Positions 1 through 64,000 of a DNA stretch of 64,000 nt are shown here, piece after piece. The translations under genes were made by a program, and so were the position numbers. The stretch covers positions 1 through 64,000 of the forward strand of contig JAAYEC010000075.1 of NCBI GenBank assembly GCA_012728915.1, in the 5' to 3' direction. Every line of letters begins with the position of its first letter. Position 1 is the stretch's first letter. The notes under the pieces were generated by a model. The model had not been told where the DNA came from. It saw nothing but the letters and a program-made list of their open reading frames with translations, and ran no database searches. The stretch is from Deltaproteobacteria bacterium (lineage in GTDB: Bacteria; Desulfobacterota; Syntrophia; Syntrophales; UBA2192).

Positions 1-1
1 C

Positions 2-103
2 GGTGCCCGGTGGAGCGAACGCGGAATCGAAAACATCCTGAAAGTGCTGTTCCATTACAGGCTCAATGAAAAACCGATAATGCCACTAAGGGCGTATCCG
101 TAG
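2..103 (+). CDS. C-terminal fragment of an unidentified ORF, possibly transposase-like
   Basis: An open frame enters from the left edge and stops with TAG at 101-103, giving 33 residues that contain RWSERGIENILKVL. An 'RWS..G' segment followed by a short helix is reminiscent of the C-termini of some transposase families (ISLre2/UPF0236 and related types), but 33 residues are too few to assign a family. The body of the gene lies outside the window. No inverted repeat or target duplication is visible here. The following 85 bp to the next stop codon are AT-richer than the rest and include part of a simple-sequence repeat. Confidence 0.3.
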   Translation, partial: GARWSERGIENILKVLFHYRLNEKPIMPLRAYP

Positions 104-124
104 GTAACGTGTTTTTGTTGCAAT

Positions 125-180
125 CAGGAAGATCGGATGACCGTACAGTCTTTTTTTCTGCTCTTCCGCTCCTCCTCTCT
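125..180. repeat. Simple-sequence inverted repeat, GGAAGA/TCTTCC type
   Basis: The left part (125-138) has GGAAGATCGGAT and the right part (157-180) has TTCTGCTCTTCCGCTC. The same two strings recur at 22481-22565 between cimA and leuC, so this is a dispersed element. It lies just downstream of the minus-strand DUF2231 gene. Confidence 0.5.
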
Positions 181-188
181 TCCTCATT

Positions 189-926
189 TCAGGGCCTGTG
201 GCCCTTCCCCGTGGGGAAGGTCAGCTCCCCCCCGAGATACCCGATGACGCTCACGAGGGGGACAACGGAAAGAACGAGGACCAGGTAGACCGAACGGCCG
301 GTGCCTGCCGTATCCGCGACGGCCGGCTCGGCAAACCGCCAGGCGAAGGCCGCCGCCGAGACCGTCAGCAGCAGCCACGAAAGCCGCTTCTTGACGGTGA
401 CAGGCCTCATGGGTTTTGCCATGTAATTGAGCCACCACGAGAACCACCCCGTGAGCATGGACGGCGCCATGAAGAGGATCCCGCCCGCCAGGCAGTAAAA
501 CGATGTCGCCTCGAAGGACTTCTCCCCGGTGAGCATGCCGAGGAGAACAAAGAACGCGGCCGAGTACATGAACACGATGGGGAAGTGCACCACCATCGGG
601 TGGGGGTGCCGGCGCAGGAACGGGACCTGCTCGAGCAGCCCGGCAAGCCAGTCCGGCATGGGCATCCCGGCGGCCGGTTCCGTTTTCAGCACACCGGCCC
701 GCACGACCTTCTCGAGCACCTCCCTGCCATGCGGCGCCGCAGCGAGATCGGCCGAGAGATCCCCCCCCGCACGGTGGCGCTTCATGTGCAGGCCGCCCTT
801 CCAGAGCCTGCTCGCGCTCACGTCATAGACGACTCCATCGACGGCGATGCAGGATGGCTTTCCTGCCGTGCCGTCGCACTCGGCAAGCGCCTTCGCGTCG
901 AATGGCTTTCCCGCCTGCTCGGTCAT
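189..926 (-). CDS. Cytochrome b5-like heme-binding domain fused to a DUF2231 membrane domain
   Basis: 245-residue protein. Residues 1-85 resemble the bacterial cytochrome b5-like family: VDGVVYDVSASRLWKGGLHMKRHRAG followed by DL and APHG...VL (written here in pieces), with the two His in the HMKRH segment as likely heme contacts. The rest has about four hydrophobic segments of the DUF2231 type, beginning at HPMVVHFPIVFMY. The ATG at 926 has GGAGGA just upstream and is preferred over an upstream in-frame Met at 1013 that overlaps cydB. It starts 17 bp after cydB and is probably the last gene of the cyd operon, which suggests, but does not prove, a role in quinol or heme electron flow. Domain assignment is good; function is unknown. 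Confidence 0.8.
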   Translation of the reverse strand: MTEQAGKPFDAKALAECDGTAGKPSCIAVDGVVYDVSASRLWKGGLHMKRHRAGGDLSADLAAAPHGREVLEKVVRAGVLKTEPAAGMPMPDWLAGLLEQVPFLRRHPHPMVVHFPIVFMYSAAFFVLLGMLTGEKSFEATSFYCLAGGILFMAPSMLTGWFSWWLNYMAKPMRPVTVKKRLSWLLLTVSAAAFAWRFAEPAVADTAGTGRSVYLVLVLSVVPLVSVIGYLGGELTFPTGKGHRP

Positions 927-942
927 GGGATCCTCCGGGACA

Positions 943-1956
943 TCAGTAGTTCGACTCACCCCCCTGCTCGGCCTTGCCACGGAACACGAGGCACTGCCAG
1001 GCATTGTAGGCAAGCATCACTGGCAGCAGCACGGCGCTCACGGCGAAGAGGAACCACAGCGAGCGCGGCGGGGCCGCCGCATCGAAGATGGACAGGCCGG
1101 GCGGAACGGCCGTGGGGTACAGGGCCGCGGCGATCCCGACCACGAGGGTCAGGAAGAGGAGCACGCTCCACTGGAAGGGCCTGTCCTGTTCTTCCCTCTT
1201 GAGGCTTCGCTGCAGCATGGCGAACTCGAAGAGAAAAATAGGAAGGGTGAGATAGATGTAGTGGCCCTGCTTGAGCGAAAGAAGCGAGAAGCCCCCCCGG
1301 CCCTGCTGCAGGGTCATCCAGAGCAGGATCATGGACAGGCCGGCCAGGACGGCCCACGCGGCCATGGCGCCCGTCTTCAGGGCACGCTGCCGGAGCTCCC
1401 CGTCCGTTTTCATCGCCAGGTACGTCGTGCCGAGAAGGACGAAGCCCGCCGTCCCCCCCGCGGCGACGAGGAGCGAGAAGGGGTTGAGCCAGTCGCCGAA
1501 GCCGCCGGCAAATTGCCTTTCGACGACGGGCATGCCGCTCAGAAGCCCCCCGAGGATAAACCCCTGGGCAAGGGTCGCGGCCAGACTCCCCAGCCCGAAG
1601 GCAAGGCCCCATCGAGCGCGACGGGGCGACTCGTGGTAGAACTCGATCGCCGTGCCCCGAAAGGCCAGCCCCGCCAGCATGAGCATGACGGGGATGTAAA
1701 GGGCCGACATCGCCACCCCGTAGGCGACGGGAAAGGCGCCGAAGAGAAGACCGCCGAGAATGACGAGCCAGGTCTGGCTCGCGTGCCAGGTGGGGGCGAT
1801 CGAGCTGATCATCAGGCCTCTCTCCTCCTCGTGCCGGGCCGCCAGCGAGAAGATCCCCAGCCCCAGGTTGTAGCCGTCGGTGGCCATGTAGAGGAAAAGG
1901 ATCAGCCCCAGGGCGAGGAAGAAATAGTCGGGCAGGTAGATCTGCAGGGTCTCCAT
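943..1956 (-). CDS. cydB: Cytochrome bd quinol oxidase subunit II
   Basis: 337 residues, close to the usual length of CydB. It is a multi-pass membrane protein that begins METLQIYLPDYFFLALGLILF and carries the family's early MATDGYNLGLG segment (the GFDLGVG region of subunit II). CydB partners with CydA in the inner membrane to form the high-affinity terminal oxidase that reduces O2 with quinol. The ATG at 1956 is favoured because an AGGAGGA motif sits about 6 nt upstream; the Met at 1962 would leave no spacing. It follows cydA by 13 bp, so the two are co-transcribed. In an organism with otherwise anaerobic traits this oxidase would mainly serve oxygen scavenging or microaerobic respiration (inference). 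Confidence 0.95.
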   Translation of the reverse strand: METLQIYLPDYFFLALGLILFLYMATDGYNLGLGIFSLAARHEEERGLMISSIAPTWHASQTWLVILGGLLFGAFPVAYGVAMSALYIPVMLMLAGLAFRGTAIEFYHESPRRARWGLAFGLGSLAATLAQGFILGGLLSGMPVVERQFAGGFGDWLNPFSLLVAAGGTAGFVLLGTTYLAMKTDGELRQRALKTGAMAAWAVLAGLSMILLWMTLQQGRGGFSLLSLKQGHYIYLTLPIFLFEFAMLQRSLKREEQDRPFQWSVLLFLTLVVGIAAALYPTAVPPGLSIFDAAAPPRSLWFLFAVSAVLLPVMLAYNAWQCLVFRGKAEQGGESNY

Positions 1957-1969
1957 GGGCATCCTCCTC

Positions 1970-3343
1970 TCAGTGCGCCGCCGGGGCCTGCGGGGGCTCC
2001 AGGGTGGAGGGGTCGGGCCCCCGGGCCAGCACGCGCCCCGTCAGGGCGACAAACGCCGCCGTGAGCAGGCCGGCGACCACGAGGTACCCGGCAAGGGACG
2101 CGGCGACGGTCCCCGCGGGCAGCGGGGTGGCGGCCTCGCTCGTCCGCACGAGGCCGTAGACGAGCCAGGGCTGGCGGCCCACCTCGCGGGTGACCCAGCC
2201 GCCCTCCACGGCGGCCCAGGCGAGCGGCCCCGCCGCCATCCAGGCGCGGAGAAGCCATGTTTCGCCGGGAAGCCGATCGGCAACAAGCGCCCCCTTCTTC
2301 CAGCGCCACCCCGTCCAGAGCGCCAAGCCCAGGAACGCGAAGCCGGCGAAGACCATGACCCGGAAGGGGTAGAAGGTCATGAGGATGGGGGGGTGCAGGT
2401 CCTTCGGGAAGTCCTTGAGCCCCTTCACCTCGCCCGTCGGCGAGTGGGTCAGCAGGAGACTCAGCGCGTAGGGAACCTCCACGGCCCAGAGATTTCTCTG
2501 GTTCGCCTCGTCGGGCCAGGCCGCGATGATCCATGAGGCCCCCTGCCCCTCGGGGTTCGTCTCCCAGTGCGCCTCCATGGCGGCGAGTTTCGTGGGCTGC
2601 AGGTTCGCCACCTCGCGGCCGTTCTCGTCCCCGATCCAGACCTGCAGGGGCGCGATCACGAGGGAGGCGATCAGGGCCGCCTGGAAGGACCGGGCAAAGA
2701 ACGCGGTGTGGCGCCCCTTCAGGACGTACCAGGCGCTGATCCCGCCGACGACGAGGAAGCTCGTCTGAAGGCAGGCGACGTACATGTGGGCCGTGCTGAA
2801 CACCATGTCGGGGTTGAAGATCGCCTCCCGGAAGTCCGTCACGATGATGCGTCCGCCGTCCAGGGTGACCCCGGCGGGGGACTGCATCCAGGAGTTGGCC
2901 ACCATGATCCAGAACACCGAGAGGGCCGATCCCAGCACGACCATGCAGGTGGAGAAGAAGTGGAGCTTCGGGGGAACCCGGTTCCAGCCGAAGACCATGA
3001 CGCCCAGGAACCCGGCCTCGAGCATGAAGGCCGCCAGGGTCTCCGTGCCGAGGATCTCTCCGAAGAAGGCGCTCTTGGCCGCGAAGGGAGCCCAGTTGTT
3101 CCCGAAGGCGAACTCGAGGGGAAGGCCCGTGACGACGCCGATGCCGAAGTTCAGCAGCAGCAGCCGGCTCCAGAAACGGGCATGGCCGTACCAGGCGGGG
3201 TCCTTCGTCTTGAGCCAGAGGCCCTCCATGACCGCGATGAACAGGGCAGTCCCGACGGTCAGCACCGAAAAGGAGATGTGGACCATGGCCATGGCGGCGA
3301 GCTGAAGGCGGGAAAGCATCACGGAATCGAAGAGCGCGTCCAT
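1970..3343 (-). CDS. cydA: Cytochrome bd quinol oxidase subunit I
   Basis: 457 residues. The N-terminal helix has MVHISFSVLT with His22 at the position of the heme b595 ligand, followed by GVVTGLPLEFAFGNNW, typical of CydA. STAHMYVACLQTSF supplies the probable second heme His, TFYPFRVMVFAGF a candidate axial Met, and GRQPWLVYGLVRTSEA is the conserved GRQPW segment after the Q-loop. The length implies a short Q-loop. It oxidises quinol and passes electrons to the b595/d site shared with CydB. First gene of cydA-cydB-b5/DUF2231. The upstream spacer holds a long simple-sequence inverted repeat and no clear promoter. Confidence 0.96.
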   Translation of the reverse strand: MDALFDSVMLSRLQLAAMAMVHISFSVLTVGTALFIAVMEGLWLKTKDPAWYGHARFWSRLLLLNFGIGVVTGLPLEFAFGNNWAPFAAKSAFFGEILGTETLAAFMLEAGFLGVMVFGWNRVPPKLHFFSTCMVVLGSALSVFWIMVANSWMQSPAGVTLDGGRIIVTDFREAIFNPDMVFSTAHMYVACLQTSFLVVGGISAWYVLKGRHTAFFARSFQAALIASLVIAPLQVWIGDENGREVANLQPTKLAAMEAHWETNPEGQGASWIIAAWPDEANQRNLWAVEVPYALSLLLTHSPTGEVKGLKDFPKDLHPPILMTFYPFRVMVFAGFAFLGLALWTGWRWKKGALVADRLPGETWLLRAWMAAGPLAWAAVEGGWVTREVGRQPWLVYGLVRTSEAATPLPAGTVAASLAGYLVVAGLLTAAFVALTGRVLARGPDPSTLEPPQAPAAH

Positions 3344-3390
3344 CGGACCTCACCCATCATGGAAATCCCGGCATGAGGCCGGGCGGACAT

Positions 3391-3493
3391 AAGAAGAAGG
3401 CAAGAAGGTGAGAGGGTGAGAAGGTTGGATAAGACCGCAATCGTCGCAGAACCTGACCCTCTTACCCTCTCACCTTCTCACCCTCTTCTTCTG
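3391..3493. repeat. Long inverted repeat of GAAGGTGAGAGGGT heptad sequence
   Basis: The left arm at 3391-3426 is built of AAGAAGGTGAGAGGGTGAGAAGG-like units and the right arm at 3451-3493 of their complement (CCCTCTCACCTTCTCACCC). The arms are about 35 bp and imperfect. It fills the spacer between cydA and the small gene at 3499 and could fold as a long hairpin in RNA. Confidence 0.75.
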
Positions 3494-3498
3494 TTGGG

Positions 3499-3768
3499 TC
3501 ACTTGATCCGCGTAACGAGAAGCGTGGCCGTGTCGAACCCCTCCACGGACAGCAGGCGGACCTCGTAGAGAGCGCCGTCGGCGCACTCGAACTGGACGAA
3601 CTCACCGAGGTTGAGACGTTCCACCTCGAGGTTCCTGACGCCCACGGCCCCGATGCGGATGTGGACGAAGCTGTGGGCCACGCTGACGATGCTCACGAGC
3701 AGGGCCCCCCCGGCGGCAACTGCCGTGGAGTACTGCTTCGTCGTGATCGTTTCACTCGGGTAGGTCAT
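3499..3768 (-). CDS. Small protein of unknown function
   Basis: 89 residues starting MTYPSETITTKQYSTAVAAGG. The ATG at 3768 has GGAGAA about 6 nt upstream, better than the Met at 3804. Residues 15-40 are mildly hydrophobic (GGALLVSIVSVAHSFVHIRIG) and could be a weak membrane segment; the remainder is predicted beta-rich and ends LLSVEGFDTATLLVTRIK. I do not recognise the family. It lies upstream of cydA on the same strand but is separated from it by a hairpin-forming repeat, so co-transcription is doubtful. Confidence 0.6.
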   Translation of the reverse strand: MTYPSETITTKQYSTAVAAGGALLVSIVSVAHSFVHIRIGAVGVRNLEVERLNLGEFVQFECADGALYEVRLLSVEGFDTATLLVTRIK

Positions 3769-4011
3769 GGCACGTTCTCCGAAATCCTTTGCGGGGTCAA
3801 GCACCTCCGGGTGCTGAAAAAAAGGGGCCCCCTGTCCCCTGTCGAATCCTAGGCCGGCCCCGCGAACGGGGCCCCGCGGGGCGCGCTGCCCATTCTAGCA
3901 AATAAGCGCCTGATTGCCAGTTTTTTTTGCGCGGCGAGGGGCAATCGAGGCCCCGGACACCGGTTGATAGCTCAGGGGGCTGCCGGGGCAAGAAAAACGG
4001 TGGACGGGCTA

Positions 4012-4040
4012 TTGCTTTTCCCCGTCGCGGACATTATATT
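4012..4040 (+). promoter_or_regulatory. Sigma70-type promoter for the candidate sRNA
   Basis: TTGCTT at 4012-4017 and TATATT at 4035-4040 are separated by exactly 17 nt. No coding region follows on the + strand, so the transcript would run into the hairpin terminator at 4281-4312. Confidence 0.6.
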
Positions 4041-4046
4041 AGGTGC

Positions 4047-4312
4047 AAAAGTGGCATGCCGGTTTCGGTATCGCTCTTCCTCATCTGCCGCAGCAGCTGC
4101 TTCTCGCACGGACCGAAGAAATCTCGCCCCAGCCCTACCGAAGCCAGCGGGCATCCAGCCTCCCCCTCCTTGGCTGTTTGCCCTGCCAGGGGCTTTTCCC
4201 TCCTCCTTTGGCCCCTCGGACGACGGTAGGGCAGGGCCTGAAACCGCCCGCCCGGACACAGCTGGCAATACGGGCGCACCAAAAAAAGCAGGGCACAGGG
4301 CCCTGCTTTTTT
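4047..4312 (+). ncRNA. Candidate structured small RNA with two CCUCC-bearing hairpin loops
   Basis: A region of about 265 nt without a credible ORF lies between a well-formed promoter (4012-4040) and an intrinsic terminator (4281-4312). GCCCTACCG (4132-4140) pairs perfectly with CGGTAGGGC (4224-4232). Inside this helix are two hairpins. One has arms 4149-4160 and 4172-4183 with an 11-nt loop TCCCCCTCCTT. The other has AGGGGC (4188-4193) pairing with GCCCCT (4211-4216) around a 17-nt loop TTTTCCCTCCTCCTTTG. Both loops contain CCUCC, the complement of the GGAGG ribosome-binding core. I could not match it to RNase P, SRP, tmRNA or 6S RNA. The exact 5' end is inferred from the promoter. Confidence 0.5.
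4281..4312. terminator. Bidirectional intrinsic terminator
   Basis: AAAAAAGCAGGGC and GCCCTGCTTTTTT form a perfect stem around the loop ACAGG. On the + strand it ends the candidate sRNA; on the - strand it sits 24 bp after the PilZ gene stop. Confidence 0.85.
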
Positions 4313-4336
4313 CATATGGGAAAGGAGGATTTGGAT

Positions 4337-4708
4337 TCAGTTCATCGCCTCACGGAAGGGGGTGATCAGGTATCCCGTATCGAACCCGATGGCCATCCCC
4401 GCCGGACCGGACCGGATGACGGTCCCGTTTACCTTGATGAGCCCTCTCGTGTTGTCGCCGGGTGCGCTGACGTTGCGGACGGGCAGCAGGATGTCCATCT
4501 TGACCTTGGTGCCCGCGGCAAGCGCCGTTTTTGTGGGAAAATAGGCTCCGCCCGCACAGATGTCCTTCGTCAGGAGTTCGAGGAGGGAGGCCGCATCCGG
4601 GGAGGACAAGACCTCGATCTTGGCCGGCACCTGGAGTTCGAACCGCTCCAGTCTCCTGCGCTCGTACACCAGATCGTAGCTGTCCGCTATACGGGTTACT
4701 TTCCTCAT
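4337..4708 (-). CDS. PilZ domain protein, probable cyclic-di-GMP receptor
   Basis: 123 residues. ERRRLERFELQVPAKIE gives the Arg-rich N-terminal PilZ motif (RxxxR) and TKDICAGGAYF is the second motif, here D-x-C-x-x-G with Cys in place of the usual Ser. It is a single-domain protein that probably binds cyclic-di-GMP and passes the signal to a partner. The ATG at 4708 has a GGAAAGGAAG stretch upstream; a longer frame to 4873 starts with low-complexity residues and is not credible. It lies between a terminator and a hybrid kinase gene. A GGDEF protein in the 38 kb cluster could supply the ligand (inference). Confidence 0.85.
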   Translation of the reverse strand: MRKVTRIADSYDLVYERRRLERFELQVPAKIEVLSSPDAASLLELLTKDICAGGAYFPTKTALAAGTKVKMDILLPVRNVSAPGDNTRGLIKVNGTVIRSGPAGMAIGFDTGYLITPFREAMN

Positions 4709-4956
4709 GGCACCGTCTTCCTTTCCTTGCCCTCGCCGACCCTGCCCGCGGTTGTCATCCGGTGATCCTGCGATGCCCTTCACCCCGCCGCCTCGCCCGG
4801 ACCGGGGGAGTGAGGATCCTCCCGCGGACGGCGGAGTCAGGCTACCCCGTATTCTATTCAGAATTCGTGCCAACTCGGGAAAGTTTTAGGGCGGGGGGAA
4901 GAGGGTTGCGTACCCCGCACCGAGGGACCGGGAATCCCGATCCTGCGGCGGACGGC

Positions 4957-6480
4957 CTACCTCGGCTTCGCGTCGAGCACCTCGCGCACTTTCGACAGCA
5001 TGTCCTTGAGCTGGTAGGGCTTGCTCACAAACCCGACGGGGTGGGGCTTGAAGGCCTCGCGGACCTGCTCCTCCGCCGAGGCACCCGTCGAGATGATGAC
5101 CTTGATCTCCGGGTTGATCCTCAGGAGTTCCTGAAAGCACTTCTGCCCGCCCATGCCGGGCATGATGAGGTCGAGGATCACCAGGTCGATGCGGTCCTTC
5201 TCCCTGCGGTAGATCTCGATGGCCTTCTCTCCCCCGTCGGCCAGGATGGTCTCGTAGCCGTACTGGCGAAGCAGGTCCTGGCCGATGTCGAGGACGGTCT
5301 TCTCGTCGTCGACCAGCAGGATCCTCTCCCGGCCGCGGGGCGTGTCGGCCGGCGCCTTCGCCTCGGCGCCCTTCAGGGCGCCGTCGTCCTTCAGGACGGG
5401 GAAATAGATGCGGAAGGTCGTCCCGCCGCCGGGGCGGCTGTCGACCTGGATGTAGCCGTTGTGGTTCTGGACGATGCCGTAGACGATGGCGAGCCCGAGC
5501 CCCGTTCCCTTTCCCGCCTCCTTCGTGGTGTAGAAGGGCTCGAAGAGATGCTGCAGGGTTTCCTTGTCCATCCCCTGGCCCGTGTCGGACACGGTCAGGA
5601 GGATGTACTCGCCGGGGTTGGCCCCGAGCATGGAGGTCGTGTAGCCCCGGTCGAGGTATACGTTTTCCGTCTGGAAGGTGAGGATGCCCCCTTCGGCCAT
5701 GGCGTCGCGGGCATTCACGCCGAGGTTCATGAGGATCTGCTCTAGCTGGGCCGAGTCGGCGTTGACGACCTTGAGGTTCTCGGAGAGCCTGAGATCGATC
5801 GTGATCATCCGCGGGATCGTCCGCTGGAGGATCTTGCAGACCTGCATGACCTCGTGGTTGAGATCGAGGGGCTTGAGCTTGCTCTCCATCTTGCGGCTGA
5901 AGATCAGGAGCTGCTTGGTCAACTCGCTGGCCTTCAGGGTGGAGCTCTGGATGACCTCGAGCTTGCCGTAGTCGGGGTCGTTCGAGTCCTTGCGCATCAG
6001 CAGCAGCTGCGTGTATCCCGAGATGGCCTGCAGTAGGTTGTTGAAGTCGTGTGCGATGCCGCCGGCCAGGGTGCCGATGGCTTCCATCTTCTGGGCATGC
6101 AGGAGCTGGTTCTCGAGCTTCTTCTTCTGCTCCTCGGCCTGCTTGCGCTCGCGGATCTCGCGCTGGAGCTCCTCGTTGGCGCGGCTCAGCTCGGCCGTAC
6201 GGATCTGGACTCTCTCTTCCAGCTCGTCGTGGGCGTGCTGCAGGGCTTCCTCGGCCTCCCGGCGCTGGTTGATGAGGAACTGGGTCATCATGCCGTAGGT
6301 GAAGATGAGGACCACGACCAGGAGGCGCGTCCAGAACTGGTCCGTCACCATGGAGTCGAAGATCCAGTAGATGAGGGCCATCGCCACGGCGATGATCAGG
6401 AGCCCGTTCTGCTCGATCTGGTTGCGAAGGGTCAAGTTCCTGCGGATGTCCATCCTCATGCCGAGACTGCCTATGCTCAT
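4957..6480 (-). CDS. Membrane-bound hybrid histidine kinase with C-terminal receiver
   Basis: 507 residues. Two membrane helices at about 25-44 and 52-70 are followed by a coiled coil (75-125), a HisKA segment with GGIAHDFNN and phospho-acceptor His144, and a HATPase_c domain (MNLGVNARDAM, DTGQGMD, GKGTGLGL). A C-terminal receiver starts ILLVDDE and has Asp437 in LDLIMPGMGG. It would autophosphorylate and pass phosphate to its own receiver. No periplasmic sensor domain is visible between the helices, so input may come through the membrane or the coiled coil. Its C-terminal half is clearly paralogous to the kinase at 36506-38473. About 200 bp of AT-rich sequence precede it. Confidence 0.9.
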   Translation of the reverse strand: MSIGSLGMRMDIRRNLTLRNQIEQNGLLIIAVAMALIYWIFDSMVTDQFWTRLLVVVLIFTYGMMTQFLINQRREAEEALQHAHDELEERVQIRTAELSRANEELQREIRERKQAEEQKKKLENQLLHAQKMEAIGTLAGGIAHDFNNLLQAISGYTQLLLMRKDSNDPDYGKLEVIQSSTLKASELTKQLLIFSRKMESKLKPLDLNHEVMQVCKILQRTIPRMITIDLRLSENLKVVNADSAQLEQILMNLGVNARDAMAEGGILTFQTENVYLDRGYTTSMLGANPGEYILLTVSDTGQGMDKETLQHLFEPFYTTKEAGKGTGLGLAIVYGIVQNHNGYIQVDSRPGGGTTFRIYFPVLKDDGALKGAEAKAPADTPRGRERILLVDDEKTVLDIGQDLLRQYGYETILADGGEKAIEIYRREKDRIDLVILDLIMPGMGGQKCFQELLRINPEIKVIISTGASAEEQVREAFKPHPVGFVSKPYQLKDMLSKVREVLDAKPR

Positions 6481-6688
6481 GCCGCTTTACCGTCCTTGTT
6501 CTCCCGCGGGCCCTTCCGACGGGCAGACCGACAGGCAACCATCAGGGTCCGGACGTAATTTCCCCGTCTCTCGCAGCTTCTTTGCAAGGAATCTGCCGGA
6601 ATTCTCCTTTTTTACCCATTTATTTAAGGGAGATAGACTTTTTCTTCCGGAAAGTTCGTTCCCACTCTGTCGTCTTTTCCTGATTTTT

Positions 6689-8227
6689 TCAACAAAAATT
6701 TAGAAGAAAGGGCGCGTGATTGGACGTGAAGAAAGGCGGCTGGCGCCTCATGATGGGCGCAACGGCGGGGTGGCGGCGGAACTTGCGGTCCAAAAAGCCC
6801 CGCACCTCCCGGCGCCCCCAGCCGGAGGGGTGCTCGAAATCGGCGTACAGTGAGAGGTCTCCCTCGTAGAACGGGCGTATCTTCAGGCGGCCCGCCTCCT
6901 CGGAGGCGGCGGGCAGGTTGAAGACGGCCAGGTTGAGGTAGTCGATCAGGCCGGCGTGCTGCGCGGTGAACGCGAGGGTGCGCCCGGCCGCGTCCGCATC
7001 CTCGGGCGGCGTCCCGAAGAGAAGGTAGACGTAGGTCCCGATGCCGGCCTCTTTCAGGGCCCCCAGAGCGCGCGAGGCCTCGTCGACGCGGATCCCCTTC
7101 TCCAGGGCGTCGAGTACCCCCTGGTCGCCCGACTCGATGCCCAGCTTCAGCATCACGCAGCCGGAGTCCCTGAGCGCCCGGCAGAAATCCCCTTCGCCCA
7201 GCCGGGAACTGACCCGGGTAAACCCGTACCAGGGCGCGCCCGGCGGCCGGCGGGCCAGGTGCTCCAGGAGGCGGGGGCTCATCGTGCTGTCGAGAAAGTG
7301 GATGAGGGAGGGCCTCGCATGGGAGACAAGCGCCCGCAGGTCCGACTGGACTTGGTCCTCCGGAACGGGACGGCAGCGCTGGCCCTCCGCGCGTTCGGGG
7401 CAGAAGGTGCAGCGGCGCCAGTGGCATCCCGACGACGCGCTGTACGGAAGGACGGCTCCGGGGGACAGGTACCCCTCCGCGGGGAAACCCCCGTAGTCAG
7501 GCCGGACGAAGCCCTCGTCGCCGGCCGAAAGCCCGGCAAGGCCGAGAAGGAAGCCCTCGCCGGGACCCGCGACGCAGTGATCGATGAGCCCCGTGAAGGG
7601 GTTGCGACCGCCCGTCTGCCTGAGCCACGACGTCACGAGCCCGCCGCCCAGCACGGTGACCATTCGAGGGAACCGGTCCCGGGCGAGGCCGATCATGGCG
7701 AAGGCGCTGAGGGCCTGGCTCAGGTAGTTCAGGGAGACGCCGACGGCATCGGGGGCGTGTTCCTCGACGAGGGCCTCCATCCTGCCGGCAAGCACGGACA
7801 CAAACGGGTTGGATTCGTGCTCCCGGGCGGCCCGGAGGAGATCCTCCGACCGGAGGGGCGAGAGGCGGCTGTCCTGGTAATCGGCCAGCGTGATCGAGAC
7901 GCCGGCCCCGCGTCCCTTCCGGGCGAGCAGACGGTTGACGTCGTTGACGCAGCGGCGGTACCGGTCCGGGTTGCCGTAGAGCTTCGTGCCCCTGAGGGCC
8001 GAGAGATGCTCCGGCAGTCTCCGGCGGGCCCGGTCCGTCCAGGTATCCCCGCTCCGGCCGACCGGGCGGGCAGCCTCGGCCAGGAGGCTCAGCTGGCCTT
8101 CCAGGCTTGCGTCCCACACGGTGCAGCCCACCCCGTGTTTCTTCAGGCACCCGGCCAGCCGCGCAATGCCGCCGGGCGGCTCACAGGCCCTGGCGACGGG
8201 GGGATGGATGAGCAGGATGTGCTTGAT
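6689..8227 (-). CDS. B12-binding-domain radical SAM protein, apparent ATC start
   Basis: An N-terminal cobalamin-binding-like domain (ILLIHPPVARACEPPGGIA, later VGVSLNYLSQALSAFAMIG and VTVLGGGLVTS) is followed by a radical SAM core with the cluster motif CHWRRCTFC (C-x4-C-x2-C) near the middle and ESGDQGVLDALEKG in the barrel. It probably catalyses a radical reaction with a [4Fe-4S] cluster and SAM; the substrate is unknown. The first GTG start (8131) would remove the conserved beta-strand ILLIHPP. Reading further upstream in frame, AAGGAG at 8235-8240 is followed after 7 nt by ATC at 8225-8227, with a TGA two codons before it. So the start is either a rare ATC or a changed ATG. It is transcribed divergently from the HesB-like selenoprotein gene. 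Confidence 0.8.
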   Translation of the reverse strand: MKHILLIHPPVARACEPPGGIARLAGCLKKHGVGCTVWDASLEGQLSLLAEAARPVGRSGDTWTDRARRRLPEHLSALRGTKLYGNPDRYRRCVNDVNRLLARKGRGAGVSITLADYQDSRLSPLRSEDLLRAAREHESNPFVSVLAGRMEALVEEHAPDAVGVSLNYLSQALSAFAMIGLARDRFPRMVTVLGGGLVTSWLRQTGGRNPFTGLIDHCVAGPGEGFLLGLAGLSAGDEGFVRPDYGGFPAEGYLSPGAVLPYSASSGCHWRRCTFCPERAEGQRCRPVPEDQVQSDLRALVSHARPSLIHFLDSTMSPRLLEHLARRPPGAPWYGFTRVSSRLGEGDFCRALRDSGCVMLKLGIESGDQGVLDALEKGIRVDEASRALGALKEAGIGTYVYLLFGTPPEDADAAGRTLAFTAQHAGLIDYLNLAVFNLPAASEEAGRLKIRPFYEGDLSLYADFEHPSGWGRREVRGFLDRKFRRHPAVAPIMRRQPPFFTSNHAPFLLNFC

Positions 8228-8365
8228 GGCTCAACTCCTTGCCCGGCAGGGCGGTTTTCAAGACAGCGGGGATCGGGTCCGCGGGATCGGGAAGCAGGAC
8301 GCCTCCATGGATCAGGATTCCAAAGGCCTCCGTCCCCCTCTCCCCGATACCTTCCAAAATATCGT

Positions 8366-8425
8366 TTGACAAGGCGGATTTCGTGTGCAAATTACACGTA
8401 AGTGAAATCCTCCGGAGGACGTTTC
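8366..8425 (+). promoter_or_regulatory. Upstream region of the HesB-like gene: -35 box, small palindrome, ribosome-binding site
   Basis: TTGACA at 8366-8371 is a perfect -35 box but the -10 (AAATTA region) is poor. CGTGT and ACACG flank 7 nt just downstream and may be an operator. GGAGGA lies about 8 nt before the ATG at 8426. Confidence 0.35.
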
Positions 8426-8746
8426 ATGTTCGAAATCACACCCAAAGCGGAAGAGATGATGCTTGCGTTCTTCAAGGAGCGCAACGAGAAGGCTCTCGTC
8501 CGGATATTCCTCAACGAGGGCGGCTGAGCGGGCCCCTCTCTGGGGATGGCTCTGGACGAGTCAAACGAAGGCGACGAGATTTTCACCCGCAACGGCCTCA
8601 CCTTCATGATCGCGAAGACCCTCTATGAAGACGTAAAGCCGATCAAGGTCGACTTCATCGAGACCCCGCGCGGATCGGGGTATGCGATCGAATCGAGCCT
8701 CAAGAAAGCGGACGGCTGCAGCGGCTGCGCGGGCTCCTGCGGATGA
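8426..8746 (+). CDS. HesB-like selenoprotein with in-frame UGA (selenocysteine)
   Basis: 106 codons if the TGA at 8525-8527 (codon 34) is read as selenocysteine. The protein runs MFEITPKAEEMMLAFF...LVRIFLNEGG-U-AGPSLGMALDES and continues in the same frame to TGA at 8744. The Sec sits exactly where HesB/IscA-like proteins have their first conserved cluster-binding Cys (GGC-GP-LGM). The C-terminus has CSGCAGSC, the usual second Cys group. HesB-related selenoproteins are a known family in deltaproteobacteria, and selB is present at 47140-49053. The likely role is Fe-S or metal-related redox chemistry; the exact function of the selenium form is not established. A terminator follows at 8773. A gene caller without Sec support would split this into two pieces. 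Confidence 0.88.
8526..8552 (+). promoter_or_regulatory. Possible bacterial SECIS hairpin
   Basis: Immediately at the UGA, GAGC pairs with GCTC and CCCC with GGGG around a UCUCU loop, with a 3x3 internal loop. The position just after the UGA is right for a SelB-binding SECIS. The apical loop lacks the G usually found in bacterial SECIS elements, so the fold is tentative. Confidence 0.4.
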
Positions 8747-8772
8747 CCGGCGAGGAAATCGGCAGAGAACGT

Positions 8773-8799
8773 AAAGGGGGGCCTCGGCTCCCCTTTTTT
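8773..8799. terminator. Intrinsic terminator, usable from both sides
   Basis: AAAGGGGGGCC pairs with GGCTCCCCTTT (one G-U pair) and is followed by T residues. It ends the HesB-like gene on + and coincides with the end of the ABC-F gene on -. Confidence 0.8.
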
Positions 8800-10769
8800 C
8801 ATCCTTTCCGCTCCTCCTTCTCGATGGCATCGATCCTTCCCTGCAGGTCGCTCCAGCGCAGATAGAGGCTGTCGAGCGCCGGCGCGAGCTCCCGGTACTC
8901 GACCCCGAGCCCCTTCGCCCGGTTGCCGTCCCCATAGGTCGCGGGATCAGACAGCAGGGTCTCCAGCTCGGCCTTTCGCCTTTCCCTGGCGTCGATTTCC
9001 GCAAGCACCGCCTCCAGGCTCTCCCGCAGGGGCCTTATCCTGCGGTAGCGCTCCTGCCTCCGCTCGGCTTCCCCGCGCTTGCGGTCGCGCTCCTGCCGCA
9101 GGGGGCTTTTGCCGTCCGGGTCGGCATCCCCCCGGGGCTCGGCGCCCTGCGCCTCCCGCTCGTGCCAGATCCGCAGGTAGTCGTCGACGGAGCCCGGGTA
9201 GAGGACAATCCCTCCCTCGCGGGCCACGAGCACCTTCGTGACGAGGCCCGCCAGGAAATCCCGGTCGTGGGACACGATCACGAAGGTCCCGTCGAACGCC
9301 CTCAGGGCCTCCTTCAACACTTCCTTTGAACGCCTGTCGAGGTGATTGGTGGGTTCGTCGAGGATCAGGAAATTGGCCGGCGCAAGGAGCATCCTGGCCA
9401 GGGCCAGCCGGCTTTTTTCCCCGCCGGAGAGCACGGAGACGCGCTTGAAGACGTCGTCGCCGGAAAACAGGAAGTGCCCCAGGAGCGTCCGGAGGTTGCC
9501 CCCCGCGCCGAAGGAGGCGACCTCCTCGACGGACTCCAGGACGGTCCTTTCCGGGTCCAGCGCGTCGGCCTGGTTCTGCGCGAAATAGGAGGCGGCGACC
9601 CGGTGCCCCTCGGTGCGCCGCCCGCTCTGGATGGGCTCGATGCCGGCCAGGACCCGGGCCAGCGTCGATTTCCCCGCGCCATTGACCCCCAGCACGGCGA
9701 TGCGGTCCCCGCGCTCGACGGTGAGCGATGCGCCCTGAAAGACGGTTGTGTCCCCGTAGCGTTTGTCCACGTCCTCGAGCTGCAGCACGACCTTCCCGGA
9801 GCGGGGCGGAGGGGGGAAGCGGAAGGCGATCTCCTGCTCGTCCCCGTCCAGCTCGATGAGATCGATCTTCTCGAGCCGCTTGAGGCGGCTCTGGACCTGT
9901 CGGGCTTTCGTGTTCTTGGCGCGGAAGCGCTCGACGAAGCGCTCCGTTTCGCGGATCATCTTCCGCTGGTTCCCAAAGGCCGCTTCCTGCAGGCTGCGCT
10001 GAGCCTCTTTTTCCCGCAGGTAACCCGAGTAGTTGCAGGCGTACTCCGTCACCCGGCCCCGGGAGATCTCGACGGTGCGGCCCACGAGGTTGTCAAGGAA
10101 CCGCCGGTCGTGGGACACGAGCAGCAGCGCCCCCGCATAGTCCTTGAGGTAGCTTTCGAGCCATTCGAGGGATTCGATGTCGAGGTGGTTGGTGGGCTCG
10201 TCGAGAAGCAGCAGCGAGGGTTCGCGCAACAGCAGCTTCGCCAGTTCGATCCGCATCTGCCACCCGCTGCTGAACTCGCCCGAGGGGCGGCCCAGGTCCC
10301 GCTGCCGGAATCCGAGCCCGAAGAGAATCTCCTTGGCCCTCGCCTCGATGCGCCAGCCCTCGGCGTCCTCGATGCGATGCTGGACCCGCCCCAGTTCGGC
10401 AAGAAGGCCTTCGATCCCCGGGCCCGTTTCCCCGGCGGCGCTCCTCGACCGGATCTCCGCTGAAATACCATCGAACTGCTGATGGAGTCGCCGTACGTCC
10501 TCGAAGGCCCTCAGGGTCTCCTCAAGAAGAGTCCGGCCCCTGTGCCCGATGAGTTCCTGGGGAAGGTAGCCCACGGTGGTGAACCGCGACCGGTGGAGAA
10601 TCCCCGAGTCGGCCTCCACCTCTGCCACGATGATCTTCATCAACGTCGACTTGCCCGCCCCGTTGGGTCCGACGACGGCGATCCGGTCGCGCTCGCCGAT
10701 GAACAGCGACAGGTCTTCGAAAAGGATCTTCGGGCCGTACTGCTTGGAGATGTTGTCAATTGATAGCAT
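8799..10769 (-). CDS. ABC-F family ATPase (Uup/YheS-like)
   Basis: 656 residues with two ABC domains and no membrane segment. Domain 1 has GPNGAGKST, an unusual signature FSSGWQMRIELAK and LLLLDEPTNHLD. A charged linker (about 235-310, ending near KNTKARQVQSRLKRLEK) matches the ABC-F tRNA-interaction linker. Domain 2 has GVNGAGKST, LSGGEKSRLALARM and LILDEPTNHLD. The last 110 residues are a charged coiled coil as in Uup-type members. Such proteins act on the ribosome, at stalled complexes or antibiotic-bound states, rather than in transport. Which ABC-F subgroup it belongs to cannot be settled by eye. The upstream spacer contains a simple-sequence repeat. Confidence 0.9.
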   Translation of the reverse strand: MLSIDNISKQYGPKILFEDLSLFIGERDRIAVVGPNGAGKSTLMKIIVAEVEADSGILHRSRFTTVGYLPQELIGHRGRTLLEETLRAFEDVRRLHQQFDGISAEIRSRSAAGETGPGIEGLLAELGRVQHRIEDAEGWRIEARAKEILFGLGFRQRDLGRPSGEFSSGWQMRIELAKLLLREPSLLLLDEPTNHLDIESLEWLESYLKDYAGALLLVSHDRRFLDNLVGRTVEISRGRVTEYACNYSGYLREKEAQRSLQEAAFGNQRKMIRETERFVERFRAKNTKARQVQSRLKRLEKIDLIELDGDEQEIAFRFPPPPRSGKVVLQLEDVDKRYGDTTVFQGASLTVERGDRIAVLGVNGAGKSTLARVLAGIEPIQSGRRTEGHRVAASYFAQNQADALDPERTVLESVEEVASFGAGGNLRTLLGHFLFSGDDVFKRVSVLSGGEKSRLALARMLLAPANFLILDEPTNHLDRRSKEVLKEALRAFDGTFVIVSHDRDFLAGLVTKVLVAREGGIVLYPGSVDDYLRIWHEREAQGAEPRGDADPDGKSPLRQERDRKRGEAERRQERYRRIRPLRESLEAVLAEIDARERRKAELETLLSDPATYGDGNRAKGLGVEYRELAPALDSLYLRWSDLQGRIDAIEKEERKG

Positions 10770-10774
10770 GGCTT

Positions 10775-10872
10775 ACGGCAAAGGGCTCAGGACAAACGAC
10801 GAAAGGCCGGGAAACAGGGGGCGCCCTTTCCTCTTCGAAGCCCCATGCCTTTCGGCTTTCACCTTTCGCCCT
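10775..10872. repeat. Simple-sequence inverted repeat, GGCAAAGGGC/GCCTTTCGGC type
   Basis: GGCAAAGGGCTCAGG near 10777 faces GCCTTTCGGCTTTCACCTTTCGCC at about 10847-10870. The right part is one of several CCTTTCGCC tracts in the window. It lies between the cNMP-binding gene and the ABC-F gene. Confidence 0.5.
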
Positions 10873-10940
10873 GATTGCAAACGAAAGGCGAGAACAACCG
10901 TCCTCGCCTTGTAACCCATATCGATTTCGTTTGCAATCAG
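10871..10940 (-). terminator. Nested palindrome at the 3' end of the cNMP-binding gene
   Basis: CTGATTGCAAACGAAA (10871-10886) and its exact complement (10925-10940) form a 16-bp perfect outer stem. Inside, AAGGCGAG pairs with CTCGCCTT around 10 nt. It begins 3 bp after the stop of the gene at 10943. No U-run follows, so Rho-independent termination is uncertain; RNA 3'-end protection is another option. Confidence 0.55.
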
Positions 10941-10942
10941 AC

Positions 10943-11440
10943 TCAGGCGTATTCCGTGTTCGACGTCAGGTGCGCAAGCGCCCTCTCGCCGATGAGCAGA
11001 ACGCGCGTGTGATTGAGTCTCGAGGCAAGCAGCCGCGTGAGCCCCTTCATGATCTCGAATCCCATCTCGCAGTCCTCTTCCATGAGGGCCCTCATCTTGC
11101 CGCCGTCGAAGACGGTCATCTTCGTCGGTTCGGCAATCAGCGCGCTGAGGGTGTGGAGGTTGGGCTCGACGAAGGCGGACCAGCCGAAGGCTTCCCGGCG
11201 CGTCACGACGTCGATGATGACCTGCATCGGGGGACGCGCCGGTCCCATGTCGCTCTTCATTTCCAGGAAGACCTTGCCCTGTTCGACCAGGTAGAGGTGA
11301 GTCGACGGATCCCCTTCCTTGTACAGCAGGGTTCCCGTCGGGAAGGATTCCTCCCTTGCGATCTCAACGAGCTTGCCGATCTGCGCGTCGCTCAGTCCGC
11401 TGAAGACGTTACATTCCTTCAAAAAAGCCGCTGATGCCAT
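10943..11440 (-). CDS. Cyclic-nucleotide-binding domain protein
   Basis: 165 residues made almost entirely of one cNMP-binding (Crp-type) beta-roll: FSGLSDAQIGKLVEIAREESFPTGTLLYKEGDPSTHLYLVEQGKV, then FGWSAFVEP in the place of the phosphate-binding cassette (usually FGExAL). There is no helix-turn-helix, so it is not a transcription factor by itself. It may sense a nucleotide or simply use the fold for protein contact. The ATG at 11440 has AAGGAGGTGAGG upstream. It is followed by a nested palindrome. Confidence 0.85.
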   Translation of the reverse strand: MASAAFLKECNVFSGLSDAQIGKLVEIAREESFPTGTLLYKEGDPSTHLYLVEQGKVFLEMKSDMGPARPPMQVIIDVVTRREAFGWSAFVEPNLHTLSALIAEPTKMTVFDGGKMRALMEEDCEMGFEIMKGLTRLLASRLNHTRVLLIGERALAHLTSNTEYA

Positions 11441-11556
11441 GGGACCTCACCTCCTTGCCGGGATAAACGGGATGACCCTTTTCATCTTTATATCAGCCTT
11501 CGGGTCCGAATTCTATCGGAAAATTCCGGCTGCCCCCTGGCCCTCCCCCCCCATCA

Positions 11557-11584
11557 AAAACGGCGCCGTGGAGGGCGCCGTTTT
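11557..11584 (-). terminator. Intrinsic terminator after the cold-shock gene
   Basis: AAAACGGCGCC and GGCGCCGTTTT form a perfect 11-bp stem; on the minus strand the run of U residues follows the stem. Confidence 0.85.
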
Positions 11585-11602
11585 CCGAGGGTCTTGTCGC
11601 GT

Positions 11603-11803
11603 TCAGATCACTTCCACGTTTTTCGCCTTCGGCCCCCTGTCGGTCGTCTCGACCTCGAACTGGACCCGCTGTCCCTCCTGCAGGCTTCTGAACCCGGCAG
11701 CCCGGATGGACGTATAATGGACGAAGAGATCACCGCCCCCGTCCTGCTGAATGAAGCCGAATCCCTTTTTCTCGTTGAACCACTTTACGATTCCCTGCGC
11801 CAT
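11603..11803 (-). CDS. Cold-shock protein, CspA family
   Basis: 66 residues: [20 protein letters not shown] with both RNA-binding motifs (KGFGFI and DLFVHYT) of the cold-shock domain. It acts as a single-stranded nucleic acid chaperone in the cytoplasm. The ATG at 11803 is preceded by AGGAGGG at 7 nt. A promoter at 11940-11969 would give a 5' untranslated leader of about 130 nt, as in other cold-shock genes where the leader folds differently with temperature. A strong terminator follows. Confidence 0.95.
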
Positions 11804-11939
11804 CGTGCTCCCTCCTGTGAAAAATTCTCGATGGCCGGGAGCAGACACTCTGACAGAACAACCGGGAACCGTCCGACAGACCCCGGATCGGCGGTCCCTG
11901 TCCCCTCCAGAATGGTCCCCCCCTTAGACCACAGCGCGA

Positions 11940-11969
11940 ACCATATCGCCGCCCCGCGACGCCTGTCAA
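11940..11969 (-). promoter_or_regulatory. Sigma70-type promoter of the cold-shock gene
   Basis: On the minus strand TTGACA (11964-11969) and TATGGT (11940-11945) are 18 nt apart. The predicted transcript starts near 11933, about 130 nt before the ATG. Confidence 0.6.
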
Positions 11970-12050
11970 GCACATTTTGAGGCGCCGGCGCGGAGCAGGA
12001 GACCCGTCCGCATTGCAGGAACCGGGGGTTTGTGCCATACTCCGCCCATC

Positions 12051-13091
12051 ATGACACCCCTGCGAATGACGGGTCGGGGCCTCGCCTGCGAGGCCGGCGG
12101 CTTCGACATCGATCCCCGGACGCCCGTGGCGCGGGCCGTCATCACCCACGCGCACGCCGACCACGTCGTCCGCGGGTGCGGGGCGTACCTCGCGGCCCGG
12201 GAAGGGGCCCACGTCCTGAGAAGCCGGCTGGGCAACGACGCCCTCGTGCGGTTCGTGGAATACGGGGAATCCGTTGTCCTCGACGGGATTCGCCTGTCGC
12301 TGCACCCGGCGGGCCACATCCTGGGGTCGGCCCAGGTCCGGGTCGAGCACCGGGGCCGCGTCACCGTTTTCAGCGGCGACTACAAGCTCCAGCCCGATCC
12401 CACCTGCACGCCCTTCGAGCCCCTGCGCTGCCACTGCTTCATCACGGAGTCCACCTTCGGCCTTCCCGTTTACCGCTGGGACGACCCGGCGCAGGTCCTG
12501 GCCGACATTCGCGCCTGGTGGCGCTCCAACCGGGAGGCAGGCCGCGCCAGCGTGCTCTTCGCCTACGTCCTCGGCAAGGCGCAGCGGGTTCTTGCGGGCC
12601 TCGATCCCGCCATCGGGCCCATCTTCACGCACGCCTCGGTGGAGGAGATGAACCGCCGGTACCGGATGAGCGGGGTGGGATTGCCGAACACGGCCGCCGT
12701 CGAGGCGGCAGGCCGGAAGGCGGACTTCGGCCGAGCCCTCATCCTCGCGCCGCCCTCGGCCCGCCGCACGAGCTGGATGAAGACCTTCGGCGAGTGCTCC
12801 ACCGCCCTGGTCTCGGGCTGGATGCGCCTGCGCGGCATGCGGCGGCGGCGCGGCGTCGACCGCGGCTTTGCGCTCTCCGACCACGCGGACTGGCCCGGCC
12901 TCATGGAGGCCGTCGCGGCAACGGGCGCCGGCGAGGTTCTCGTCACCCACGGCTACGTCGACCCCGTGGTCCGCATGCTCCGGGAAAAGGGTCTGGACGC
13001 GAAGCCGCTGACGGCAAAGCCTGCCGAGGACGAAACGACGGAAGATCGACCCCCTCGTGCCCTGGGCCCGCAGGCCTGGGAATTCCCTTAA
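12051..13091 (+). CDS. Metallo-beta-lactamase-fold exonuclease, ligase-associated type
   Basis: 346 residues. HAHADH is the MBL metal motif, followed by HPAGHILGSAQV, FSGDYK and a later SDHAD, which together match the ligase-associated 3' exonuclease/mRNA 3'-processing-like family of the beta-CASP group. Such proteins usually sit next to an ATP-dependent DNA ligase; no ligase gene is in this window. The ATG at 12051 was chosen because the domain begins at once (MTPLRMTGRGLACEAGG); 12066 is an alternative. It is transcribed divergently from the cold-shock gene. Confidence 0.85.
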   Translation: MTPLRMTGRGLACEAGGFDIDPRTPVARAVITHAHADHVVRGCGAYLAAREGAHVLRSRLGNDALVRFVEYGESVVLDGIRLSLHPAGHILGSAQVRVEHRGRVTVFSGDYKLQPDPTCTPFEPLRCHCFITESTFGLPVYRWDDPAQVLADIRAWWRSNREAGRASVLFAYVLGKAQRVLAGLDPAIGPIFTHASVEEMNRRYRMSGVGLPNTAAVEAAGRKADFGRALILAPPSARRTSWMKTFGECSTALVSGWMRLRGMRRRRGVDRGFALSDHADWPGLMEAVAATGAGEVLVTHGYVDPVVRMLREKGLDAKPLTAKPAEDETTEDRPPRALGPQAWEFP

Positions 13092-13094
13092 CCC

Positions 13095-13140
13095 TTAGCC
13101 CTTCGCCCTCCGTCTTCGGTCTCTTCCCCTTCGCACCTGA
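13095..13140. repeat. CCCTTAGCCCTTCGCCC simple-sequence tract
   Basis: A short C/T-rich tract of the CCTTNGCC type between two convergent genes. It resembles the longer tracts at 39847, 45284 and 32404. Confidence 0.4.
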
Positions 13141-13176
13141 CGAGCTGTGAGCGCGCCTTCGGGAACAGGTCCCCGC

Positions 13177-14751
13177 TCAGGCATCGTCCGCGGGGAGGTA
13201 ATCCACGGTAAAGCCGCCGCCCCCCGCGTCGAAGCGAAGGCAGGAGTTACGCCGCCAGCGGCTGTCGTCCTGCGCCGGGTAATCGCCCCGCAGGAAACTC
13301 CCGCGGCTCTCTTTCCTGCCGATGCCCGCCTCCAGGACGGCCTTCAGCGTTACGGCCCCGGCGCGGAGATCGCAGTGCGCGAGCTTCTCCGCCGCGCTCC
13401 CCGGGGCAAGCCGCCCCAGCCGCTCCTCGATCCCGCCGAGCGCGGAAAGGGCCTCGCGCATGGAGTCCTCCGTCCTGATGATCCCGGCTCCCCTCCAGGC
13501 CGCCTCCTGCAGCGCGGCCCGAAGCGCCCGGTAATCCGCCGCCGTCCCGGCGTCTTCGGGACCGGCCGCGGGCTTCGCTCCCGGCACGGGGGACGGGACG
13601 GTCGCCGCGCCCTGGGCCAGTTCCGCGGCAAACCGGCCCGCAAGCGCCCCCGACACGACGCACTCCGTCAGCGCGTTGCCGCCGAGACGGTTGGCCCCGT
13701 GGAGGCCCCAGAGGATCTCGCCGCAGGCAAAGAGCCCCATCAGGTCCGTCTCGCCGGTCTCGGCCGCCCGCACGCCGCCCATCATGAAGTGCGCCGCCGG
13801 GGCGACGGCCACGGGCCTTTCCCGGAAGGGGAAACGGAACCGCCGGAAGATGGCCAGGGGGTGCACGCTCCAGGCCGCGGCGGGAACCGCCCGGAGGTCG
13901 AGAAAGACGCCCCCCGCTTGCGACTCCTCGAAGAGCAGCGCCGAGAAGCGATCGCGCTTCTTGACGATCGCGTCGTTGACATCGGCCAGGCCGTGCTTTG
14001 CGAGCAGATCGGCCCCGGAGACATCGATCAGCTTCGCCTCCCCCGCAAACGGCGGATAGACGATGAGGGCGGGCAGCCCCGGTTCGGCGAGCACGAGGGG
14101 ATAGAACTGCACGAACTCCATGTCCAGCAGGGGGAGACCGGCCCGCGCGGCCAGCGCGTACCCCTGCCCCATGATCCGCTTCTGGTTATCGTGCCTTCGC
14201 CAGACGGCCCCGGCCCCACCTGCAGCCAGGACCACGGCCGGTCCCCCGATCTCGAGCGGCTCTCCCTTCCGGTTGAAGCCCCGGACGCCGCAGGCGCGGC
14301 CCTCACGGTGAAGGAGTTCCGTCACGCAGAAGCCCGGCAGGGTGTGGATGCCGTCGAGGCCCCGCACGTAACCCGCCAGCTTCCGCATCAGGGTCACCCC
14401 GGGGATCACCCGCGGGTCCGGCGACACGACGGTTCTCCGGGCGCCGCGCTCCCTCAATGGAACCCCGACGGAATGAAGGAGCCGGAGTGCCGGCGGCGCC
14501 TCGCGGGCCATGAGCCGGACCCGCGAGCCGCTGTTGAGCCCGTCGCCCGCGCGCAGCGTATCCCGGACGTAATCCTCGGGCCCATAGGTTTCCGAAGGAC
14601 CCGTCATCACCCCGTTGGCCAGGGCGGAGTTCGTCCCCAGCCCGATGGGGCCCCGGTCGACCACGAGAACCGATGCCCCCTCCTTCCGTGCGGCGAGTGC
14701 CGCCATCAGCCCGGCAAGGCCTGCCCCGATGATGATGACCCGGTTCGTCAT
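13177..14751 (-). CDS. FAD-dependent oxidoreductase of the fumarate reductase/aspartate oxidase type
   Basis: 524 residues. VIIIGAGLAGLMAALAARKEGASVLVVD is the N-terminal dinucleotide fold, with VVLAAGGAGAVW as the mid FAD contact and HFMMGGVRAAETGETDLMGLFACGEILWGLHGANRLGGNALTE (here in one domain) matching the second FAD motif of succinate dehydrogenase/fumarate reductase flavoproteins. The active-site His and Arg regions are not obvious, so the substrate is uncertain. The last 70 residues hold a helical C-terminal domain as in this family. ATG at 14751. It ends an operon that begins with the Mla genes, 83 bp after a PfkB kinase. No iron-sulfur subunit gene is nearby, which favours a soluble oxidase or reductase. 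Confidence 0.75.
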   Translation of the reverse strand: MTNRVIIIGAGLAGLMAALAARKEGASVLVVDRGPIGLGTNSALANGVMTGPSETYGPEDYVRDTLRAGDGLNSGSRVRLMAREAPPALRLLHSVGVPLRERGARRTVVSPDPRVIPGVTLMRKLAGYVRGLDGIHTLPGFCVTELLHREGRACGVRGFNRKGEPLEIGGPAVVLAAGGAGAVWRRHDNQKRIMGQGYALAARAGLPLLDMEFVQFYPLVLAEPGLPALIVYPPFAGEAKLIDVSGADLLAKHGLADVNDAIVKKRDRFSALLFEESQAGGVFLDLRAVPAAAWSVHPLAIFRRFRFPFRERPVAVAPAAHFMMGGVRAAETGETDLMGLFACGEILWGLHGANRLGGNALTECVVSGALAGRFAAELAQGAATVPSPVPGAKPAAGPEDAGTAADYRALRAALQEAAWRGAGIIRTEDSMREALSALGGIEERLGRLAPGSAAEKLAHCDLRAGAVTLKAVLEAGIGRKESRGSFLRGDYPAQDDSRWRRNSCLRFDAGGGGFTVDYLPADDA

Positions 14752-14834
14752 GCCTCCGGGAATCTCCTTTCGAAAGCCTTGGCCGCTTCCGGCGGCTCGC
14801 CCCGGAAACGGCCATCCCGAGGGCTCCGTCGGCC

Positions 14835-15725
14835 TCACTCGAACCCCTTGTCGTAAAGGGCCTGCCGGGACGGGATCCCCGCTCGGCCGCCCATCCTCGT
14901 CGCCACCTGCGCGGCCGCCCAGGCGGCGAGGTCGAAGCATCTCTCCGGCTCCCACCCGCGGACCAGTCCGTAGGCGAGCCCGGCGTGGAATACATCGCCG
15001 CAGCCCGTCGTGTCGACGGCCACCACGGCGCAGGCGGGCTTCACGATCGTCCGCCCGCCGAACATCGCCGCGTAACCCCTCGCGCCCAGGGTGACGCCTG
15101 CGATTCGCGCCCCCCGCTCGAGGATCATCCGGCAGGCCCCCAGGGGGTCGTCCCCGCCGGTCAGTGCCCGGGCGAAGGTCTCGGAGGCCACGAAACAATC
15201 GCTCGTCCGCGCCAGCTCCAGCATCCCCTCCCGGAGGGTCCCCGCATCGACGGAGACGAGGACTCCCGCCGCCCTCGCCTCCGACGCGGCGGCCAGGGAC
15301 GCCTCGGGGAAAAGGCCGTCGGTGTGCAGGACCCGGCAGCCCCGGAGAATCTCCATCCGGAGCTCCGACGGCGCGAGCGCCATGCCCGTCGGCCTCTGCC
15401 AGAAGATGGTCCGCCGGCCGCCGGGCTCGACGGCGATGAAGGCGTACTGGGAGCGATGCCCGGGCCTCGGGACGAGGCCCGATGCATCCACCCCCTCGTC
15501 CCGGAGGAAGGCTGCGATCCGGCCCCCGAAATCATCGTCGCCGGTCACCCCGGCGAAGTGACAGGCAAGACCCCAGCGGGAGAGGGCTGCAAGGGCCGTG
15601 GCCACTGGACCGCCGCCCTGGATGACCATGTCCCGGAACTCGCATTTGCTGTCGGGGTGGGGCCACGCGGGGATTCGAGCGATCACGTCGAGGGAGCACT
15701 GGCCGAGACCGTAGACGTCCATCAT
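14835..15725 (-). CDS. PfkB-family carbohydrate kinase
   Basis: 296 residues. QGGGPVATALAALSRWG is the N-terminal PfkB motif and DTTGCGDVFHAGLAYGL the C-terminal anion-hole signature with the catalytic Asp (DTTGxGD). The family phosphorylates sugars, nucleosides or related alcohols with ATP; the substrate here is not predictable. The start is one of two adjacent ATG codons (15725 or 15722) next to CCGGAGG. The 110 bp upstream contain an inverted simple-sequence repeat rather than coding sequence. Confidence 0.9.
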   Translation of the reverse strand: MMDVYGLGQCSLDVIARIPAWPHPDSKCEFRDMVIQGGGPVATALAALSRWGLACHFAGVTGDDDFGGRIAAFLRDEGVDASGLVPRPGHRSQYAFIAVEPGGRRTIFWQRPTGMALAPSELRMEILRGCRVLHTDGLFPEASLAAASEARAAGVLVSVDAGTLREGMLELARTSDCFVASETFARALTGGDDPLGACRMILERGARIAGVTLGARGYAAMFGGRTIVKPACAVVAVDTTGCGDVFHAGLAYGLVRGWEPERCFDLAAWAAAQVATRMGGRAGIPSRQALYDKGFE

Positions 15726-15730
15726 CCTCC

Positions 15731-15817
15731 GGCGTTGAATCGTGAGCGTTGAGTCATGATCGGTAGGCGGGGACGGGTCTCCTCCGTCCAACGCCCAGCG
15801 CTCAAAACGCATGACCG
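15731..15817. repeat. Inverted repeat of GCGTTGA/TGAGCG units
   Basis: GGCGTTGAATCGTGAGCGTTG (start of the left arm, 15731-15763) faces CGTCCAACGCCCAGCGCTCA (right arm, 15785-15817). The arms are about 33 bp and imperfect. It lies between the TPR lipoprotein gene and the pfkB-type gene. Confidence 0.65.
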
Positions 15818-15832
15818 TTTTTTCAGGAGGGG

Positions 15833-16759
15833 TCATTCGCAGAGGCTGTCCGTCAACTCGCCCCGGAGCCAGCGCTCGGCCAGGGCACGGGTCAGGCCGA
15901 TATCGCTATCCGACCGCTTCGCCGCCTCTTCGAGCAGGGCCATCGTCGAGCGGACCTTCTCCCCCATCCCGAGCAGGGCGTAGATCCGCACGCTCTGCTC
16001 CCAGGATCGCACCGCAGCGGCGTCATCCCGCACCCCTGCGCGGCACCGGCCCAGGGCGGCGAGGTCATCGGCGATCCCGCCGTAGAAGCCGGCCTTGCGG
16101 TCGCGCTCCAGGGCCCTGTCGAAATAGGGGGCTGCCTCCTGGAACCGGGACTGGCCGAGCAGGAGTTCGCCCATGGCGTAATTGGCGGCCGCCCCGCCTT
16201 CCGGATGCCCCCGGCCGACGGCATCGAGGGCTTCCTTCAGCACCGTCTCGGCCCCCTTGACGTCGCCCAGCCGGGCCAGGAGGATTCCCTTCACCGTGAG
16301 GGCCGGGACAAACGGCGTGCCGCCGTTTTCGATCTTCAGCGCCGCGTCGATGTTCTTTCCGGCCGATGCCAGATCCCCCGTGTCAGCCTGGGCCGCCGCG
16401 AGGTTCGACAGGGCCTGGCGCACCCTGTCAGGCTCACCGGGGTCCCCGTAGAGCCGCAGGGCATCTTCGAAGAAGGGGATCGCCGCCCCGGCCTCCCCGA
16501 TCGCGCGGTACACGACGCCGATGTTGTTTGCGCTCATGGCCATGCCCTGCCTGTCCCCGACGGCGGTATAGAGCTCCTGCGCGCGGGTGAAGTGTTCCAG
16601 GGCCCTTGCATAGCAGCCCCTCTCGTAATAGGGCGTCCCCCTGGCGGTCTGCTCGGCGCCCGCGCTGAGGTGACCGGGAACGACGGCCTCCTTCCTGCCG
16701 CCGCACGAGGCCGCCAGGATCGCCAGAATCACCAACAGGCAGCGCTTTACCGTTTTCAT
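15833..16759 (-). CDS. TPR-repeat lipoprotein
   Basis: 308 residues. The signal peptide MKTVKRCLLVILAILAASC ends in a lipobox (LAASC), so Cys19 should be lipidated. About five tetratricopeptide repeats follow (for example YERGCYARALEHFTRAQELY and ANNIGVVYRAIGEAGAAIPF). It is probably a periplasmic scaffold anchored to a membrane. It sits 8 bp after the MCE gene in the Mla operon; Mla systems often have an outer membrane lipoprotein partner, so it may link the MCE protein to the outer membrane (inference). Confidence 0.85.
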   Translation of the reverse strand: MKTVKRCLLVILAILAASCGGRKEAVVPGHLSAGAEQTARGTPYYERGCYARALEHFTRAQELYTAVGDRQGMAMSANNIGVVYRAIGEAGAAIPFFEDALRLYGDPGEPDRVRQALSNLAAAQADTGDLASAGKNIDAALKIENGGTPFVPALTVKGILLARLGDVKGAETVLKEALDAVGRGHPEGGAAANYAMGELLLGQSRFQEAAPYFDRALERDRKAGFYGGIADDLAALGRCRAGVRDDAAAVRSWEQSVRIYALLGMGEKVRSTMALLEEAAKRSDSDIGLTRALAERWLRGELTDSLCE

Positions 16760-16766
16760 AGCCGAC

Positions 16767-17714
16767 TCACCTCCTCAGGCCTGCGTCCAGGTCCTTGCCC
16801 TCCGGCTTCGGGGGGAGGTTTCCCTTGATGAGCGGGTTCTTCTCCAGGGACTTGACGACGCGGTTGATCTCGTCGACCCCGTCCCGGACCTCCCGGATAC
16901 CGCGCTGCGTCGCCCGGATCAGGGCGGGCACATCGCGACTCCCCTTCTCGAGGTTGGCCGTGATCTCCCGGATCTTCTCCATGCTTTCCTTCAGGTTCTC
17001 CGTGACCCCGGGGGTGGCACCCTCGAGATTCTTCAACACGTTGTCCAGCCGCTCCATGGACGTGTTCACCCGGTCGATGAGCTCATCCGACCGCAGCAGC
17101 TGCCCGACCGTTCCCTTGCCCTCCTTGAGATCGTTGGTGACGAGCTCCACGTTCCTCAGGTTCTTCTCGATGGCGTTGAGGGAGCCGAAGAGGGGCCCCT
17201 CGGGGTCGCGCAGCTCGTCGATGATGTCGGCCAGGTTGCGGATCGTCTCCGTCAGGCGCTTGGCCGTCTCCTCCACCTCGTACTCGGCCAGCACCTCCGA
17301 GAGGGTCCGTTTCTCCTCGGACTTGACCGTCCCTCCCGGTTCGACGAGCCGGCTCTCGGGCTTTCCGGGGCGGACGGCCACGTACTCGGATCCGATGAAG
17401 GTGGGGCTCTCGACGGTCACCACCGTGTCCTCCCGGAACCGCGTGTGGTACTCCTCGAAGATCGAGAGCCGGACCCGGACGGCGTCCCCGACGAGCGACA
17501 CGCTCCGCACCTTCCCGATGTCGGCCTTGTAGAGCTTCACGGGGGATCCCGGCGCGAGGTTGTAGTTCTCCTTGAACTGCGCGTAGTAGGTCACCGTCGG
17601 CCGGAACCAGTCCTTGCCCCGCCCGATGAGGACGACGGAGCCCACCATGAGGGAAAGGACGGCGATGATGAAGATGCCGACCGCCCGGTCCATCCTGCTG
17701 AATTTCAGTTCCAT
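16767..17714 (-). CDS. MCE/MlaD-type substrate-binding protein
   Basis: 315 residues. One N-terminal membrane helix (VGIFIIAVLSLMVGSVVLIG, about 12-31) is followed by an MCE domain (YYAQFKENYNLAPGSPVKLYKADIGKV...SPTFIGSEYVAV, about 40-115) and a long helical C-terminal region (140-290) of repeated amphipathic segments. MCE proteins form hexameric rings or tubes that carry phospholipids between membranes. It lies between the degenerate ATPase gene and the TPR lipoprotein gene. Confidence 0.92.
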   Translation of the reverse strand: MELKFSRMDRAVGIFIIAVLSLMVGSVVLIGRGKDWFRPTVTYYAQFKENYNLAPGSPVKLYKADIGKVRSVSLVGDAVRVRLSIFEEYHTRFREDTVVTVESPTFIGSEYVAVRPGKPESRLVEPGGTVKSEEKRTLSEVLAEYEVEETAKRLTETIRNLADIIDELRDPEGPLFGSLNAIEKNLRNVELVTNDLKEGKGTVGQLLRSDELIDRVNTSMERLDNVLKNLEGATPGVTENLKESMEKIREITANLEKGSRDVPALIRATQRGIREVRDGVDEINRVVKSLEKNPLIKGNLPPKPEGKDLDAGLRR

Positions 17715-17738
17715 GTGCTCCTCGCAGCGGGGCGGCGC

Positions 17739-18404
17739 TCAGACGACCTGCACGACGCCGTCCCGGATATAGATGTCTCTCTTCTTGAACAGACGGTCGT
17801 ACTGCGTCAGCCCGGCATAGTAGACGCAGGGGATGCCCGCATCGATCATCTTCCGGGTCATCTCGATGTAGAGCTCGACGGCCGGGCGGGCAAGTGCGAC
17901 GAAGGCCTGCTCGATGAGGTAGGCCTCGGCCCCCTTCGTCATCTCCCGGACGATGATCGCCGCCCGCACGTCCTCCGGCGCGACCTGCGCGGGACGGAGG
18001 TCGAGCTTTTCCTCGATCCCCAGGAGACGGCACAGGGACATCTCCTCGTCGCCCAGGGTCAGATCCAGGCTGTTTTCGTAGTAGTAGCGCGAAAGCAGCA
18101 GATTGGTCCGGAGCGTCCGGTTGCCGATCAGGGCCGCATCGACCCCCATGTAGCCGATCTTCCTCCGAACGGCGAGAAGCCGCCGGGGCTTGAGAAAATC
18201 CAGTTCCTCGCCGTCGAACAGGTACAGGCCCTCTTCCGGCGGCTCCAGGGTCGCCAGTGCCCGCAGGAAAAGGTGCGCGTCGTCGATCCGGTCGGCGTGG
18301 AGGCTGAAGGCATCGCCCTGCGAAAGGGAGAAGGAGAATTTCCTCAGGCCCTTCCCCCGGCCTGTCGGGGCGTGCGCGTAGTCTCGGAGTTCGATGAGCG
18401 CCAT
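17739..18404 (-). CDS. Degenerate MlaF-like ABC ATPase lacking nucleotide-binding motifs
   Basis: 221 residues with overall similarity to an ABC ATP-binding subunit: MALIELRDYAHAP at the start, LATLEPPEEGLYLFDGEELDFL, RRKIGYMGVDAALIGNRTLRTNLLL and a C-terminal YIRDGVVQVV. But the Walker A position reads FSLHADRIDDAHLF with no GxxGxGKS/T, the signature position reads VAPEDVRAA instead of LSGGQ-like, and the Walker B position reads AEAYLIEQAF with no DE pair. It therefore should not hydrolyse ATP. It lies between mlaE- and mlaD-type genes, exactly where MlaF belongs, 6 bp after mlaE. It may be a structural remnant, with an active ATPase encoded elsewhere. Confidence 0.8.
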   Translation of the reverse strand: MALIELRDYAHAPTGRGKGLRKFSFSLSQGDAFSLHADRIDDAHLFLRALATLEPPEEGLYLFDGEELDFLKPRRLLAVRRKIGYMGVDAALIGNRTLRTNLLLSRYYYENSLDLTLGDEEMSLCRLLGIEEKLDLRPAQVAPEDVRAAIIVREMTKGAEAYLIEQAFVALARPAVELYIEMTRKMIDAGIPCVYYAGLTQYDRLFKKRDIYIRDGVVQVV

Positions 18405-18410
18405 ACCCAC

Positions 18411-19187
18411 CTACAGGAAAAAGGCGGCAAAGAGCGCGAAGTTCACCGCCAGGCAGTAGAAGAGGCACGCCACGGCCCCCCTCGACGTCGCCACGGGGAC
18501 CTCCGTGATCCCCCTCCGGACGGCGAGGCCGTAGTGCAGCGAGATCACGGTGATGCCCACGCCGAAAAAGAGGGCCTTCAGCGCCACCACGGCGATGTCG
18601 ACCCCTTCGATGGCCTTCCCGATCTGCGCAAGGAAGTTCTGCAGCGGCAGGGTCGTCAGCACCCAGGCGATGGCGTACCCTCCCAGCACGGAGGTGATGC
18701 AGAAAATGGTGATCAGGCAGAAGAGGGAGACCGTGATGCCGATCAGCCGGGGTACGAACAGGACGTCCAGGGGGTCCACGCCCTGGAGTTCCAGGGCCTC
18801 GATCTCGCGGAGGACCTTCATGTAGCCCGTCTCGATCGTCACCGCCGTCGCCGACCGCAGGATGACCACCAGGGCCGTGACGAGGGGACCGAACTCCCGG
18901 ATCAGCAGGGCCACGGTGACCTTGCCCAGGTCATGCTGGGCGGCCACGCCCGAGAGCTGGAGGATCATCATGCTGCCGAGCAGCAGCGAGATGGGGATCA
19001 CGATCCACAGCGCCTCGACGGCCGTGAAGTAGATCTGCTCGACGACGATCCGGAGTCTCAGCCGGCGGCCGGCCCTGGGGTTGAGGACGACCTGGCGCAG
19101 GATGCGGTAGAACAGCGCGGACTGGTCCGCGTATCGGTTCAACCGGTCCGCGGTCTGCCTGCCCAGATATCCCACGTAATCCCGCAC
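18411..19187 (-). CDS. mlaE: MlaE-type ABC permease
   Basis: 258 residues with five to six membrane helices. GPLVTALVVILRSATAVTIE (GPLLTALIxAGRVGAAxAAE-like) and LEIALELQGVDPLDVLFVPR-type sequence (EIEALELQGVDPLDVLFVPR) match the MlaE family. It forms the inner membrane core of the phospholipid transporter. The start is GTG at 19187 with GGGAGG 8 nt upstream. A promoter at 19234-19262 precedes it, so this is the first gene of the operon. One family feature is altered: the usual GRxGAA in the coupling loop reads LRSATAV. Confidence 0.9.
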   Translation of the reverse strand: MRDYVGYLGRQTADRLNRYADQSALFYRILRQVVLNPRAGRRLRLRIVVEQIYFTAVEALWIVIPISLLLGSMMILQLSGVAAQHDLGKVTVALLIREFGPLVTALVVILRSATAVTIETGYMKVLREIEALELQGVDPLDVLFVPRLIGITVSLFCLITIFCITSVLGGYAIAWVLTTLPLQNFLAQIGKAIEGVDIAVVALKALFFGVGITVISLHYGLAVRRGITEVPVATSRGAVACLFYCLAVNFALFAAFFL

Positions 19188-19233
19188 CGCAACGGCCTCC
19201 CGAGAATTCCTGTCTCGATCGCGATTTCAGGAA

Positions 19234-19262
19234 ACTCTAAACGAAACCCCCGTCTCCGTCAA
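19234..19262 (-). promoter_or_regulatory. Sigma70-type promoter of the Mla operon
   Basis: On the minus strand TTGACG (19257-19262) and TAGAGT (19234-19239) are 17 nt apart, about 47 bp before the mlaE start. Confidence 0.6.
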
Positions 19263-19358
19263 TCGTGAAGTCTCGGCGACCCGGGGCGCGGCGCCGGGCG
19301 GCCTTCCTGCCGGCAAGCGGCGCGGGGTGTTGGGCGGGAGGAAGAACGCGCACCAATG

Positions 19359-19385
19359 AAAAAGGCCCGGCGGTCCGGGCCTTTC
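19359..19385 (-). terminator. Intrinsic terminator after leuB
   Basis: AAAGGCCCGG and CCGGGCCTTT pair around a short loop. It lies just downstream of the leuB stop and ends the cimA-leuCDB transcript. Confidence 0.85.
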
Positions 19386-19394
19386 GTCGCCTGT

Positions 19395-20465
19395 TCAGGG
19401 CTCGAGAATGTACTTGACGACGAGATCCCCCACCTCCCGCGTACCGTGACCCATCCTGCCGGCGTCCATGCTCTTCATGTCGTCGCGGATGACCTTCTTC
19501 ACGGCATCGAGCAGGACCCCTGCGGCGGTCGCCTCGCCGAGGAACTCGAGCATCATCTGGACGGAGCAGATGGCCGCGAGCGGGTTGATCCGGTTCGTGC
19601 CCGCGTATTTCGGGGCCGAGCCGCCGATGGGCTCGAAGATCGCCGTCTGGCCCGGGTCGGGATTGATGTTGCCCCCCGCGGCAATCCCCATGCCGCCCTG
19701 GATCATCGCGCCCAGGTCGGTGATGACGTCTCCGAACATGTTGTCCGTCACGATGACGTCGAAGAACTCGGGGTTCTTCACCATCCACATGCAGATCGCG
19801 TCCACGTGGGCGTAATCGGTCTTGACGTCGGGGTATTCCTTGGCCACCTCGTAGTAGACCCTCTCCCAGAGGTTCCAGGCATAGGTGAGGACGTTGGTCT
19901 TGCCGCAGAGGGTGAGCTTCTTCTGCCGGTTTCGCCTGCGGCAGTACTCGAAGGCGTACCGGATGCAGCGCTCGACGCCCTTGCGGGTGTTCACCGACTC
20001 CTGCACGGCCACTTCCCCCGCCGTGCCCTTGCGCAGGAACCCCCCGCTGCCGGCGTAGAGCCCCTCCGTGTTCTCCCGCACGACGACGAAGTCGATGTCC
20101 TCGGGGCCCTTGTCCTTGAGCGGCGTGTAGACCCCGGGCAGCAGGACCACGGGCCTCAGGTTGATGTAGAGGTCGAGCTCGAAGCGCATCTTCAGGAGGA
20201 TCTCCGTCTCGAGGATCCCCGGCCGGACGCCCGGATGGCCGATGGCGCCGAGCAGCGAGGCGTCCATGGCGCGAAGCTCCGACAGCACGGAGTCCGGCAG
20301 AAGGTCACCCTTGGCCAGGTAGCGCTCCCCGCCGATGTCGTAACGGGTCAAATGGAATTCGATCCCCTCGGCATCGGAAATGGCCTTGAGGGCCTTGAGG
20401 GCCTCGGCGACGACTTCGGGTCCCGTGCCGTCGCCGGGCAGCACGCCGATGTTGTAGGTTTTCAT
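19395..20465 (-). CDS. leuB: 3-isopropylmalate/3-methylmalate dehydrogenase
   Basis: 356 residues, usual for LeuB. MKTYNIGVLPGDGTGPEVVAEA is the N-terminal motif, RENTEGLYAGSGG the substrate loop, and DNMFGDVITDLGAMIQGGMG plus EPIGGSAPKYAGTNRINP the metal and NAD-binding regions. It oxidatively decarboxylates 3-isopropylmalate; in the citramalate route it acts on erythro-3-methylmalate to give 2-oxobutyrate. It is the last gene of cimA-leuC-leuD-leuB, 42 bp after leuD, followed by a terminator. The Ile-codon leader in front of cimA suggests that isoleucine precursor formation is the main regulated use. Confidence 0.93.
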   Translation of the reverse strand: MKTYNIGVLPGDGTGPEVVAEALKALKAISDAEGIEFHLTRYDIGGERYLAKGDLLPDSVLSELRAMDASLLGAIGHPGVRPGILETEILLKMRFELDLYINLRPVVLLPGVYTPLKDKGPEDIDFVVVRENTEGLYAGSGGFLRKGTAGEVAVQESVNTRKGVERCIRYAFEYCRRRNRQKKLTLCGKTNVLTYAWNLWERVYYEVAKEYPDVKTDYAHVDAICMWMVKNPEFFDVIVTDNMFGDVITDLGAMIQGGMGIAAGGNINPDPGQTAIFEPIGGSAPKYAGTNRINPLAAICSVQMMLEFLGEATAAGVLLDAVKKVIRDDMKSMDAGRMGHGTREVGDLVVKYILEP

Positions 20466-20507
20466 GCTCTGTCTCCCGTCTGTGTGGTTTCCTGATGGCC
20501 GTTTCGC

Positions 20508-21008
20508 TCACCGGGCGGCGAGCTTTTCCTTCCGGATGTACTCGACGAGCCCGCCCTGCCGGATGAGCTGCTCCATGAACGGCGGGATCGGGCGGGTGCT
20601 GTAGGACTTGCCGCGGGTGAGGTTCTCGATGCGGCCCGCGGCGAGATCGACGGCAAGCCGGTCGCCGTCCCGGATGTCGTCGACGGCCTCGGCCGACTCC
20701 AGGAGCGGCAGGCCGATGTTGAAGGCGTTGCGGTAAAAGATCCGGGCGAAGCTCTTCGCGATGATGAGCGGCACCCCCGCCGCTCTGATCGCAATCGGCG
20801 CGTGCTCCCGCGAGGAGCCGCACCCGAAGTTCCGTCCCCCGACGACGACATCGCCTGCGGAGACGGAGGAGGCGAACTCGGGCCGCCCGTCGGCAAAGAC
20901 GTGTTTCGCCAGGGCGGCCCCGTCGGAGACGTTGCAGTACCGCGCCGCGATGATCATGTCCGTGTCCACGTCATCGCCGAACTTCCAGGCTCTTCCTTCA
21001 TATTTCAT
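20508..21008 (-). CDS. leuD: Isopropylmalate/citramalate isomerase small subunit
   Basis: 166 residues, the short single-domain form. Begins MKYEGRAWKFGDDVDTDMIIAARY and contains GGRNFGCGSSREHAP, the aconitase swivel-domain signature. Pairs with LeuC to move the hydroxyl of citramalate or isopropylmalate. Separated from leuC by a 135-bp spacer that carries a simple-sequence inverted repeat. Confidence 0.95.
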   Translation of the reverse strand: MKYEGRAWKFGDDVDTDMIIAARYCNVSDGAALAKHVFADGRPEFASSVSAGDVVVGGRNFGCGSSREHAPIAIRAAGVPLIIAKSFARIFYRNAFNIGLPLLESAEAVDDIRDGDRLAVDLAAGRIENLTRGKSYSTRPIPPFMEQLIRQGGLVEYIRKEKLAAR

Positions 21009-21028
21009 GGCATCTCCTTGCAGTCGAC

Positions 21029-21110
21029 GCAGGCTTCAGGCATCAGGCTTCAGGATTGAAGGAAACGCATTGTCGGTCTGTCCTGCATCCCGAGGCCTGA
21101 ATCCGGAATC
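21029..21110. repeat. Inverted repeat of CAGGCTTCAGG units
   Basis: The left part 21029-21060 contains CAGGCTTCAGGCATCAGGCT and continues as CTTCAGGATT; the right part 21081-21108 has CCTGCATCCCGAGGCCTGAAT. It occupies the leuC-leuD spacer and may form a hairpin in the operon mRNA. Confidence 0.6.
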
Positions 21111-21143
21111 CCGCCGGTGATCGCCGTTCCGCTCTCCAGCGGG

Positions 21144-22403
21144 CTATAGTTCCTCAGGGGAACCGATTCTGCCTAACACCGCCGACGCCGCCGCGACGGA
21201 CGGGTTGCACAGATACACCTCGCTCTTCGGGTGTCCCATGCGGCCCACGAAATTTCGGTTCGTCGTGGCCAGCGCCCGCTCGCCCGAGGCGAGGATCCCC
21301 ATGTGTCCGCCCAGGCAGGGCCCGCAGCAGGGGGGGCCGACAACGGCCCCGGCCTCGAGGAAGGTCTCGACGAGCCCCTCCCTCGTGGCATCCTTCAGGA
21401 TCGTGGGGGACGCGGGGATGACAATGAGGCGCAGACCCTTCGCCTTCTTACGGCCCTTCAGGATCTTCGCCGCGTCGCGCAGGTCCTCGAGCCAGCCGTT
21501 GGTGCAGGACCCGATAAAGACCTGGTCCAGGGCGATGCCCTTCGCCTCTGAGACGGGGCGCACGTTCGCAGGCGACGGGGGAAAGGCAACCTGGGGCTCG
21601 AGGTCCGTTGCGTCGATCGTGATGACCTTCTCGTATTTCGCGCCGGCATCGCTGGCGAGCCAGAGGGGTTCCCACCGTGCCCGACCCTTGACATAGGCCT
21701 TCGTCGTCTCGTCGGGCGCGATGATGCCGTTTTTCGCCCCCGCCTCGATCGCCATGTTCGCCATGGCGAACCGGTGCGGCATGGAGAGCTTCCCGACGAC
21801 GTCCCCGCAGAACTCGAGCGCCGCGTACAGCGCCCCTTCCACGCCGATCTCGCCGATGAGCCGCAGGATCAGGTCCTTGCCGCCCACCAGCGGCCGCAGG
21901 GTCCCCGTGAACTCGACGCGGATCGTCGGAGGGACGCGCAGCCAGGTCTCGCCCGTGGCCATCACGGCGGCAAAGTCGGTGCTCCCCACGCCGGTGGAGA
22001 AGGCCCCCAGGGCCCCGTAGGCGCAGGTGTGGCTGTCGGCCCCGATGACGAGCTGACCGGGCACGACGAGCCCCTGCTCCGGAAGGAGCACGTGGCCGAT
22101 GCCGGCCTCGCCGACCTCGTAGTACAGCTCGAGGTCCTGCTCGCGGGCGAACTCGCGCATGAGCTTGGCCTGCTCGGCCGAGGCGATGTCCTTGTTCGGC
22201 ACGAAGTGATCCGCCACGAGGGCGACCCGCCTGCGGTCGAAGACCTTCGGGGCGCCGATCTGCCTGAACACCTGGATGGCGATGGGGGCCGTGAAATCGT
22301 GGGCGAAGGCGAGATCCACCCTGGCCTCGACGAGGTCTCCGGGGGCGACGCTCTCGAGCCCCGCATGCCGGGCAAGAATTTTCTCCGTAATCGTCATGGG
22401 CAT
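21144..22403 (-). CDS. leuC: Isopropylmalate/citramalate isomerase large subunit
   Basis: 419 residues, the shorter LeuC type often paired with a 165-residue LeuD. TITEKILARHAG at the start, GADSHTCAYGALGAFSTGVGSTD, SCTNGWLEDLRDAAK and CCGPCLGGHMG supply the three cluster-binding cysteines of the aconitase fold. With LeuD it isomerises citramalate to 3-methylmalate and isopropylmalate likewise. The start at 22403 has GGAGA about 8 nt upstream; Met at 22397 is an alternative. A 220-bp spacer with hairpins separates it from cimA. Confidence 0.95.
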   Translation of the reverse strand: MPMTITEKILARHAGLESVAPGDLVEARVDLAFAHDFTAPIAIQVFRQIGAPKVFDRRRVALVADHFVPNKDIASAEQAKLMREFAREQDLELYYEVGEAGIGHVLLPEQGLVVPGQLVIGADSHTCAYGALGAFSTGVGSTDFAAVMATGETWLRVPPTIRVEFTGTLRPLVGGKDLILRLIGEIGVEGALYAALEFCGDVVGKLSMPHRFAMANMAIEAGAKNGIIAPDETTKAYVKGRARWEPLWLASDAGAKYEKVITIDATDLEPQVAFPPSPANVRPVSEAKGIALDQVFIGSCTNGWLEDLRDAAKILKGRKKAKGLRLIVIPASPTILKDATREGLVETFLEAGAVVGPPCCGPCLGGHMGILASGERALATTNRNFVGRMGHPKSEVYLCNPSVAAASAVLGRIGSPEEL

Positions 22404-22437
22404 GGTTCATTCTCCGCTTGTCTGCTCGATATGGAAG

Positions 22438-22462
22438 CCGGAGCCTTTTCGAGAGGCTCCGG
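22438..22462. repeat. Perfect 8-bp hairpin upstream of leuC
   Basis: CCGGAGCC and GGCTCCGG flank 9 nt, about 35 bp before the leuC start. No U-run follows on the minus strand, so it is more likely an RNA processing or stability hairpin than a terminator. Confidence 0.5.
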
Positions 22463-22480
22463 TTGCTGTGCATGAACCGC

Positions 22481-22565
22481 GGAACTGAGGAAAAGCGGAA
22501 GATCGGATCAAAGGCTATGGTCCTTTCCGCGCGTCCGAGGTTCTGCTCTTCCGCTCTTCACCTCC
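22481..22565. repeat. Inverted repeat of GCGGAAGA/TCTTCCGC units
   Basis: GGAAAAGCGGAAGATCGGAT (left, ending 22508) faces GTTCTGCTCTTCCGCTCTTC (right, about 22540-22560). The same strings occur at 125-180. It lies in the cimA-leuC spacer. Confidence 0.6.
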
Positions 22566-22623
22566 GCAAGGCGGAAATCAAGCGCCCTGTTTTCCGTGCC
22601 GGGGCGCCTCCGCTCGTCCGTCT

Positions 22624-24234
22624 CTAAGCGACGGCCTTCCGCGCTTCCTTTCCGTTCCGGTTCAGCCTGTCCTTGCTCAGCTTGTACTGGATGCTGTCCA
22701 CCAGCGCATGCCAGCTCGCTTCGATAACGCTCTCGGAGACCCCGATCGTGCTCCAGATATCCTTGTCGTCGCGCGACTCGATGAAGACGCGAACCTTGGC
22801 AGCCGTCCCCTCGCTGCCCTCGAGGATGCTCACCTTGAAGTCGGTCAGGTGCATTCGGGCCAGCTCGGGGTAGAACTTCACGAGGGCCTTGCGCAGGGCG
22901 TTGTCCAGGGCGTTGATCGGGCCGTTGCCCTCGGCAGCGGTGATCTCGGCATCCTTGCCCACGATGACCTTGATGAGGGCCTGCGAGCGGGAGGGCTCGT
23001 TGCCCTGCTTTTCGTTTATAACACGGAAGCACTCCAGATAGAAGGGCTCTTCGAACTCGCCCGTGGCCTTCCGGATGATGAGGGCCAGCGACCCGTCGGC
23101 GGCCTCGAAGCTGTACCCCTCGTTCTCCATGCGCTTGATCTCCTCGACGATGCGGCGGCTCTTCGCGTCGTCCCCGCCCAGGGAGAGGCCCATCTCGGCC
23201 GCCTTGTACTCGATGTTGCTCTTGCCGGAGAGATCCGAGACGAGGACACGCCTCTTGTTGCCCACGACCTCGGGGGAGAGATGTTCATAGGCCGCGGGGT
23301 TCTTGAGCACGGCGTGCACGTGGACGCCGCCCTTGTGAGCAAAGGCGCTGCGTCCGACGAAGGGCCGCGAGTTCAGCGGGGTGATGTTGGCGATCTCGCC
23401 GACGAAGAGCGACAGGCGGGTGAGCTCCTTCAGGGCGCCCTCGGGGAGGCAGCGTTTTGCCATCTTGAGCTCCAGGTTGGCCATGATCGGCACGAGATCC
23501 GCATTGCCGCAGCGCTCCCCGTAGCCGTTGACGGTCCCCTGGACCATGCGGACGCCCTTTTCGACGGCAGCCAGCGAGTTGGCCACGGCAAGCCCCCCGT
23601 CGTTGTGGGCGTGGATGCCCAGGCGCTCCCGCGGGATCCGGGAGGCCACCTCGTCCACGACGCGGGCGATCTCCGAGGGCAGGGTCCCGCCGTTGGTGTC
23701 GCATAGCACGACGAGGTCGGCGCCGCTCGCAAAGGCCGCCTCGATCGTCTGCAGGGCGTAGCGGGGGTTCGCCCGGTAGCCGTCGAAAAAGTGTTCGGCG
23801 TCGTAGATGACCTCCTTCTTCTTCGCCTTGAGCCAGGCCACCGTCTCGCCGATCATGGAGAGGTTCTCCTTCATGGAGATCTTGAGGATCTCCCTGACGT
23901 GCAGGTCCCAGCTCTTGCCGAAGATGGTCACCACCGGGGTCTGCGCCTCGAGCAGGGCCTGGACGTTCGGGCACTCGGCGCAGGGCGTGTGGGCCCGCCG
24001 CGTGCTGCCGAAGGCCGAGAGACGCGCGGTTGTGAACTTCACCTTCCGGGCCAGCTCGAAGAAGCGCATGTCCTTCGGGTTCGAGCCGGGCCAGCCGCCC
24101 TCGATGTAGGCAATCCCGAACTCGTCGAGTCGCCTGGCCACGCGGAGCTTCTCCTCGGCCGTGAAGTTCACCTGCTCTCCCTGGGTGCCGTCCCGCAGGG
24201 TCGTGTCGTAGATGAGAACTGTCCTGTCGTCCAT
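22624..24234 (-). CDS. cimA: (R)-citramalate synthase
   Basis: 536 residues. An N-terminal TIM barrel of the HMG-CoA lyase-like type has DTTLRDGTQGEQVNFTAEEK (substrate loop) and GIHAHNDGGLAVANSL (metal His). A C-terminal LeuA allosteric domain (about 395-520) has SRSQALIKVIVGK and LTDFKVSILEGSEGTAAKV. The length and the GTQGEQVNF motif fit the CimA-type group rather than classical LeuA. It condenses pyruvate with acetyl-CoA, the first step of the threonine-independent isoleucine route. The ATG at 24234 has GGGGGAAAG upstream and lies just after an attenuator hairpin; earlier in-frame ATGs lie in the hairpin. The upstream Ile-rich leader supports the isoleucine assignment. Confidence 0.93.
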   Translation of the reverse strand: MDDRTVLIYDTTLRDGTQGEQVNFTAEEKLRVARRLDEFGIAYIEGGWPGSNPKDMRFFELARKVKFTTARLSAFGSTRRAHTPCAECPNVQALLEAQTPVVTIFGKSWDLHVREILKISMKENLSMIGETVAWLKAKKKEVIYDAEHFFDGYRANPRYALQTIEAAFASGADLVVLCDTNGGTLPSEIARVVDEVASRIPRERLGIHAHNDGGLAVANSLAAVEKGVRMVQGTVNGYGERCGNADLVPIMANLELKMAKRCLPEGALKELTRLSLFVGEIANITPLNSRPFVGRSAFAHKGGVHVHAVLKNPAAYEHLSPEVVGNKRRVLVSDLSGKSNIEYKAAEMGLSLGGDDAKSRRIVEEIKRMENEGYSFEAADGSLALIIRKATGEFEEPFYLECFRVINEKQGNEPSRSQALIKVIVGKDAEITAAEGNGPINALDNALRKALVKFYPELARMHLTDFKVSILEGSEGTAAKVRVFIESRDDKDIWSTIGVSESVIEASWHALVDSIQYKLSKDRLNRNGKEARKAVA

Positions 24235-24251
24235 CGCCGTCTTTCCCCCTG

Positions 24252-24291
24252 AAATAAAAAATCCGTTACCAGGGAGCCTGATAACGGATTT
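24252..24291 (-). terminator. Attenuator terminator in the cimA leader
   Basis: On the minus strand AAATCCGTTATCAGG pairs with CCTGGTAACGGATTT around a CTC loop (15 bp, one G-U), directly followed by a U-run. It lies between the leader peptide and cimA. Its 5' arm can alternatively pair with the leader stop-codon region. Confidence 0.9.
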
Positions 24292-24386
24292 CGTTGATTC
24301 TTCCGATTGTTGCATCAAGCCATCATCAGCCCCCTACGCCGCCCGGACGTATGCCGATTATGTCGATAATAATGGGGAGGATGATG
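24272..24386 (-). promoter_or_regulatory. Attenuator pairing segments 1, 2 and 3 of the cimA leader
   Basis: Segment 1 (24374-24386, CATCATCCTCCCC on the minus strand, inside the Ile codons) can pair with segment 2 (24320-24334, GGGGGCTGATGATGG, at the leader stop). Segment 2 can instead pair with segment 3 (24272-24284, TTATCAGGCTCCC) through about 12 pairs with one bulge, and segment 3 is the 5' arm of the terminator. Segment 1 lies within codons 6-10. A ribosome stalled on Ile codons would cover segment 1, free segment 2 and prevent the terminator. Confidence 0.75.
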
Positions 24387-24403
24387 CCGATGCTGCTCTT
24401 CAT
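24326..24403 (-). CDS. Isoleucine-rich leader peptide of the cimA operon
   Basis: 25 codons from ATG at 24401-24403 to TGA at 24326-24328. The peptide begins MKSSIGIILPIIIDIIGI and has nine Ile, one Leu and one Val; Ile codons include ATC, ATT and two ATA. It starts about 25 nt after the predicted transcription start and ends 35 nt before the attenuator terminator. This is the layout of amino-acid leader peptides such as IlvL or LeuL, and the composition points to isoleucine as the sensed residue. The ribosome-binding site is weak (TTGGA). It is too short for ordinary gene finders. Confidence 0.85.
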   Translation of the reverse strand: MKSSIGIILPIIIDIIGIRPGGVGG

Positions 24404-24434
24404 GTTGAAATCCAACCCTCTCAAAGGTGCGGTG

Positions 24435-24463
24435 AGCATAAAGCGTAGCGCTGTGTTTGTCAA
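24435..24463 (-). promoter_or_regulatory. Promoter of the cimA-leuCDB operon
   Basis: On the minus strand a perfect TTGACA (24458-24463) is 17 nt from TATGCT (24435-24440). It starts 8 bp after the stop of the upstream protease gene, so the operon has its own promoter. Confidence 0.8.
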
Positions 24464-24470
24464 CGAAAAT

Positions 24471-26441
24471 TTACCGGGGGGGAGGCCTGTCGTCTCTCCG
24501 GATGCCGCAGAGAAGGAGAGCGGCGGCACCGAGCCACCCGAGCATCCCGACGGTCTCCGCTTTCGCGCCCAGCAGGGCATCGCTTGCATCCGCAAGGGGG
24601 GTGAGCATCGCTCTCGTGCCGGCTCGCAGGCTCTCGTCCGCGGCGATGAGATCGGCCAGAGAGGGTGAAAGCGCGTAGTAGAGCCCCACGAAGGCCCTGC
24701 CCGAGGTGGAGGGCAGCAGGTAGGCGTCGCGGAATCCCCGCAGCGCCACCACGCGCGGCTCGAGCGCCGAGCCGAAGGCCGCCGTGGCGATGAAGCACCC
24801 GCCGCCTCCCCCGCCGCCGCCGCTGCCGCCCGATACGGCCGGTCCGACGGTGGTGAAGGTCCATGCGCTCGAGGAGGCAAGCGCCACCCCCTCGCTGTCC
24901 TGCACGGCACTCGTCAGCGTCGCCGTGTAGGTCGTGCCATAAGCGAGATTCGACAACGGGGTGAAGGTGGCCGTCAGGGTGCCCCCATTGTAGGACACGG
25001 CCCCCGCGACAGGGACGCCCCCCTGCGTGAGCGTGAAGGACGAGGTCGTGATCGACGCCGCGCTCATGGTCTCGCTGAAGGTCGCCGTGACGGACGTGTC
25101 GACAGCCACATCGGCAGCTCCAGGGGTGGGGCTTCTTCCCGAGATCGTCGGCGGCACACCGGCCTGGGTCACCGCGTAGGAGTGGCCCGCGATGGTGATG
25201 GTTCCCGTCCGCTGCTTCGCCCCCGTGTTTTCGGCAACGCTGTAAGTGACCGTCCCGTTCCCCGTGCCGCTCGAGCCGCCGGTGATCGTGATCCAGGCGT
25301 TGTTGGAAACGGCGAGCCACGAACAGGTCCCGCCCGTTGTCACCGTCACGCTGCCCGTCGAGGCATCGGCGGAAACGGACGCATTCGCCGATTGAAGCGA
25401 ATACGCACAGGAGCCCGCGAACGAGACGCCCAGCGACTGAAATCGCCTTGCCGTGGTGTACGGCGGCATGGAACAGCCATAATTCATCCTCATCTTCATG
25501 CGGAACAAGCCATTCGGCCGATCTCCGCCCGAAGTGCCCCAACTGTTGAGGACGATCCAGTAGTGTTTGGCCGGATCGGCATCGTCGTCGTTGTATCCGA
25601 CAACGATGACCGCATGGCCTCCACCCTCGTCGGGTGAGTCATCGTATTCGGTTCCACAATATGTATCGGGATTCCACAATGCCATTTCGTTCTGGTTGTT
25701 CCAGAAGGTGTAAAAGGAATCCCAGGCTGCACGGTTCGGCAGATAATAGGAAAGCCATACGCCCTTTCCCTGGTTGAGGATCGCCTTGATGTTGAGTATT
25801 GCATCGTCCTGGCTGACGGAGGTCGTCGTGATCGTCTGAACAGTCAGGGTCGAGGAGAAGGCATAGTTCGTCGGGTACCGGGACACGGATCCACAGGAAC
25901 CCGAACAAATGCCGTCGTTGTCGATATACGCCGCACCCGGGTTCGACCAGGGAACGGCGAAACCCTGGCCGTTATAAAAGCTCGCAAACATGGTTAGGTT
26001 TCCACCACCACATGCACAATCGCCGGTCTTGCATGAATTCAGAAATTGGATGGATAGCCTGTCCTTGATCGAAAGTCCTGACTGGAGGGCGAGTTCCAGC
26101 AAGCCTGTCCCTGCCCATACCCAGCAGTTACCGCACATGCCTTGGTTCCGCTCGGACGGCGTATATTGGATATTGTCCAGAAGGCTCAGATAGGCACCAA
26201 GCCTCTGATCTGTCGCCATGACGAGCCCGGCCCGGACGAGTTCGTCAATGGCCGCCCTGGGCGCATTCTCGTACTCTCGCTCCCACCTCTCCAAGGTCTT
26301 GGCATCAGGGCGCATGACGGGAGGTCGCGGCTTCGGACTTCCCTGGGAGAACGCGCTGGACGCATAACCCACGGCAAGGGCCAGGGACAGAAGAAGAGTC
26401 AAGCCGGTTCGGGTCTTTCTCATGGGGTCAGTCCTGCGCAT
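24471..26441 (-). CDS. Secreted papain-like cysteine protease with BACON, Ig-like and CFI-box C-terminal domains
   Basis: 656 residues counted from 26441; Met at 26423 is an equally good start. A signal peptide (about 11-32, ending SSAFSQ) is followed by a C1A protease domain: [13 protein letters not shown] holds catalytic Cys106, [13 protein letters not shown] the His and [12 protein letters not shown] the Asn. Then come a BACON-like domain ([17 protein letters not shown], about 355-425) and a bacterial Ig-like domain ([20 protein letters not shown] to WTFTT). The tail has a poly-Gly stretch, [13 protein letters not shown], a helical segment, a hydrophobic helix ([15 protein letters not shown]) and a basic end. 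This matches the CFI-box C-terminal domain seen on secreted proteins, presumably a sorting or anchoring signal. Substrates are unknown. Confidence 0.88.
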
Positions 26442-26511
26442 GAATTCCTTCGACGATGCGGAAACGAGGTATCCTGCCGTTCCTGCTCACCGGGCCCCGT
26501 CGAGACCTCCC

Positions 26512-26979
26512 TCAGCGGGGCGCCGGCGGGGGGAAATCGAACAGGACCGGCGTGCAGGTCCCCCGCGTGATCACCCGGAGCGTACAGCCCACCCGTGTTC
26601 CCGGCCGGATGTCAAGTTGTTCGACGTAGGCCCTGTCGGGAGGCATCTCCCGGTCCGGCAGGAGAGGAAAGGTCCTCTCGAGCGCCGATTTCCCGAGGGG
26701 CTCCTCGACGACCCCGTCGGGGATGAAGCGGAATCTTACGTCGAATCGCCCGCTTGCGGCCGTTGAGGGGGTCACCGAGACGATCTCGGCCTGCCCGGGG
26801 TAGGACCTGTACTCGCAGGGTCCTCCTACCAGGGGTTCCCGTGCAATTTCCGAACCTGTTTTGGAGCAACCGATCCCCGGCAGTGCCGCCACCAGGAGAA
26901 CAATCGCCCAAAAGCCCGCTCTCTCGAGGAAACCCGCCCGGGCGCCCGCCGCGTCCCCCCGGTCCCTTCTGCTGTCCAT
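26512..26979 (-). CDS. Putative lipoprotein of unknown function
   Basis: 155 residues from ATG at 26979 with GGAGG 6 nt upstream. The N-terminus is long and charged (MDSRRDRGDAAGARAGFLER) before a hydrophobic stretch AGFWAIVLLVAALPGIGC whose final Cys could be a lipobox Cys. The rest is about 115 residues of beta-rich sequence with four more Cys (GGPCEYRSYPG and VGCTLRVITRGTC among them). I do not recognise the family. It follows the TolC-type gene by 19 bp and may be the last member of that export operon. Confidence 0.65.
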   Translation of the reverse strand: MDSRRDRGDAAGARAGFLERAGFWAIVLLVAALPGIGCSKTGSEIAREPLVGGPCEYRSYPGQAEIVSVTPSTAASGRFDVRFRFIPDGVVEEPLGKSALERTFPLLPDREMPPDRAYVEQLDIRPGTRVGCTLRVITRGTCTPVLFDFPPPAPR

Positions 26980-26998
26980 ACGATCCTCCCTGTTCCGG

Positions 26999-28360
26999 TC
27001 ACCTGTCTTTTTTTGTCTCCGGCCTGTCACCCTCTTCCCAGCCGACCCCCATGGCCCGATCGAGCACCGCCCGCGCGATCCGGTAGTCGCACAGGGCATT
27101 GGACCAGGAGGCCCTGGCCGAGGTCAGCAGCGTGAGGGCATCGAGAACGTCCGTCATCCGGGATACCTGCTCCCGGTAACGCTCCTGGTTGATCCGGTAG
27201 TTCTCCTCGGCCTGCTCGATTGACTTTTCCGTCACGGCGATGAGCGCTTCGGCCTCCTTCACCGCGAGCCAGGCGTTTTTCACCTCGAGAGAGACCTGAT
27301 CCTGGACGCCGGTCAGCATGTTCCGCGCCTGTTTCTCCTGGCTGACGCTCGCATCTCGGGCATACTTCGTGCGCCCCCACTCCCAGAGATCCCACGTCGC
27401 CACGGCCGCGACGGACCAGTTCTCGGGGTCCCGGTATCGGGAGCCGTTGAGGTCGCCGCCGTCGCCGTAGCGCTGGTAGCTGCCGACCACATTCAGCGAC
27501 GGGTAGAACTCGCTCTCCACGACCCTGACCCTCTTGCCCGCCTGCTCGGCCCTCGCGGCAAAGAGGCGGATTTCGGGCCTGTTCTCGAGGGCCGTTTTCA
27601 GGCACTCCTCGAAGGGGGTCTCGTAAGGGGTGTGGCCGAGGATGTCCTCCACCTCGGCTGCCGCGTCGATGGAGCGCCGCAGCACCGTGTTGAACCGGGC
27701 CTTGGCCTCCAGCAGCCTGTTCTCGGCCCGGACGAGACCCTGGGTGCCGTCGGCCAGCCTCACCTCGGCCTGCAGGTAATCGTTGCGGGGGACCAGGCCC
27801 ACCTCGTAAAAACTCTTCGCCAGGTCCCTCTGGGCCGAGAGCTGCTCGACGGACTGCTTCGCCACGCCGACGAGACGCCGTGCCTTGAGGATGGTGAAAT
27901 ACGAACGTTTCACCTCCAGAACGATGTCCTGCAGCGTTCCCCGTTCTTCCTGCCTCGACGCGTCAACCCCCAGCCTCTGGATATCGTAGTTCGCCTTGAT
28001 CCGTCCCCCCGTGAAGAGGGGCTGCCGGGCATCGAGGGACCAGGTGTAGTTGTTCTCCGTCCCGGTGATCTTCTCGCCGATGGGCGCATCGAGCCTCACG
28101 AAGGGCTCCTCGTTGAGCCTCGTGTACCCGTAAGACGTGCTGATCTTGGGGAGAAACCCCGTGAAGGCCTCCTTCCGCCTCGCCTCCGATGCAAGGACCC
28201 CTTCCCGTGCCGACTGGATGACGACGCTTTGTTTCAGCGCAAGGGCAATGCTTTCCTCCAGCGTCATCGCCGCCGCACCCTTCTGCGCCCCGGCGACATT
28301 GAGCGAGATCAGGACCCAGCATGCGCCGGTGATGGTTCCAATCCGTGTGAATCGTTTCAT
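26999..28360 (-). CDS. TolC-family outer membrane efflux protein
   Basis: 453 residues. A signal peptide (MKRFTRIGTITGACWVLISL...) is followed by two copies of the outer membrane efflux repeat, with TLEESIALALKQS, LDARQPLFTGGRIKANYD and LWEWGRTKYARDASV typical of TolC-like channels. It would form a trimeric outer membrane channel joined to the HlyD-type adaptor encoded upstream. The ATG at 28360 has GAGGTGA about 7 nt upstream. It closes the tetR-hlyD-ABC-ABC-permease-permease set, about 90 bp after the last permease. Confidence 0.93.
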   Translation of the reverse strand: MKRFTRIGTITGACWVLISLNVAGAQKGAAAMTLEESIALALKQSVVIQSAREGVLASEARRKEAFTGFLPKISTSYGYTRLNEEPFVRLDAPIGEKITGTENNYTWSLDARQPLFTGGRIKANYDIQRLGVDASRQEERGTLQDIVLEVKRSYFTILKARRLVGVAKQSVEQLSAQRDLAKSFYEVGLVPRNDYLQAEVRLADGTQGLVRAENRLLEAKARFNTVLRRSIDAAAEVEDILGHTPYETPFEECLKTALENRPEIRLFAARAEQAGKRVRVVESEFYPSLNVVGSYQRYGDGGDLNGSRYRDPENWSVAAVATWDLWEWGRTKYARDASVSQEKQARNMLTGVQDQVSLEVKNAWLAVKEAEALIAVTEKSIEQAEENYRINQERYREQVSRMTDVLDALTLLTSARASWSNALCDYRIARAVLDRAMGVGWEEGDRPETKKDR

Positions 28361-28451
28361 ACCGCTCACCTCACTGCCGTGCATGTATGATCAACAGGCC
28401 CTTCCTTACCCTTTCCTCACTTCTTCCGCTTCCTTCACCGTCACGAAGCGG

Positions 28452-29573
28452 CTAATCCAGCCTCTTCCGGAACCGCCCCACGGCCCCGGCAAACACCGCC
28501 GCCCCCAGGATGACGAGGGCCAGGTACTGGGGCCAGAGGACCTCCATCCCCACGCCCTTGAGAAAGACGCCCCGGATGATGACGATCATGAAGCGAAGGG
28601 GGTTCAGGCAGGTGAGCCACTGCACCGCGACCGGCATGTTCTCGATGGGAAAGATGAACCCGGAGAGCATGAAAAAGGGCACGATGAAGAAGAAGGTCGT
28701 CATCATGGCCTGCTGCTGGGTGGCCGAAATCGTGGAAATGAAGAGACCGATGCCGAGGTTGCTCAGCAGAAAGAGGCACACGCCCGCGAACATCAGCAGG
28801 ACGCTGCCCCGCATGGGCACGTCGAACCAGAAGACGGCAAAGAGGCTCACCGCCACCATCTGGGCAATCGAGATCAGGGTGTAGGGGATCGTCTTGCCGA
28901 GGATCAGCTCGAAAGGCCGCATGGGCGTCACGATGAGCTGCTCCATGGTCCCCACCTCCTTCTCCTTGATGATCGCCATGGACGTGAAGAGCAGCGAGAT
29001 GATCATGATCAGGACGGCGACAATGCCGGGGACGAAGAAGTCCCGGCTCTCCAGGTTCGGGTTGAACCAGGTCCTGGTGCGGGCGTCGATGCGGCCGTAG
29101 TCGACCCGCTGGGGAACCAATTCGCGGAGGAAGTCCTGGCTGAGCTTCTCGAGGACCTGCAACGTGTAGGCGACCCGCACCCCGGCGAGGTTGCTCATGC
29201 TGCCGTCGGCCAGCACCTGGACGGCGGCCGTCCGGCCGCTGCGAACGCGCTCGCTGAAGTCGGGGGCGATCTTGACGGCCACGTCCACCCGGCGCCGCAG
29301 CAGGAGCTCCTCCAGTTCCCGGGGATCGTCCACGCGGTGCGTGATCCGGAAGACGGGGCTCCCCTCGAAGGCCTGGCTCACGAGCCGGCTCTCCCTCGTC
29401 CGGGACTGGTCGAGAATCCCCATCTTGATGTCCCGCACGTCCGTCGAGACCACGTAGCCGAAGATGAGGAGCTGGATGAACGGCATGACGACGAGAATGG
29501 GCCGGTTCTTCCGGTCCCGGAAGAGCTGGATGAACTCCTTGCGGACGATCTCGCGGATCCGGACCCGGTTCAT
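28452..29573 (-). CDS. ABC-2 type permease (YbhR/YhhJ-like)
   Basis: 373 residues. Cytoplasmic start with KEFIQLFRDRKNRP, first helix, a large extracytoplasmic domain (about 45-165), then five helices including GIVAVLIMIISLLFTSMAIIKEKEVGTMEQLIVTPM, the ABC-2 EKExGTxEQLxxTP motif. It pairs with the permease at 29575, one base away, to form the membrane pore of an exporter. The substrate is unknown; E. coli YbhFSR-type pumps export drugs and cations. Confidence 0.92.
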   Translation of the reverse strand: MNRVRIREIVRKEFIQLFRDRKNRPILVVMPFIQLLIFGYVVSTDVRDIKMGILDQSRTRESRLVSQAFEGSPVFRITHRVDDPRELEELLLRRRVDVAVKIAPDFSERVRSGRTAAVQVLADGSMSNLAGVRVAYTLQVLEKLSQDFLRELVPQRVDYGRIDARTRTWFNPNLESRDFFVPGIVAVLIMIISLLFTSMAIIKEKEVGTMEQLIVTPMRPFELILGKTIPYTLISIAQMVAVSLFAVFWFDVPMRGSVLLMFAGVCLFLLSNLGIGLFISTISATQQQAMMTTFFFIVPFFMLSGFIFPIENMPVAVQWLTCLNPLRFMIVIIRGVFLKGVGMEVLWPQYLALVILGAAVFAGAVGRFRKRLD

Positions 29574-29574
29574 C

Positions 29575-30714
29575 CTAGAGGCCCTCCCTGCGCATCTTCA
29601 CGACGGCCACCGCCGCGCTGAGGCCGAACATGGCAAGCAGCACGAGATAGCTCGGCCACAGGTAACCCATCCCCACGTTCCGCAGGAACAGGCCGTTCAG
29701 AATGTCGATGTAGTACGTCGCCGGGACGATGTAGGTCACGGCCTGGAGCATCCGGGGCATGTTCTCCACGGGAAAGACGAAGTTCGACAGCAGAAGGGCC
29801 GGCAGGTACGACGCGAGAAGCGCGATCTGATTGGCCACGAGCTGGGACTTCGTGGCGATCGAGATGAAGAGCCCGAGCCCGAGCGCCACGGACAGGTACA
29901 GCGACGAGGCGAGGATCATGAGCCAGAAACTCCCCTTCATGACGATCCCGAAGAGCAGCTGCCCCATGAGAAGCGCCACGAGGACATCCGTCATGGCGAT
30001 GAGGAAGTAGGGGATGGCTTTCCCCGCGAGGAACTCGAAGGCGTTCAGCGGCAGGGAGCGGATGGTTTCCATGGTCCCGTTTTCGTACTCCCTCGCGATG
30101 ACGAGCGAGGTCAGCATGGCCCCCACGATCATGATGATGACGGCGATGATGCCGGGCACGATGAAGTTGCGGCTCTCGAGCTCCTCGTTGAACCAGACCC
30201 GGACGCGCCCCTCCACGGGCGGGCGCAGCCCGTCGATCCCCTGCCGGTCCAGGAAATCGGCCAGGAGCCTGCCGTTGTAGCGCTCGACGAAGGAAATGAT
30301 GTAACCGCGGGAGATCGATCCGATGTTCGGGTCGCTCGCGTCGATGAGGACCTGCAGGGGCGCGTCGCGGTTCGATCGGATGTCCTCGGTCCACCGCGGC
30401 GGAACGACAATGGCGATCGTGGCCTTGCCCGCGTCGAGCCACTCCGCGGCGGTACGGTCGTCGGGCAGGATGGCCGCCAGGTGGAAGTAGGCCGACGCGT
30501 CGAGGCGGCCTGCAAAATCCCTGGAGAGCGACGTGCGGTCGTGATCGACGACGACGACCTTCACGTTGTCCACGTCGAGCGAAAGCGCATAGCCGAACAG
30601 CAGGATGAGCACGAGCGGCAGCGCAAAGGCCATGTACAGGCTCCGGTAGTCCCGGACGATGTGGTAGAACTCCTTCCGGGCCACGGCCTGCACGTTTCGG
30701 GGATGGATCAGCAT
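29575..30714 (-). CDS. ABC-2 type permease (YbhS-like)
   Basis: 379 residues with the same plan as its neighbour: KEFYHIVRDYRSLYMAF, a helix, an extracytoplasmic domain, then five helices with GIIAVIIMIVGAMLTSLVIAREYENGTMETIRSLPLNAFEF. It likely forms a heterodimer with the permease at 28452. The upstream 50 bp are a 9-bp tandem repeat. Confidence 0.92.
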   Translation of the reverse strand: MLIHPRNVQAVARKEFYHIVRDYRSLYMAFALPLVLILLFGYALSLDVDNVKVVVVDHDRTSLSRDFAGRLDASAYFHLAAILPDDRTAAEWLDAGKATIAIVVPPRWTEDIRSNRDAPLQVLIDASDPNIGSISRGYIISFVERYNGRLLADFLDRQGIDGLRPPVEGRVRVWFNEELESRNFIVPGIIAVIIMIVGAMLTSLVIAREYENGTMETIRSLPLNAFEFLAGKAIPYFLIAMTDVLVALLMGQLLFGIVMKGSFWLMILASSLYLSVALGLGLFISIATKSQLVANQIALLASYLPALLLSNFVFPVENMPRMLQAVTYIVPATYYIDILNGLFLRNVGMGYLWPSYLVLLAMFGLSAAVAVVKMRREGL

Positions 30715-30719
30715 CGCAG

Positions 30720-30824
30720 TCTGTTCCGTCTGTTCGATCTGTTCGGTCTATGCCGTCTGTTCCGTCATGCCTTCTTATTCCCTCCCTCTTCCCCCTGGTT
30801 CCTGGACCCTGTACCCTGAACCCT
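30720..30824. repeat. Tandem 9-mers (TCTGTTCCG) and 7-mers (GGACCCT-like)
   Basis: Five consecutive 9-bp units at 30720-30764 (TCTGTTCCG, TCTGTTCGA, TCTGTTCGG, TCTATGCCG, TCTGTTCCG). Four 7-bp units at 30797-30824 (GGTTCCT, GGACCCT, GTACCCT, GAACCCT). The second tract lies inside the 3' end of the ABC ATPase gene and encodes part of its tail. Confidence 0.8.
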
Positions 30825-31601
30825 TTCTTTTTTCATCAGCCGGATGAACGCCTCGTTCAGCGTGGCCCCTTCCTCGCCGGGGCAGGCCCCGCGGATGATC
30901 TCCCCGGGGCTGCCGATGGCGACGATGCGGCCCTCGTTGATCATGACGATGCGGTCGCAGTTCAGGGCCTCGTCCATGTAGTGCGTCGTGACGAAGACGG
31001 TGACCCCCTGCCCGGCCAGCTCGCGGATGAATTCCCAGAAATGGCGCCGGGTGCCGGGATCGACGCCCGAGGTGGGCTCGTCCAGGAACAGGATCTCCGG
31101 ACGGTGCAGCAGGGCACAGGCCAGCGCCAGGCGCTGGCGCCAGCCCGGCGCGAGCTCCCGCGTCAGCCGGTCACGCATCCCGCCGAGCCGGGCCATGCCG
31201 AGGGCCCACTCCGTGCGCTCCGGCCAGTCCCTCTCGGGAACGCTGTAGATCCCCAGGTAGAAGCGGATGTTCTCCACCGGCGTGAGGTCCTCGTAGAGCG
31301 AGAATTTCTGGGACATGTACCCGATCGTCTGCTTGATCGACTCGGACTGGCGCACGACATCGTAGCCCGCCACGAGACCGGAGCCTGCCGACGGCGTGAT
31401 GATGCCGCAGAGCATGCGGATGGTCGTCGATTTTCCGGCGCCGTTGGGGCCGAGGAACCCGAAGATCTCGCCGCGGTCGATGGAGAAGCTGACGCGGTCG
31501 ACGGCGACAAAATCGCCGAATCGCTTCTCCAGGTCCCGAACCGAGACGATGGGAGTCCCATTTTCTCCGCTGCCGGCCGCGCCCGGCTGACGATTCCTCA
31601 C
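30765..31601 (-). CDS. ABC transporter ATP-binding protein
   Basis: 278 residues. GPNGAGKST (Walker A), ELAPGWRQRLALACALLHRP (signature region, variant APGWRQ in place of LSGGM) and ILFLDEPTSGVDP (Walker B) are present, followed by a switch His (TTHYMDEA). The start is GTG at 31601, whose bases overlap the stop of the preceding gene (GTGA), with GGAGG upstream. It corresponds to one half of the two-domain YbhF protein, which is split into two genes here. The C-terminal 20 residues are encoded by a 7-bp simple repeat and probably lack function. Confidence 0.92.
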   Translation of the reverse strand: MRNRQPGAAGSGENGTPIVSVRDLEKRFGDFVAVDRVSFSIDRGEIFGFLGPNGAGKSTTIRMLCGIITPSAGSGLVAGYDVVRQSESIKQTIGYMSQKFSLYEDLTPVENIRFYLGIYSVPERDWPERTEWALGMARLGGMRDRLTRELAPGWRQRLALACALLHRPEILFLDEPTSGVDPGTRRHFWEFIRELAGQGVTVFVTTHYMDEALNCDRIVMINEGRIVAIGSPGEIIRGACPGEEGATLNEAFIRLMKKERVQGTGSRNQGEEGGNKKA

Positions 31602-32371
31602 CGTTCTGCCGCCTCCGCTTCCCCGCTGCCGGACCCGAACCCGTCCCGCGCCGTCTCCCCGTCCGTCTCCTCGATCCGCCGGATCATGGCCTCTTCGAGA
31701 GTCGCAAAGGGGGAGCGGATCTCGCCGGGCGTTCCCTCCGCCAGGATGGACGCGCGGTGCATCAGGGCGAGCCGGTCGCATTTTTCGCCCTCGTCGAGGT
31801 AGGCCGTCGAGACGACGATCGTCATCCCCGAGCGCCTCATCTCGAGGAGGATCTCCCAGAACTCCTGCCGCGAGACGGGATCGACGCCGTTGGTCGGCTC
31901 GTCGAGGATCAGGACCCGCGGCTCGTGCACCAGCACGCAGGCAAGGCCCAGCTTCTGCTTCATGCCGCCCGAGAGCTTCCCCGCCGGCCGGTCGGCAAAG
32001 GGCAGGAGGTTCGAAAACCCGAGGTACCGCTCGCGTCTCGACTTCCGCTCCCGGCGCGGGATGCCGAAGATGTCCATGAAGAAGGCAAGGTTCTCGTCGA
32101 CCGTGAGATCGGCCCAGAGACCGAAGCGCTGGGGCATGTACCCGATGAGCCGCTTCACCTTCCGCTGCTCGCCCCTGACGTCGAGACCTCCCAGGGCGAT
32201 CCGCCCGGCGCCCGGCGGAAGCATGGTGGCCATCATGCGCAGAAGCGTCGACTTGCCCGCTCCGTCGGAGCCCACGAGCCCGAAGATCGAGCCCTCCTCG
32301 ACCGCCAGCGACACGTCCCGCACGGCCTCCACCTGCCCGAACCGGCAGGAGACGTTCTCGACCTCGATCAT
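31598..32371 (-). CDS. ABC transporter ATP-binding protein
   Basis: 257 residues. IFGLVGSDGAGKSTLLRMM (Walker A), LSGGMKQKLGLACVLVHEP (signature) and VLILDEPTNGVDP (Walker B) are canonical. The ATG at 32371 (MIEVENVSCRFG) has AAGGA 6 nt upstream and is preferred over a GTG at 32389. It overlaps the next ATPase gene by 4 bp, so the two are translationally coupled and probably act as a heterodimer beneath the two ABC-2 permeases. Confidence 0.93.
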   Translation of the reverse strand: MIEVENVSCRFGQVEAVRDVSLAVEEGSIFGLVGSDGAGKSTLLRMMATMLPPGAGRIALGGLDVRGEQRKVKRLIGYMPQRFGLWADLTVDENLAFFMDIFGIPRRERKSRRERYLGFSNLLPFADRPAGKLSGGMKQKLGLACVLVHEPRVLILDEPTNGVDPVSRQEFWEILLEMRRSGMTIVVSTAYLDEGEKCDRLALMHRASILAEGTPGEIRSPFATLEEAMIRRIEETDGETARDGFGSGSGEAEAAER

Positions 32372-32403
32372 GGGCTTTCCTTCAGTCACGATGGTTTCTT
32401 CCC

Positions 32404-32437
32404 CTGCCTTTCGCCCTTCGCCTTATGCCTTTCACCT
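32404..32437. repeat. CCTTTCGCCCTTCGCCTTATGCC tract
   Basis: Simple C/T-rich tract made of GCCTTTC, GCCCTTC, GCCTTAT and GCCTTTC units in the spacer between the HlyD gene stop and the ATPase gene start. Confidence 0.6.
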
Positions 32438-33453
32438 CATCTGATCCACACATCCGCCGGCATCCCCGTCTTGAGCTCCAGGTTCGGGTTCGGCACGGCC
32501 ACCTCCACGAGGTAGACAAGCTTCACGCGTTCCTTCTGCGTCTGGATGATCTTGGGGGTGAACTCCCCCTCGGGCGAGATGAAGCTGACCGTGCCCTCGA
32601 AGGTTTTCCCGGCGTGGCTGTCCACCTTCACGTCGGCCTTCTGTCCCGGCCTGACCTGTCCGATCTCCGTCTCGCCGACGTAGATTTTGACTTTGACGCC
32701 GGAGAGATCGGACAGGGTCATTGCCTGGCGGGTGGGCGTCACGACCTCGCCGGGCTCGATGTTGCGGCTCGTCACGATCCCCGGGAAGGGGGCCCGCAGT
32801 TCCGTGCGCTCCAGCTGGATCCGGGCCTGCTCCAGGGCGGCCTTCGACGCCGCGGCTTGGGCCCTGGCCGCCTCCAGCTCACGCTCCATGGCCCCGATCC
32901 GGCCCAGATTGCTCTTCGCCTGGCGCAGAACGGCCTCGGCCTCAGCCACCCGGGACCGGGCCGTGTCATCGTTGAGCTTGACCCCTTCCCACTCTTTTTT
33001 CGAGACGACCTGCCGCGCGTAGAGCTGGTCGTAGCGCTCCCGGTTCGACTGCGCCTCCGTCAGCACGTCCCGCGCGTTCGCCAGCCCCGCTTCGGCCCTG
33101 GCCACGTCGTCGGGCAGAGCCCTGCGGCTGACCTCGAGGATCGCCGCCAGCTGGGCGGCGCCCTTCTCGGCCCGATCCAGCGTGGCCCGGGCCTGCTCGT
33201 GGGCCGCCTCGAACTCGCTGCGGTCGAGTTCCGCCAGCGGCTGGTCCTTCTCCACCCGCTGCCCCTCCGTGACGAGCACCTTCACGACCCTTCCCCCGAC
33301 CTGGAAGGACAGGTTCGAAAGGGTTGCGGCCTCGATCGTCCCCGAATAGGTCAGGCCGCCTTTCTTCGCACCCTGCTGGCCGAGCCAGACGACAAGCCCC
33401 GCACCGAGCAGCAGCAGGACAAACGAACCGATGATGATCTTCTTCTTTTTCAA
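32437..33453 (-). CDS. HlyD/RND-type membrane fusion protein
   Basis: 338 residues. MKKKKIIIGSFVLLLLGAGLVVWL is a signal-anchor. SGTIEAATLSNLSFQVGGRVVKVLVTEGQRVEKDQPLAELD is the first biotinyl-lipoyl half, a long coiled-coil hairpin (80-210) follows, then LRAPFPGIVTSRNIEPGEVVTPTRQ as the second half and a beta-barrel. It bridges the inner membrane ABC pump and the TolC channel, as YbhG does in E. coli. First structural gene after tetR, 25 bp downstream. Confidence 0.93.
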   Translation of the reverse strand: MKKKKIIIGSFVLLLLGAGLVVWLGQQGAKKGGLTYSGTIEAATLSNLSFQVGGRVVKVLVTEGQRVEKDQPLAELDRSEFEAAHEQARATLDRAEKGAAQLAAILEVSRRALPDDVARAEAGLANARDVLTEAQSNRERYDQLYARQVVSKKEWEGVKLNDDTARSRVAEAEAVLRQAKSNLGRIGAMERELEAARAQAAASKAALEQARIQLERTELRAPFPGIVTSRNIEPGEVVTPTRQAMTLSDLSGVKVKIYVGETEIGQVRPGQKADVKVDSHAGKTFEGTVSFISPEGEFTPKIIQTQKERVKLVYLVEVAVPNPNLELKTGMPADVWIR

Positions 33454-33478
33454 CGGAATCCTCCTCCCCTCCCGACTG

Positions 33479-34153
33479 TCATGTCTGTGCCGTTCGCCGT
33501 TGCGGTCCGGCCTTTGCTACGCTTCGCCGGCCGGCTGGTTTTCCCCTGCCGGTCGCGGCCGCATGCTTCCTGAGCGTGCCCCTGACGAACAGGCGGACAA
33601 ACTCGGCCGCGAACCGCTCCCGGCGGCGCAGGTCCGCCCTCTCCTCGAAAAAGAAACTCAGTCCGTGCACGTCGGCAAAGAGGGCGCCGAGGAACGCCCG
33701 GGCGGCATGATCGGCGTCGAAATCGAGGAGAATGCCCCGCTGCTGCAGGCGGCGGAAATAGTCGGCCAGAATGCCGAACACCTCTCCGAGAATTCCCCGG
33801 AAGATGTCCCTCACCGGTGCGGGGTAGGAAAGCCGCTCGGCCAGCATGATCCGGATCAGGTCGCGGCGCTCGTCGAGGGTCGACAGGAAATGCCGCGCGA
33901 TCGCCAGGAGCGTCTCCTCGTAGCCGGCCCCTTCCAGCCGGGGAAGGATCCCTTTCATCGTCGGCAGGAAGGAGTAAACCCGGATCACCTCCCCGAAGAG
34001 CTTCTCCTTCGAGCCGAAATGACGGAACAGGGTCACCTCGGCGACCCCGGCCTCCCCTGCGATCCGGCGCGTGGTGGCGCCCAGGAAGCCCCTCTGCGAG
34101 AAGAGCCGGAGCGCGGCGGCCAGAATGGTTTCCCGTGTTGGTTCTGCTTTCAT
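33479..34153 (-). CDS. TetR-family repressor of the adjacent export operon
   Basis: 224 residues. The N-terminal helix-turn-helix ILAAALRLFSQRGFLGATTRRIAGEAGVAEVTLFRHFGSKEKLF is typical of TetR regulators; the C-terminal ligand domain contains LNEAF-unlike sequence but a helical pattern with FLGALFADVHGLSFFFEE. It is the first gene of the export operon, as CecR (YbiH) is beside ybhGFSR in E. coli, and is likely self-regulating. A palindrome lies directly against the ATG. A GTG at 34165 is an alternative start but would fall inside that palindrome. Confidence 0.9.
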   Translation of the reverse strand: MKAEPTRETILAAALRLFSQRGFLGATTRRIAGEAGVAEVTLFRHFGSKEKLFGEVIRVYSFLPTMKGILPRLEGAGYEETLLAIARHFLSTLDERRDLIRIMLAERLSYPAPVRDIFRGILGEVFGILADYFRRLQQRGILLDFDADHAARAFLGALFADVHGLSFFFEERADLRRRERFAAEFVRLFVRGTLRKHAAATGRGKPAGRRSVAKAGPQRRTAQT

Positions 34154-34174
34154 GTACGTATGCACTTACTTACA
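34153..34174. promoter_or_regulatory. Probable TetR operator
   Basis: TGTACGTA (34153-34160) and TACTTACA (34167-34174) form an inverted repeat with one mismatch and a 6-nt spacer, immediately upstream of the repressor ATG. Size and position suit a TetR dimer site. Confidence 0.65.
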
Positions 34175-34517
34175 TAAACGGGAATGACCTGTCAAGGAGA
34201 AGAATCGAGGGGCGGGGGGCGAAGGGGGGAACGGTGGACAGGGGCCGGGGCTCGCGACGCACCGGCAGGCGGGCAGCCGTGGAAAACGGCGGGGCGACGA
34301 CCGGCCCTGCGGTGCCGCGCACGGACCTTCCGGTTTGCCGTCCCCGATGAAGGCTGTGCCGGGAGATCCTCGATGCAGGCGGCTCTTCCCGGGGCCCTGC
34401 ACTCGATCCTCCGACCTGATCGACGCGCGGTCCCGCGGCCGGCAGACCCCGCCCGCCGGCCTCTTTCCGGTTTTTTCCCCGCATCCTTCGGATCGCAGGC
34501 CCGCCGGAGACGGGATG
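34175..34517. other. Intergenic region with no recognised gene
   Basis: About 340 bp between the TetR start and the STAS gene stop. The part next to tetR (to about 34200) should hold its promoter, but no clear -35/-10 pair stands out. The rest is GC-rich with no strong hairpin, no ORF with coding character and no tRNA-like sequence. Confidence 0.5.
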
Positions 34518-34820
34518 TCACTCCTTGATGTCGAAGTGTCGGTCGAGACGCATGGTCTTCAGCAGGCCCAGGATCTCCTTGGACACGTTGACAATCGCGA
34601 GCCGTCCCTGTTTCTTCTTGAGCGAGTTGTGGGCCGCGATCAGCACCCCGAGACCGATGGAGTCGATCATCTGCACTCTCGCCAGGTCGATGGTCACGTC
34701 CGTGACGCCCTCTTCGATGAGAGACCACAGGTTGCGTCGCAGCTCCTGGGCATAGGAGGCGACGACGTCCCTCCCGGGGGCGATGAGCGTTTGCTTTTCG
34801 TTCTGGATGACCTGTTCCAT
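34518..34820 (-). CDS. STAS-domain anti-sigma factor antagonist
   Basis: 100 residues. VTIDLARVQMIDSIGLGVLIAAHNSLKK carries the DSxG motif with Ser54 as the expected phosphorylation site. Such proteins bind an anti-sigma kinase when unphosphorylated. The ATG at 34820 has AGGAGG 5 nt upstream. It lies directly after the HATPase and the phosphatase genes, giving a complete partner-switch set on one strand. No sigma factor gene is in the window, so the final target may be non-sigma. Confidence 0.92.
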   Translation of the reverse strand: MEQVIQNEKQTLIAPGRDVVASYAQELRRNLWSLIEEGVTDVTIDLARVQMIDSIGLGVLIAAHNSLKKKQGRLAIVNVSKEILGLLKTMRLDRHFDIKE

Positions 34821-34874
34821 GAAACCTCCTGTTGATTCGATAGGCTTGATGAGCATGATACGGGACCCGCCGCG

Positions 34875-35294
34875 TCAGTCACGCTTCCAGTAGACGGCAA
34901 GCCGGTTTCCCTTCTCGTTGTACTGAAATCCGGAGGAGTAGAGCGTCATGATGGCCGTCCCCCGGCCGGATTCGGACGTGATGTCGGGGATGTCGGCCGT
35001 CTGGCTCTTCCAGTCGAAGCCGTCGCCGTCATCCTCCACCTCCATGGTGAGCCCTCCCGGGTCTAGCCGCAGGCTGTAGCGGATGCGGGAGTCCTCTTCG
35101 TGGCGGCTCCCGTAGAGCACCGCATTGGTCAGGGCCTCGCGCATGATGAGCAGGACTCCGAAGGCGTCGATTCCCGCGCCGTTTTCCGCGAGGAAGCGCT
35201 CGGTCTCTCGGCCTGCCTCGTCGATGTAGCGGAGTTTCGGCGCAAGAAAGACCTCCAATCCTTCCGGCGCCCGGCTGACCTCGAAACCGTCCAT
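34875..35294 (-). CDS. Anti-sigma-type serine kinase (HATPase_c, RsbW-like)
   Basis: 139 residues. IMREALTNAVLYGSRHEED is the N-box, EVEDDGDGFDW the G1 region and SESGRGTAIMTLYSS the G2 region of the GHKL fold in its small RsbW form. It should phosphorylate the STAS protein or hold a target protein. ATG at 35294 with GGAAGGGGAA upstream. Placed between the phosphatase and STAS genes, 54 bp from the latter. Confidence 0.9.
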   Translation of the reverse strand: MDGFEVSRAPEGLEVFLAPKLRYIDEAGRETERFLAENGAGIDAFGVLLIMREALTNAVLYGSRHEEDSRIRYSLRLDPGGLTMEVEDDGDGFDWKSQTADIPDITSESGRGTAIMTLYSSGFQYNEKGNRLAVYWKRD

Positions 35295-35329
35295 GATTCC
35301 CCTTCCGTGCAAAATTCAGTCCGCGGCGC

Positions 35330-36481
35330 TCACACCTCCACGCCGAGCAGCAGCACGTCGTCCTGCATGCGTCCCCGGTCCGGGCAGATCAGGGACACGA
35401 TCTCGTCAACGGCCCTCCCGATCGGCTGCTCCCGCGTCTCGGCGCAGCAGGCCATGAGCGCGTCGATCCCCTCCTCGCGGCCCCGCGGGTCGTCGCCGAA
35501 GACCTCGAGCAGGCCGTCGGTGAAGAGAAAGAACCGCTCCCCCGCGCAGACCGGCATGCGGAGAGGCTCGAAGAGGACATCCTCGAAGACGCCCAGGATG
35601 TCGCCCTCGGCGGCCAGCGTCCGGATCTCGCCCGCCCGGGACAGGTGGATCACCGGGAGGTGCCCGGCATTGACGACGGTGAGCTCCGAGCGTCCCCGGT
35701 CGAGCCGCGCGTAGACGCCGGTCAGGTGTTCGCCGTTCTTCATGAGGCTCGTGAACACGCGGTTGATGACCTGCATCGTCTCCTGGGGCGGGATCTGCGG
35801 CCCCGTGTTCTGGCTGATCAGGGCCTTGAGCGCGAAGGTGTTGTAGGAGGTGCGGATGTCATGACCACTGAAATCGGCGGCGAAATAGCCGAAGGCTCCC
35901 TCCCCCAGGGGAAAGACGTCATAAAAGTCTCCGCCCGCCTCGATGATGGGCGTGTAGCTCACGCCGAACACCGCCTCGGGAAACTCCACCGGCCGCGTCA
36001 GGATCGCCTGCTGGGCCTCGTGGACCTGCCTGAGCTTGGCCGCCTGCAACTCGATGATGCCCCGGTAGGTATCCCGCGTCTCGAGGTGCCGGCCCACCCT
36101 CGCGAGGACCTCCTTCTTGTCGAAGGGCTTGGTCATGTAATCCACGGCCCCGAGGGTCAGACCCGTCACCTTGCTCTCCGTGTCCGTCTTGGCCGACAGG
36201 AACACGACGGGGATGTGGGCCGTCTGCGGGTCCTTCTTGAGTTTTTCGCAGGATTCGAACCCGCTCTCCCCGGGCATCATGATGTCCAGGAGGATCAGGT
36301 CCGGAAGACGGCTGGCGGCCAGCTTCCTTCCCTCGGGCCCGTTTTCGGCCGCGAGCGTCCGGTAGCCGCCGGCGTCCAGGATCTTTTCGAGCAGCCGGAT
36401 GTTGACGGGGTGATCGTCGACGATCAGGATGGTCCCCTTCCGCCCGTCGGCCGGACTGTTCTTGTCGGGTTGTGTCGACAT
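35330..36481 (-). CDS. Response regulator with PP2C-type (SpoIIE/RsbU) phosphatase output
   Basis: 383 residues. A receiver (15-135) has ILIVDDHPVN, phospho-acceptor Asp66 in LILLDIMMPGESGF and the KPFDKKEV Lys. A short coiled coil leads to a SpoIIE domain (about 165-383) with EAGGDFYDVFPL, ADFSGHDIRTS, NAGHLPVIHL, LFTDGLLEVF and MQDDVLLLGVEV supplying the metal-binding acidic residues. Phosphorylation of the receiver would switch on dephosphorylation of the STAS protein encoded downstream. A neighbouring HPt protein and two hybrid kinases are the obvious phosphate sources (inference). Confidence 0.93.
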   Translation of the reverse strand: MSTQPDKNSPADGRKGTILIVDDHPVNIRLLEKILDAGGYRTLAAENGPEGRKLAASRLPDLILLDIMMPGESGFESCEKLKKDPQTAHIPVVFLSAKTDTESKVTGLTLGAVDYMTKPFDKKEVLARVGRHLETRDTYRGIIELQAAKLRQVHEAQQAILTRPVEFPEAVFGVSYTPIIEAGGDFYDVFPLGEGAFGYFAADFSGHDIRTSYNTFALKALISQNTGPQIPPQETMQVINRVFTSLMKNGEHLTGVYARLDRGRSELTVVNAGHLPVIHLSRAGEIRTLAAEGDILGVFEDVLFEPLRMPVCAGERFFLFTDGLLEVFGDDPRGREEGIDALMACCAETREQPIGRAVDEIVSLICPDRGRMQDDVLLLGVEV

Positions 36482-36505
36482 GCTCTGTTCCTTTTCGGGA
36501 TGGGG

Positions 36506-38473
36506 TCACGCCCCCCCGTTGCCTTTTTTCTCCACCCCGTTGCCGGCCAGAACCGCTTTGATGCTGCGCGAGAGCTGCTCGAGGTTGAAGGGCTTCTGGA
36601 TGAAGCCGTTGCAGCCCCGGGAGAGGATCTGGGTGGCTTCCCCGTCGATGCTGTACCCCGACAGCAGGAGCACCTTCACCGAGGGATTGATCGACTTGAT
36701 CCGGTCGTAGGCCTGCCCCCCGCCCATCCTGGGCATGACGATATCCAACAGGACGAGGTCGATCTCGTCGCTGCGGCCCCGGTAGATCTCGACGGCCTCC
36801 TCGCCGTCGCGCGCCGTGATGACCCGGTACCCCATGGTCTGCAGGAGGTCTCGGCCGATGTCGAGCATCATCTGCTCGTCGTCGACGAGCAGGATCGTTT
36901 CGCTGCCGCGCTTGATCGTCTCGGTGACCTCGGGGCTGCCCTGCGCGACGGGCTTGTCCGTGGCGGCCAGGTAGATCCGGAACGTTGTGCCCTTGCCCTT
37001 CTGCGACTCCACGTCGATGAAGCCGCCGTGCCCCTTGACGATCCCGTACACGGAGGCCAGGCCGAGCCCCGTCCCACGCCCCATCTCCTTGGTCGTGAAG
37101 AAGGGCTCGAAGAGCCGCCCCATGGTCTTCTGGTCCATGCCCATGCCGCTGTCCGCCACCGTGATCAGCACATAGTTGCCCGGCTTGGGGTTGTAGAGCT
37201 TTCCCTTCATGGCATGATGGTCCGTGTTGACCGTCCGGACAACGAGGTTCCCTCCTCTCGGCATGGCGTCGGCGGCATTGACGAAGAGGTTCATGAGAAC
37301 CTGCTCGAGCTGCCCGGCGTCGGCCTCGATGGCGTAGAGGTCGCGGGCCAGTTCCTGGTGGATGAGGATCTCCTTCCGGGTGCGGTTGAAGGTCTCGCAG
37401 GCCTCCTCGACGAGCCGGTTGAGGTCCAGGGGCTTCACCTCGTAGCGTCCCTTCCGGGCGTAGCCCAGGAGCTGGGACGTAAGCCGCGATCCGCTCTGGA
37501 CCTGTTTCTCGACGCTCTTGAGCCGTTCGTAGAAGGGGTGCTTTGGATCGAGCTCGTAGAGCATCAGCGAGATGTTTCCCTGGATGACCATGAGGAGGTT
37601 ATTGAAGTCGTGCGCGATGCCGCCGGCCAGCGTCCCCACGGCCTCCATCCGCTGGGCGTGGTGGAACTGGGCCTCGATACGGCGGTGCTCGCTGACATCC
37701 TCGAGCACCATGATGAGGGTCCGCTTCATGTCGTCGCGGATCGGCAGCAGCTTGATCATGAACTCGCGGTCGTTGAACTTCACCGGGCTGTCCGCCGCCG
37801 CCATATTCGCCTCGGCCGCCACACGGTCGATCATCTCCCGCACGAGGAGCTTGTCTTTCGCGTCGAACAGGGCGAGCACGCTCGAGGCCAGCAGGCGCTC
37901 CTCCGGGATGCCGGTGAGCGAGATGGCCGTGGGGTTGGCATAGACGATGCGGCCCCCCGGGGTAATCTCGAGGATTCCCTCGGAGAGGCTGCCCAGGACG
38001 ACCTCGAAGTGCTTCCAGATGGTGAGCAGCTCCTTCGTGATCTGGCGCGAGTAGAGGTTCTCGGCGCCCAGGATCCTCTCCGGCACGTCCTGCGTGCGCC
38101 TGTGCTCGGCGTTGTGCAGCGCAGCGGTCACGTACTGGCCCATCTTGTCCAGCGGCCCCTTGGCGATGCAGGCGTTGGCCCCGATGGCCCGGAAGTCGAT
38201 CTGCTCCTCGGCGGCGGCGGCCGACAGGATGATGAGGTAGGTCTGCTGCATCTCGGGCATGGCCCGGATGATCTGGCAGAGCTTTTTGCCGTCGATGTTG
38301 GGCATGATCAGGTCGACGAAGATGATGTCCGGGCGCCAGTTCTCCAGGAGGTCCAGGGCGTGCAGGCCGTCTTCCGAGGTGCGGACTTCGTGCCCGTCTT
38401 TGCCGAGAAACTTGGACATGTACTCCAGGATGATCGGGTGGTTGTCCACGACGAGGATCTTTTTCTTCTTCAT
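36506..38473 (-). CDS. Cytoplasmic hybrid histidine kinase, receiver-PAS-HisKA-HATPase-receiver
   Basis: 655 residues. The N-terminal receiver (3-120) starts ILVVDNHPIILEYM and has Asp in PDIIFVDLIMPNIDG. A PAS domain (about 150-275) includes FEVVLGSLSEGILEITPGGRIVYANPTA. HisKA has RMEAVGTLAGGIAHDFNN and the HATPase has MNLFVNAADAM, DSGMGMD and GRGTGLGLA. The C-terminal receiver has ILLVDDEQMMLDI and LVLLDIVMPRMGG. No membrane segment. The ATG at 38473 overlaps the stop of the GGDEF gene (ATGA), so the two are coupled. It resembles the kinase at 4957-6480 over the last 380 residues. Confidence 0.92.
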   Translation of the reverse strand: MKKKKILVVDNHPIILEYMSKFLGKDGHEVRTSEDGLHALDLLENWRPDIIFVDLIMPNIDGKKLCQIIRAMPEMQQTYLIILSAAAAEEQIDFRAIGANACIAKGPLDKMGQYVTAALHNAEHRRTQDVPERILGAENLYSRQITKELLTIWKHFEVVLGSLSEGILEITPGGRIVYANPTAISLTGIPEERLLASSVLALFDAKDKLLVREMIDRVAAEANMAAADSPVKFNDREFMIKLLPIRDDMKRTLIMVLEDVSEHRRIEAQFHHAQRMEAVGTLAGGIAHDFNNLLMVIQGNISLMLYELDPKHPFYERLKSVEKQVQSGSRLTSQLLGYARKGRYEVKPLDLNRLVEEACETFNRTRKEILIHQELARDLYAIEADAGQLEQVLMNLFVNAADAMPRGGNLVVRTVNTDHHAMKGKLYNPKPGNYVLITVADSGMGMDQKTMGRLFEPFFTTKEMGRGTGLGLASVYGIVKGHGGFIDVESQKGKGTTFRIYLAATDKPVAQGSPEVTETIKRGSETILLVDDEQMMLDIGRDLLQTMGYRVITARDGEEAVEIYRGRSDEIDLVLLDIVMPRMGGGQAYDRIKSINPSVKVLLLSGYSIDGEATQILSRGCNGFIQKPFNLEQLSRSIKAVLAGNGVEKKGNGGA

Positions 38474-39438
38474 GCCGTGCATCCTTTCGCCGCCGGGCGC
38501 CGGGCTGCCGCGCCCCGTACCGTGTTTCGCCCGTCCCGCTTGGCCTGGTACAGGCACCCGTCGGCCTGCTCCATCAGCTGGTCGAGGGTGATCGGTCCGG
38601 CCTGCTGCGCCGGCTGGTAGACGGCGACCCCGAAGCTCGCCGTGATGCAGGATTCCCCTTCCTTCAGCTTGAAGGGGGTTTCCTCCACGAGCTGGCGCAG
38701 CCGCTCTGCCACGACACAGGCGGGGGGCAGGTCCGTCTCCGGCAGGACGATGAGAAATTCCTCTCCGCCGTAACGAACCACCCAGTCGACGTCGACGCGG
38801 ATGGAACCCGCCATCCGGCACGCAAAGTCCCTGAGGACCTCGTCGCCGGCCCGGTGGCCGTGCCGGTCGTTCACGCTCTTGAAGTGATCGATGTCGCACA
38901 TGATGAGCGACAGGGGATGACCGTATCGCCGGGAACGCTTGAGCTCCTGGGGGAGACGCTCCATGAGGTACACCCGGTTGAAGACCCCCGTGAGCGGGTC
39001 CCGGATGGACAGGGCGCGCACTTCCTCGTTCGTCATCCGCAGCGACCGATCGAGATCGATGATCCGCCGCGCCGCCCCGACGCTGGCCGACAGCTCGGCC
39101 CCGTCGACCGGCTGCACCAGGACGGCATCCGCCCCGGCCGCCAGCCCCTCGAGGACCGGGGATTTGCACCTGCCCCGTGCCAGGATCAGAATGTAGACGT
39201 AGGCGCCGGCCCGGCGGGCGCGGATGGCGCGGCACAGATCGTACTCCGTCATGCCGGCCAGGCGGCCCCCCGCAATCACGAGGGCAAAGACCCCTTTCTC
39301 CATGGCGGCAAGGGCCTCGGGGCCGCTGGCTACGGCCACGACTCGTCGGTATCCCGCGCGGGCAAGGGTCTTCACCAGGAACCCCCGCTGGGCGGAGTCG
39401 CCCACGGCAATCAGGATGGACACGTCCTGTTCGTTCAT
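38470..39438 (-). CDS. GGDEF diguanylate cyclase with degenerate receiver
   Basis: 322 residues. The N-terminal 125 residues have a receiver fold, but the phospho-acceptor position reads ALVIAGGRLAGM, with no Asp, and the acidic pair is weak (ILIAVGDSAQ). The C-terminal GGDEF domain (145-305) has DPLTGVFNRVYL, MCDIDHFKSVNDRHGHRAGDEVL and the active loop GGEEF at 224-228, so it should make cyclic-di-GMP. The RxxD inhibitory site before the loop reads VDVD with Arg one position off, so product inhibition is probably lost. Its control must therefore be by contact rather than by phosphorylation. Coupled to the kinase downstream. Confidence 0.9.
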   Translation of the reverse strand: MNEQDVSILIAVGDSAQRGFLVKTLARAGYRRVVAVASGPEALAAMEKGVFALVIAGGRLAGMTEYDLCRAIRARRAGAYVYILILARGRCKSPVLEGLAAGADAVLVQPVDGAELSASVGAARRIIDLDRSLRMTNEEVRALSIRDPLTGVFNRVYLMERLPQELKRSRRYGHPLSLIMCDIDHFKSVNDRHGHRAGDEVLRDFACRMAGSIRVDVDWVVRYGGEEFLIVLPETDLPPACVVAERLRQLVEETPFKLKEGESCITASFGVAVYQPAQQAGPITLDQLMEQADGCLYQAKRDGRNTVRGAAARRPAAKGCTA

Positions 39439-39477
39439 TCCCCTGCCCTGCCGGGGGATCGCGCCCCCGGACGGTCC

Positions 39478-39798
39478 TCAGTTGCGCCCGAGGGCCGCGG
39501 CGATCGAGGCGAGCTTGCGCTCCAACTCCCCGATCGCATCGGCTGCGCCGTCGAGCCTCTGCACACGGGCGTCCTTCTCCACGCGCGCGGCGATTTCACA
39601 GATGTCGCTGAACCCCAGGTTGGCCGAAGCCCCCTTGAGGGAGTGGGCGGACATGACGACGCCCTGGCAGTTCCGGTTTGCAACCGCCTCGCGCAGCCTG
39701 TCCAGATCCGATTCGCCCACGCTGACGAACAGTTCAAGCATTTCCCGGAAGTCCTGCTCGTCGAGCCCGATCGTCTCCGCCATCTCACTGAAATTCAT
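39478..39798 (-). CDS. HPt domain phosphotransfer protein
   Basis: 106 residues, a single HPt four-helix bundle. SAHSLKGASANLGFSDI holds the phosphorylatable His52. It would accept phosphate from a hybrid kinase receiver and hand it to another receiver such as the one on the phosphatase at 35330. It sits between the large hybrid kinase and the GGDEF gene. Confidence 0.93.
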   Translation of the reverse strand: MNFSEMAETIGLDEQDFREMLELFVSVGESDLDRLREAVANRNCQGVVMSAHSLKGASANLGFSDICEIAARVEKDARVQRLDGAADAIGELERKLASIAAALGRN

Positions 39799-39846
39799 CT
39801 CTTGCCTCTTTCGATTCGTTTCTCCTATCGGTCCGGCGGCCCGGCC

Positions 39847-39882
39847 TGCTTTGCCTTTCGCCTTTTGCCCTTAGCCTTTCGC

Positions 39883-39886
<4 letters not shown>
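39847..39886. repeat. GCCTTTCGCCTTTTGCCCTTAGCC tract
   Basis: Consecutive units of GCCTTTC, GCCTTTT, GCCCTTA, GCCTTTC in the spacer between the large hybrid kinase and the HPt gene, reaching the kinase stop codon. Confidence 0.7.
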
Positions 39887-42762
<2,876 letters not shown>

Positions 42763-42955
42763 TCTCCCGTCCTGGTTGCGTCGTGAAGAGGAGGGAACGG
42801 CCGGGGGCGATTCCCTCCCCCCAGCAGGCCGTACGCACCTCACCGCCAAGATGGCGATGCACGAAACATACCAGGGAAACGGCAGCTCCTCGCTGCTGCA
42901 GCCTTTATGCAATTCCCTTTTTGTGTTAACAGGATGGGCGCGGAGGAAGAATCCC

Positions 42956-43951
42956 ATGCCCTGGAACATCCTTGCCCGGCTCAGCGGCCTGCTCGTCTGG
43001 GCGATCCCGGCCATGATGGCGCTCGGGTTTGCGGCGGGGCTCGTCGTGGACGCAGCCCCTCTCAAGGGCTTGATCGTGCCTTTCACCTTCCTGATGGTCT
43101 ACCCCATGATGGTGACCCTGAGGGTGCGCAAAGTCCTCGAGGGGGGCGACGGGAGGCTGCAGTGGGTTTCGCAGATCGTCAACTTCGGCCTCATCCCCTT
43201 CCTGGCCTACGGGGCGGGCCGGTTTTTCCTGCCCGACCACCCCTACATGGTCCTCGGCTTCCTGCTTGCGGGCCTCGTGCCCACCAGCGGGATGACGATT
43301 TCCTGGACGGGGTTCGCGAGGGGAAACATCGAGGCGGCGGTGAAGATGACGGTCATCGGGCTGACCCTGGGGTCGCTGGCCACGCCGTTCTACGTGAAGG
43401 CCCTCCTGGGGGCGCGGGTGGAGGTCGATCTGGCGGCCGTGGCATCCCAGATCGGCCTCATCGTCTTCCTGCCCATGGCAGCCGGGCATGTGACGCAGCA
43501 GGCCCTCGTCCGCCGGCACGGCCGGCAGGCCTTCCAGTCGGTGTGGGCGCCGCGCTTCCCCGGCCTCTCGACCCTGGGCGTGCTGGGAATCGTCTTCATC
43601 GCCCTCGCGCTCAAGGCGAAGGACATCGCGGCCTCGCCCGGGCTTCTCGTCAGGCTCCTCATCCCGCTCGTGATGGTCTACGGGGTCAACTACGGTCTGA
43701 GCACGCTTGTCGGCAGGGCGTTTTTTTCGCGCGGCGACGCCGTCGCCCTCGTCTACGGCACGGTGATGCGCAACCTCTCCATCGCCCTGGCCGTCGCAAT
43801 GAACGCCTTCGGCGCTGCGGGCGCCGAGGCGGCGCTCGTCATCGCCATGGCCTACATCGTCCAGGTGCAATCGGCGGCGTGGTATGTTAGAGTGACGGAC
43901 CGCGTGTTCGGTCGCCCCGCGCCCAGGACAGGGCCGGCCGGGGCGTCGTGA
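42956..43951 (+). CDS. BASS/ACR3-superfamily membrane transporter
   Basis: 331 residues with about ten membrane helices. FTFLMVYPMMVTL, GLVPTSGMTISWTGFARGN and LVYGTVMRNLSIALAVAMNAFG are segments typical of the bile acid:sodium symporter and arsenite permease (ACR3) superfamily, where the two broken helices bind ions. The substrate, an organic anion or arsenite, cannot be decided by eye. No ars genes are nearby. The ATG at 42956 has GGAGG 9 nt upstream. Divergent from the hybrid kinase, with 193 bp between. Confidence 0.85.
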   Translation: MPWNILARLSGLLVWAIPAMMALGFAAGLVVDAAPLKGLIVPFTFLMVYPMMVTLRVRKVLEGGDGRLQWVSQIVNFGLIPFLAYGAGRFFLPDHPYMVLGFLLAGLVPTSGMTISWTGFARGNIEAAVKMTVIGLTLGSLATPFYVKALLGARVEVDLAAVASQIGLIVFLPMAAGHVTQQALVRRHGRQAFQSVWAPRFPGLSTLGVLGIVFIALALKAKDIAASPGLLVRLLIPLVMVYGVNYGLSTLVGRAFFSRGDAVALVYGTVMRNLSIALAVAMNAFGAAGAEAALVIAMAYIVQVQSAAWYVRVTDRVFGRPAPRTGPAGAS

Positions 43952-43997
43952 GAAAACCCGGGGGGTGCAGCATGCAAAGACAGGGGCAACGCCGTTC

Positions 43998-44603
43998 ATG
44001 AAGACCCCGGAACTGATCCTGGCCTCGGCCTCCCCCCGCCGCAGGGAGATGCTGCGGATGCTGGGCGTCGAGTTCACCGTCCTGCAGAGCAGCGTGGACG
44101 AGAACCCGCATGCGGGCGAGTCCCCGGAAGCCTACGCCCTGCGGCTCTCCGAGGCGAAGGCCAGGGCCGTCGCAGCGCTGCGGCCCGGCCGCTGGGTCCT
44201 GGGGGCGGACACGATCGTGACGATCGACGGCGAGCTGCTGGGCAAGCCCCGCACCCCGGAGGAGGCGCGCCGCATGATCCGCAGGCTGAGCGGGCGGGCG
44301 CACACGGTCATCACCGCCTTCACCCTGTTCAACAGCGGACGGAACCGTCCCATCCGCAGGGCCGTCTCGTCGCAGGTGGTTTTCAAGGAGATCCCCGACG
44401 ACGAGTTGGAGTGGTACGTGTCGACCGACGAACCCTACGACAAGGCCGGCGGGTATGCCGTCCAGGGCAAGGCCGCCCTGTTCGTCTCCGAGGTTCACGG
44501 CTCCTGGAGCAGCGTCGTGGGGCTGCCGCTTTGCGAAGTCGTCGAGGCGCTGAAAGGTCTGGGTCTGGCGGATTTCACCGGGAGGGGTCCATGTCCGACG
44601 TGA
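43998..44603 (+). CDS. maf: Maf-type nucleoside triphosphate pyrophosphatase
   Basis: 201 residues. LILASASPRRREMLRMLG is the N-terminal Maf signature, with GADTIVTIDGELLGKP and DKAGGYAVQGKAALFV as the catalytic segments. It hydrolyses non-canonical or pyrimidine nucleotides and is linked to division arrest in some bacteria. ATG at 43998 chosen at the start of homology. Its last 13 bp overlap yggS. Confidence 0.95.
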   Translation: MKTPELILASASPRRREMLRMLGVEFTVLQSSVDENPHAGESPEAYALRLSEAKARAVAALRPGRWVLGADTIVTIDGELLGKPRTPEEARRMIRRLSGRAHTVITAFTLFNSGRNRPIRRAVSSQVVFKEIPDDELEWYVSTDEPYDKAGGYAVQGKAALFVSEVHGSWSSVVGLPLCEVVEALKGLGLADFTGRGPCPT

Positions 44604-45283
44604 GGGAAAACATCCTACGGATCCGGGAGCGGATCGCCGCGGCCGCCGTGCGGTCGGGTCGCGATCCGTCGGAGGTGCGGCTCATGGGGGTCACGAAGAC
44701 AGTCGGCGACGACCGGATCCTTCAGGCCATCGAGGCGGGGATCGACATCATCGGCGAGAACTACGTGCAGGAGGCCAAACGGAAGATCGAGCTGATGGGC
44801 AAGAGCGTGGAATGGCACTTCATCGGCCACCTCCAGAGCAACAAGGCCAGGTATGCCGTGCGCCTCTTCGACATGATCCATTCCGTGAACCGGGTGAGTC
44901 TCGCCGAGGAGTTGAACCGCCGCGCGGCCGCCGCGGGGCTCGTCTGCCGGGTCCTCGTCGAGGTCAACCTCGCGGGCGAGGAATCGAAAAGCGGCGCCCC
45001 GCCCGAGGAGGCGCCGGGGCTCGTCCGCGCCGTCTCGCAGCTGGCGAACCTTTCCGTTCGGGGGCTGATGACCATGGCCCCCTGGTACGAGGACCCGGAA
45101 AAGGCGCGGCCCTGCTTCGCGGGCCTGCGCGGGCTGCGGGACCGGATCGACGCCGAGAAAATCCCGAACGTCACGCTGCGGGAGCTCTCCATGGGGATGA
45201 CGGACGACTTCGAGGTTGCCGTCGAGGAGGGATCCACCATCGTCCGGATCGGGCGGGCGATCTTCGGCGAAAGGACAGGCTAA
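44591..45283 (+). CDS. yggS: YggS/PROSC-type pyridoxal phosphate homeostasis protein
   Basis: 230 residues. LMGVTKTV carries the PLP Lys, GENYVQEAKRKIELM and WHFIGHLQSNKARYA are family signatures, and LSMGMTDDFEVAVEEGSTIVRIGRAIFG closes the barrel. It binds PLP without known enzymatic activity and balances B6 vitamers. The ATG at 44591 has GGGAGGGG upstream and lies inside the maf 3' end. Confidence 0.95.
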   Translation: MSDVRENILRIRERIAAAAVRSGRDPSEVRLMGVTKTVGDDRILQAIEAGIDIIGENYVQEAKRKIELMGKSVEWHFIGHLQSNKARYAVRLFDMIHSVNRVSLAEELNRRAAAAGLVCRVLVEVNLAGEESKSGAPPEEAPGLVRAVSQLANLSVRGLMTMAPWYEDPEKARPCFAGLRGLRDRIDAEKIPNVTLRELSMGMTDDFEVAVEEGSTIVRIGRAIFGERTG

Positions 45284-45353
45284 GGGCGAACGGCAAAGGG
45301 CTAAGGGCAGACAAGTGATCCCTGCCTTTCGCCTTATGCCTTTTGCCCGCCTT
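45284..45353. repeat. Inverted repeat of GGCAAAGGGCTAAGGG and CCTTTTGCC units between convergent genes
   Basis: GGCTAAGGGCGAACGGCAAA at the left faces TGCCTTTCGCCTTATGCCTT at the right; arms about 28 bp, imperfect. It may serve as a two-way terminator for yggS and yhaM, though without clear U-runs. Confidence 0.7.
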
Positions 45354-46290
45354 TATACAGGAACCGTTCGAAGAACCGGTGGAACGGGGTCCATTCCGAC
45401 TCCCCGGCACCCGAATTCCCGATGAACTCCTGGAAGGCCGCCACCTTGGCATCGAGGTCGTCGACGAAGTGGACGATGAGGGCCTCCACGGTCTTGGGCC
45501 GTTTGGGCGACCCGAAGTCGAGTTCTCCGTGATGGGCGAGGATCACGTGCTTGAGCTCCAGGGCCAGGTCTTCGGGGAACCCCTCGATCGACGCGATCTT
45601 CCGGTCGAGCATCTCCACCCCGAGCAGGATGTGCCCCACGAGGCGTCCCGGCGTCGAGTAGTCGATGGCCCGGTCGTAGGTGAACTCCTCGGTCTTGCCG
45701 ATGTCGTGCAGGATGCCGCCGGCAATCAGCATGTCGCGGCTCGCCGCCGGGTAGTGACCCGCCAGGGCGTCCAGGATCTTCACCATGGACAGGGTGTGTT
45801 CCAGCAGCCCCCCGAGGTAGGCATGATGGAACCCCTTGGCCGCGGGGGCCCGCTTGAGCCGCGCGGCCAGCTGGGGGTCGTCGAGAAAGGCCGCCAGCAG
45901 CTTCTTCAGCCAGGGGTTCTCGACGGAGCCCGCGTAGGCCGCTAGCGCCGCAAACATCTCCTCCACGTCGCCCTTCGTGCTGGGAAAGTAGTCCCAGGGG
46001 TCGATCCCGGTCTCATCCATCCTGCGGATGTCCAGGACGGCCAGCTGCGTGGCGTCGCGGTAGCTCACGGCCCGTCCCTGCACGGAGACGATGTCGCCCT
46101 TCCGGAAAAGCGGATCGAGGGCCGCGACGTTGTCCCAGACGCGCCCCTCGACATCCCCCGTCCGGTCACGGAGCTTCACGCTGAGATAGGGCGCCCCCTT
46201 CTGCGAATAGGCCAGATTCTTTTCCATGACGAGAAAGGAGCTCTTGATTTTCTCCCCGGCTTTGATGTCCTTGACGTACAGTGTCTTCAC
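45334..46290 (-). CDS. yhaM: YhaM-type 3'-5' exoribonuclease (OB fold plus HD domain)
   Basis: 318 residues. An OB-fold (15-95, APYLSVKLRDRTGDVEGRVWD) precedes an HD domain: HHAYLGGLLEHTLSM, ILHDIGKTEEF (HD pair) and HVILAHHGELDFGSPKRPKTVEA. This is the architecture of YhaM/CBF1. It should trim RNA or DNA 3' ends in a metal-dependent way. It starts 10 bp after fdhD and so is likely in the selB-fdhD transcript. Confidence 0.92.
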   Translation of the reverse strand: MKTLYVKDIKAGEKIKSSFLVMEKNLAYSQKGAPYLSVKLRDRTGDVEGRVWDNVAALDPLFRKGDIVSVQGRAVSYRDATQLAVLDIRRMDETGIDPWDYFPSTKGDVEEMFAALAAYAGSVENPWLKKLLAAFLDDPQLAARLKRAPAAKGFHHAYLGGLLEHTLSMVKILDALAGHYPAASRDMLIAGGILHDIGKTEEFTYDRAIDYSTPGRLVGHILLGVEMLDRKIASIEGFPEDLALELKHVILAHHGELDFGSPKRPKTVEALIVHFVDDLDAKVAAFQEFIGNSGAGESEWTPFHRFFERFLYKGGQKA

Positions 46291-46300
46291 GCGGATTGTC

Positions 46301-47137
46301 CTATTCCCCTTTCGCCTTTGCCCTCCGGCCCTTCTTCGGCGCCCCGGACGGCTTTAAATGCCGGGCGCCGGCATACACGATGAATGAGCCTCCCCTGGCG
46401 CAGCCGGCGATCGCGATGCCCACCTCTTCCGCCTGCGCGACAGCCCTCGAGGTGGCCGCGGAGTGGGAAACGATGAAGGGGATCCCCATGCGCCGGGCCT
46501 TGGCGACGATCTCCGAGGAAACGCGCCCGGTCGTCAGCAGGACCTTGTCGGAAAGATCGACCCCCTCGAGGAGCGCCCACCCGCAGAGCATGTCGATCGT
46601 GTTGTGCCGCCCGATATCCTCCCGCACCGCAAGGATTCCGCGCGGGCCCGCGATGGCCGAGCCGTGCGTTCCGCGCGTGCGTTCGTGGATCGCCGTCGCG
46701 GCGAGCAGGGCCTCCATGAGATCCGGGACGGCCTCCGCATCGAGCTTCGGGACCGCCGCCGCGGCGGGCTTCCCCCGGCCCAGCGGCATGAGCGTCCGGC
46801 TGCCCCGCGCCCCGCTCGAGGCGATCGTCTTCGGCGGCGTCACGGGAAGGGCCCTGCCCCTGCCTCCGCAGGTCCGGACATGGACCCGCCCGGGGCTGAA
46901 GTCCATCCTCACGATGTCCGCGGCCTCCTCGATCAGGCCCTCCTGCTTCAGGAACCCGGCGGCAAGCTCCCGCAGGCGGATTCCGGCGCAGGCGATCGTC
47001 ACGACGGCGCGGCCGTCGGCAACGACCTCCAGAAGCTCCTCGTGGACCACGTCCACATCCCTTGCGGCGATCCGCTTCCCGTCGAAGCGGCGCAGCCTGA
47101 GGCGATCGATCCCTTCCGCGGCCGTCTTCTTCCTCAT
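46301..47137 (-). CDS. fdhD: FdhD family sulfurtransferase-like protein lacking the CxxC motif
   Basis: 278 residues. HEELLEVVADGRAVVTIACAGIRLRELAAGFLKQEGLI, DIGRHNTIDMLCGWALLE, LLTTGRVSSEIVAKARRMGIPFIVS and AIAGCARGGSFIVYAG are strong FdhD signatures. FdhD normally passes sulfur from IscS to the molybdenum cofactor of formate dehydrogenase through a CGxCG loop; here that loop reads SSGARGSRT, so both cysteines are replaced. The protein may bind cofactor without carrying sulfur, or use another residue. It starts 2 bp after selB, which supports a link to a selenium-containing formate dehydrogenase. Its last residues are encoded by a CCTTTCGCC-type repeat. Confidence 0.9.
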   Translation of the reverse strand: MRKKTAAEGIDRLRLRRFDGKRIAARDVDVVHEELLEVVADGRAVVTIACAGIRLRELAAGFLKQEGLIEEAADIVRMDFSPGRVHVRTCGGRGRALPVTPPKTIASSGARGSRTLMPLGRGKPAAAAVPKLDAEAVPDLMEALLAATAIHERTRGTHGSAIAGPRGILAVREDIGRHNTIDMLCGWALLEGVDLSDKVLLTTGRVSSEIVAKARRMGIPFIVSHSAATSRAVAQAEEVGIAIAGCARGGSFIVYAGARHLKPSGAPKKGRRAKAKGE

Positions 47138-47139
47138 CG

Positions 47140-49053
47140 CTACCGCCGCTCCCTCAGCGTCCGGTGATCGCCCACGCGGATCGTGAGCCTGGTCGCGTCG
47201 AAATATTCCATGAGGGGGATGATGTACTTGCGCGACAGCCCCGTAAGGTCCTTGAAGGTGGCCGGGGTGGCCTTGCCGGCCTTCATGAGGGCCGCCGTGT
47301 AATCCTCCCTGAGCCTGTTGAGCGGACCGCTGTGGACGTAAAGCTCCTCGGTGACCTTCACGAGGACCCCTTCGTTGAGAAGCACCCCGAGGACGCTCTG
47401 GACCTCGGACTTCTTCCCGCCCAACGCCTCCATGACTTCCTTGACGGACGGCACCGCGAGTCCCGCGTCGCGGTAGATCTTCTCGATCCGGCCCCCCAGG
47501 TCGCCCAGGTTGCCCTTGAGATCGACCCGGTGCGAAGCGAGCCGGACGTGCTCCCGATCGGCGAGAATCTTCTTTTCGTTCTCCAGCTCCTTGAGGGCCA
47601 TGTTGAAGAGCTTGCTCTCGACCTCGTGGCCCGCCGTCACCCGGAGCTCCTCCTTGGGGACCCCTTCCTTGAGGGGCTGCCGCTGGTGGTACAGCCCGAT
47701 TTCCTTCAGCAGCTCTTCCTTCAGCCGCTGGTACGCCGGGAACGAGACGATCCGGGTCTCTTCCCGGTCGATGCGGATCACGGTTTTCTCCTCGGCCATG
47801 TCCTTCAGGACCCGGCTCAGGCCGGCCAGGGGAATCCCCGCCCGGACGGCAAGCCGGCTCGCCGCGAGCCCCTGCACCGCTGCGCGCCCGAGGATGACGG
47901 CGGCGCGCTCCGCTTCCGTTCCCGTGCGGAGGGTTTCCAGCTCGGCGGCAAAGCGATCTTTCGCCTTTTTCTGTTTCACCGCGTCGGGGTCGAGAATCTC
48001 CCCGCCGCCCACCGTGCGGATCGGGGAGTAGCTCCGGATGACAAAGCGGTCTTTCCCCATGGCCACGACGGGCGCCTCGAGCAGGAGCTGCGCGTAGACG
48101 CGTTCGCCCGGCTTGAGCTCTTCCCGGTCCAGGAGGATGACCCGGGCCATGATCTCGCTCGTCCCCGTGTGGAACCGCACGAGCGCCCGATTCCTCAGCG
48201 CGCGGCCGGCGCCCTTCAGGAACTCGAGGTGGACGTCGAGCCTTTCGGAGGGCTCGAAGATGCCGGGGTGGGCCACCACGTCGCCGCGATGGAGCGCCGC
48301 GCGTTCCAGCCCCTGGAGGTTGATGGCGGTGCGCTGCCCGGCCCCGGCGCTCTGCTGCGCATCGTTGTGCACCTGGATGCCCCGGACCTTGGCGTGGATG
48401 CGCTGGGGAAGGACCTCGACGGTGTCGCCCACGGTCACCTGCCCGGACACGAGGGTCCCCGTCACGACGCTTCCGAACCCCTTCATGGTGAAGACCCGGT
48501 CCACGGGAATCCGTAACAACCCGCTGTCGCCGCGTTCGCCGATCCGGCGGGCCAGCTCCTCGATGGCGGCTGAAAGCTCCGCGATCCCCTGGCCCGACAC
48601 GGCGGACACCGGGATGATCGGGGCCCCGTCGAGAAAGGTCGCTTTCATGAACTGACGGACGTCGTCCCGCACGAGGGCAAGCCAGTCGGCATCGACCAGA
48701 TCGGTCTTGGTGAGCGCGATGATGCCGTTGCGGATCCCGAGCAGCGTGCAGATGTCGAGGTGCTCGCTCGTCTGGGGCATGATGCCCTCGTCGGCGGCGA
48801 TCACGAGCAGCACGAAGTCGATCCCGGTGGCGCCGGCGACCATGTTCTTGACGAACTTCTCGTGACCCGGCACGTCGACGACCCCGAGGGTGCCGCCGTT
48901 CTTGAGGGGGAGAGACGCGAAGCCCAGCTCGATCGTGATGCCCCGCTCCTTTTCCTCCTTCAGGCGGTCCGTGTCCACGCCGGTGAGGGCCTTGACGAGC
49001 GAGGTCTTCCCATGATCGACGTGGCCGGCGGTGCCGAGAATGATGTGCTTCAT
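47140..49053 (-). CDS. selB: Selenocysteine-specific translation elongation factor SelB
   Basis: 637 residues, the usual SelB length. The GTPase has [35 protein letters not shown] and ALTKTD. Two EF-Tu-like barrels and a SelB-specific third domain follow ([12 protein letters not shown]...[12 protein letters not shown]). The C-terminal 220 residues carry the winged-helix array that binds SECIS hairpins. It delivers Sec-tRNA to UGA codons and so supports decoding in the HesB-like gene at 8426. First gene of selB-fdhD-yhaM. selA, selD and the Sec tRNA are not in the window. Confidence 0.97.
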
Positions 49054-49191
49054 GCGAAATCGCCCCGTTTTCGCGCATCCGGCGCGAACAGGCTATGAGA
49101 TAACAGAAATCCGGCGCCGACTCAATCCCAAACCCGTGCGCAAGGGCGGAACGCATGAATAACGATGGATAAATTTCTCTTCGTTTAGGCA

Positions 49192-49368
49192 GTCAGTCAG
49201 GATTCTTGAAGCGAAGTTAGGCGTGTTTTCGTTAACCGATCTTCGCGAAGCGGAGCGCCGGCGACGCAAACGGTTTGAGCCCGCAGGGCGAGTTTTTGCG
49301 TCCGCGGCACAGCGAGCGTTCGATCGGTCGAAAACCGCCTATTCACGAAAGAATTCTGGTTGAGTGAC
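49192..49368. repeat. 177-bp imperfect palindrome upstream of selB
   Basis: The left arm from 49192 and the reverse complement of the right arm ending at 49368 share GTCA-TCA, ATTCTT, TAGGCG, GTTTTCG, ACCGATC and GACGCAAA in the same order. The centre is GCCC-GCA-GGGC at 49279-49289. The whole could fold into one long hairpin with interruptions. It contains no gene and resembles a REP-like or miniature palindromic element. Confidence 0.8.
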
Positions 49369-49427
49369 TTCAGCTCCGTGTTTTCCGCCCTTGCACACAT
49401 CCCCTCCGTCCTTTATATATACCCCCC

Positions 49428-49886
49428 ATGAGAATCCTCGGGATCGACTATGGCGACAAGCGCATCGGCCTGGCCCTGTCCGACGAGTTGGAGGTGACGG
49501 CGCGAGGGCTCGGGGTCATCGAGCGCAAATCGAAGAAAGCCGACCTGGATGCCCTCGCCGCAGTCGTCGCGGAGCACGCCGTCGGCGCCATCGTCGTCGG
49601 ATATCCCCTGCGCCTCGACGGATCGGCGGGCATCCAGTGCGGAAAGGTCGACCGGTTCATCGCCGCCGTCCGGGAATCGATCCCGGCGGTGCCCGTCACG
49701 GTCTGGGACGAGACGCTCTCCACGAAAGAGGCCGAGGGGTTGATGCGCCAGACGGGCGTGAACCGAAAGAGGAAGCGGGGCCTGGTGGACCGCATCGCCG
49801 CCGCATTCATCCTGCAGGACTATCTCGACAAGAAAAGCCGGCATGCCCCGGTCGGGCCCGCCGGCCCCGGGGACGGCCCCCCATGA
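49428..49886 (+). CDS. ruvX: YqgF/RuvX RNase H-like nuclease
   Basis: 152 residues. MRILGIDYGDKRIGLALSD, AIVVGYPLRLDGSAG, DETLSTKEAEGLM and DRIAAAFILQDYLD carry the acidic active-site residues of the YqgF family. It is involved in processing the 5' end of pre-16S rRNA or in resolving branched DNA. It overlaps mltG by 4 bp (ATGA). Confidence 0.95.
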   Translation: MRILGIDYGDKRIGLALSDELEVTARGLGVIERKSKKADLDALAAVVAEHAVGAIVVGYPLRLDGSAGIQCGKVDRFIAAVRESIPAVPVTVWDETLSTKEAEGLMRQTGVNRKRKRGLVDRIAAAFILQDYLDKKSRHAPVGPAGPGDGPP

Positions 49887-50908
49887 CGATCCTGAAACGC
49901 CTCCGCTGTCGCCGCCTGGCGATCCTCGCGCTCGCCGCGACGGCGGGAATCGCCGCCGCGCTGTGGCTTCTCGTCTCCCTGCCGGGCCCCGGCGGCCGGG
50001 AGGAACCCGTCACCGTGCACATCCCCCGCGGCACGCCCTTCGGCCAGATCGTCAGCCTCCTCGACCGCAATGGGCTGGCGCGCAGCAGGATCCTCTTGCG
50101 CGTCATGGGGTTTGTCACCAACGCCTCCCTGCGGGTCAAGGCGGGGGAATACGAGTTCACGCGGGCCATGCCGCCACGGGAGATCCTGAGAAAGCTCGTC
50201 GAGGGGGACGTGAAGAAGCACCCCGTTGTCGTGCCCGAGGGCTTCACGGTGAGAAAGATCGCCGCGCGCCTGGCCGCCGAGGGCCTCGTCGAGGAGAAAG
50301 AGTTCCTGCGGCTGGCCGGGGACAGGAGACTGCTTGCCGATTTGAACATCCCGGCGCCGAACGCCGAGGGGTTTCTCTTCCCCGACACGTACATCTTTGA
50401 CCGGGAGATGGACGCCGCCGCGATCATGAAGAAGATGGCCGCGCAGTTCCGCGTGAAGGTAACGGCGGAGATGACCGACAAGGCCGGCGAGCAGGGGCTC
50501 TCCCTCGTCCAGTGGGTGACGCTGGCCTCGATCATCGAGAAGGAGACGGGGCTGAAAAGCGAGATGCCGCTCGTGGCGGCCGTGTTCCGCAACCGGCTGA
50601 AGAACAAGATGCCGCTGCAGAGCGACCCCACCGTGATCTACGGCATCGAAAATTTCGACGGTAATTTGACGCGTCGGCACCTGGAGCGCCAAAATCCCTA
50701 TAACAGCTACCTCAACCGGGGCCTGCCGCCGGGCCCCATCTGCAGCCCCGGCCTGGACGCCCTCCGGGCGGCCCTGAACCCCGCGCCGGTCAAATACCTG
50801 TACTTCGTCTCCCGCAACGACGGGTCCCACCACTTTTCCGAAACCCTCCCCGAGCACAGCCGGGCCGTCCGGAAGTACCAAATCAACCGAAAATCCCGCG
50901 GAAATTAA
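49883..50908 (+). CDS. mltG: Endolytic murein transglycosylase MltG
   Basis: 341 residues. One N-terminal membrane helix (about 13-34), a LysM-like part (VTVHIPRGTPFGQIVSLL) and the YceG domain with LASIIEKETG (catalytic Glu), VFRNRLKNKMPLQSDPTVIYG and YNSYLNRGLPPGPICSPGLDAL. It cuts nascent glycan strands and sets their length. It directly precedes the mraZ promoter of the cell wall cluster. Confidence 0.96.
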   Translation: MTILKRLRCRRLAILALAATAGIAAALWLLVSLPGPGGREEPVTVHIPRGTPFGQIVSLLDRNGLARSRILLRVMGFVTNASLRVKAGEYEFTRAMPPREILRKLVEGDVKKHPVVVPEGFTVRKIAARLAAEGLVEEKEFLRLAGDRRLLADLNIPAPNAEGFLFPDTYIFDREMDAAAIMKKMAAQFRVKVTAEMTDKAGEQGLSLVQWVTLASIIEKETGLKSEMPLVAAVFRNRLKNKMPLQSDPTVIYGIENFDGNLTRRHLERQNPYNSYLNRGLPPGPICSPGLDALRAALNPAPVKYLYFVSRNDGSHHFSETLPEHSRAVRKYQINRKSRGN

Positions 50909-50917
50909 ACTTTTTTC

Positions 50918-50946
50918 TTGACAGAAACGGAAGACGGCCCTAGTAT
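50918..50946 (+). promoter_or_regulatory. mraZ promoter
   Basis: A perfect TTGACA (50918-50923) and TAGTAT (50941-50946) with 17-nt spacing, starting 10 bp after the mltG stop codon begins to clear the coding region. Confidence 0.8.
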
Positions 50947-50955
50947 TGCATCCGG

Positions 50956-50980
50956 GTGGAGCAAAGTGGATGATTGTGGA
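50956..50980 (+). promoter_or_regulatory. MraZ box: three GTGGA repeats with 10-bp period
   Basis: GTGGA occurs at 50956, 50966 and 50976, each exactly 10 bp apart, between the -10 box and the mraZ start. MraZ is known to bind short direct repeats with 10-bp spacing in its own promoter (TGGGN type in E. coli), so this is a good candidate operator of variant sequence. Confidence 0.75.
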
Positions 50981-50992
50981 GGGGTCTCTCGC

Positions 50993-51439
50993 ATGTCTGT
51001 GTTCCGGGGGAGATATTACCATACGATAGACGACAAAGGAAGAATCATCTTCCCCGCCCGCCTGCGCGAGGTCTTCGCCGAAAAGTACGACAACCGCATG
51101 GTCATCACGAACTGGGACGGCTACCTCATGGTCTTCCCCTTCGACGAGTGGCAGATCCTCGAAGAGAAAATCTCGCATCAATCCATTCTCAAGAAAGAAG
51201 TCCGCGCGTTTCAGCGCTTTTTCATGTCCGGGGCGGTGGACTGCACCTTCGACAGCCAGGGCCGCATCCTCGTTCCCCCGCCCCTGCGCGAGTACGCCGG
51301 GCTGGAGAAAGACATCGTCCTGGCCGGAATGGTCCGAGTCATCGAGATCTGGAGCAAGGAACGCTTCGAGGAGGAGGTCCGCAAGTCCGGCGAACAGATC
51401 GAGGGCTTCAGCGATTACATGGCCGACCTGGGAATCTGA
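50993..51439 (+). CDS. mraZ: MraZ transcriptional regulator
   Basis: 148 residues with two AbrB-like MraZ repeats: [23 protein letters not shown] and [23 protein letters not shown], each with the DxxGR motif. It represses the cluster in other bacteria. The ATG at 50993 has GGAGGGG upstream; an earlier in-frame ATG at 50918 lies inside the promoter. Confidence 0.96.
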
Positions 51440-51497
51440 CGGGCAGCTCCCCCGGCGTGATTCCCGCGTCCGCCTCCACCTGAGATCCTTGAAAAGA

Positions 51498-52466
51498 ATG
51501 ATGAACGACGCAGGCGTGCCATCCGTCTACCACGAACCGGTCCTGCTGCAGGAGGTTCTTGAATCGCTCAACCTCAAGCCGGGCGGCATCTACGTGGACG
51601 GCACCCTGGGCGGCGGCGGGCACGCAAGGGGGATCCTGGCTGCCGCGTCCCCCGACGGTATCCTGGTCGGGATCGACCGGGACGGCGACGCCCTCGCGGA
51701 AGCCGGCCGGGCCCTGGCGCCCTTCGGGCGACGCGCGATCCTCGTCCAGGGGAACTACGCCGACCTGAAGGAGATCCTCGCCGCTCTCGGAATCGGGCGC
51801 GTCGACGGCATCGTGCTCGACCTCGGGGTCTCGTCGCGTCAGCTCGAGGCGGCCGAGAGGGGCTTCAGCTTCTCGAAGCCTGCGCCGCTCGACATGCGGA
51901 TGGACCGGCGGGCATCGACCACCGCGCGGGACCTGGTGAACCGGGCCGATGGGCGGGAGCTGGAGCGGATCCTGCGGGATTACGGCGAGGAGCCGATGGC
52001 GGGGCGCATCGCGCGGGCCATCGTCGAGAAGAGGAAGGAGGGCCCGATCGAGAGGACGGACGAACTGGCCGGCATCATCGTCTCCGCCATGCCGGCCCGG
52101 GTGCGGCACGGAAGGATCCACCCCGCGACGCGGAGCTTCCAGGCGCTCCGGATCGCCGTCAACGACGAACTGGCCGGTCTCGCCCGGGGCATCACCTCGG
52201 GGATCGACTGTTTAGCGGAAGGCGGGCGGTTTTCCGTCATCACCTTCCACTCGCTGGAAGACCGGATGGTCAAGGAGCTCTTCCGCGACGCCTCTCGGGT
52301 CTGCACCTGCCCGTCCGATCTTCCCGTCTGCGCCTGCGGGGGCAGGCCGAGGCTCCGGGTCCTTACGCGAAAGCCGGTGCTCCCCGGCCGGGGGGAGACG
52401 GAACGGAACCCCCGGGCGCGCAGCGCGAAACTCAGAACCGCCGAAAGGACAGGAGAATGCCGGTAG
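51498..52466 (+). CDS. rsmH: 16S rRNA m4C1402 methyltransferase
   Basis: 322 residues. YHEPVLLQEVLESLNL, VDGTLGGGGHARGIL (SAM motif), GIVLDLGVSSRQLE, GFSFSKPAPLDMRMD and FSVITFHSLEDRMVKELF are all RsmH signatures. It methylates N4 of C1402 in 16S rRNA. Two adjacent ATGs (51498, 51501) and a TTG at 51489 are possible starts. Confidence 0.97.
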   Translation: MMNDAGVPSVYHEPVLLQEVLESLNLKPGGIYVDGTLGGGGHARGILAAASPDGILVGIDRDGDALAEAGRALAPFGRRAILVQGNYADLKEILAALGIGRVDGIVLDLGVSSRQLEAAERGFSFSKPAPLDMRMDRRASTTARDLVNRADGRELERILRDYGEEPMAGRIARAIVEKRKEGPIERTDELAGIIVSAMPARVRHGRIHPATRSFQALRIAVNDELAGLARGITSGIDCLAEGGRFSVITFHSLEDRMVKELFRDASRVCTCPSDLPVCACGGRPRLRVLTRKPVLPGRGETERNPRARSAKLRTAERTGECR

Positions 52467-52777
52467 CGAAGGTGGCACGGCCCCGGGCTGCGATGGAGGC
52501 AAGGGAACATGCGGCGATGCGTGTTCCCACACTCATCCTGGCGCTGCTCGTGCTGGTGGCCGTGGCGCTCGTCTACGTCTGGTCCCATCTTCACAACACG
52601 CAGCTGAAGTACCGGATCGCCGAGGAGATGACCGTCCGGGAGAACCTCACGGAGGAGAACCGAAGGCTCAAGATGGAGATCGCCACGCTGAAGTCGCCCC
52701 AGCGGATCGAGTCCATCGCCCGGGAAAAGCTCAGGCTCCAATACCCCGAACGGGAGCAGGTGGTCCTGATCAAATGA
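52457..52777 (+). CDS. ftsL: Cell division protein FtsL
   Basis: 106 residues. A short cytoplasmic part, one membrane helix (TLILALLVLVAVALVYVW, about 25-42), then a heptad coiled coil (QLKYRIAEEMTVRENLTEEN...) ending in IARE-KLRLQYPEREQVV, the layout of FtsL. It bridges FtsB/FtsQ and FtsWI in the divisome. Overlaps rsmH and ftsI by a few bases. Confidence 0.88.
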   Translation: MPVAKVARPRAAMEAREHAAMRVPTLILALLVLVAVALVYVWSHLHNTQLKYRIAEEMTVRENLTEENRRLKMEIATLKSPQRIESIAREKLRLQYPEREQVVLIK

Positions 52778-54759
52778 ACGGCCGACCCCGAAAATGGTTC
52801 CGCTTCCGGATCGCCACGATGCTGGCGCTGTTCCTGGTGCTGTTCTGCGCGCTCGTCTTCCGGGCGTTTCACCTGCAGATCATGACGGGGAAGACCTACA
52901 AGACCCTGGCTGAAAAGCAGCACAGGAAGACCCTCCAGCTCTATCCCGAGCGCGGCATCATCTACGACCGCAACGGCGAGAAGCTCGCCGCGAGCATCCT
53001 CGCGGATTCCGTCTTTGCCGACCCTTCCAAGATCGACAACGCCGACGAGGCCGCCGCGCAGCTCGCGGCCGTGACGGGCCAGCCCCGGAAGGCAATCGCC
53101 CAGCAGATCTCCAGGTCGAAGAATTTCTGCTGGGTGGCCCGCATGATCACCCCCGCCCAGTCCGAACAGATCAGGAACCTCAAGATGGAGGGGATTTACC
53201 TGATCCAGGAGCCGAAGCGCTTCTACCCGAACCGGGAACTCGCCGGCCAGATCATCGGCTTCGTGGGCATGGACTCCAACGGCCTCGAGGGTCTCGAGAT
53301 GCGCTACGACGGCTACCTGCGCGGAGAGCCAGAGAAGATCCTCTGGGGACGCGACGCCCGGGGCAAGAAACTCTACATGCCCGAACGTTCCGCCACGGGC
53401 AAGAAGGACGAGCAGCTGAGCCTCGTCCTGACCCTCGACAGCCGCATCCAGCACGCCGTGGAGTCGAACCTGAAGGAGGCCGTGCTGCGGACCCGCGCGC
53501 GGGGCGGATTCATCATCGTCATGGATCCCCGCACGGGCGAGATCCTCGCCATGGCCAACAACCCCGTGTTCAACCCGAACGCCTACGCCAGCGCCGCGGC
53601 CGACAACAAGCGCAACAAGGCCATCACGGACTGCTTCGATCCGGGCTCCACCTTCAAGCCCTTCCTGGTGGCCGCCGCCATCGAGGAGGGCGTTGTGAAG
53701 GAGTCGGACCGCTTCTACTGCGAAAACGGCGCCTACCGCGTGGCCAACGCGACCTTCCACGAGGCCAACCGCAAGCGGCACGGCGTGCTCACCGTGCGGG
53801 AAATCCTGAAATACTCGAGCAACATCGGCTCCGTGAAGATCTCCGAAAAGCTGGGGCGGGAGAAGTTCCACGGCTACATCAGGAATTTCGGCTTCGGCCA
53901 GAAGACGAACATCGAGCTGCCCGGCGAAATCGCGGGCCTGCTGCGGCCCTGGCAGAACTGGACGCAGGTCGACACCTCCACGGTCGCCTTCGGCCAGGGT
54001 GTCTCCGTGACGGCCATCCAGCTCGTCTCGGCCCTGTCCGCCATCGCCAACGGCGGGCTGCTCATGCAGCCTCACATCGTGAAGAAGTTCGTCGACTCGA
54101 GCGGCGAGACGGTCCGGGAGTTCGCCCCCACGCCCGTGCGACGCGTCATCTCCGCGGAGACGGCCCGGAGGATGACCGCCATGCTGACCAACGTCGTCGG
54201 CGAACAGGGCGGCACGGGCAAGAACGCGGCGCTGGTCAACGTGGACGTGGCCGGCAAGACCGGTACGGCCCAGAAGTTCGACTTCGCGCACAAGCGCTTC
54301 TCCAGCGAGCGGGTCCGGACCTCCTTCATGGGATTTTTCCCCTCTGAGAATCCGCGCTTCGTGATGCTCGTCTCCATCGACGAGCCGCAGCTCCACAAGT
54401 GGGGCGGCGAGGCGGCGGCGCCCGTTTTCCGATCGATCTCCCAGCAGCTCATCCGCTGTTTCGAGCACGACATCGGGGAAACACCTCCCGTGCGGGAAAA
54501 AGAAATCAACGCGGGCGCCAGGATCCAACTCGTGTCGACCCCCGCGGCAATTCCGGCAACGGGCGCCGCCGAGGAAGAAGAGGCCGCCATGCCCGATTTC
54601 AGGGGGATGACGGTCCGGCAGGCCTTGAAGGCGGCCCAGGACAGGGGGCTGACCATGAATGTCACGGGCAGCGGCTGGGCCGTCAGCCAGAGACCGGCGG
54701 CGGGCAGCCCGCTCAAGGGCCACCGGTCGTGCACCGTGTCCTTCAGCACAGGGGATTGA
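52774..54759 (+). CDS. ftsI: Division-specific transpeptidase FtsI (PBP3) with PASTA domain
   Basis: 661 residues. One N-terminal helix (about 13-32), a pedestal domain starting ERGIIYDRNGEKLA, and a transpeptidase domain with catalytic Ser292 in GSTFKPF, the SSN triad (348-350) and KTGTAQ (495). A single C-terminal PASTA domain (MPDFRGMTVRQALKAAQDRG onward) is present, which enterobacterial FtsI lacks. It crosslinks septal peptidoglycan with FtsW. ATG overlaps the ftsL stop by 4 bp. Confidence 0.96.
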   Translation: MNGRPRKWFRFRIATMLALFLVLFCALVFRAFHLQIMTGKTYKTLAEKQHRKTLQLYPERGIIYDRNGEKLAASILADSVFADPSKIDNADEAAAQLAAVTGQPRKAIAQQISRSKNFCWVARMITPAQSEQIRNLKMEGIYLIQEPKRFYPNRELAGQIIGFVGMDSNGLEGLEMRYDGYLRGEPEKILWGRDARGKKLYMPERSATGKKDEQLSLVLTLDSRIQHAVESNLKEAVLRTRARGGFIIVMDPRTGEILAMANNPVFNPNAYASAAADNKRNKAITDCFDPGSTFKPFLVAAAIEEGVVKESDRFYCENGAYRVANATFHEANRKRHGVLTVREILKYSSNIGSVKISEKLGREKFHGYIRNFGFGQKTNIELPGEIAGLLRPWQNWTQVDTSTVAFGQGVSVTAIQLVSALSAIANGGLLMQPHIVKKFVDSSGETVREFAPTPVRRVISAETARRMTAMLTNVVGEQGGTGKNAALVNVDVAGKTGTAQKFDFAHKRFSSERVRTSFMGFFPSENPRFVMLVSIDEPQLHKWGGEAAAPVFRSISQQLIRCFEHDIGETPPVREKEINAGARIQLVSTPAAIPATGAAEEEEAAMPDFRGMTVRQALKAAQDRGLTMNVTGSGWAVSQRPAAGSPLKGHRSCTVSFSTGD

Positions 54760-54768
54760 GAGGCCGAC

Positions 54769-56298
54769 GTGGATCTGCTTGACCTGCTTGAAAATGTCGA
54801 CGTCCTGGAGGTTCACGGGACGCGGGCGCGGGAGATCGAGGGGATCTGCTACGACTCGCGCCGCTGCGGGGAGGATTCCCTGTTCGTGGCCGTCCGGGGA
54901 GCCAGGTTCGATGGACACCTCTTCGTCCCCGAGGCCGTGAGGCGCGGGGCCAGGGCCGTCGTCTACGACCGGGAGATCGCCCGGCACGCCGGGTACACCG
55001 CGGTCCGGGTGCGCGACAGCCGCCGGGCCCTCGGGGTGCTGGGCAGGAACTTCTTCGGGAACCCCTCGGGCTCGATCGGTCTCGTCGGGGTGACGGGCAC
55101 CAACGGCAAGACCACCGTCACCTACCTGCTCGAGTCCATCCTGCGGGAGGCCGGCCACGAGCCCGGCGTGATCGGGACCGTGAACTACCGCTGGGGCTCC
55201 ACCCTGACCGCCGCGTCGCACACGACCCCCGAGTCCTTCGAGCTGCAGCGCCTGCTGGCCGAGATCCGCGACGCCGGCGTCACCCACGTGGTCATGGAAG
55301 TCTCCTCCCACGCGCTCGAGCTGAGAAGGGTGGAGGACTGCGCGTTCGACCTCGGCGTCTTCATGAACCTCTCGCAGGACCACCTCGACTTCCACGGCAC
55401 GATGGAGGCCTACTACGCCTCGAAGAAGCGGTTTTTCACGGACCTGCTCGCGGGGGAGAAGAACGGCCGCCGGCAGGGGCGGATCATCAACCTCGACGAC
55501 CCCTGGGGCCGGAGGCTCGCCGGCGAGCTCGGCGCCAAGGGCCTGACGACCTTCGGCATCGACTCGATCGCCTTCGTCCAGGCCCGGGACGTGGAGTACG
55601 ATCCCGGCGAGACCCGGGCGGAGATCGAAACCCCGGCAGGCACGTTTCCGATCCGGGCGCCCTTCATCGGAAAGTTCAACCTCTCGAACATCCTGGCCGC
55701 GGCGGCGGCGGCCTGCCACCTGGGGATCCCGCTGTCGGCGATCCAGCGGGGCATCGAGACCGCCAGGCCCGTCCCGGGACGCCTCGAAAAGATCAGCGCG
55801 CCGGGCGAGCCCGCCGTCTTCGTCGACTACGCCCACTCGGAGGACGCCCTGCGGGGAGTGCTGCGGAACCTTGCCCGGTTCCGCGAGGGACGGATCATCA
55901 CCGTCTTCGGCTGCGGCGGGGACCGCGACCGCGGGAAGCGCCCGCTCATGGGCCGGGCCGCCGCCGAGGGGAGCGATCTCGTCGTGATCACCTCCGACAA
56001 CCCCCGTTCCGAGGAGCCTCTCTCGATCATCGGCGAGATCGAGAGCGGGATCGATTCCTCCGTGATGCGGAAGACCGACCCGTCGGGCCTCGGCGCCGGC
56101 GACAGGGCCTATACGGTCGTGGCGGACCGGCGGGAGGCCATCGCCCTGGCCGTGGGGATCGCCGTCCCCGGGGACATCGTCCTCATCGCCGGCAAGGGCC
56201 ACGAGGACTACCAGATCCTCGGGAACCGGACCATCGCCTTCGACGACCGGACCGTGGGCCGAGAGGCCCTGGACAGGAAGGGAGAGGGAACGCCTTGA
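54769..56298 (+). CDS. murE: UDP-MurNAc-tripeptide synthetase MurE, meso-DAP type
   Basis: 509 residues. GVTGTNGKTTVTYLLESIL is the ATP site, SSHALELRRV and the central Mur ligase fold follow, and TSDNPRSEEP carries DNPR, the marker for meso-diaminopimelate selection. So the peptidoglycan is of the DAP type. The start is GTG at 54769. Overlaps murF by 4 bp. Confidence 0.97.
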   Translation: MDLLDLLENVDVLEVHGTRAREIEGICYDSRRCGEDSLFVAVRGARFDGHLFVPEAVRRGARAVVYDREIARHAGYTAVRVRDSRRALGVLGRNFFGNPSGSIGLVGVTGTNGKTTVTYLLESILREAGHEPGVIGTVNYRWGSTLTAASHTTPESFELQRLLAEIRDAGVTHVVMEVSSHALELRRVEDCAFDLGVFMNLSQDHLDFHGTMEAYYASKKRFFTDLLAGEKNGRRQGRIINLDDPWGRRLAGELGAKGLTTFGIDSIAFVQARDVEYDPGETRAEIETPAGTFPIRAPFIGKFNLSNILAAAAAACHLGIPLSAIQRGIETARPVPGRLEKISAPGEPAVFVDYAHSEDALRGVLRNLARFREGRIITVFGCGGDRDRGKRPLMGRAAAEGSDLVVITSDNPRSEEPLSIIGEIESGIDSSVMRKTDPSGLGAGDRAYTVVADRREAIALAVGIAVPGDIVLIAGKGHEDYQILGNRTIAFDDRTVGREALDRKGEGTP

Positions 56299-57719
56299 AA
56301 CCGAGCGAACTTCCCCGGTTCACGATGGAAGACGTGCTGGCGGCCACGGGCGGCACGATCCTGCGCCGCGGCCAGGCCGGGGCCTTCGACGGGGTCTCGA
56401 CGGACTCGCGGAGCCTCGCAGCCGGCAGCCTCTTCGTGCCCCTGGCAGGCCCCCGGTTCGACGGGCACGACTATCTCGGCCAGGCGGCCGACGCCGGTGC
56501 CGCAGGGGTCCTCGTGGAGCGGGGCCGGGAAGGGCTGCTGAGGGATCTCCCCGCGAAGACGGCGGCCGTCTCCGTTCCGGACACGCTCAGGGCGCTGGGG
56601 GACCTAGCCCGGCACTGGCGGGCCCGGTTCGACATCCCCGTCGTCGCCGTCACGGGGAGCACCGGCAAGACCACGACGAAGGAGATGGCGGCCGCCATCA
56701 TGGGGCAGGAGAAGAATCTGCTCAAGAACGAGGGCAACCTCAACAACCTCGTGGGGCTCCCCCTGACGATCTTCCGGATGAACGGGGCCCACGAGGCCGC
56801 CGTCCTCGAGATGGGCACGAACCGGCGAGGCGAGATCGCCCGCCTCACCGAGATCGCCGCACCCACCGTGGGCCTCGTCACCAACGTGGGGCCGGCCCAC
56901 CTCGAGGGGCTCGAGTCCATCGAGACGATCCGGGAGGAAAAAGGGGACCTCTTCCGCGTCATGGACGGCCACGGCACGGCGGTCATCAACCTCGACGACG
57001 CGCTGCTCGCCCCCTGGACGCAAACGTGGACGGGAAAGAGGATCACCTTCGGGATCGACGCCGATGCCGACGTGACGGCCTCCCGCATCGCCCACGAGGC
57101 CGAGAGGGGCACCGTGTTCACGCTCCTGGCGTTCGGGGCCTCGCGGGAGATCCTGCTGCCGGTGCTGGGGTTCCACAACGTCTCGAACGCCCTGGCCGCG
57201 ACGGCCGCGGCGCTAGCCGCGGGGTTCGGCTTCGACACGGTCTGCCGGGGACTCATGGCCTTCCGGCCCGTGGAAGGGCGCATGGAGGTCTGGCGGCTGA
57301 AAAACGGCGCCTGTCTCATCGACGACACCTACAACGCCAATCCCGCCTCCGTCGCGGCGGCCCTCAGGACCCTGCAGGGGCTCAAGGGCGAGTGCAGGAG
57401 CACGGTCATCCTGGGCGACATGCTCGAACTGGGCGACGAGGCGGAGCGCTACCACGAGGAGATGGGCCGGACCGTGGCCGACACCGGGGTCGGGAAGGTC
57501 TACCTCCGGGGAGATTTCGCCAGGGCGACGGCCAAGGGGGCCCTGAAGCGGGGAATGAAGGGCGACCAGGTACTCGTCGACCTTTCCACCGAGGAGACGG
57601 TGGCCCACCTGAAGGCCTGCCTCAAGGCAGGCGACTGGGTCCTCGTCAAGGGCTCGCGGAAGATGAAAATGGAAGAAATCGTCCGGGCGATCCTGGACGC
57701 GATCGGGGTTGCAAAGTGA
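56295..57719 (+). CDS. murF: UDP-MurNAc-pentapeptide synthetase MurF
   Basis: 474 residues. VAVTGSTGKTTTKEMAAAIM is the ATP site, NNLVGLPLTIFRM and EMGTNRRGEIARLTEIAAPTVGLVTNVGPAHLEG are MurF motifs, DDTYNANPASVAAAL the ligand loop. It adds D-Ala-D-Ala. The start is TTG at 56295 within TTGA, overlapping the murE stop. Confidence 0.97.
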   Translation: MKPSELPRFTMEDVLAATGGTILRRGQAGAFDGVSTDSRSLAAGSLFVPLAGPRFDGHDYLGQAADAGAAGVLVERGREGLLRDLPAKTAAVSVPDTLRALGDLARHWRARFDIPVVAVTGSTGKTTTKEMAAAIMGQEKNLLKNEGNLNNLVGLPLTIFRMNGAHEAAVLEMGTNRRGEIARLTEIAAPTVGLVTNVGPAHLEGLESIETIREEKGDLFRVMDGHGTAVINLDDALLAPWTQTWTGKRITFGIDADADVTASRIAHEAERGTVFTLLAFGASREILLPVLGFHNVSNALAATAAALAAGFGFDTVCRGLMAFRPVEGRMEVWRLKNGACLIDDTYNANPASVAAALRTLQGLKGECRSTVILGDMLELGDEAERYHEEMGRTVADTGVGKVYLRGDFARATAKGALKRGMKGDQVLVDLSTEETVAHLKACLKAGDWVLVKGSRKMKMEEIVRAILDAIGVAK

Positions 57720-57755
57720 AAAGATCCTGTGATAGGGATACGACCTCAATCTGTA

Positions 57756-57770
57756 GGGGCGGGACGCCCC
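57756..57770 (+). repeat. Short GC hairpin GGGGCG/CGCCCC
   Basis: Perfect 6-bp stem with a GGA triloop in the murF-mraY spacer, preceded by CTGTA. This start is reminiscent of dispersed 'TGTAGGGGCG' elements found in many genomes. Confidence 0.5.
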
Positions 57771-57775
57771 GGGAT

Positions 57776-57814
57776 CCCCAACTGCTTGTGCAACGGGTTG
57801 GGGTTTTGTGTTTT
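57776..57814 (+). terminator. Terminator-like hairpin between murF and mraY
   Basis: CCCCAAC (57776-57782) and GTTGGGG (57797-57803) form a perfect 7-bp stem with a 14-nt loop, followed by TTTTGTGTTTT. It lies inside the cluster, just before the mraY ribosome-binding site. Confidence 0.6.
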
Positions 57815-57828
57815 GGAGATCTGCCGGA

Positions 57829-58908
57829 GTGATCTATCACCTGCTGTATCCGCTTCACGAGACCATCTCGTACTTCAACGTGTTCCGCTACATCACGTTC
57901 CGGACGATCTATGCGTCCATCACGGCCCTCGCCATCTGCTTCGTCGTCGGCCCCTGGCTCATCCGCAAGCTCGAGTCGCTGCAGATCGGACAGTCCATCC
58001 GCGAGGACGGCCCCGACACGCACCAGTCCAAGTCGGGCACGCCCACCATGGGCGGCATCATGATTATCTTCGCCGTGGTGGTCTCGACGCTGCTGTGGGC
58101 GAACCTGACCAACGACTTCGTCTGGATGCTCGTGGCCGTCACCGTCGGCTTCGGCCTCATCGGTTTCTTCGACGATTTCCGCAAGCTCACGAAGCGCAAC
58201 AGCAAGGGAATCCCGGGGCGGACGCGGCTCATCCTGGAATTTGTCATTGCCCTGTTCATCGGGATCATCCTCTACCTCAAGCCCAACTTCAGCGAGGCGA
58301 TCACGATCCCTTTCTTCAAGACCATGCTGCCCGACCTGGGCTGGGGGTATGTCCTCTTCACGGCCTTCGTGATCGTCGGGGCGGCCAACGCGGTGAATCT
58401 CACAGACGGCCTGGACGGCCTGGCCCTCGGGCCCGCGCTGATCTGTTTCATCACGTACCTGCTCTTCGCCTACTTCGCCGGCAACGCGAGGATCTCGGGC
58501 TACCTGCAGATCCCCTACGTGCCGGGGACGGGCGAGCTGTCCGTCTTCTGCGGGGCCATGGTGGGGGCCTGCCTGGGGTTTCTGTGGTACAACACCTACC
58601 CGGCGCAGATCTTCATGGGCGACGTGGGGTCGCTCTCCCTGGGCGGGGCCCTGGGGACGCTCGCCATCGTGACCAAGCAGGAACTCCTGCTCGCGATCGT
58701 GGGCGGGGTCTTCGTCCTGGAGACCGTATCGGTCATCTTCCAGGTGGGCTGGTTCAAGATCTCCAACGGAAAGCGCATCTTCCGCATGGCGCCCATCCAC
58801 CACCATTTCGAACTGAAGGGGTGGGCGGAACCCAAGGTGATCGTCCGGTTCTGGATCATCTCGATCATCCTGGCCCTCGTGGCCATCAGTACGCTGAAGC
58901 TGAGGTAG
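57829..58908 (+). CDS. mraY: Phospho-MurNAc-pentapeptide translocase MraY
   Basis: 359 residues, about ten membrane helices. [20 protein letters not shown] at the start, [35 protein letters not shown] and [14 protein letters not shown] are the conserved Asp-rich and MraY motifs; [11 protein letters not shown] is the cytoplasmic HHH loop. It makes lipid I. The GTG at 57829 is chosen because MraY proteins start at this point; GGAG lies 10 nt upstream. Confidence 0.96.
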
Positions 58909-58917
58909 GAGCGCATT

Positions 58918-60294
58918 GTGGAGCTGAAGGGCAGGAACATTCTCGTCATCGGCCTCGGCAAAACGGGGATCGCCGCGGCACGCTTCGCGGTCGAGCGGGG
59001 CGCCTCCGTGACCGTGGCCGACGAGAAGCCCGCCTCCGAACTGCGGGAGGCGATCGGATCCTTGACGGGACTGCCGCTTCGCCTGTTCACGGGCGGCGCG
59101 GATCCGGCGCTCGCCGCCGGCCGGGACCTCGTCGTGCCTTCGCCCGGGGTGCCGCCCTTCAACCCCCTGATCCTCGAGGCGGAGCGGCGGGGCATCCCCG
59201 TCGTGAGCGAGACCGAGCTGGCCTTCCGGTTCCTCCGGGTGCCCGTGATCGCCATCACCGGGACCAACGGCAAGACGACGGTGACGGCCCTGGTCGGCCA
59301 CATCCTCGGCAAGGCGGGCAAGCGGGCCTTCGTGGGGGGCAACATCGGCAACCCGCTCGCGGGCTACGTCGGCGGGCCGCAGGACGACGACTGGGCCGTC
59401 CTCGAGCTGAGCAGCTTCCAGCTGCAGCGCATCGAGACGTTCCGGGCGCGGGTGGCGGTGCTCCTCAACAGGGCGCCCGATCACCTGGACTACCACGCCG
59501 ATTACGCGGAGTACTGCCGGGCCAAGGAGCGGATCTTCGAGAACCAGCAGCCGGGCGACCTGGCCGTCCTCAACGCCGATGAGCCCGGTTCGGTTGCCCT
59601 GGCGGGACGGCTCAAGGCCCGCGTGGCGTTCTTCAGCTCCACGGGCGTGCCCGGCGAGGGGATGGGCCTGCGGGAAGGGACGATCGTCTGCCGCGCGGGC
59701 GGCCGCGAGGTCGAGACCTACCCCCTGTCGATGATCCGGCTCCCCGGGCGGCACAACGCGGAAAACGTCATGGCCGCCGTGATGGCCGCCCGGTACGCAG
59801 GCTGCGCGCCCGGCGCGATCGCCGGGGCCGTCGAGAGCTTCAGGGGACTTGCCCACCGGATCGAGTTTGCCGGGGAAAAGAGCGGCGTGGCCTTCTACGA
59901 CGACTCGAAGGGAACGAACGTGAGCGCCGTGGCGCGGGCCCTCGAGGCCTTCGAGGCGCCCGTCATCCTGCTTCTGGGAGGGCGCGACAAGAACGGGGAT
60001 TTTGAGACCCTCGAGCCGTTCATCCGCCGGCGCGTCAAGGCGTTGGTCCTGTTCGGCGAGGCCCGCGGGCGCATCGGCGAGAGAATCGGGGGCGTCGTGA
60101 AGACCGAGACGGCGGTCACGATGGGTGAGGCCGTCCGCACGGCCTACGCCGGCGCCGCTCCCGGCGACGTGGTGCTGCTCTCGCCGGGATGCGCGAGTTT
60201 CGATGAGTTCCGGAGCTATGCCCACCGGGGCGACGTGTTCAAGGAAACCGTGGACCGGCTGGAAGACCGGGAAACGGCGGCGCGGAGGAACTGA
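58918..60294 (+). CDS. murD: UDP-MurNAc-alanine:D-glutamate ligase MurD
   Basis: 458 residues. VIGLGKTGIAAARFAVERG N-terminal UDP-binding part, VIAITGTNGKTTVTALVGHIL ATP site, LELSSFQLQRIE and DHLDYHADYAEY, then DDSKGTNVSAVARALE and LLSPGCASFDEFRSYAHRGD at the C-terminus. Adds D-Glu to UDP-MurNAc-L-Ala. GTG start at 58918. Confidence 0.97.
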   Translation: MELKGRNILVIGLGKTGIAAARFAVERGASVTVADEKPASELREAIGSLTGLPLRLFTGGADPALAAGRDLVVPSPGVPPFNPLILEAERRGIPVVSETELAFRFLRVPVIAITGTNGKTTVTALVGHILGKAGKRAFVGGNIGNPLAGYVGGPQDDDWAVLELSSFQLQRIETFRARVAVLLNRAPDHLDYHADYAEYCRAKERIFENQQPGDLAVLNADEPGSVALAGRLKARVAFFSSTGVPGEGMGLREGTIVCRAGGREVETYPLSMIRLPGRHNAENVMAAVMAARYAGCAPGAIAGAVESFRGLAHRIEFAGEKSGVAFYDDSKGTNVSAVARALEAFEAPVILLLGGRDKNGDFETLEPFIRRRVKALVLFGEARGRIGERIGGVVKTETAVTMGEAVRTAYAGAAPGDVVLLSPGCASFDEFRSYAHRGDVFKETVDRLEDRETAARRN

Positions 60295-60299
60295 GTCCC

Positions 60300-61427
60300 A
60301 TGCAGATGCCCGCGAGGGGAAGACGGCCCGATTTCATCCTGCTCTTCATCGTGCTCGTGCTGATCGCCTTCGGCACCGTGATGATCTACAGCTCGAGCTA
60401 CATGCTCGCCCTGCAGAAGTACAACGACGGGTATTTCTTCCTCAAGAAGCAGCTCTTTTTTCTGGTGATCGGACTCGCGGCCATGTTCGCGCTCATGAGG
60501 ATGCCCTACACGTGGCTGCGCAGGGTGGCCTACGCGGGCATGGCGGTCTCCCTGGTTCTCCTGGCCGCGATCTTCATCCCCGGCATCGGCGTGACGAAAG
60601 GCGGGGCCAGGCGATGGCTCAACCTGGGGATTTTCACCTTCCAGGCGGCCGAGCTGGTGAAGGTTGCCGTCGTGGTCTTTCTGGCCCACTACCTGACGCG
60701 CAAATCGGCCCATATCCAGGAGTTCCGGAAGGGGTTCCTCGTGCCGCTGGCCGTCGTGATGGTCCCCGTGGCGTTCATCGTGAAGCAGCCCGACTTCGGG
60801 TCGGCCGTGCTGATCATGGCCGTGGCCCTGTCGGTGCTCTACATCGCGGGGACGCGCGTCCGCTACCTCGCCGGCTCGGTGCTCGCCCTCGTCCCCGTGG
60901 CGGTGTCCCTCGTCATGATGAAGGGGTACCGGATGGACCGCTGGAACACCTTCCTCGATCCCTGGAAGGACCCGCAGCACAAGGGGTTCCAGATCATCCA
61001 GTCCTTCCTGTCCTTCGGCTCGGGCGGGCCCTTCGGCGTGGGCCTGGGCGACGGGATGCAGAAACTCTTCTACCTGCCCGAGCCGCACACGGACTTCATC
61101 CTCTCCATCATCGCCGAGGAGAGCGGCTTCATCGGGATCTGCGCGGTCATCGTGCTCTTCGGGCTGCTGATCTTCCGGGGCTTCGTGATCGCCTTCCGCG
61201 TGCAGGACAGCTTCGGGAGCCTCCTGGCCTCGGGGATCACGATCCTGCTGGCGATGGAGGCCTTCATCAACATCGCCGGCGTGATGGGGCTGATCCCCAC
61301 GAAGGGCATGGCCCTGCCCTTCCTGTCCTACGGGGGCACGTCGCTCATCGTGAGCTGCATGGCCGTGGGGATCCTGTTAAACCTGTCGACGCACCAGAAG
61401 TCGACACCCAGGGGGACCGTGGCGTGA
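60300..61427 (+). CDS. ftsW: Septal glycosyltransferase FtsW
   Basis: 375 residues with ten membrane helices. FGTVMIYSSSYMLAL, GGARRWLNLGIFTFQAAELVKV (with the SEDS-type loop), QPDFGSAVLI, FGVGLGDGMQKLFYLPEPHTDFI and LPFLSYGGTSLIVS are SEDS signatures. It polymerises lipid II with FtsI. The stop overlaps the murG GTG (GTGA). Confidence 0.96.
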   Translation: MQMPARGRRPDFILLFIVLVLIAFGTVMIYSSSYMLALQKYNDGYFFLKKQLFFLVIGLAAMFALMRMPYTWLRRVAYAGMAVSLVLLAAIFIPGIGVTKGGARRWLNLGIFTFQAAELVKVAVVVFLAHYLTRKSAHIQEFRKGFLVPLAVVMVPVAFIVKQPDFGSAVLIMAVALSVLYIAGTRVRYLAGSVLALVPVAVSLVMMKGYRMDRWNTFLDPWKDPQHKGFQIIQSFLSFGSGGPFGVGLGDGMQKLFYLPEPHTDFILSIIAEESGFIGICAVIVLFGLLIFRGFVIAFRVQDSFGSLLASGITILLAMEAFINIAGVMGLIPTKGMALPFLSYGGTSLIVSCMAVGILLNLSTHQKSTPRGTVA

Positions 61428-62518
61428 GGATCGCGATCGCGGGAGGAGGAACGGGAGGACACCTCTTCCCCGGGGTGGCGATCGCGGAAGAGTTCCGCAG
61501 GCGCGACCGCGATGCCCGTGTTCTTTTCATCGGGACGAACCGGGGGCTGGAGGCCCGGGTGCTCCCCGGGATCGGCTTCGACCTGGCCACGCTCGACGTC
61601 GAGGGGATCAAGGGGCGGGGCTTCGCGCGGTCCGCCGCGGCCCTGGCGAAGATCCCGCGGAGCCTGCTCCAGTCGAGGCGGATCATCGGCCGCTTTGCCC
61701 CGGACATCGTGATCGGCGTGGGGGGCTACGCCTCGGGACCGGCCGTTCTGGCGGCCCGCTTCATGGGCCTGCCCACGGCGATCGCCGAGCAGAACGCCAT
61801 CCCGGGCGAGACAAACAGGGTCCTCGGAAAGTTCGCGGACCGCATCTTCGTGAGTTTCCCCGAGACGGCGCGGTGGTTTCGCGCCGACCGGGTCCGGGTC
61901 ACGGGAAACCCGATCCGGGCCGCCATCGCCGGGGGAACGCGTCGGAGCCGGAAGCCGGGCGAGCCGTTTACGGTCCTCGTCTTCGGCGGGAGCCAGGGCG
62001 CGCACCGGATCAACCTGGCGGTTCTGGAGGCGCTGCCGCACCTGGCGGACATGAAGGAACGGCTGCGGATCATCCACCAGACAGGGGAGGACGACCTGGA
62101 AACGGTGAAAAAGGGATACGGCGAGCATTCGATGGAGGCCGAGGTGCTGCCCTTCATCACGGACATGGCCTCGGCCTACGGAAATGCCGACCTGCTCGTC
62201 TGCAGGGCGGGGGCCACGTCGATCGCCGAGATTACGGCAAGCGGAAAGGCGGCGTTGCTGATCCCCTTCCCCCATGCCGTAAACGATCACCAGACGAAAA
62301 ACGCCGAACTCCTTGTCAACAGGGGCGCAGCCGAAATGATCCCCGAGAGGGACCTCTCGGGAGAACGCCTCTCGGGGGTCATCCGGCGGCTCGCGGGGAA
62401 CCCGGCGGCCGTCGGGGACATGGAGCGCAGGGCGGCAGGGCTCGGCAACGCCCGGGCCGCGGCGGACATCGTGGATGAATGCCTGGATCTGGTGCTTCGC
62501 ACCAGATCCAGGGCATAA
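61424..62518 (+). CDS. murG: UDP-GlcNAc transferase MurG (lipid II synthase)
   Basis: 364 residues. RIAIAGGGTGGHLFPGVAIAEE is the N-terminal G-loop, GVGGYASGPAVLAA and AIAEQNAIPGETNR follow, and VFGGSQGAHRIN, CRAGATSIAEI and PFPHAVNDHQTKNAE form the UDP-GlcNAc site. Start GTG at 61424 with AGGGGG upstream. Its 3' end contains a perfect 14-bp palindrome. Confidence 0.96.
   Translation: MRIAIAGGGTGGHLFPGVAIAEEFRRRDRDARVLFIGTNRGLEARVLPGIGFDLATLDVEGIKGRGFARSAAALAKIPRSLLQSRRIIGRFAPDIVIGVGGYASGPAVLAARFMGLPTAIAEQNAIPGETNRVLGKFADRIFVSFPETARWFRADRVRVTGNPIRAAIAGGTRRSRKPGEPFTVLVFGGSQGAHRINLAVLEALPHLADMKERLRIIHQTGEDDLETVKKGYGEHSMEAEVLPFITDMASAYGNADLLVCRAGATSIAEITASGKAALLIPFPHAVNDHQTKNAELLVNRGAAEMIPERDLSGERLSGVIRRLAGNPAAVGDMERRAAGLGNARAAADIVDECLDLVLRTRSRA
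62482..62512 (+). repeat. Perfect 14-bp palindrome at the murG 3' end
   Basis: CCTGGATCTGGTGC (62482-62495) and its exact complement (62499-62512) flank TTC. It is inside the last codons of murG and has no U-run after it. Confidence 0.75.
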
Positions 62519-62592
62519 GGCAGAAGGCGAAAGGCAATGGGCTTTGAACAAACGACAGTCTTTCTCTACTCAGCTCTTTGCCATTTGCCGTA
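62513..62592. repeat. GGCATAAGGCAGAAGGCGAAAGGC tract facing CTTTGCCATTTGCC
   Basis: Simple-sequence units (GGCATAA, GGCAGAA, GGCGAAA) at 62513-62536 and CTTTGCCATTTGCC near 62577-62589 form a loose inverted repeat in the murG-murC spacer of 141 bp. Confidence 0.6.
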
Positions 62593-62659
62593 AACAAACC
62601 CTCGACCGGCCTCTGGCTGAAAAGAAGGCAGCATGCGGAACGGGTATCGCAGAGACCTG

Positions 62660-64000
62660 ATGAAGAGGAAAGTCGGGCGGATCCACTTCGTGGGGATCGG
62701 GGGGATCGGCATGAGCGGGATCGCCGAGGTGCTTCTCAACCTGGGCTACTCCGTGAGCGGCTCCGACCTGATGGAGTCGGACACGACGCAGCGGCTCTCC
62801 ACCCTGGGGGCCCGCATCCACTACGGCCACCGGGAGTCGAACCTCGAGACGGCCGACGTGGTCGTGACCTCCACGGCCGTCAAGGCAGACAACCCCGAGG
62901 TCCGGGAGGCCCACCGCCGCAACATCCCCGTCATCCCCCGCGCCGAGATGCTGGCGGAGCTTCTCAAGATGAAGCTCTCCGTCGCCGTCTCGGGCATGCA
63001 CGGCAAGACGACGACGACCTCCATGGTCTCCACGATCCTCGCCCACGGGGGGCTCGACCCCACGATGGTCATCGGCGGCAAGCTCTCCTCGATCGGCAGC
63101 AACGCGCGCCTGGGCGACGGGGAGGTCATCGTGGCCGAGGCCGAAGAGAGCGACGGCTCCTTCCTGAAGCTCTCCCCCACGATCGCTGTCGTCACCAACA
63201 TCGACCGCGAGCACCTGGACTACTACCGGGACATCGACGACATCAAGGAGGCCTTCGTCCGCTTCGCCAACATGGTGCCCTTCTACGGGGTGACGATCCT
63301 GTGCGTCGATGACGCCCACGTCCGGGAGATCTTCCCGCGGATCAAGCGGCGCACGATCACCTACGGGCTTTCCGACGGGGCCGACTACCGGGCGAAGAAC
63401 ATCTCCCTCGAGGGCCCCGAGTCGCGCTACACGCTCTACCACAAGGGGGTGCGCCTGGGTGAGATCACGCTGCGCGTGCCGGGACTCTTCAACGTACTCA
63501 ACTCCATGGCGGCCTTCGCCGTGGCGCGGGAGCTCGACATGGAGGTCGACGTGGCCCGCGCGGGGCTGAACGCCTACCGCGGCGTGCAGCGGCGCCTCGA
63601 GGTGAAGGGCGAGGCCAACGGCGTCACGGTCGTCGACGACTACGGCCATCACCCCACGGAGATCCTGGCCACGCTGAAGGCCGCGCGGCAGCTCTGGAAG
63701 GGGCGCCTCATCGTCGTCTTCCAGCCGCACCGCTACACGCGCACGCGGGCCCTGTACAAGGAGTTCCTCACGTGCTTTCCCGACGCGGACGAACTGGTCC
63801 TGATGGACATCTACCCCGCGAGCGAGACGCCCATCGAGGGGGTGACGTCGTTCAACCTCTTCAAGGGAATCGAGGCCGTGGGCCACCGCAGTGTGCGGCA
63901 CATCCCGTCGGCCGACGGGATCGTGAGCCACCTTCTCGAGATCGCCCGGCCCGGCGACGTGATCATCACCCAGGGCGCGGGCAACGTCTGGAGGGTGGGG
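62660..64000 (+). CDS. murC: UDP-MurNAc:L-alanine ligase MurC (partial, runs off the window)
   Basis: 447 codons are visible with no stop. [22 protein letters not shown] is the UDP-binding start, [20 protein letters not shown] the ATP site, [14 protein letters not shown] and [13 protein letters not shown] the Mur ligase core, [14 protein letters not shown] and [12 protein letters not shown] the C-terminal domain. It adds L-Ala to UDP-MurNAc. ATG at 62660; no strong ribosome-binding site. Only about the last 10-15 residues should be missing. Confidence 0.96.

Follow-up and report, generated by a model that had tools for sequence, protein, structure and literature searches.

The window, the whole 64,000-nucleotide stretch of DNA analyzed, carries a cimA-leuCDB operon that is preceded by a short leader. 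All features described for this locus lie on the minus strand. The first operon gene, cimA (22624-24234), encodes a citramalate synthase of 536 amino acids. The protein scores 719 bits against TIGR00977 (cut-off 450) and far under the cut-offs of all leuA profiles. The large subunit of an isopropylmalate/citramalate isomerase is encoded by leuC (21144-22403; TIGR02083, 636 bits) and the small subunit by leuD (20508-21008). LeuD obtains its top score with TIGR02084 (223 bits), yet remains below the cut-off of this profile; it passes the cut-off of TIGR02087 with 202 bits. An isopropylmalate/methylmalate-type dehydrogenase is encoded by leuB (19395-20465; NF002898, 512 bits). MlaE-, ATPase- and MlaD-like genes (16767-19187) are located on the same strand about 200 nt past leuB. 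No tRNA genes were found in the 64-kb window.

The gap between cimA and leuC (22404-22623) varies in length from 100 to 280 nt within the genus. In the window, the gap ends in an inverted repeat that is perfect and lies near 22457-22432 (CCGGAGCC...GGCTCCGG). A second control element at this position was considered and rejected, as the repeat lacks a U-run and the gap shows no conservation within the genus. In two relatives with a cimA-leuCDB arrangement (loci L001/L215 and L085; genomes G007 and G046), leuC is split into two matches by a frameshift or an assembly error. One contig (G082, C269, 3061-6276) holds two identical copies of cimA with their flanks in opposite orientation, probably a palindromic assembly artefact.

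The product of the gene upstream of the leader (24471-26441) resembles a secreted protease of the papain type that carries Ig/BACON-like repeats and, ahead of a motif of ten residues, a Gly-rich linker. A few bases past the stop codon of this gene begins a sigma-70-type promoter (24435-24463), detected by promoter scan and with its box conserved in the host order. The -35 element TTGACA (24463-24458) is separated by 17 nt from the -10 element TATGCT, which ends at 24435. A transcript start near 24428 is predicted from the promoter position. Two promoter-like sites were detected between 19000 and 24700, compared with an average of 0.4 in shuffled sequences, and the leader promoter is the better one. 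It is followed by a conserved Ile-rich open reading frame (24325-24402) for a predicted leader peptide, MKSSIGIILPIIIDIIGIRPGGVGG, comprising 25 codons with nine Ile and only one Leu.

Between 24463 and 24252, three mutually exclusive pairings are available to the RNA: a protector, an antiterminator and a U-tailed terminator. Promoter, leader reading frame, terminator with U-run and alternative pairings are all located where an earlier note on this DNA had placed them; two details require correction. Region 1 (24374-24386), the 5' arm of the protector, pairs with region 2 (24320-24334) as described, with a duplex energy of -20.9 kcal/mol. It had been set within the Ile codons; it covers leader codons 6-10, which include two Ile, and the bulk of the Ile codons (11-18) is situated between regions 1 and 2. 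Region 2 can pair instead with region 3 (24272-24292), which provides the 5' terminator arm and, in its part 24284-24272, the 3' arm of the antiterminator. This second duplex has an energy of -26.4 kcal/mol. Region 4 and the U-run occupy 24252-24273, with the 3' arm of the terminator at 24273-24258 and the U-run at 24261-24252. The terminator stem (24292-24258) is present, and the terminator scan assigns it 16 pairs, not 15, with a loop of 3 nt and -21.8 kcal/mol. It is the sole minus-strand terminator detected between 19000 and 24700. Folding of the leader RNA, a check proposed in the earlier note, gave a z-score of -3.2 for the whole leader against shuffled sequences. The assignment of regions 2 to 4 draws in addition on covariation, described below.

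The leader stop codon UGA (24327-24325) is located inside region 2; in relatives, it occurs within or just after this region. With a simulated ribosome at the stop codon, the terminator was the only fold left. A simulated stall on the Ile run, with the RNA stopped at 24262, yielded the antiterminator as best fold. The proposed mechanism presumes transcription from the leader promoter, translation of the leader and a response to isoleucine. With plentiful isoleucine, the ribosome would proceed to the leader stop codon, located inside region 2, or regions 1 and 2 of free RNA would pair. Region 3 would then pair with region 4, and transcription would end before cimA. With scarce isoleucyl-tRNA, the ribosome would stall on the Ile run and occupy region 1, leaving region 2 free. 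The 2:3 pairing would form before region 4 is made, the terminator would be blocked, and cimA-leuCDB would be transcribed.

Pathway served by leuCDB

The host genome (G000) is a draft in 81 contigs with an estimated completeness of 100%. CimA is present, and no biosynthetic threonine deaminase (IlvA) was found over the cut-off of TIGR01127 (best score, 62 bits), the combination expected of a citramalate-dependent isoleucine pathway. A single LeuC is encoded; the only other match, with 34% identity, is to a stretch of an aconitase-sized protein of 680 residues. There is no LeuA-type protein among the PF00682 matches of the host genome, and the only proteins matched by TIGR00973 are CimA and a short, 305-residue one. 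Isopropylmalate synthase (LeuA) was not found in the whole genomes G000, G003 and G005, though ilvB and ilvD are present. The nearly closed genome G005 (5 contigs, 100% complete) gives the same picture as the host genome. Two LeuA genes were readily detected in G006, which belongs to the same genus.

LeuCDB-type enzymes commonly take the substrates of both the leucine and the isoleucine pathways. The attenuation may be real and the single leuCDB may serve leucine too, if CimA, a homolog of LeuA, or an unrecognised enzyme makes isopropylmalate. The draft state of the genome, in 81 contigs, also speaks for this reading. Such a double function is unlikely: LeuA was not found in G000, G003 or G005, yet two copies were found in G006, CimA matches its own profile and stays far under the leuA cut-offs, and the leader has a single Leu codon. 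A single LeuC, no detectable LeuA or IlvA, and a control by Ile only make isoleucine synthesis the most likely duty of the host LeuCDB. The earlier note had proposed isoleucine as the main duty of these enzymes, and the genome searches strengthen the proposal. The pathway behind the Ile leader in the host appears to be the citramalate pathway alone.

Conservation and covariation of the leader

Loci were gathered with a cimA protein query from 100 related genomes and a public genome set. The earlier note had called for the same leader and for compensatory changes in relatives, and both are found. Among the 80 complete loci from the host order, 76 show an Ile-rich leader ahead of cimA, defined by four or more Ile in 12 codons, together with a U-tailed terminator. 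At least five Ile in 12 codons occur in 68 of the 80 loci, compared with 1.5 in dinucleotide shuffles. Each of the other residues reaches this threshold in at most seven loci. Reverse-strand Ile-rich reading frames were counted in 18 loci, above the shuffles and far under 68. A TTGACA/G box is present upstream of 72 of the 76 leaders (about six expected). The conserved triple consists of region 2 (CCUGAURAUGG-like), region 3 (CCGUUAUCAGG) and region 4, with a spacing of mostly 30-40 nt between regions 2 and 3. A covariance model of the element found it in 108 of 119 host-order genomes, with one match in the host genome; the relative G041 has the leader at locus L102.

Covariation was evaluated on 74 aligned leaders. 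In the 3:4 terminator, 93.8% of the cells are paired and 61 cells are two-sided; the covariation score is 0.252 versus 0.148 in shuffled alignments and at most 0.115 in slid versions. In the 2:3 antiterminator, 91.2% of the cells are paired, a percentage leaning towards structure because the pairing to region 3 served to place region 2 in every locus, and 38 cells are two-sided. Its score of 0.223 lies above all shuffles (0.174) and slid versions (at most 0.150), though pairs that change on both sides are no more numerous than in the shuffles (90/500). The 1:2 protector is clear in the host sequence and shows a weak trend across relatives (mean z, -1.1).

A hairpin retained without the Ile codons had been named as evidence against the attenuator. 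Loci L163 and L201 keep the hairpin with a weaker Ile content. In L176, the leader is lost and the terminator lies directly behind a promoter; in L188, recognisable leader and hairpin are both lost. G006 has a further, more distant cimA (L213), and an Ile leader is missing there. At L366 (G091, contig C29), a reverse-complement reading frame (219-302) represents a second copy of an Ile leader (MNTITIRHIIIISNIIISVHIGGLVLV). The gene behind it gave no match to the branched-chain queries and may be a further isoleucine-regulated gene.

The codon AUA accounts for one of 145 Ile codons in seven neighbouring genes versus two of nine in the host leader. Within the genus, the proportions are 8/40 in leaders and 2/111 in cimA. 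Rare AUA codons would raise the sensitivity of stalling.

About 24 nt separate the end of the hairpin from the start of cimA (ATG at 24234), and leader reading frames are able to act through translation. A translational control, in which the hairpin hides the ribosome-binding site of cimA until opened by leader translation, is nevertheless very improbable. A U-run stands at the hairpin end in nearly all relatives, and the distance to cimA is variable: in seven loci (L085, L086, L098, L183, L191, L193 and L206), the hairpin lies 100-200 nt upstream and so cannot cover the start site. Sequestration of the Shine-Dalgarno sequence was rejected on these grounds.

T-boxes control isoleucine genes in Gram-positive bacteria. 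Direct binding of tRNA-Ile or a metabolite by a T-box or another RNA sensor, alongside an incidental reading frame, is scarcely credible here. No family of Rfam 15, including the T-box model, matches the window or the relatives, and a T-box or known riboswitch was rejected on this result. Conservation concerns the residues of the leader, which switch with the pathway, and not a large fold. The reading frame as a chance product of AU-rich RNA, with the hairpin as constitutive terminator of gene 24471-26441, would suit the hairpin's position downstream of this gene and the Ile-rich frames on the reverse strand, yet it is hardly tenable in view of the shuffle counts, which exclude a chance frame, the promoter between gene and hairpin, and the conserved region 2.

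The element is very probably a ribosome-mediated leader-peptide transcription attenuator of cimA-leuCDB that reads the supply of charged isoleucyl-tRNA. The parts, their exclusivity, the order-wide conservation, the covariation and the match between leader residues and pathway, on which this assignment is based, are all visible at the sequence level.

Leader residues, operon content and known attenuators

The codons of the leader appear to track the gene content of the operon. Leaders of cimA alone or of cimA-leuCDB in the host order contain Ile only. A leuA gene 18-68 nt after cimA (L003, L172, L190 and L194) goes with a Leu run in the leader, IIIISGLLIG. At distances of 276-517 nt, a Leu run is missing from the cimA leader, and the gap between the two genes holds its own promoter-like box and mostly its own Leu-rich leader. 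Outside the host order, leaders of cimA-leuA-leuCD-ilvB operons encode Ile, then Leu, then Val (IIVIISATGILLPLLLLVVVGLK). At L295, where leuA is in the operon and no ilvB was found, the leader has Ile and Leu without Val. In leaders of cimA-ilvD-ilvB operons, Ile and Val are accompanied by a short Leu pair.

Among 57 distinct leaders, a Leu run is present in 13 of 13 with leuA in the operon versus 8 of 44 without (Fisher p about 8e-8). Val occurs in 8 of 10 leaders with ilvB/D and in 4 of 47 without (Fisher p about 1e-5); both p-values ignore relatedness, and the leader and operon thresholds behind the counts were chosen after the data had been seen. Three loci outside the host order (L293, L297 and L298) have a Leu run though leuA is not nearby.

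Separate leuA operons in the host order are preceded by Leu-run leaders, e.g. LLPLILGLALLRLLLKAARPSFLGHH, in 17 of 20 loci examined. The ilvB operon in the host genus has Val-run leaders such as MIRQIISSFLVVVVVVIVQAGTAARTL. In the host genome, the leader upstream of ilvB (contig C6, L242, about 1235-1357) is rich in Val (PVVVVVVIVQAG), and two U-tailed hairpins come after it, suggesting that the valine and isoleucine operons are each controlled by a residue-specific attenuator of their own. Among second matches of the covariance model, ilvB is the next gene in 18 of 20 examined, mostly with leaders containing Ile and/or Val.

The enterobacterial operons ilvGMEDA (ilvL), leuABCD (leuL) and ilvBN (ivbL) are controlled by leader-peptide attenuators. 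The comparison with IlvL/LeuL-type leaders drawn in the earlier note fits in every feature that can be tested by sequence. Shared are a short reading frame rich in codons of the end product, three exclusive pairings, a U-tailed terminator and a stop codon within region 2. The cimA leader differs in its target, a citramalate synthase, and in Ile as the sole enriched branched-chain residue. No sequence relation to the enterobacterial leaders was found (no Rfam match), and the mechanisms are compared by anatomy only.

In Actinobacteria, branched-chain attenuators are located upstream of ilvB and leuA (PMC1262725). They resemble the cimA leader: their reading frames contain Ile, Val and Leu codon runs and overlap terminators, and complementary triples at the base of their switch are conserved. 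They belong to another phylum and to other genes, and citramalate is absent from the paper. A comparative catalogue of proteobacterial leader-peptide attenuators of amino-acid operons is cited therein (Vitreschak et al., 2004). In Staphylococcus aureus, a leucine-rich attenuator peptide of the ilv-leu operon is reported to repress branched-chain synthesis (PMC5794164). That peptide is also rich in one branched-chain residue, which is Leu instead of Ile; it stems from a Firmicute and acts with CodY. The main text of Naville and Gautheret (2010; PMC2965389) mentions neither cimA, leuA nor isoleucine.

The open-access literature searched yielded no report of an attenuator in front of a citramalate-synthase operon, an absence that is weak evidence. 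Within this literature and Rfam, the earlier statement that Ile attenuation of such an operon is little described holds. The mechanism is classical ribosome-mediated attenuation and hence not a new kind of system. New, as far as checked, are citramalate synthase as target, the order-wide conservation, and leader codons that follow the operon content. The leaders apparently form a so far undescribed family, spread over the whole order, of attenuators by which isoleucine would control the citramalate pathway. The loci provide a natural series in which leader codons appear to change with the genes of the operon. With this series, the rule that attenuators match their end product becomes testable by comparison, and regulation can serve to read what LeuCDB-type enzymes do in uncultured bacteria.

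Across Desulfobacterota, the cimA leader may well be a re-writable regulatory head, in which Leu and Val runs are gained or lost as leuA, leuCD and ilvB join or leave the operon; this is rather more probable than its opposite. In the host genus, leuA would be gone and leuCDB would have become a dedicated isoleucine module. If true, enzymes annotated as leucine enzymes (leuCDB) belong to isoleucine synthesis.
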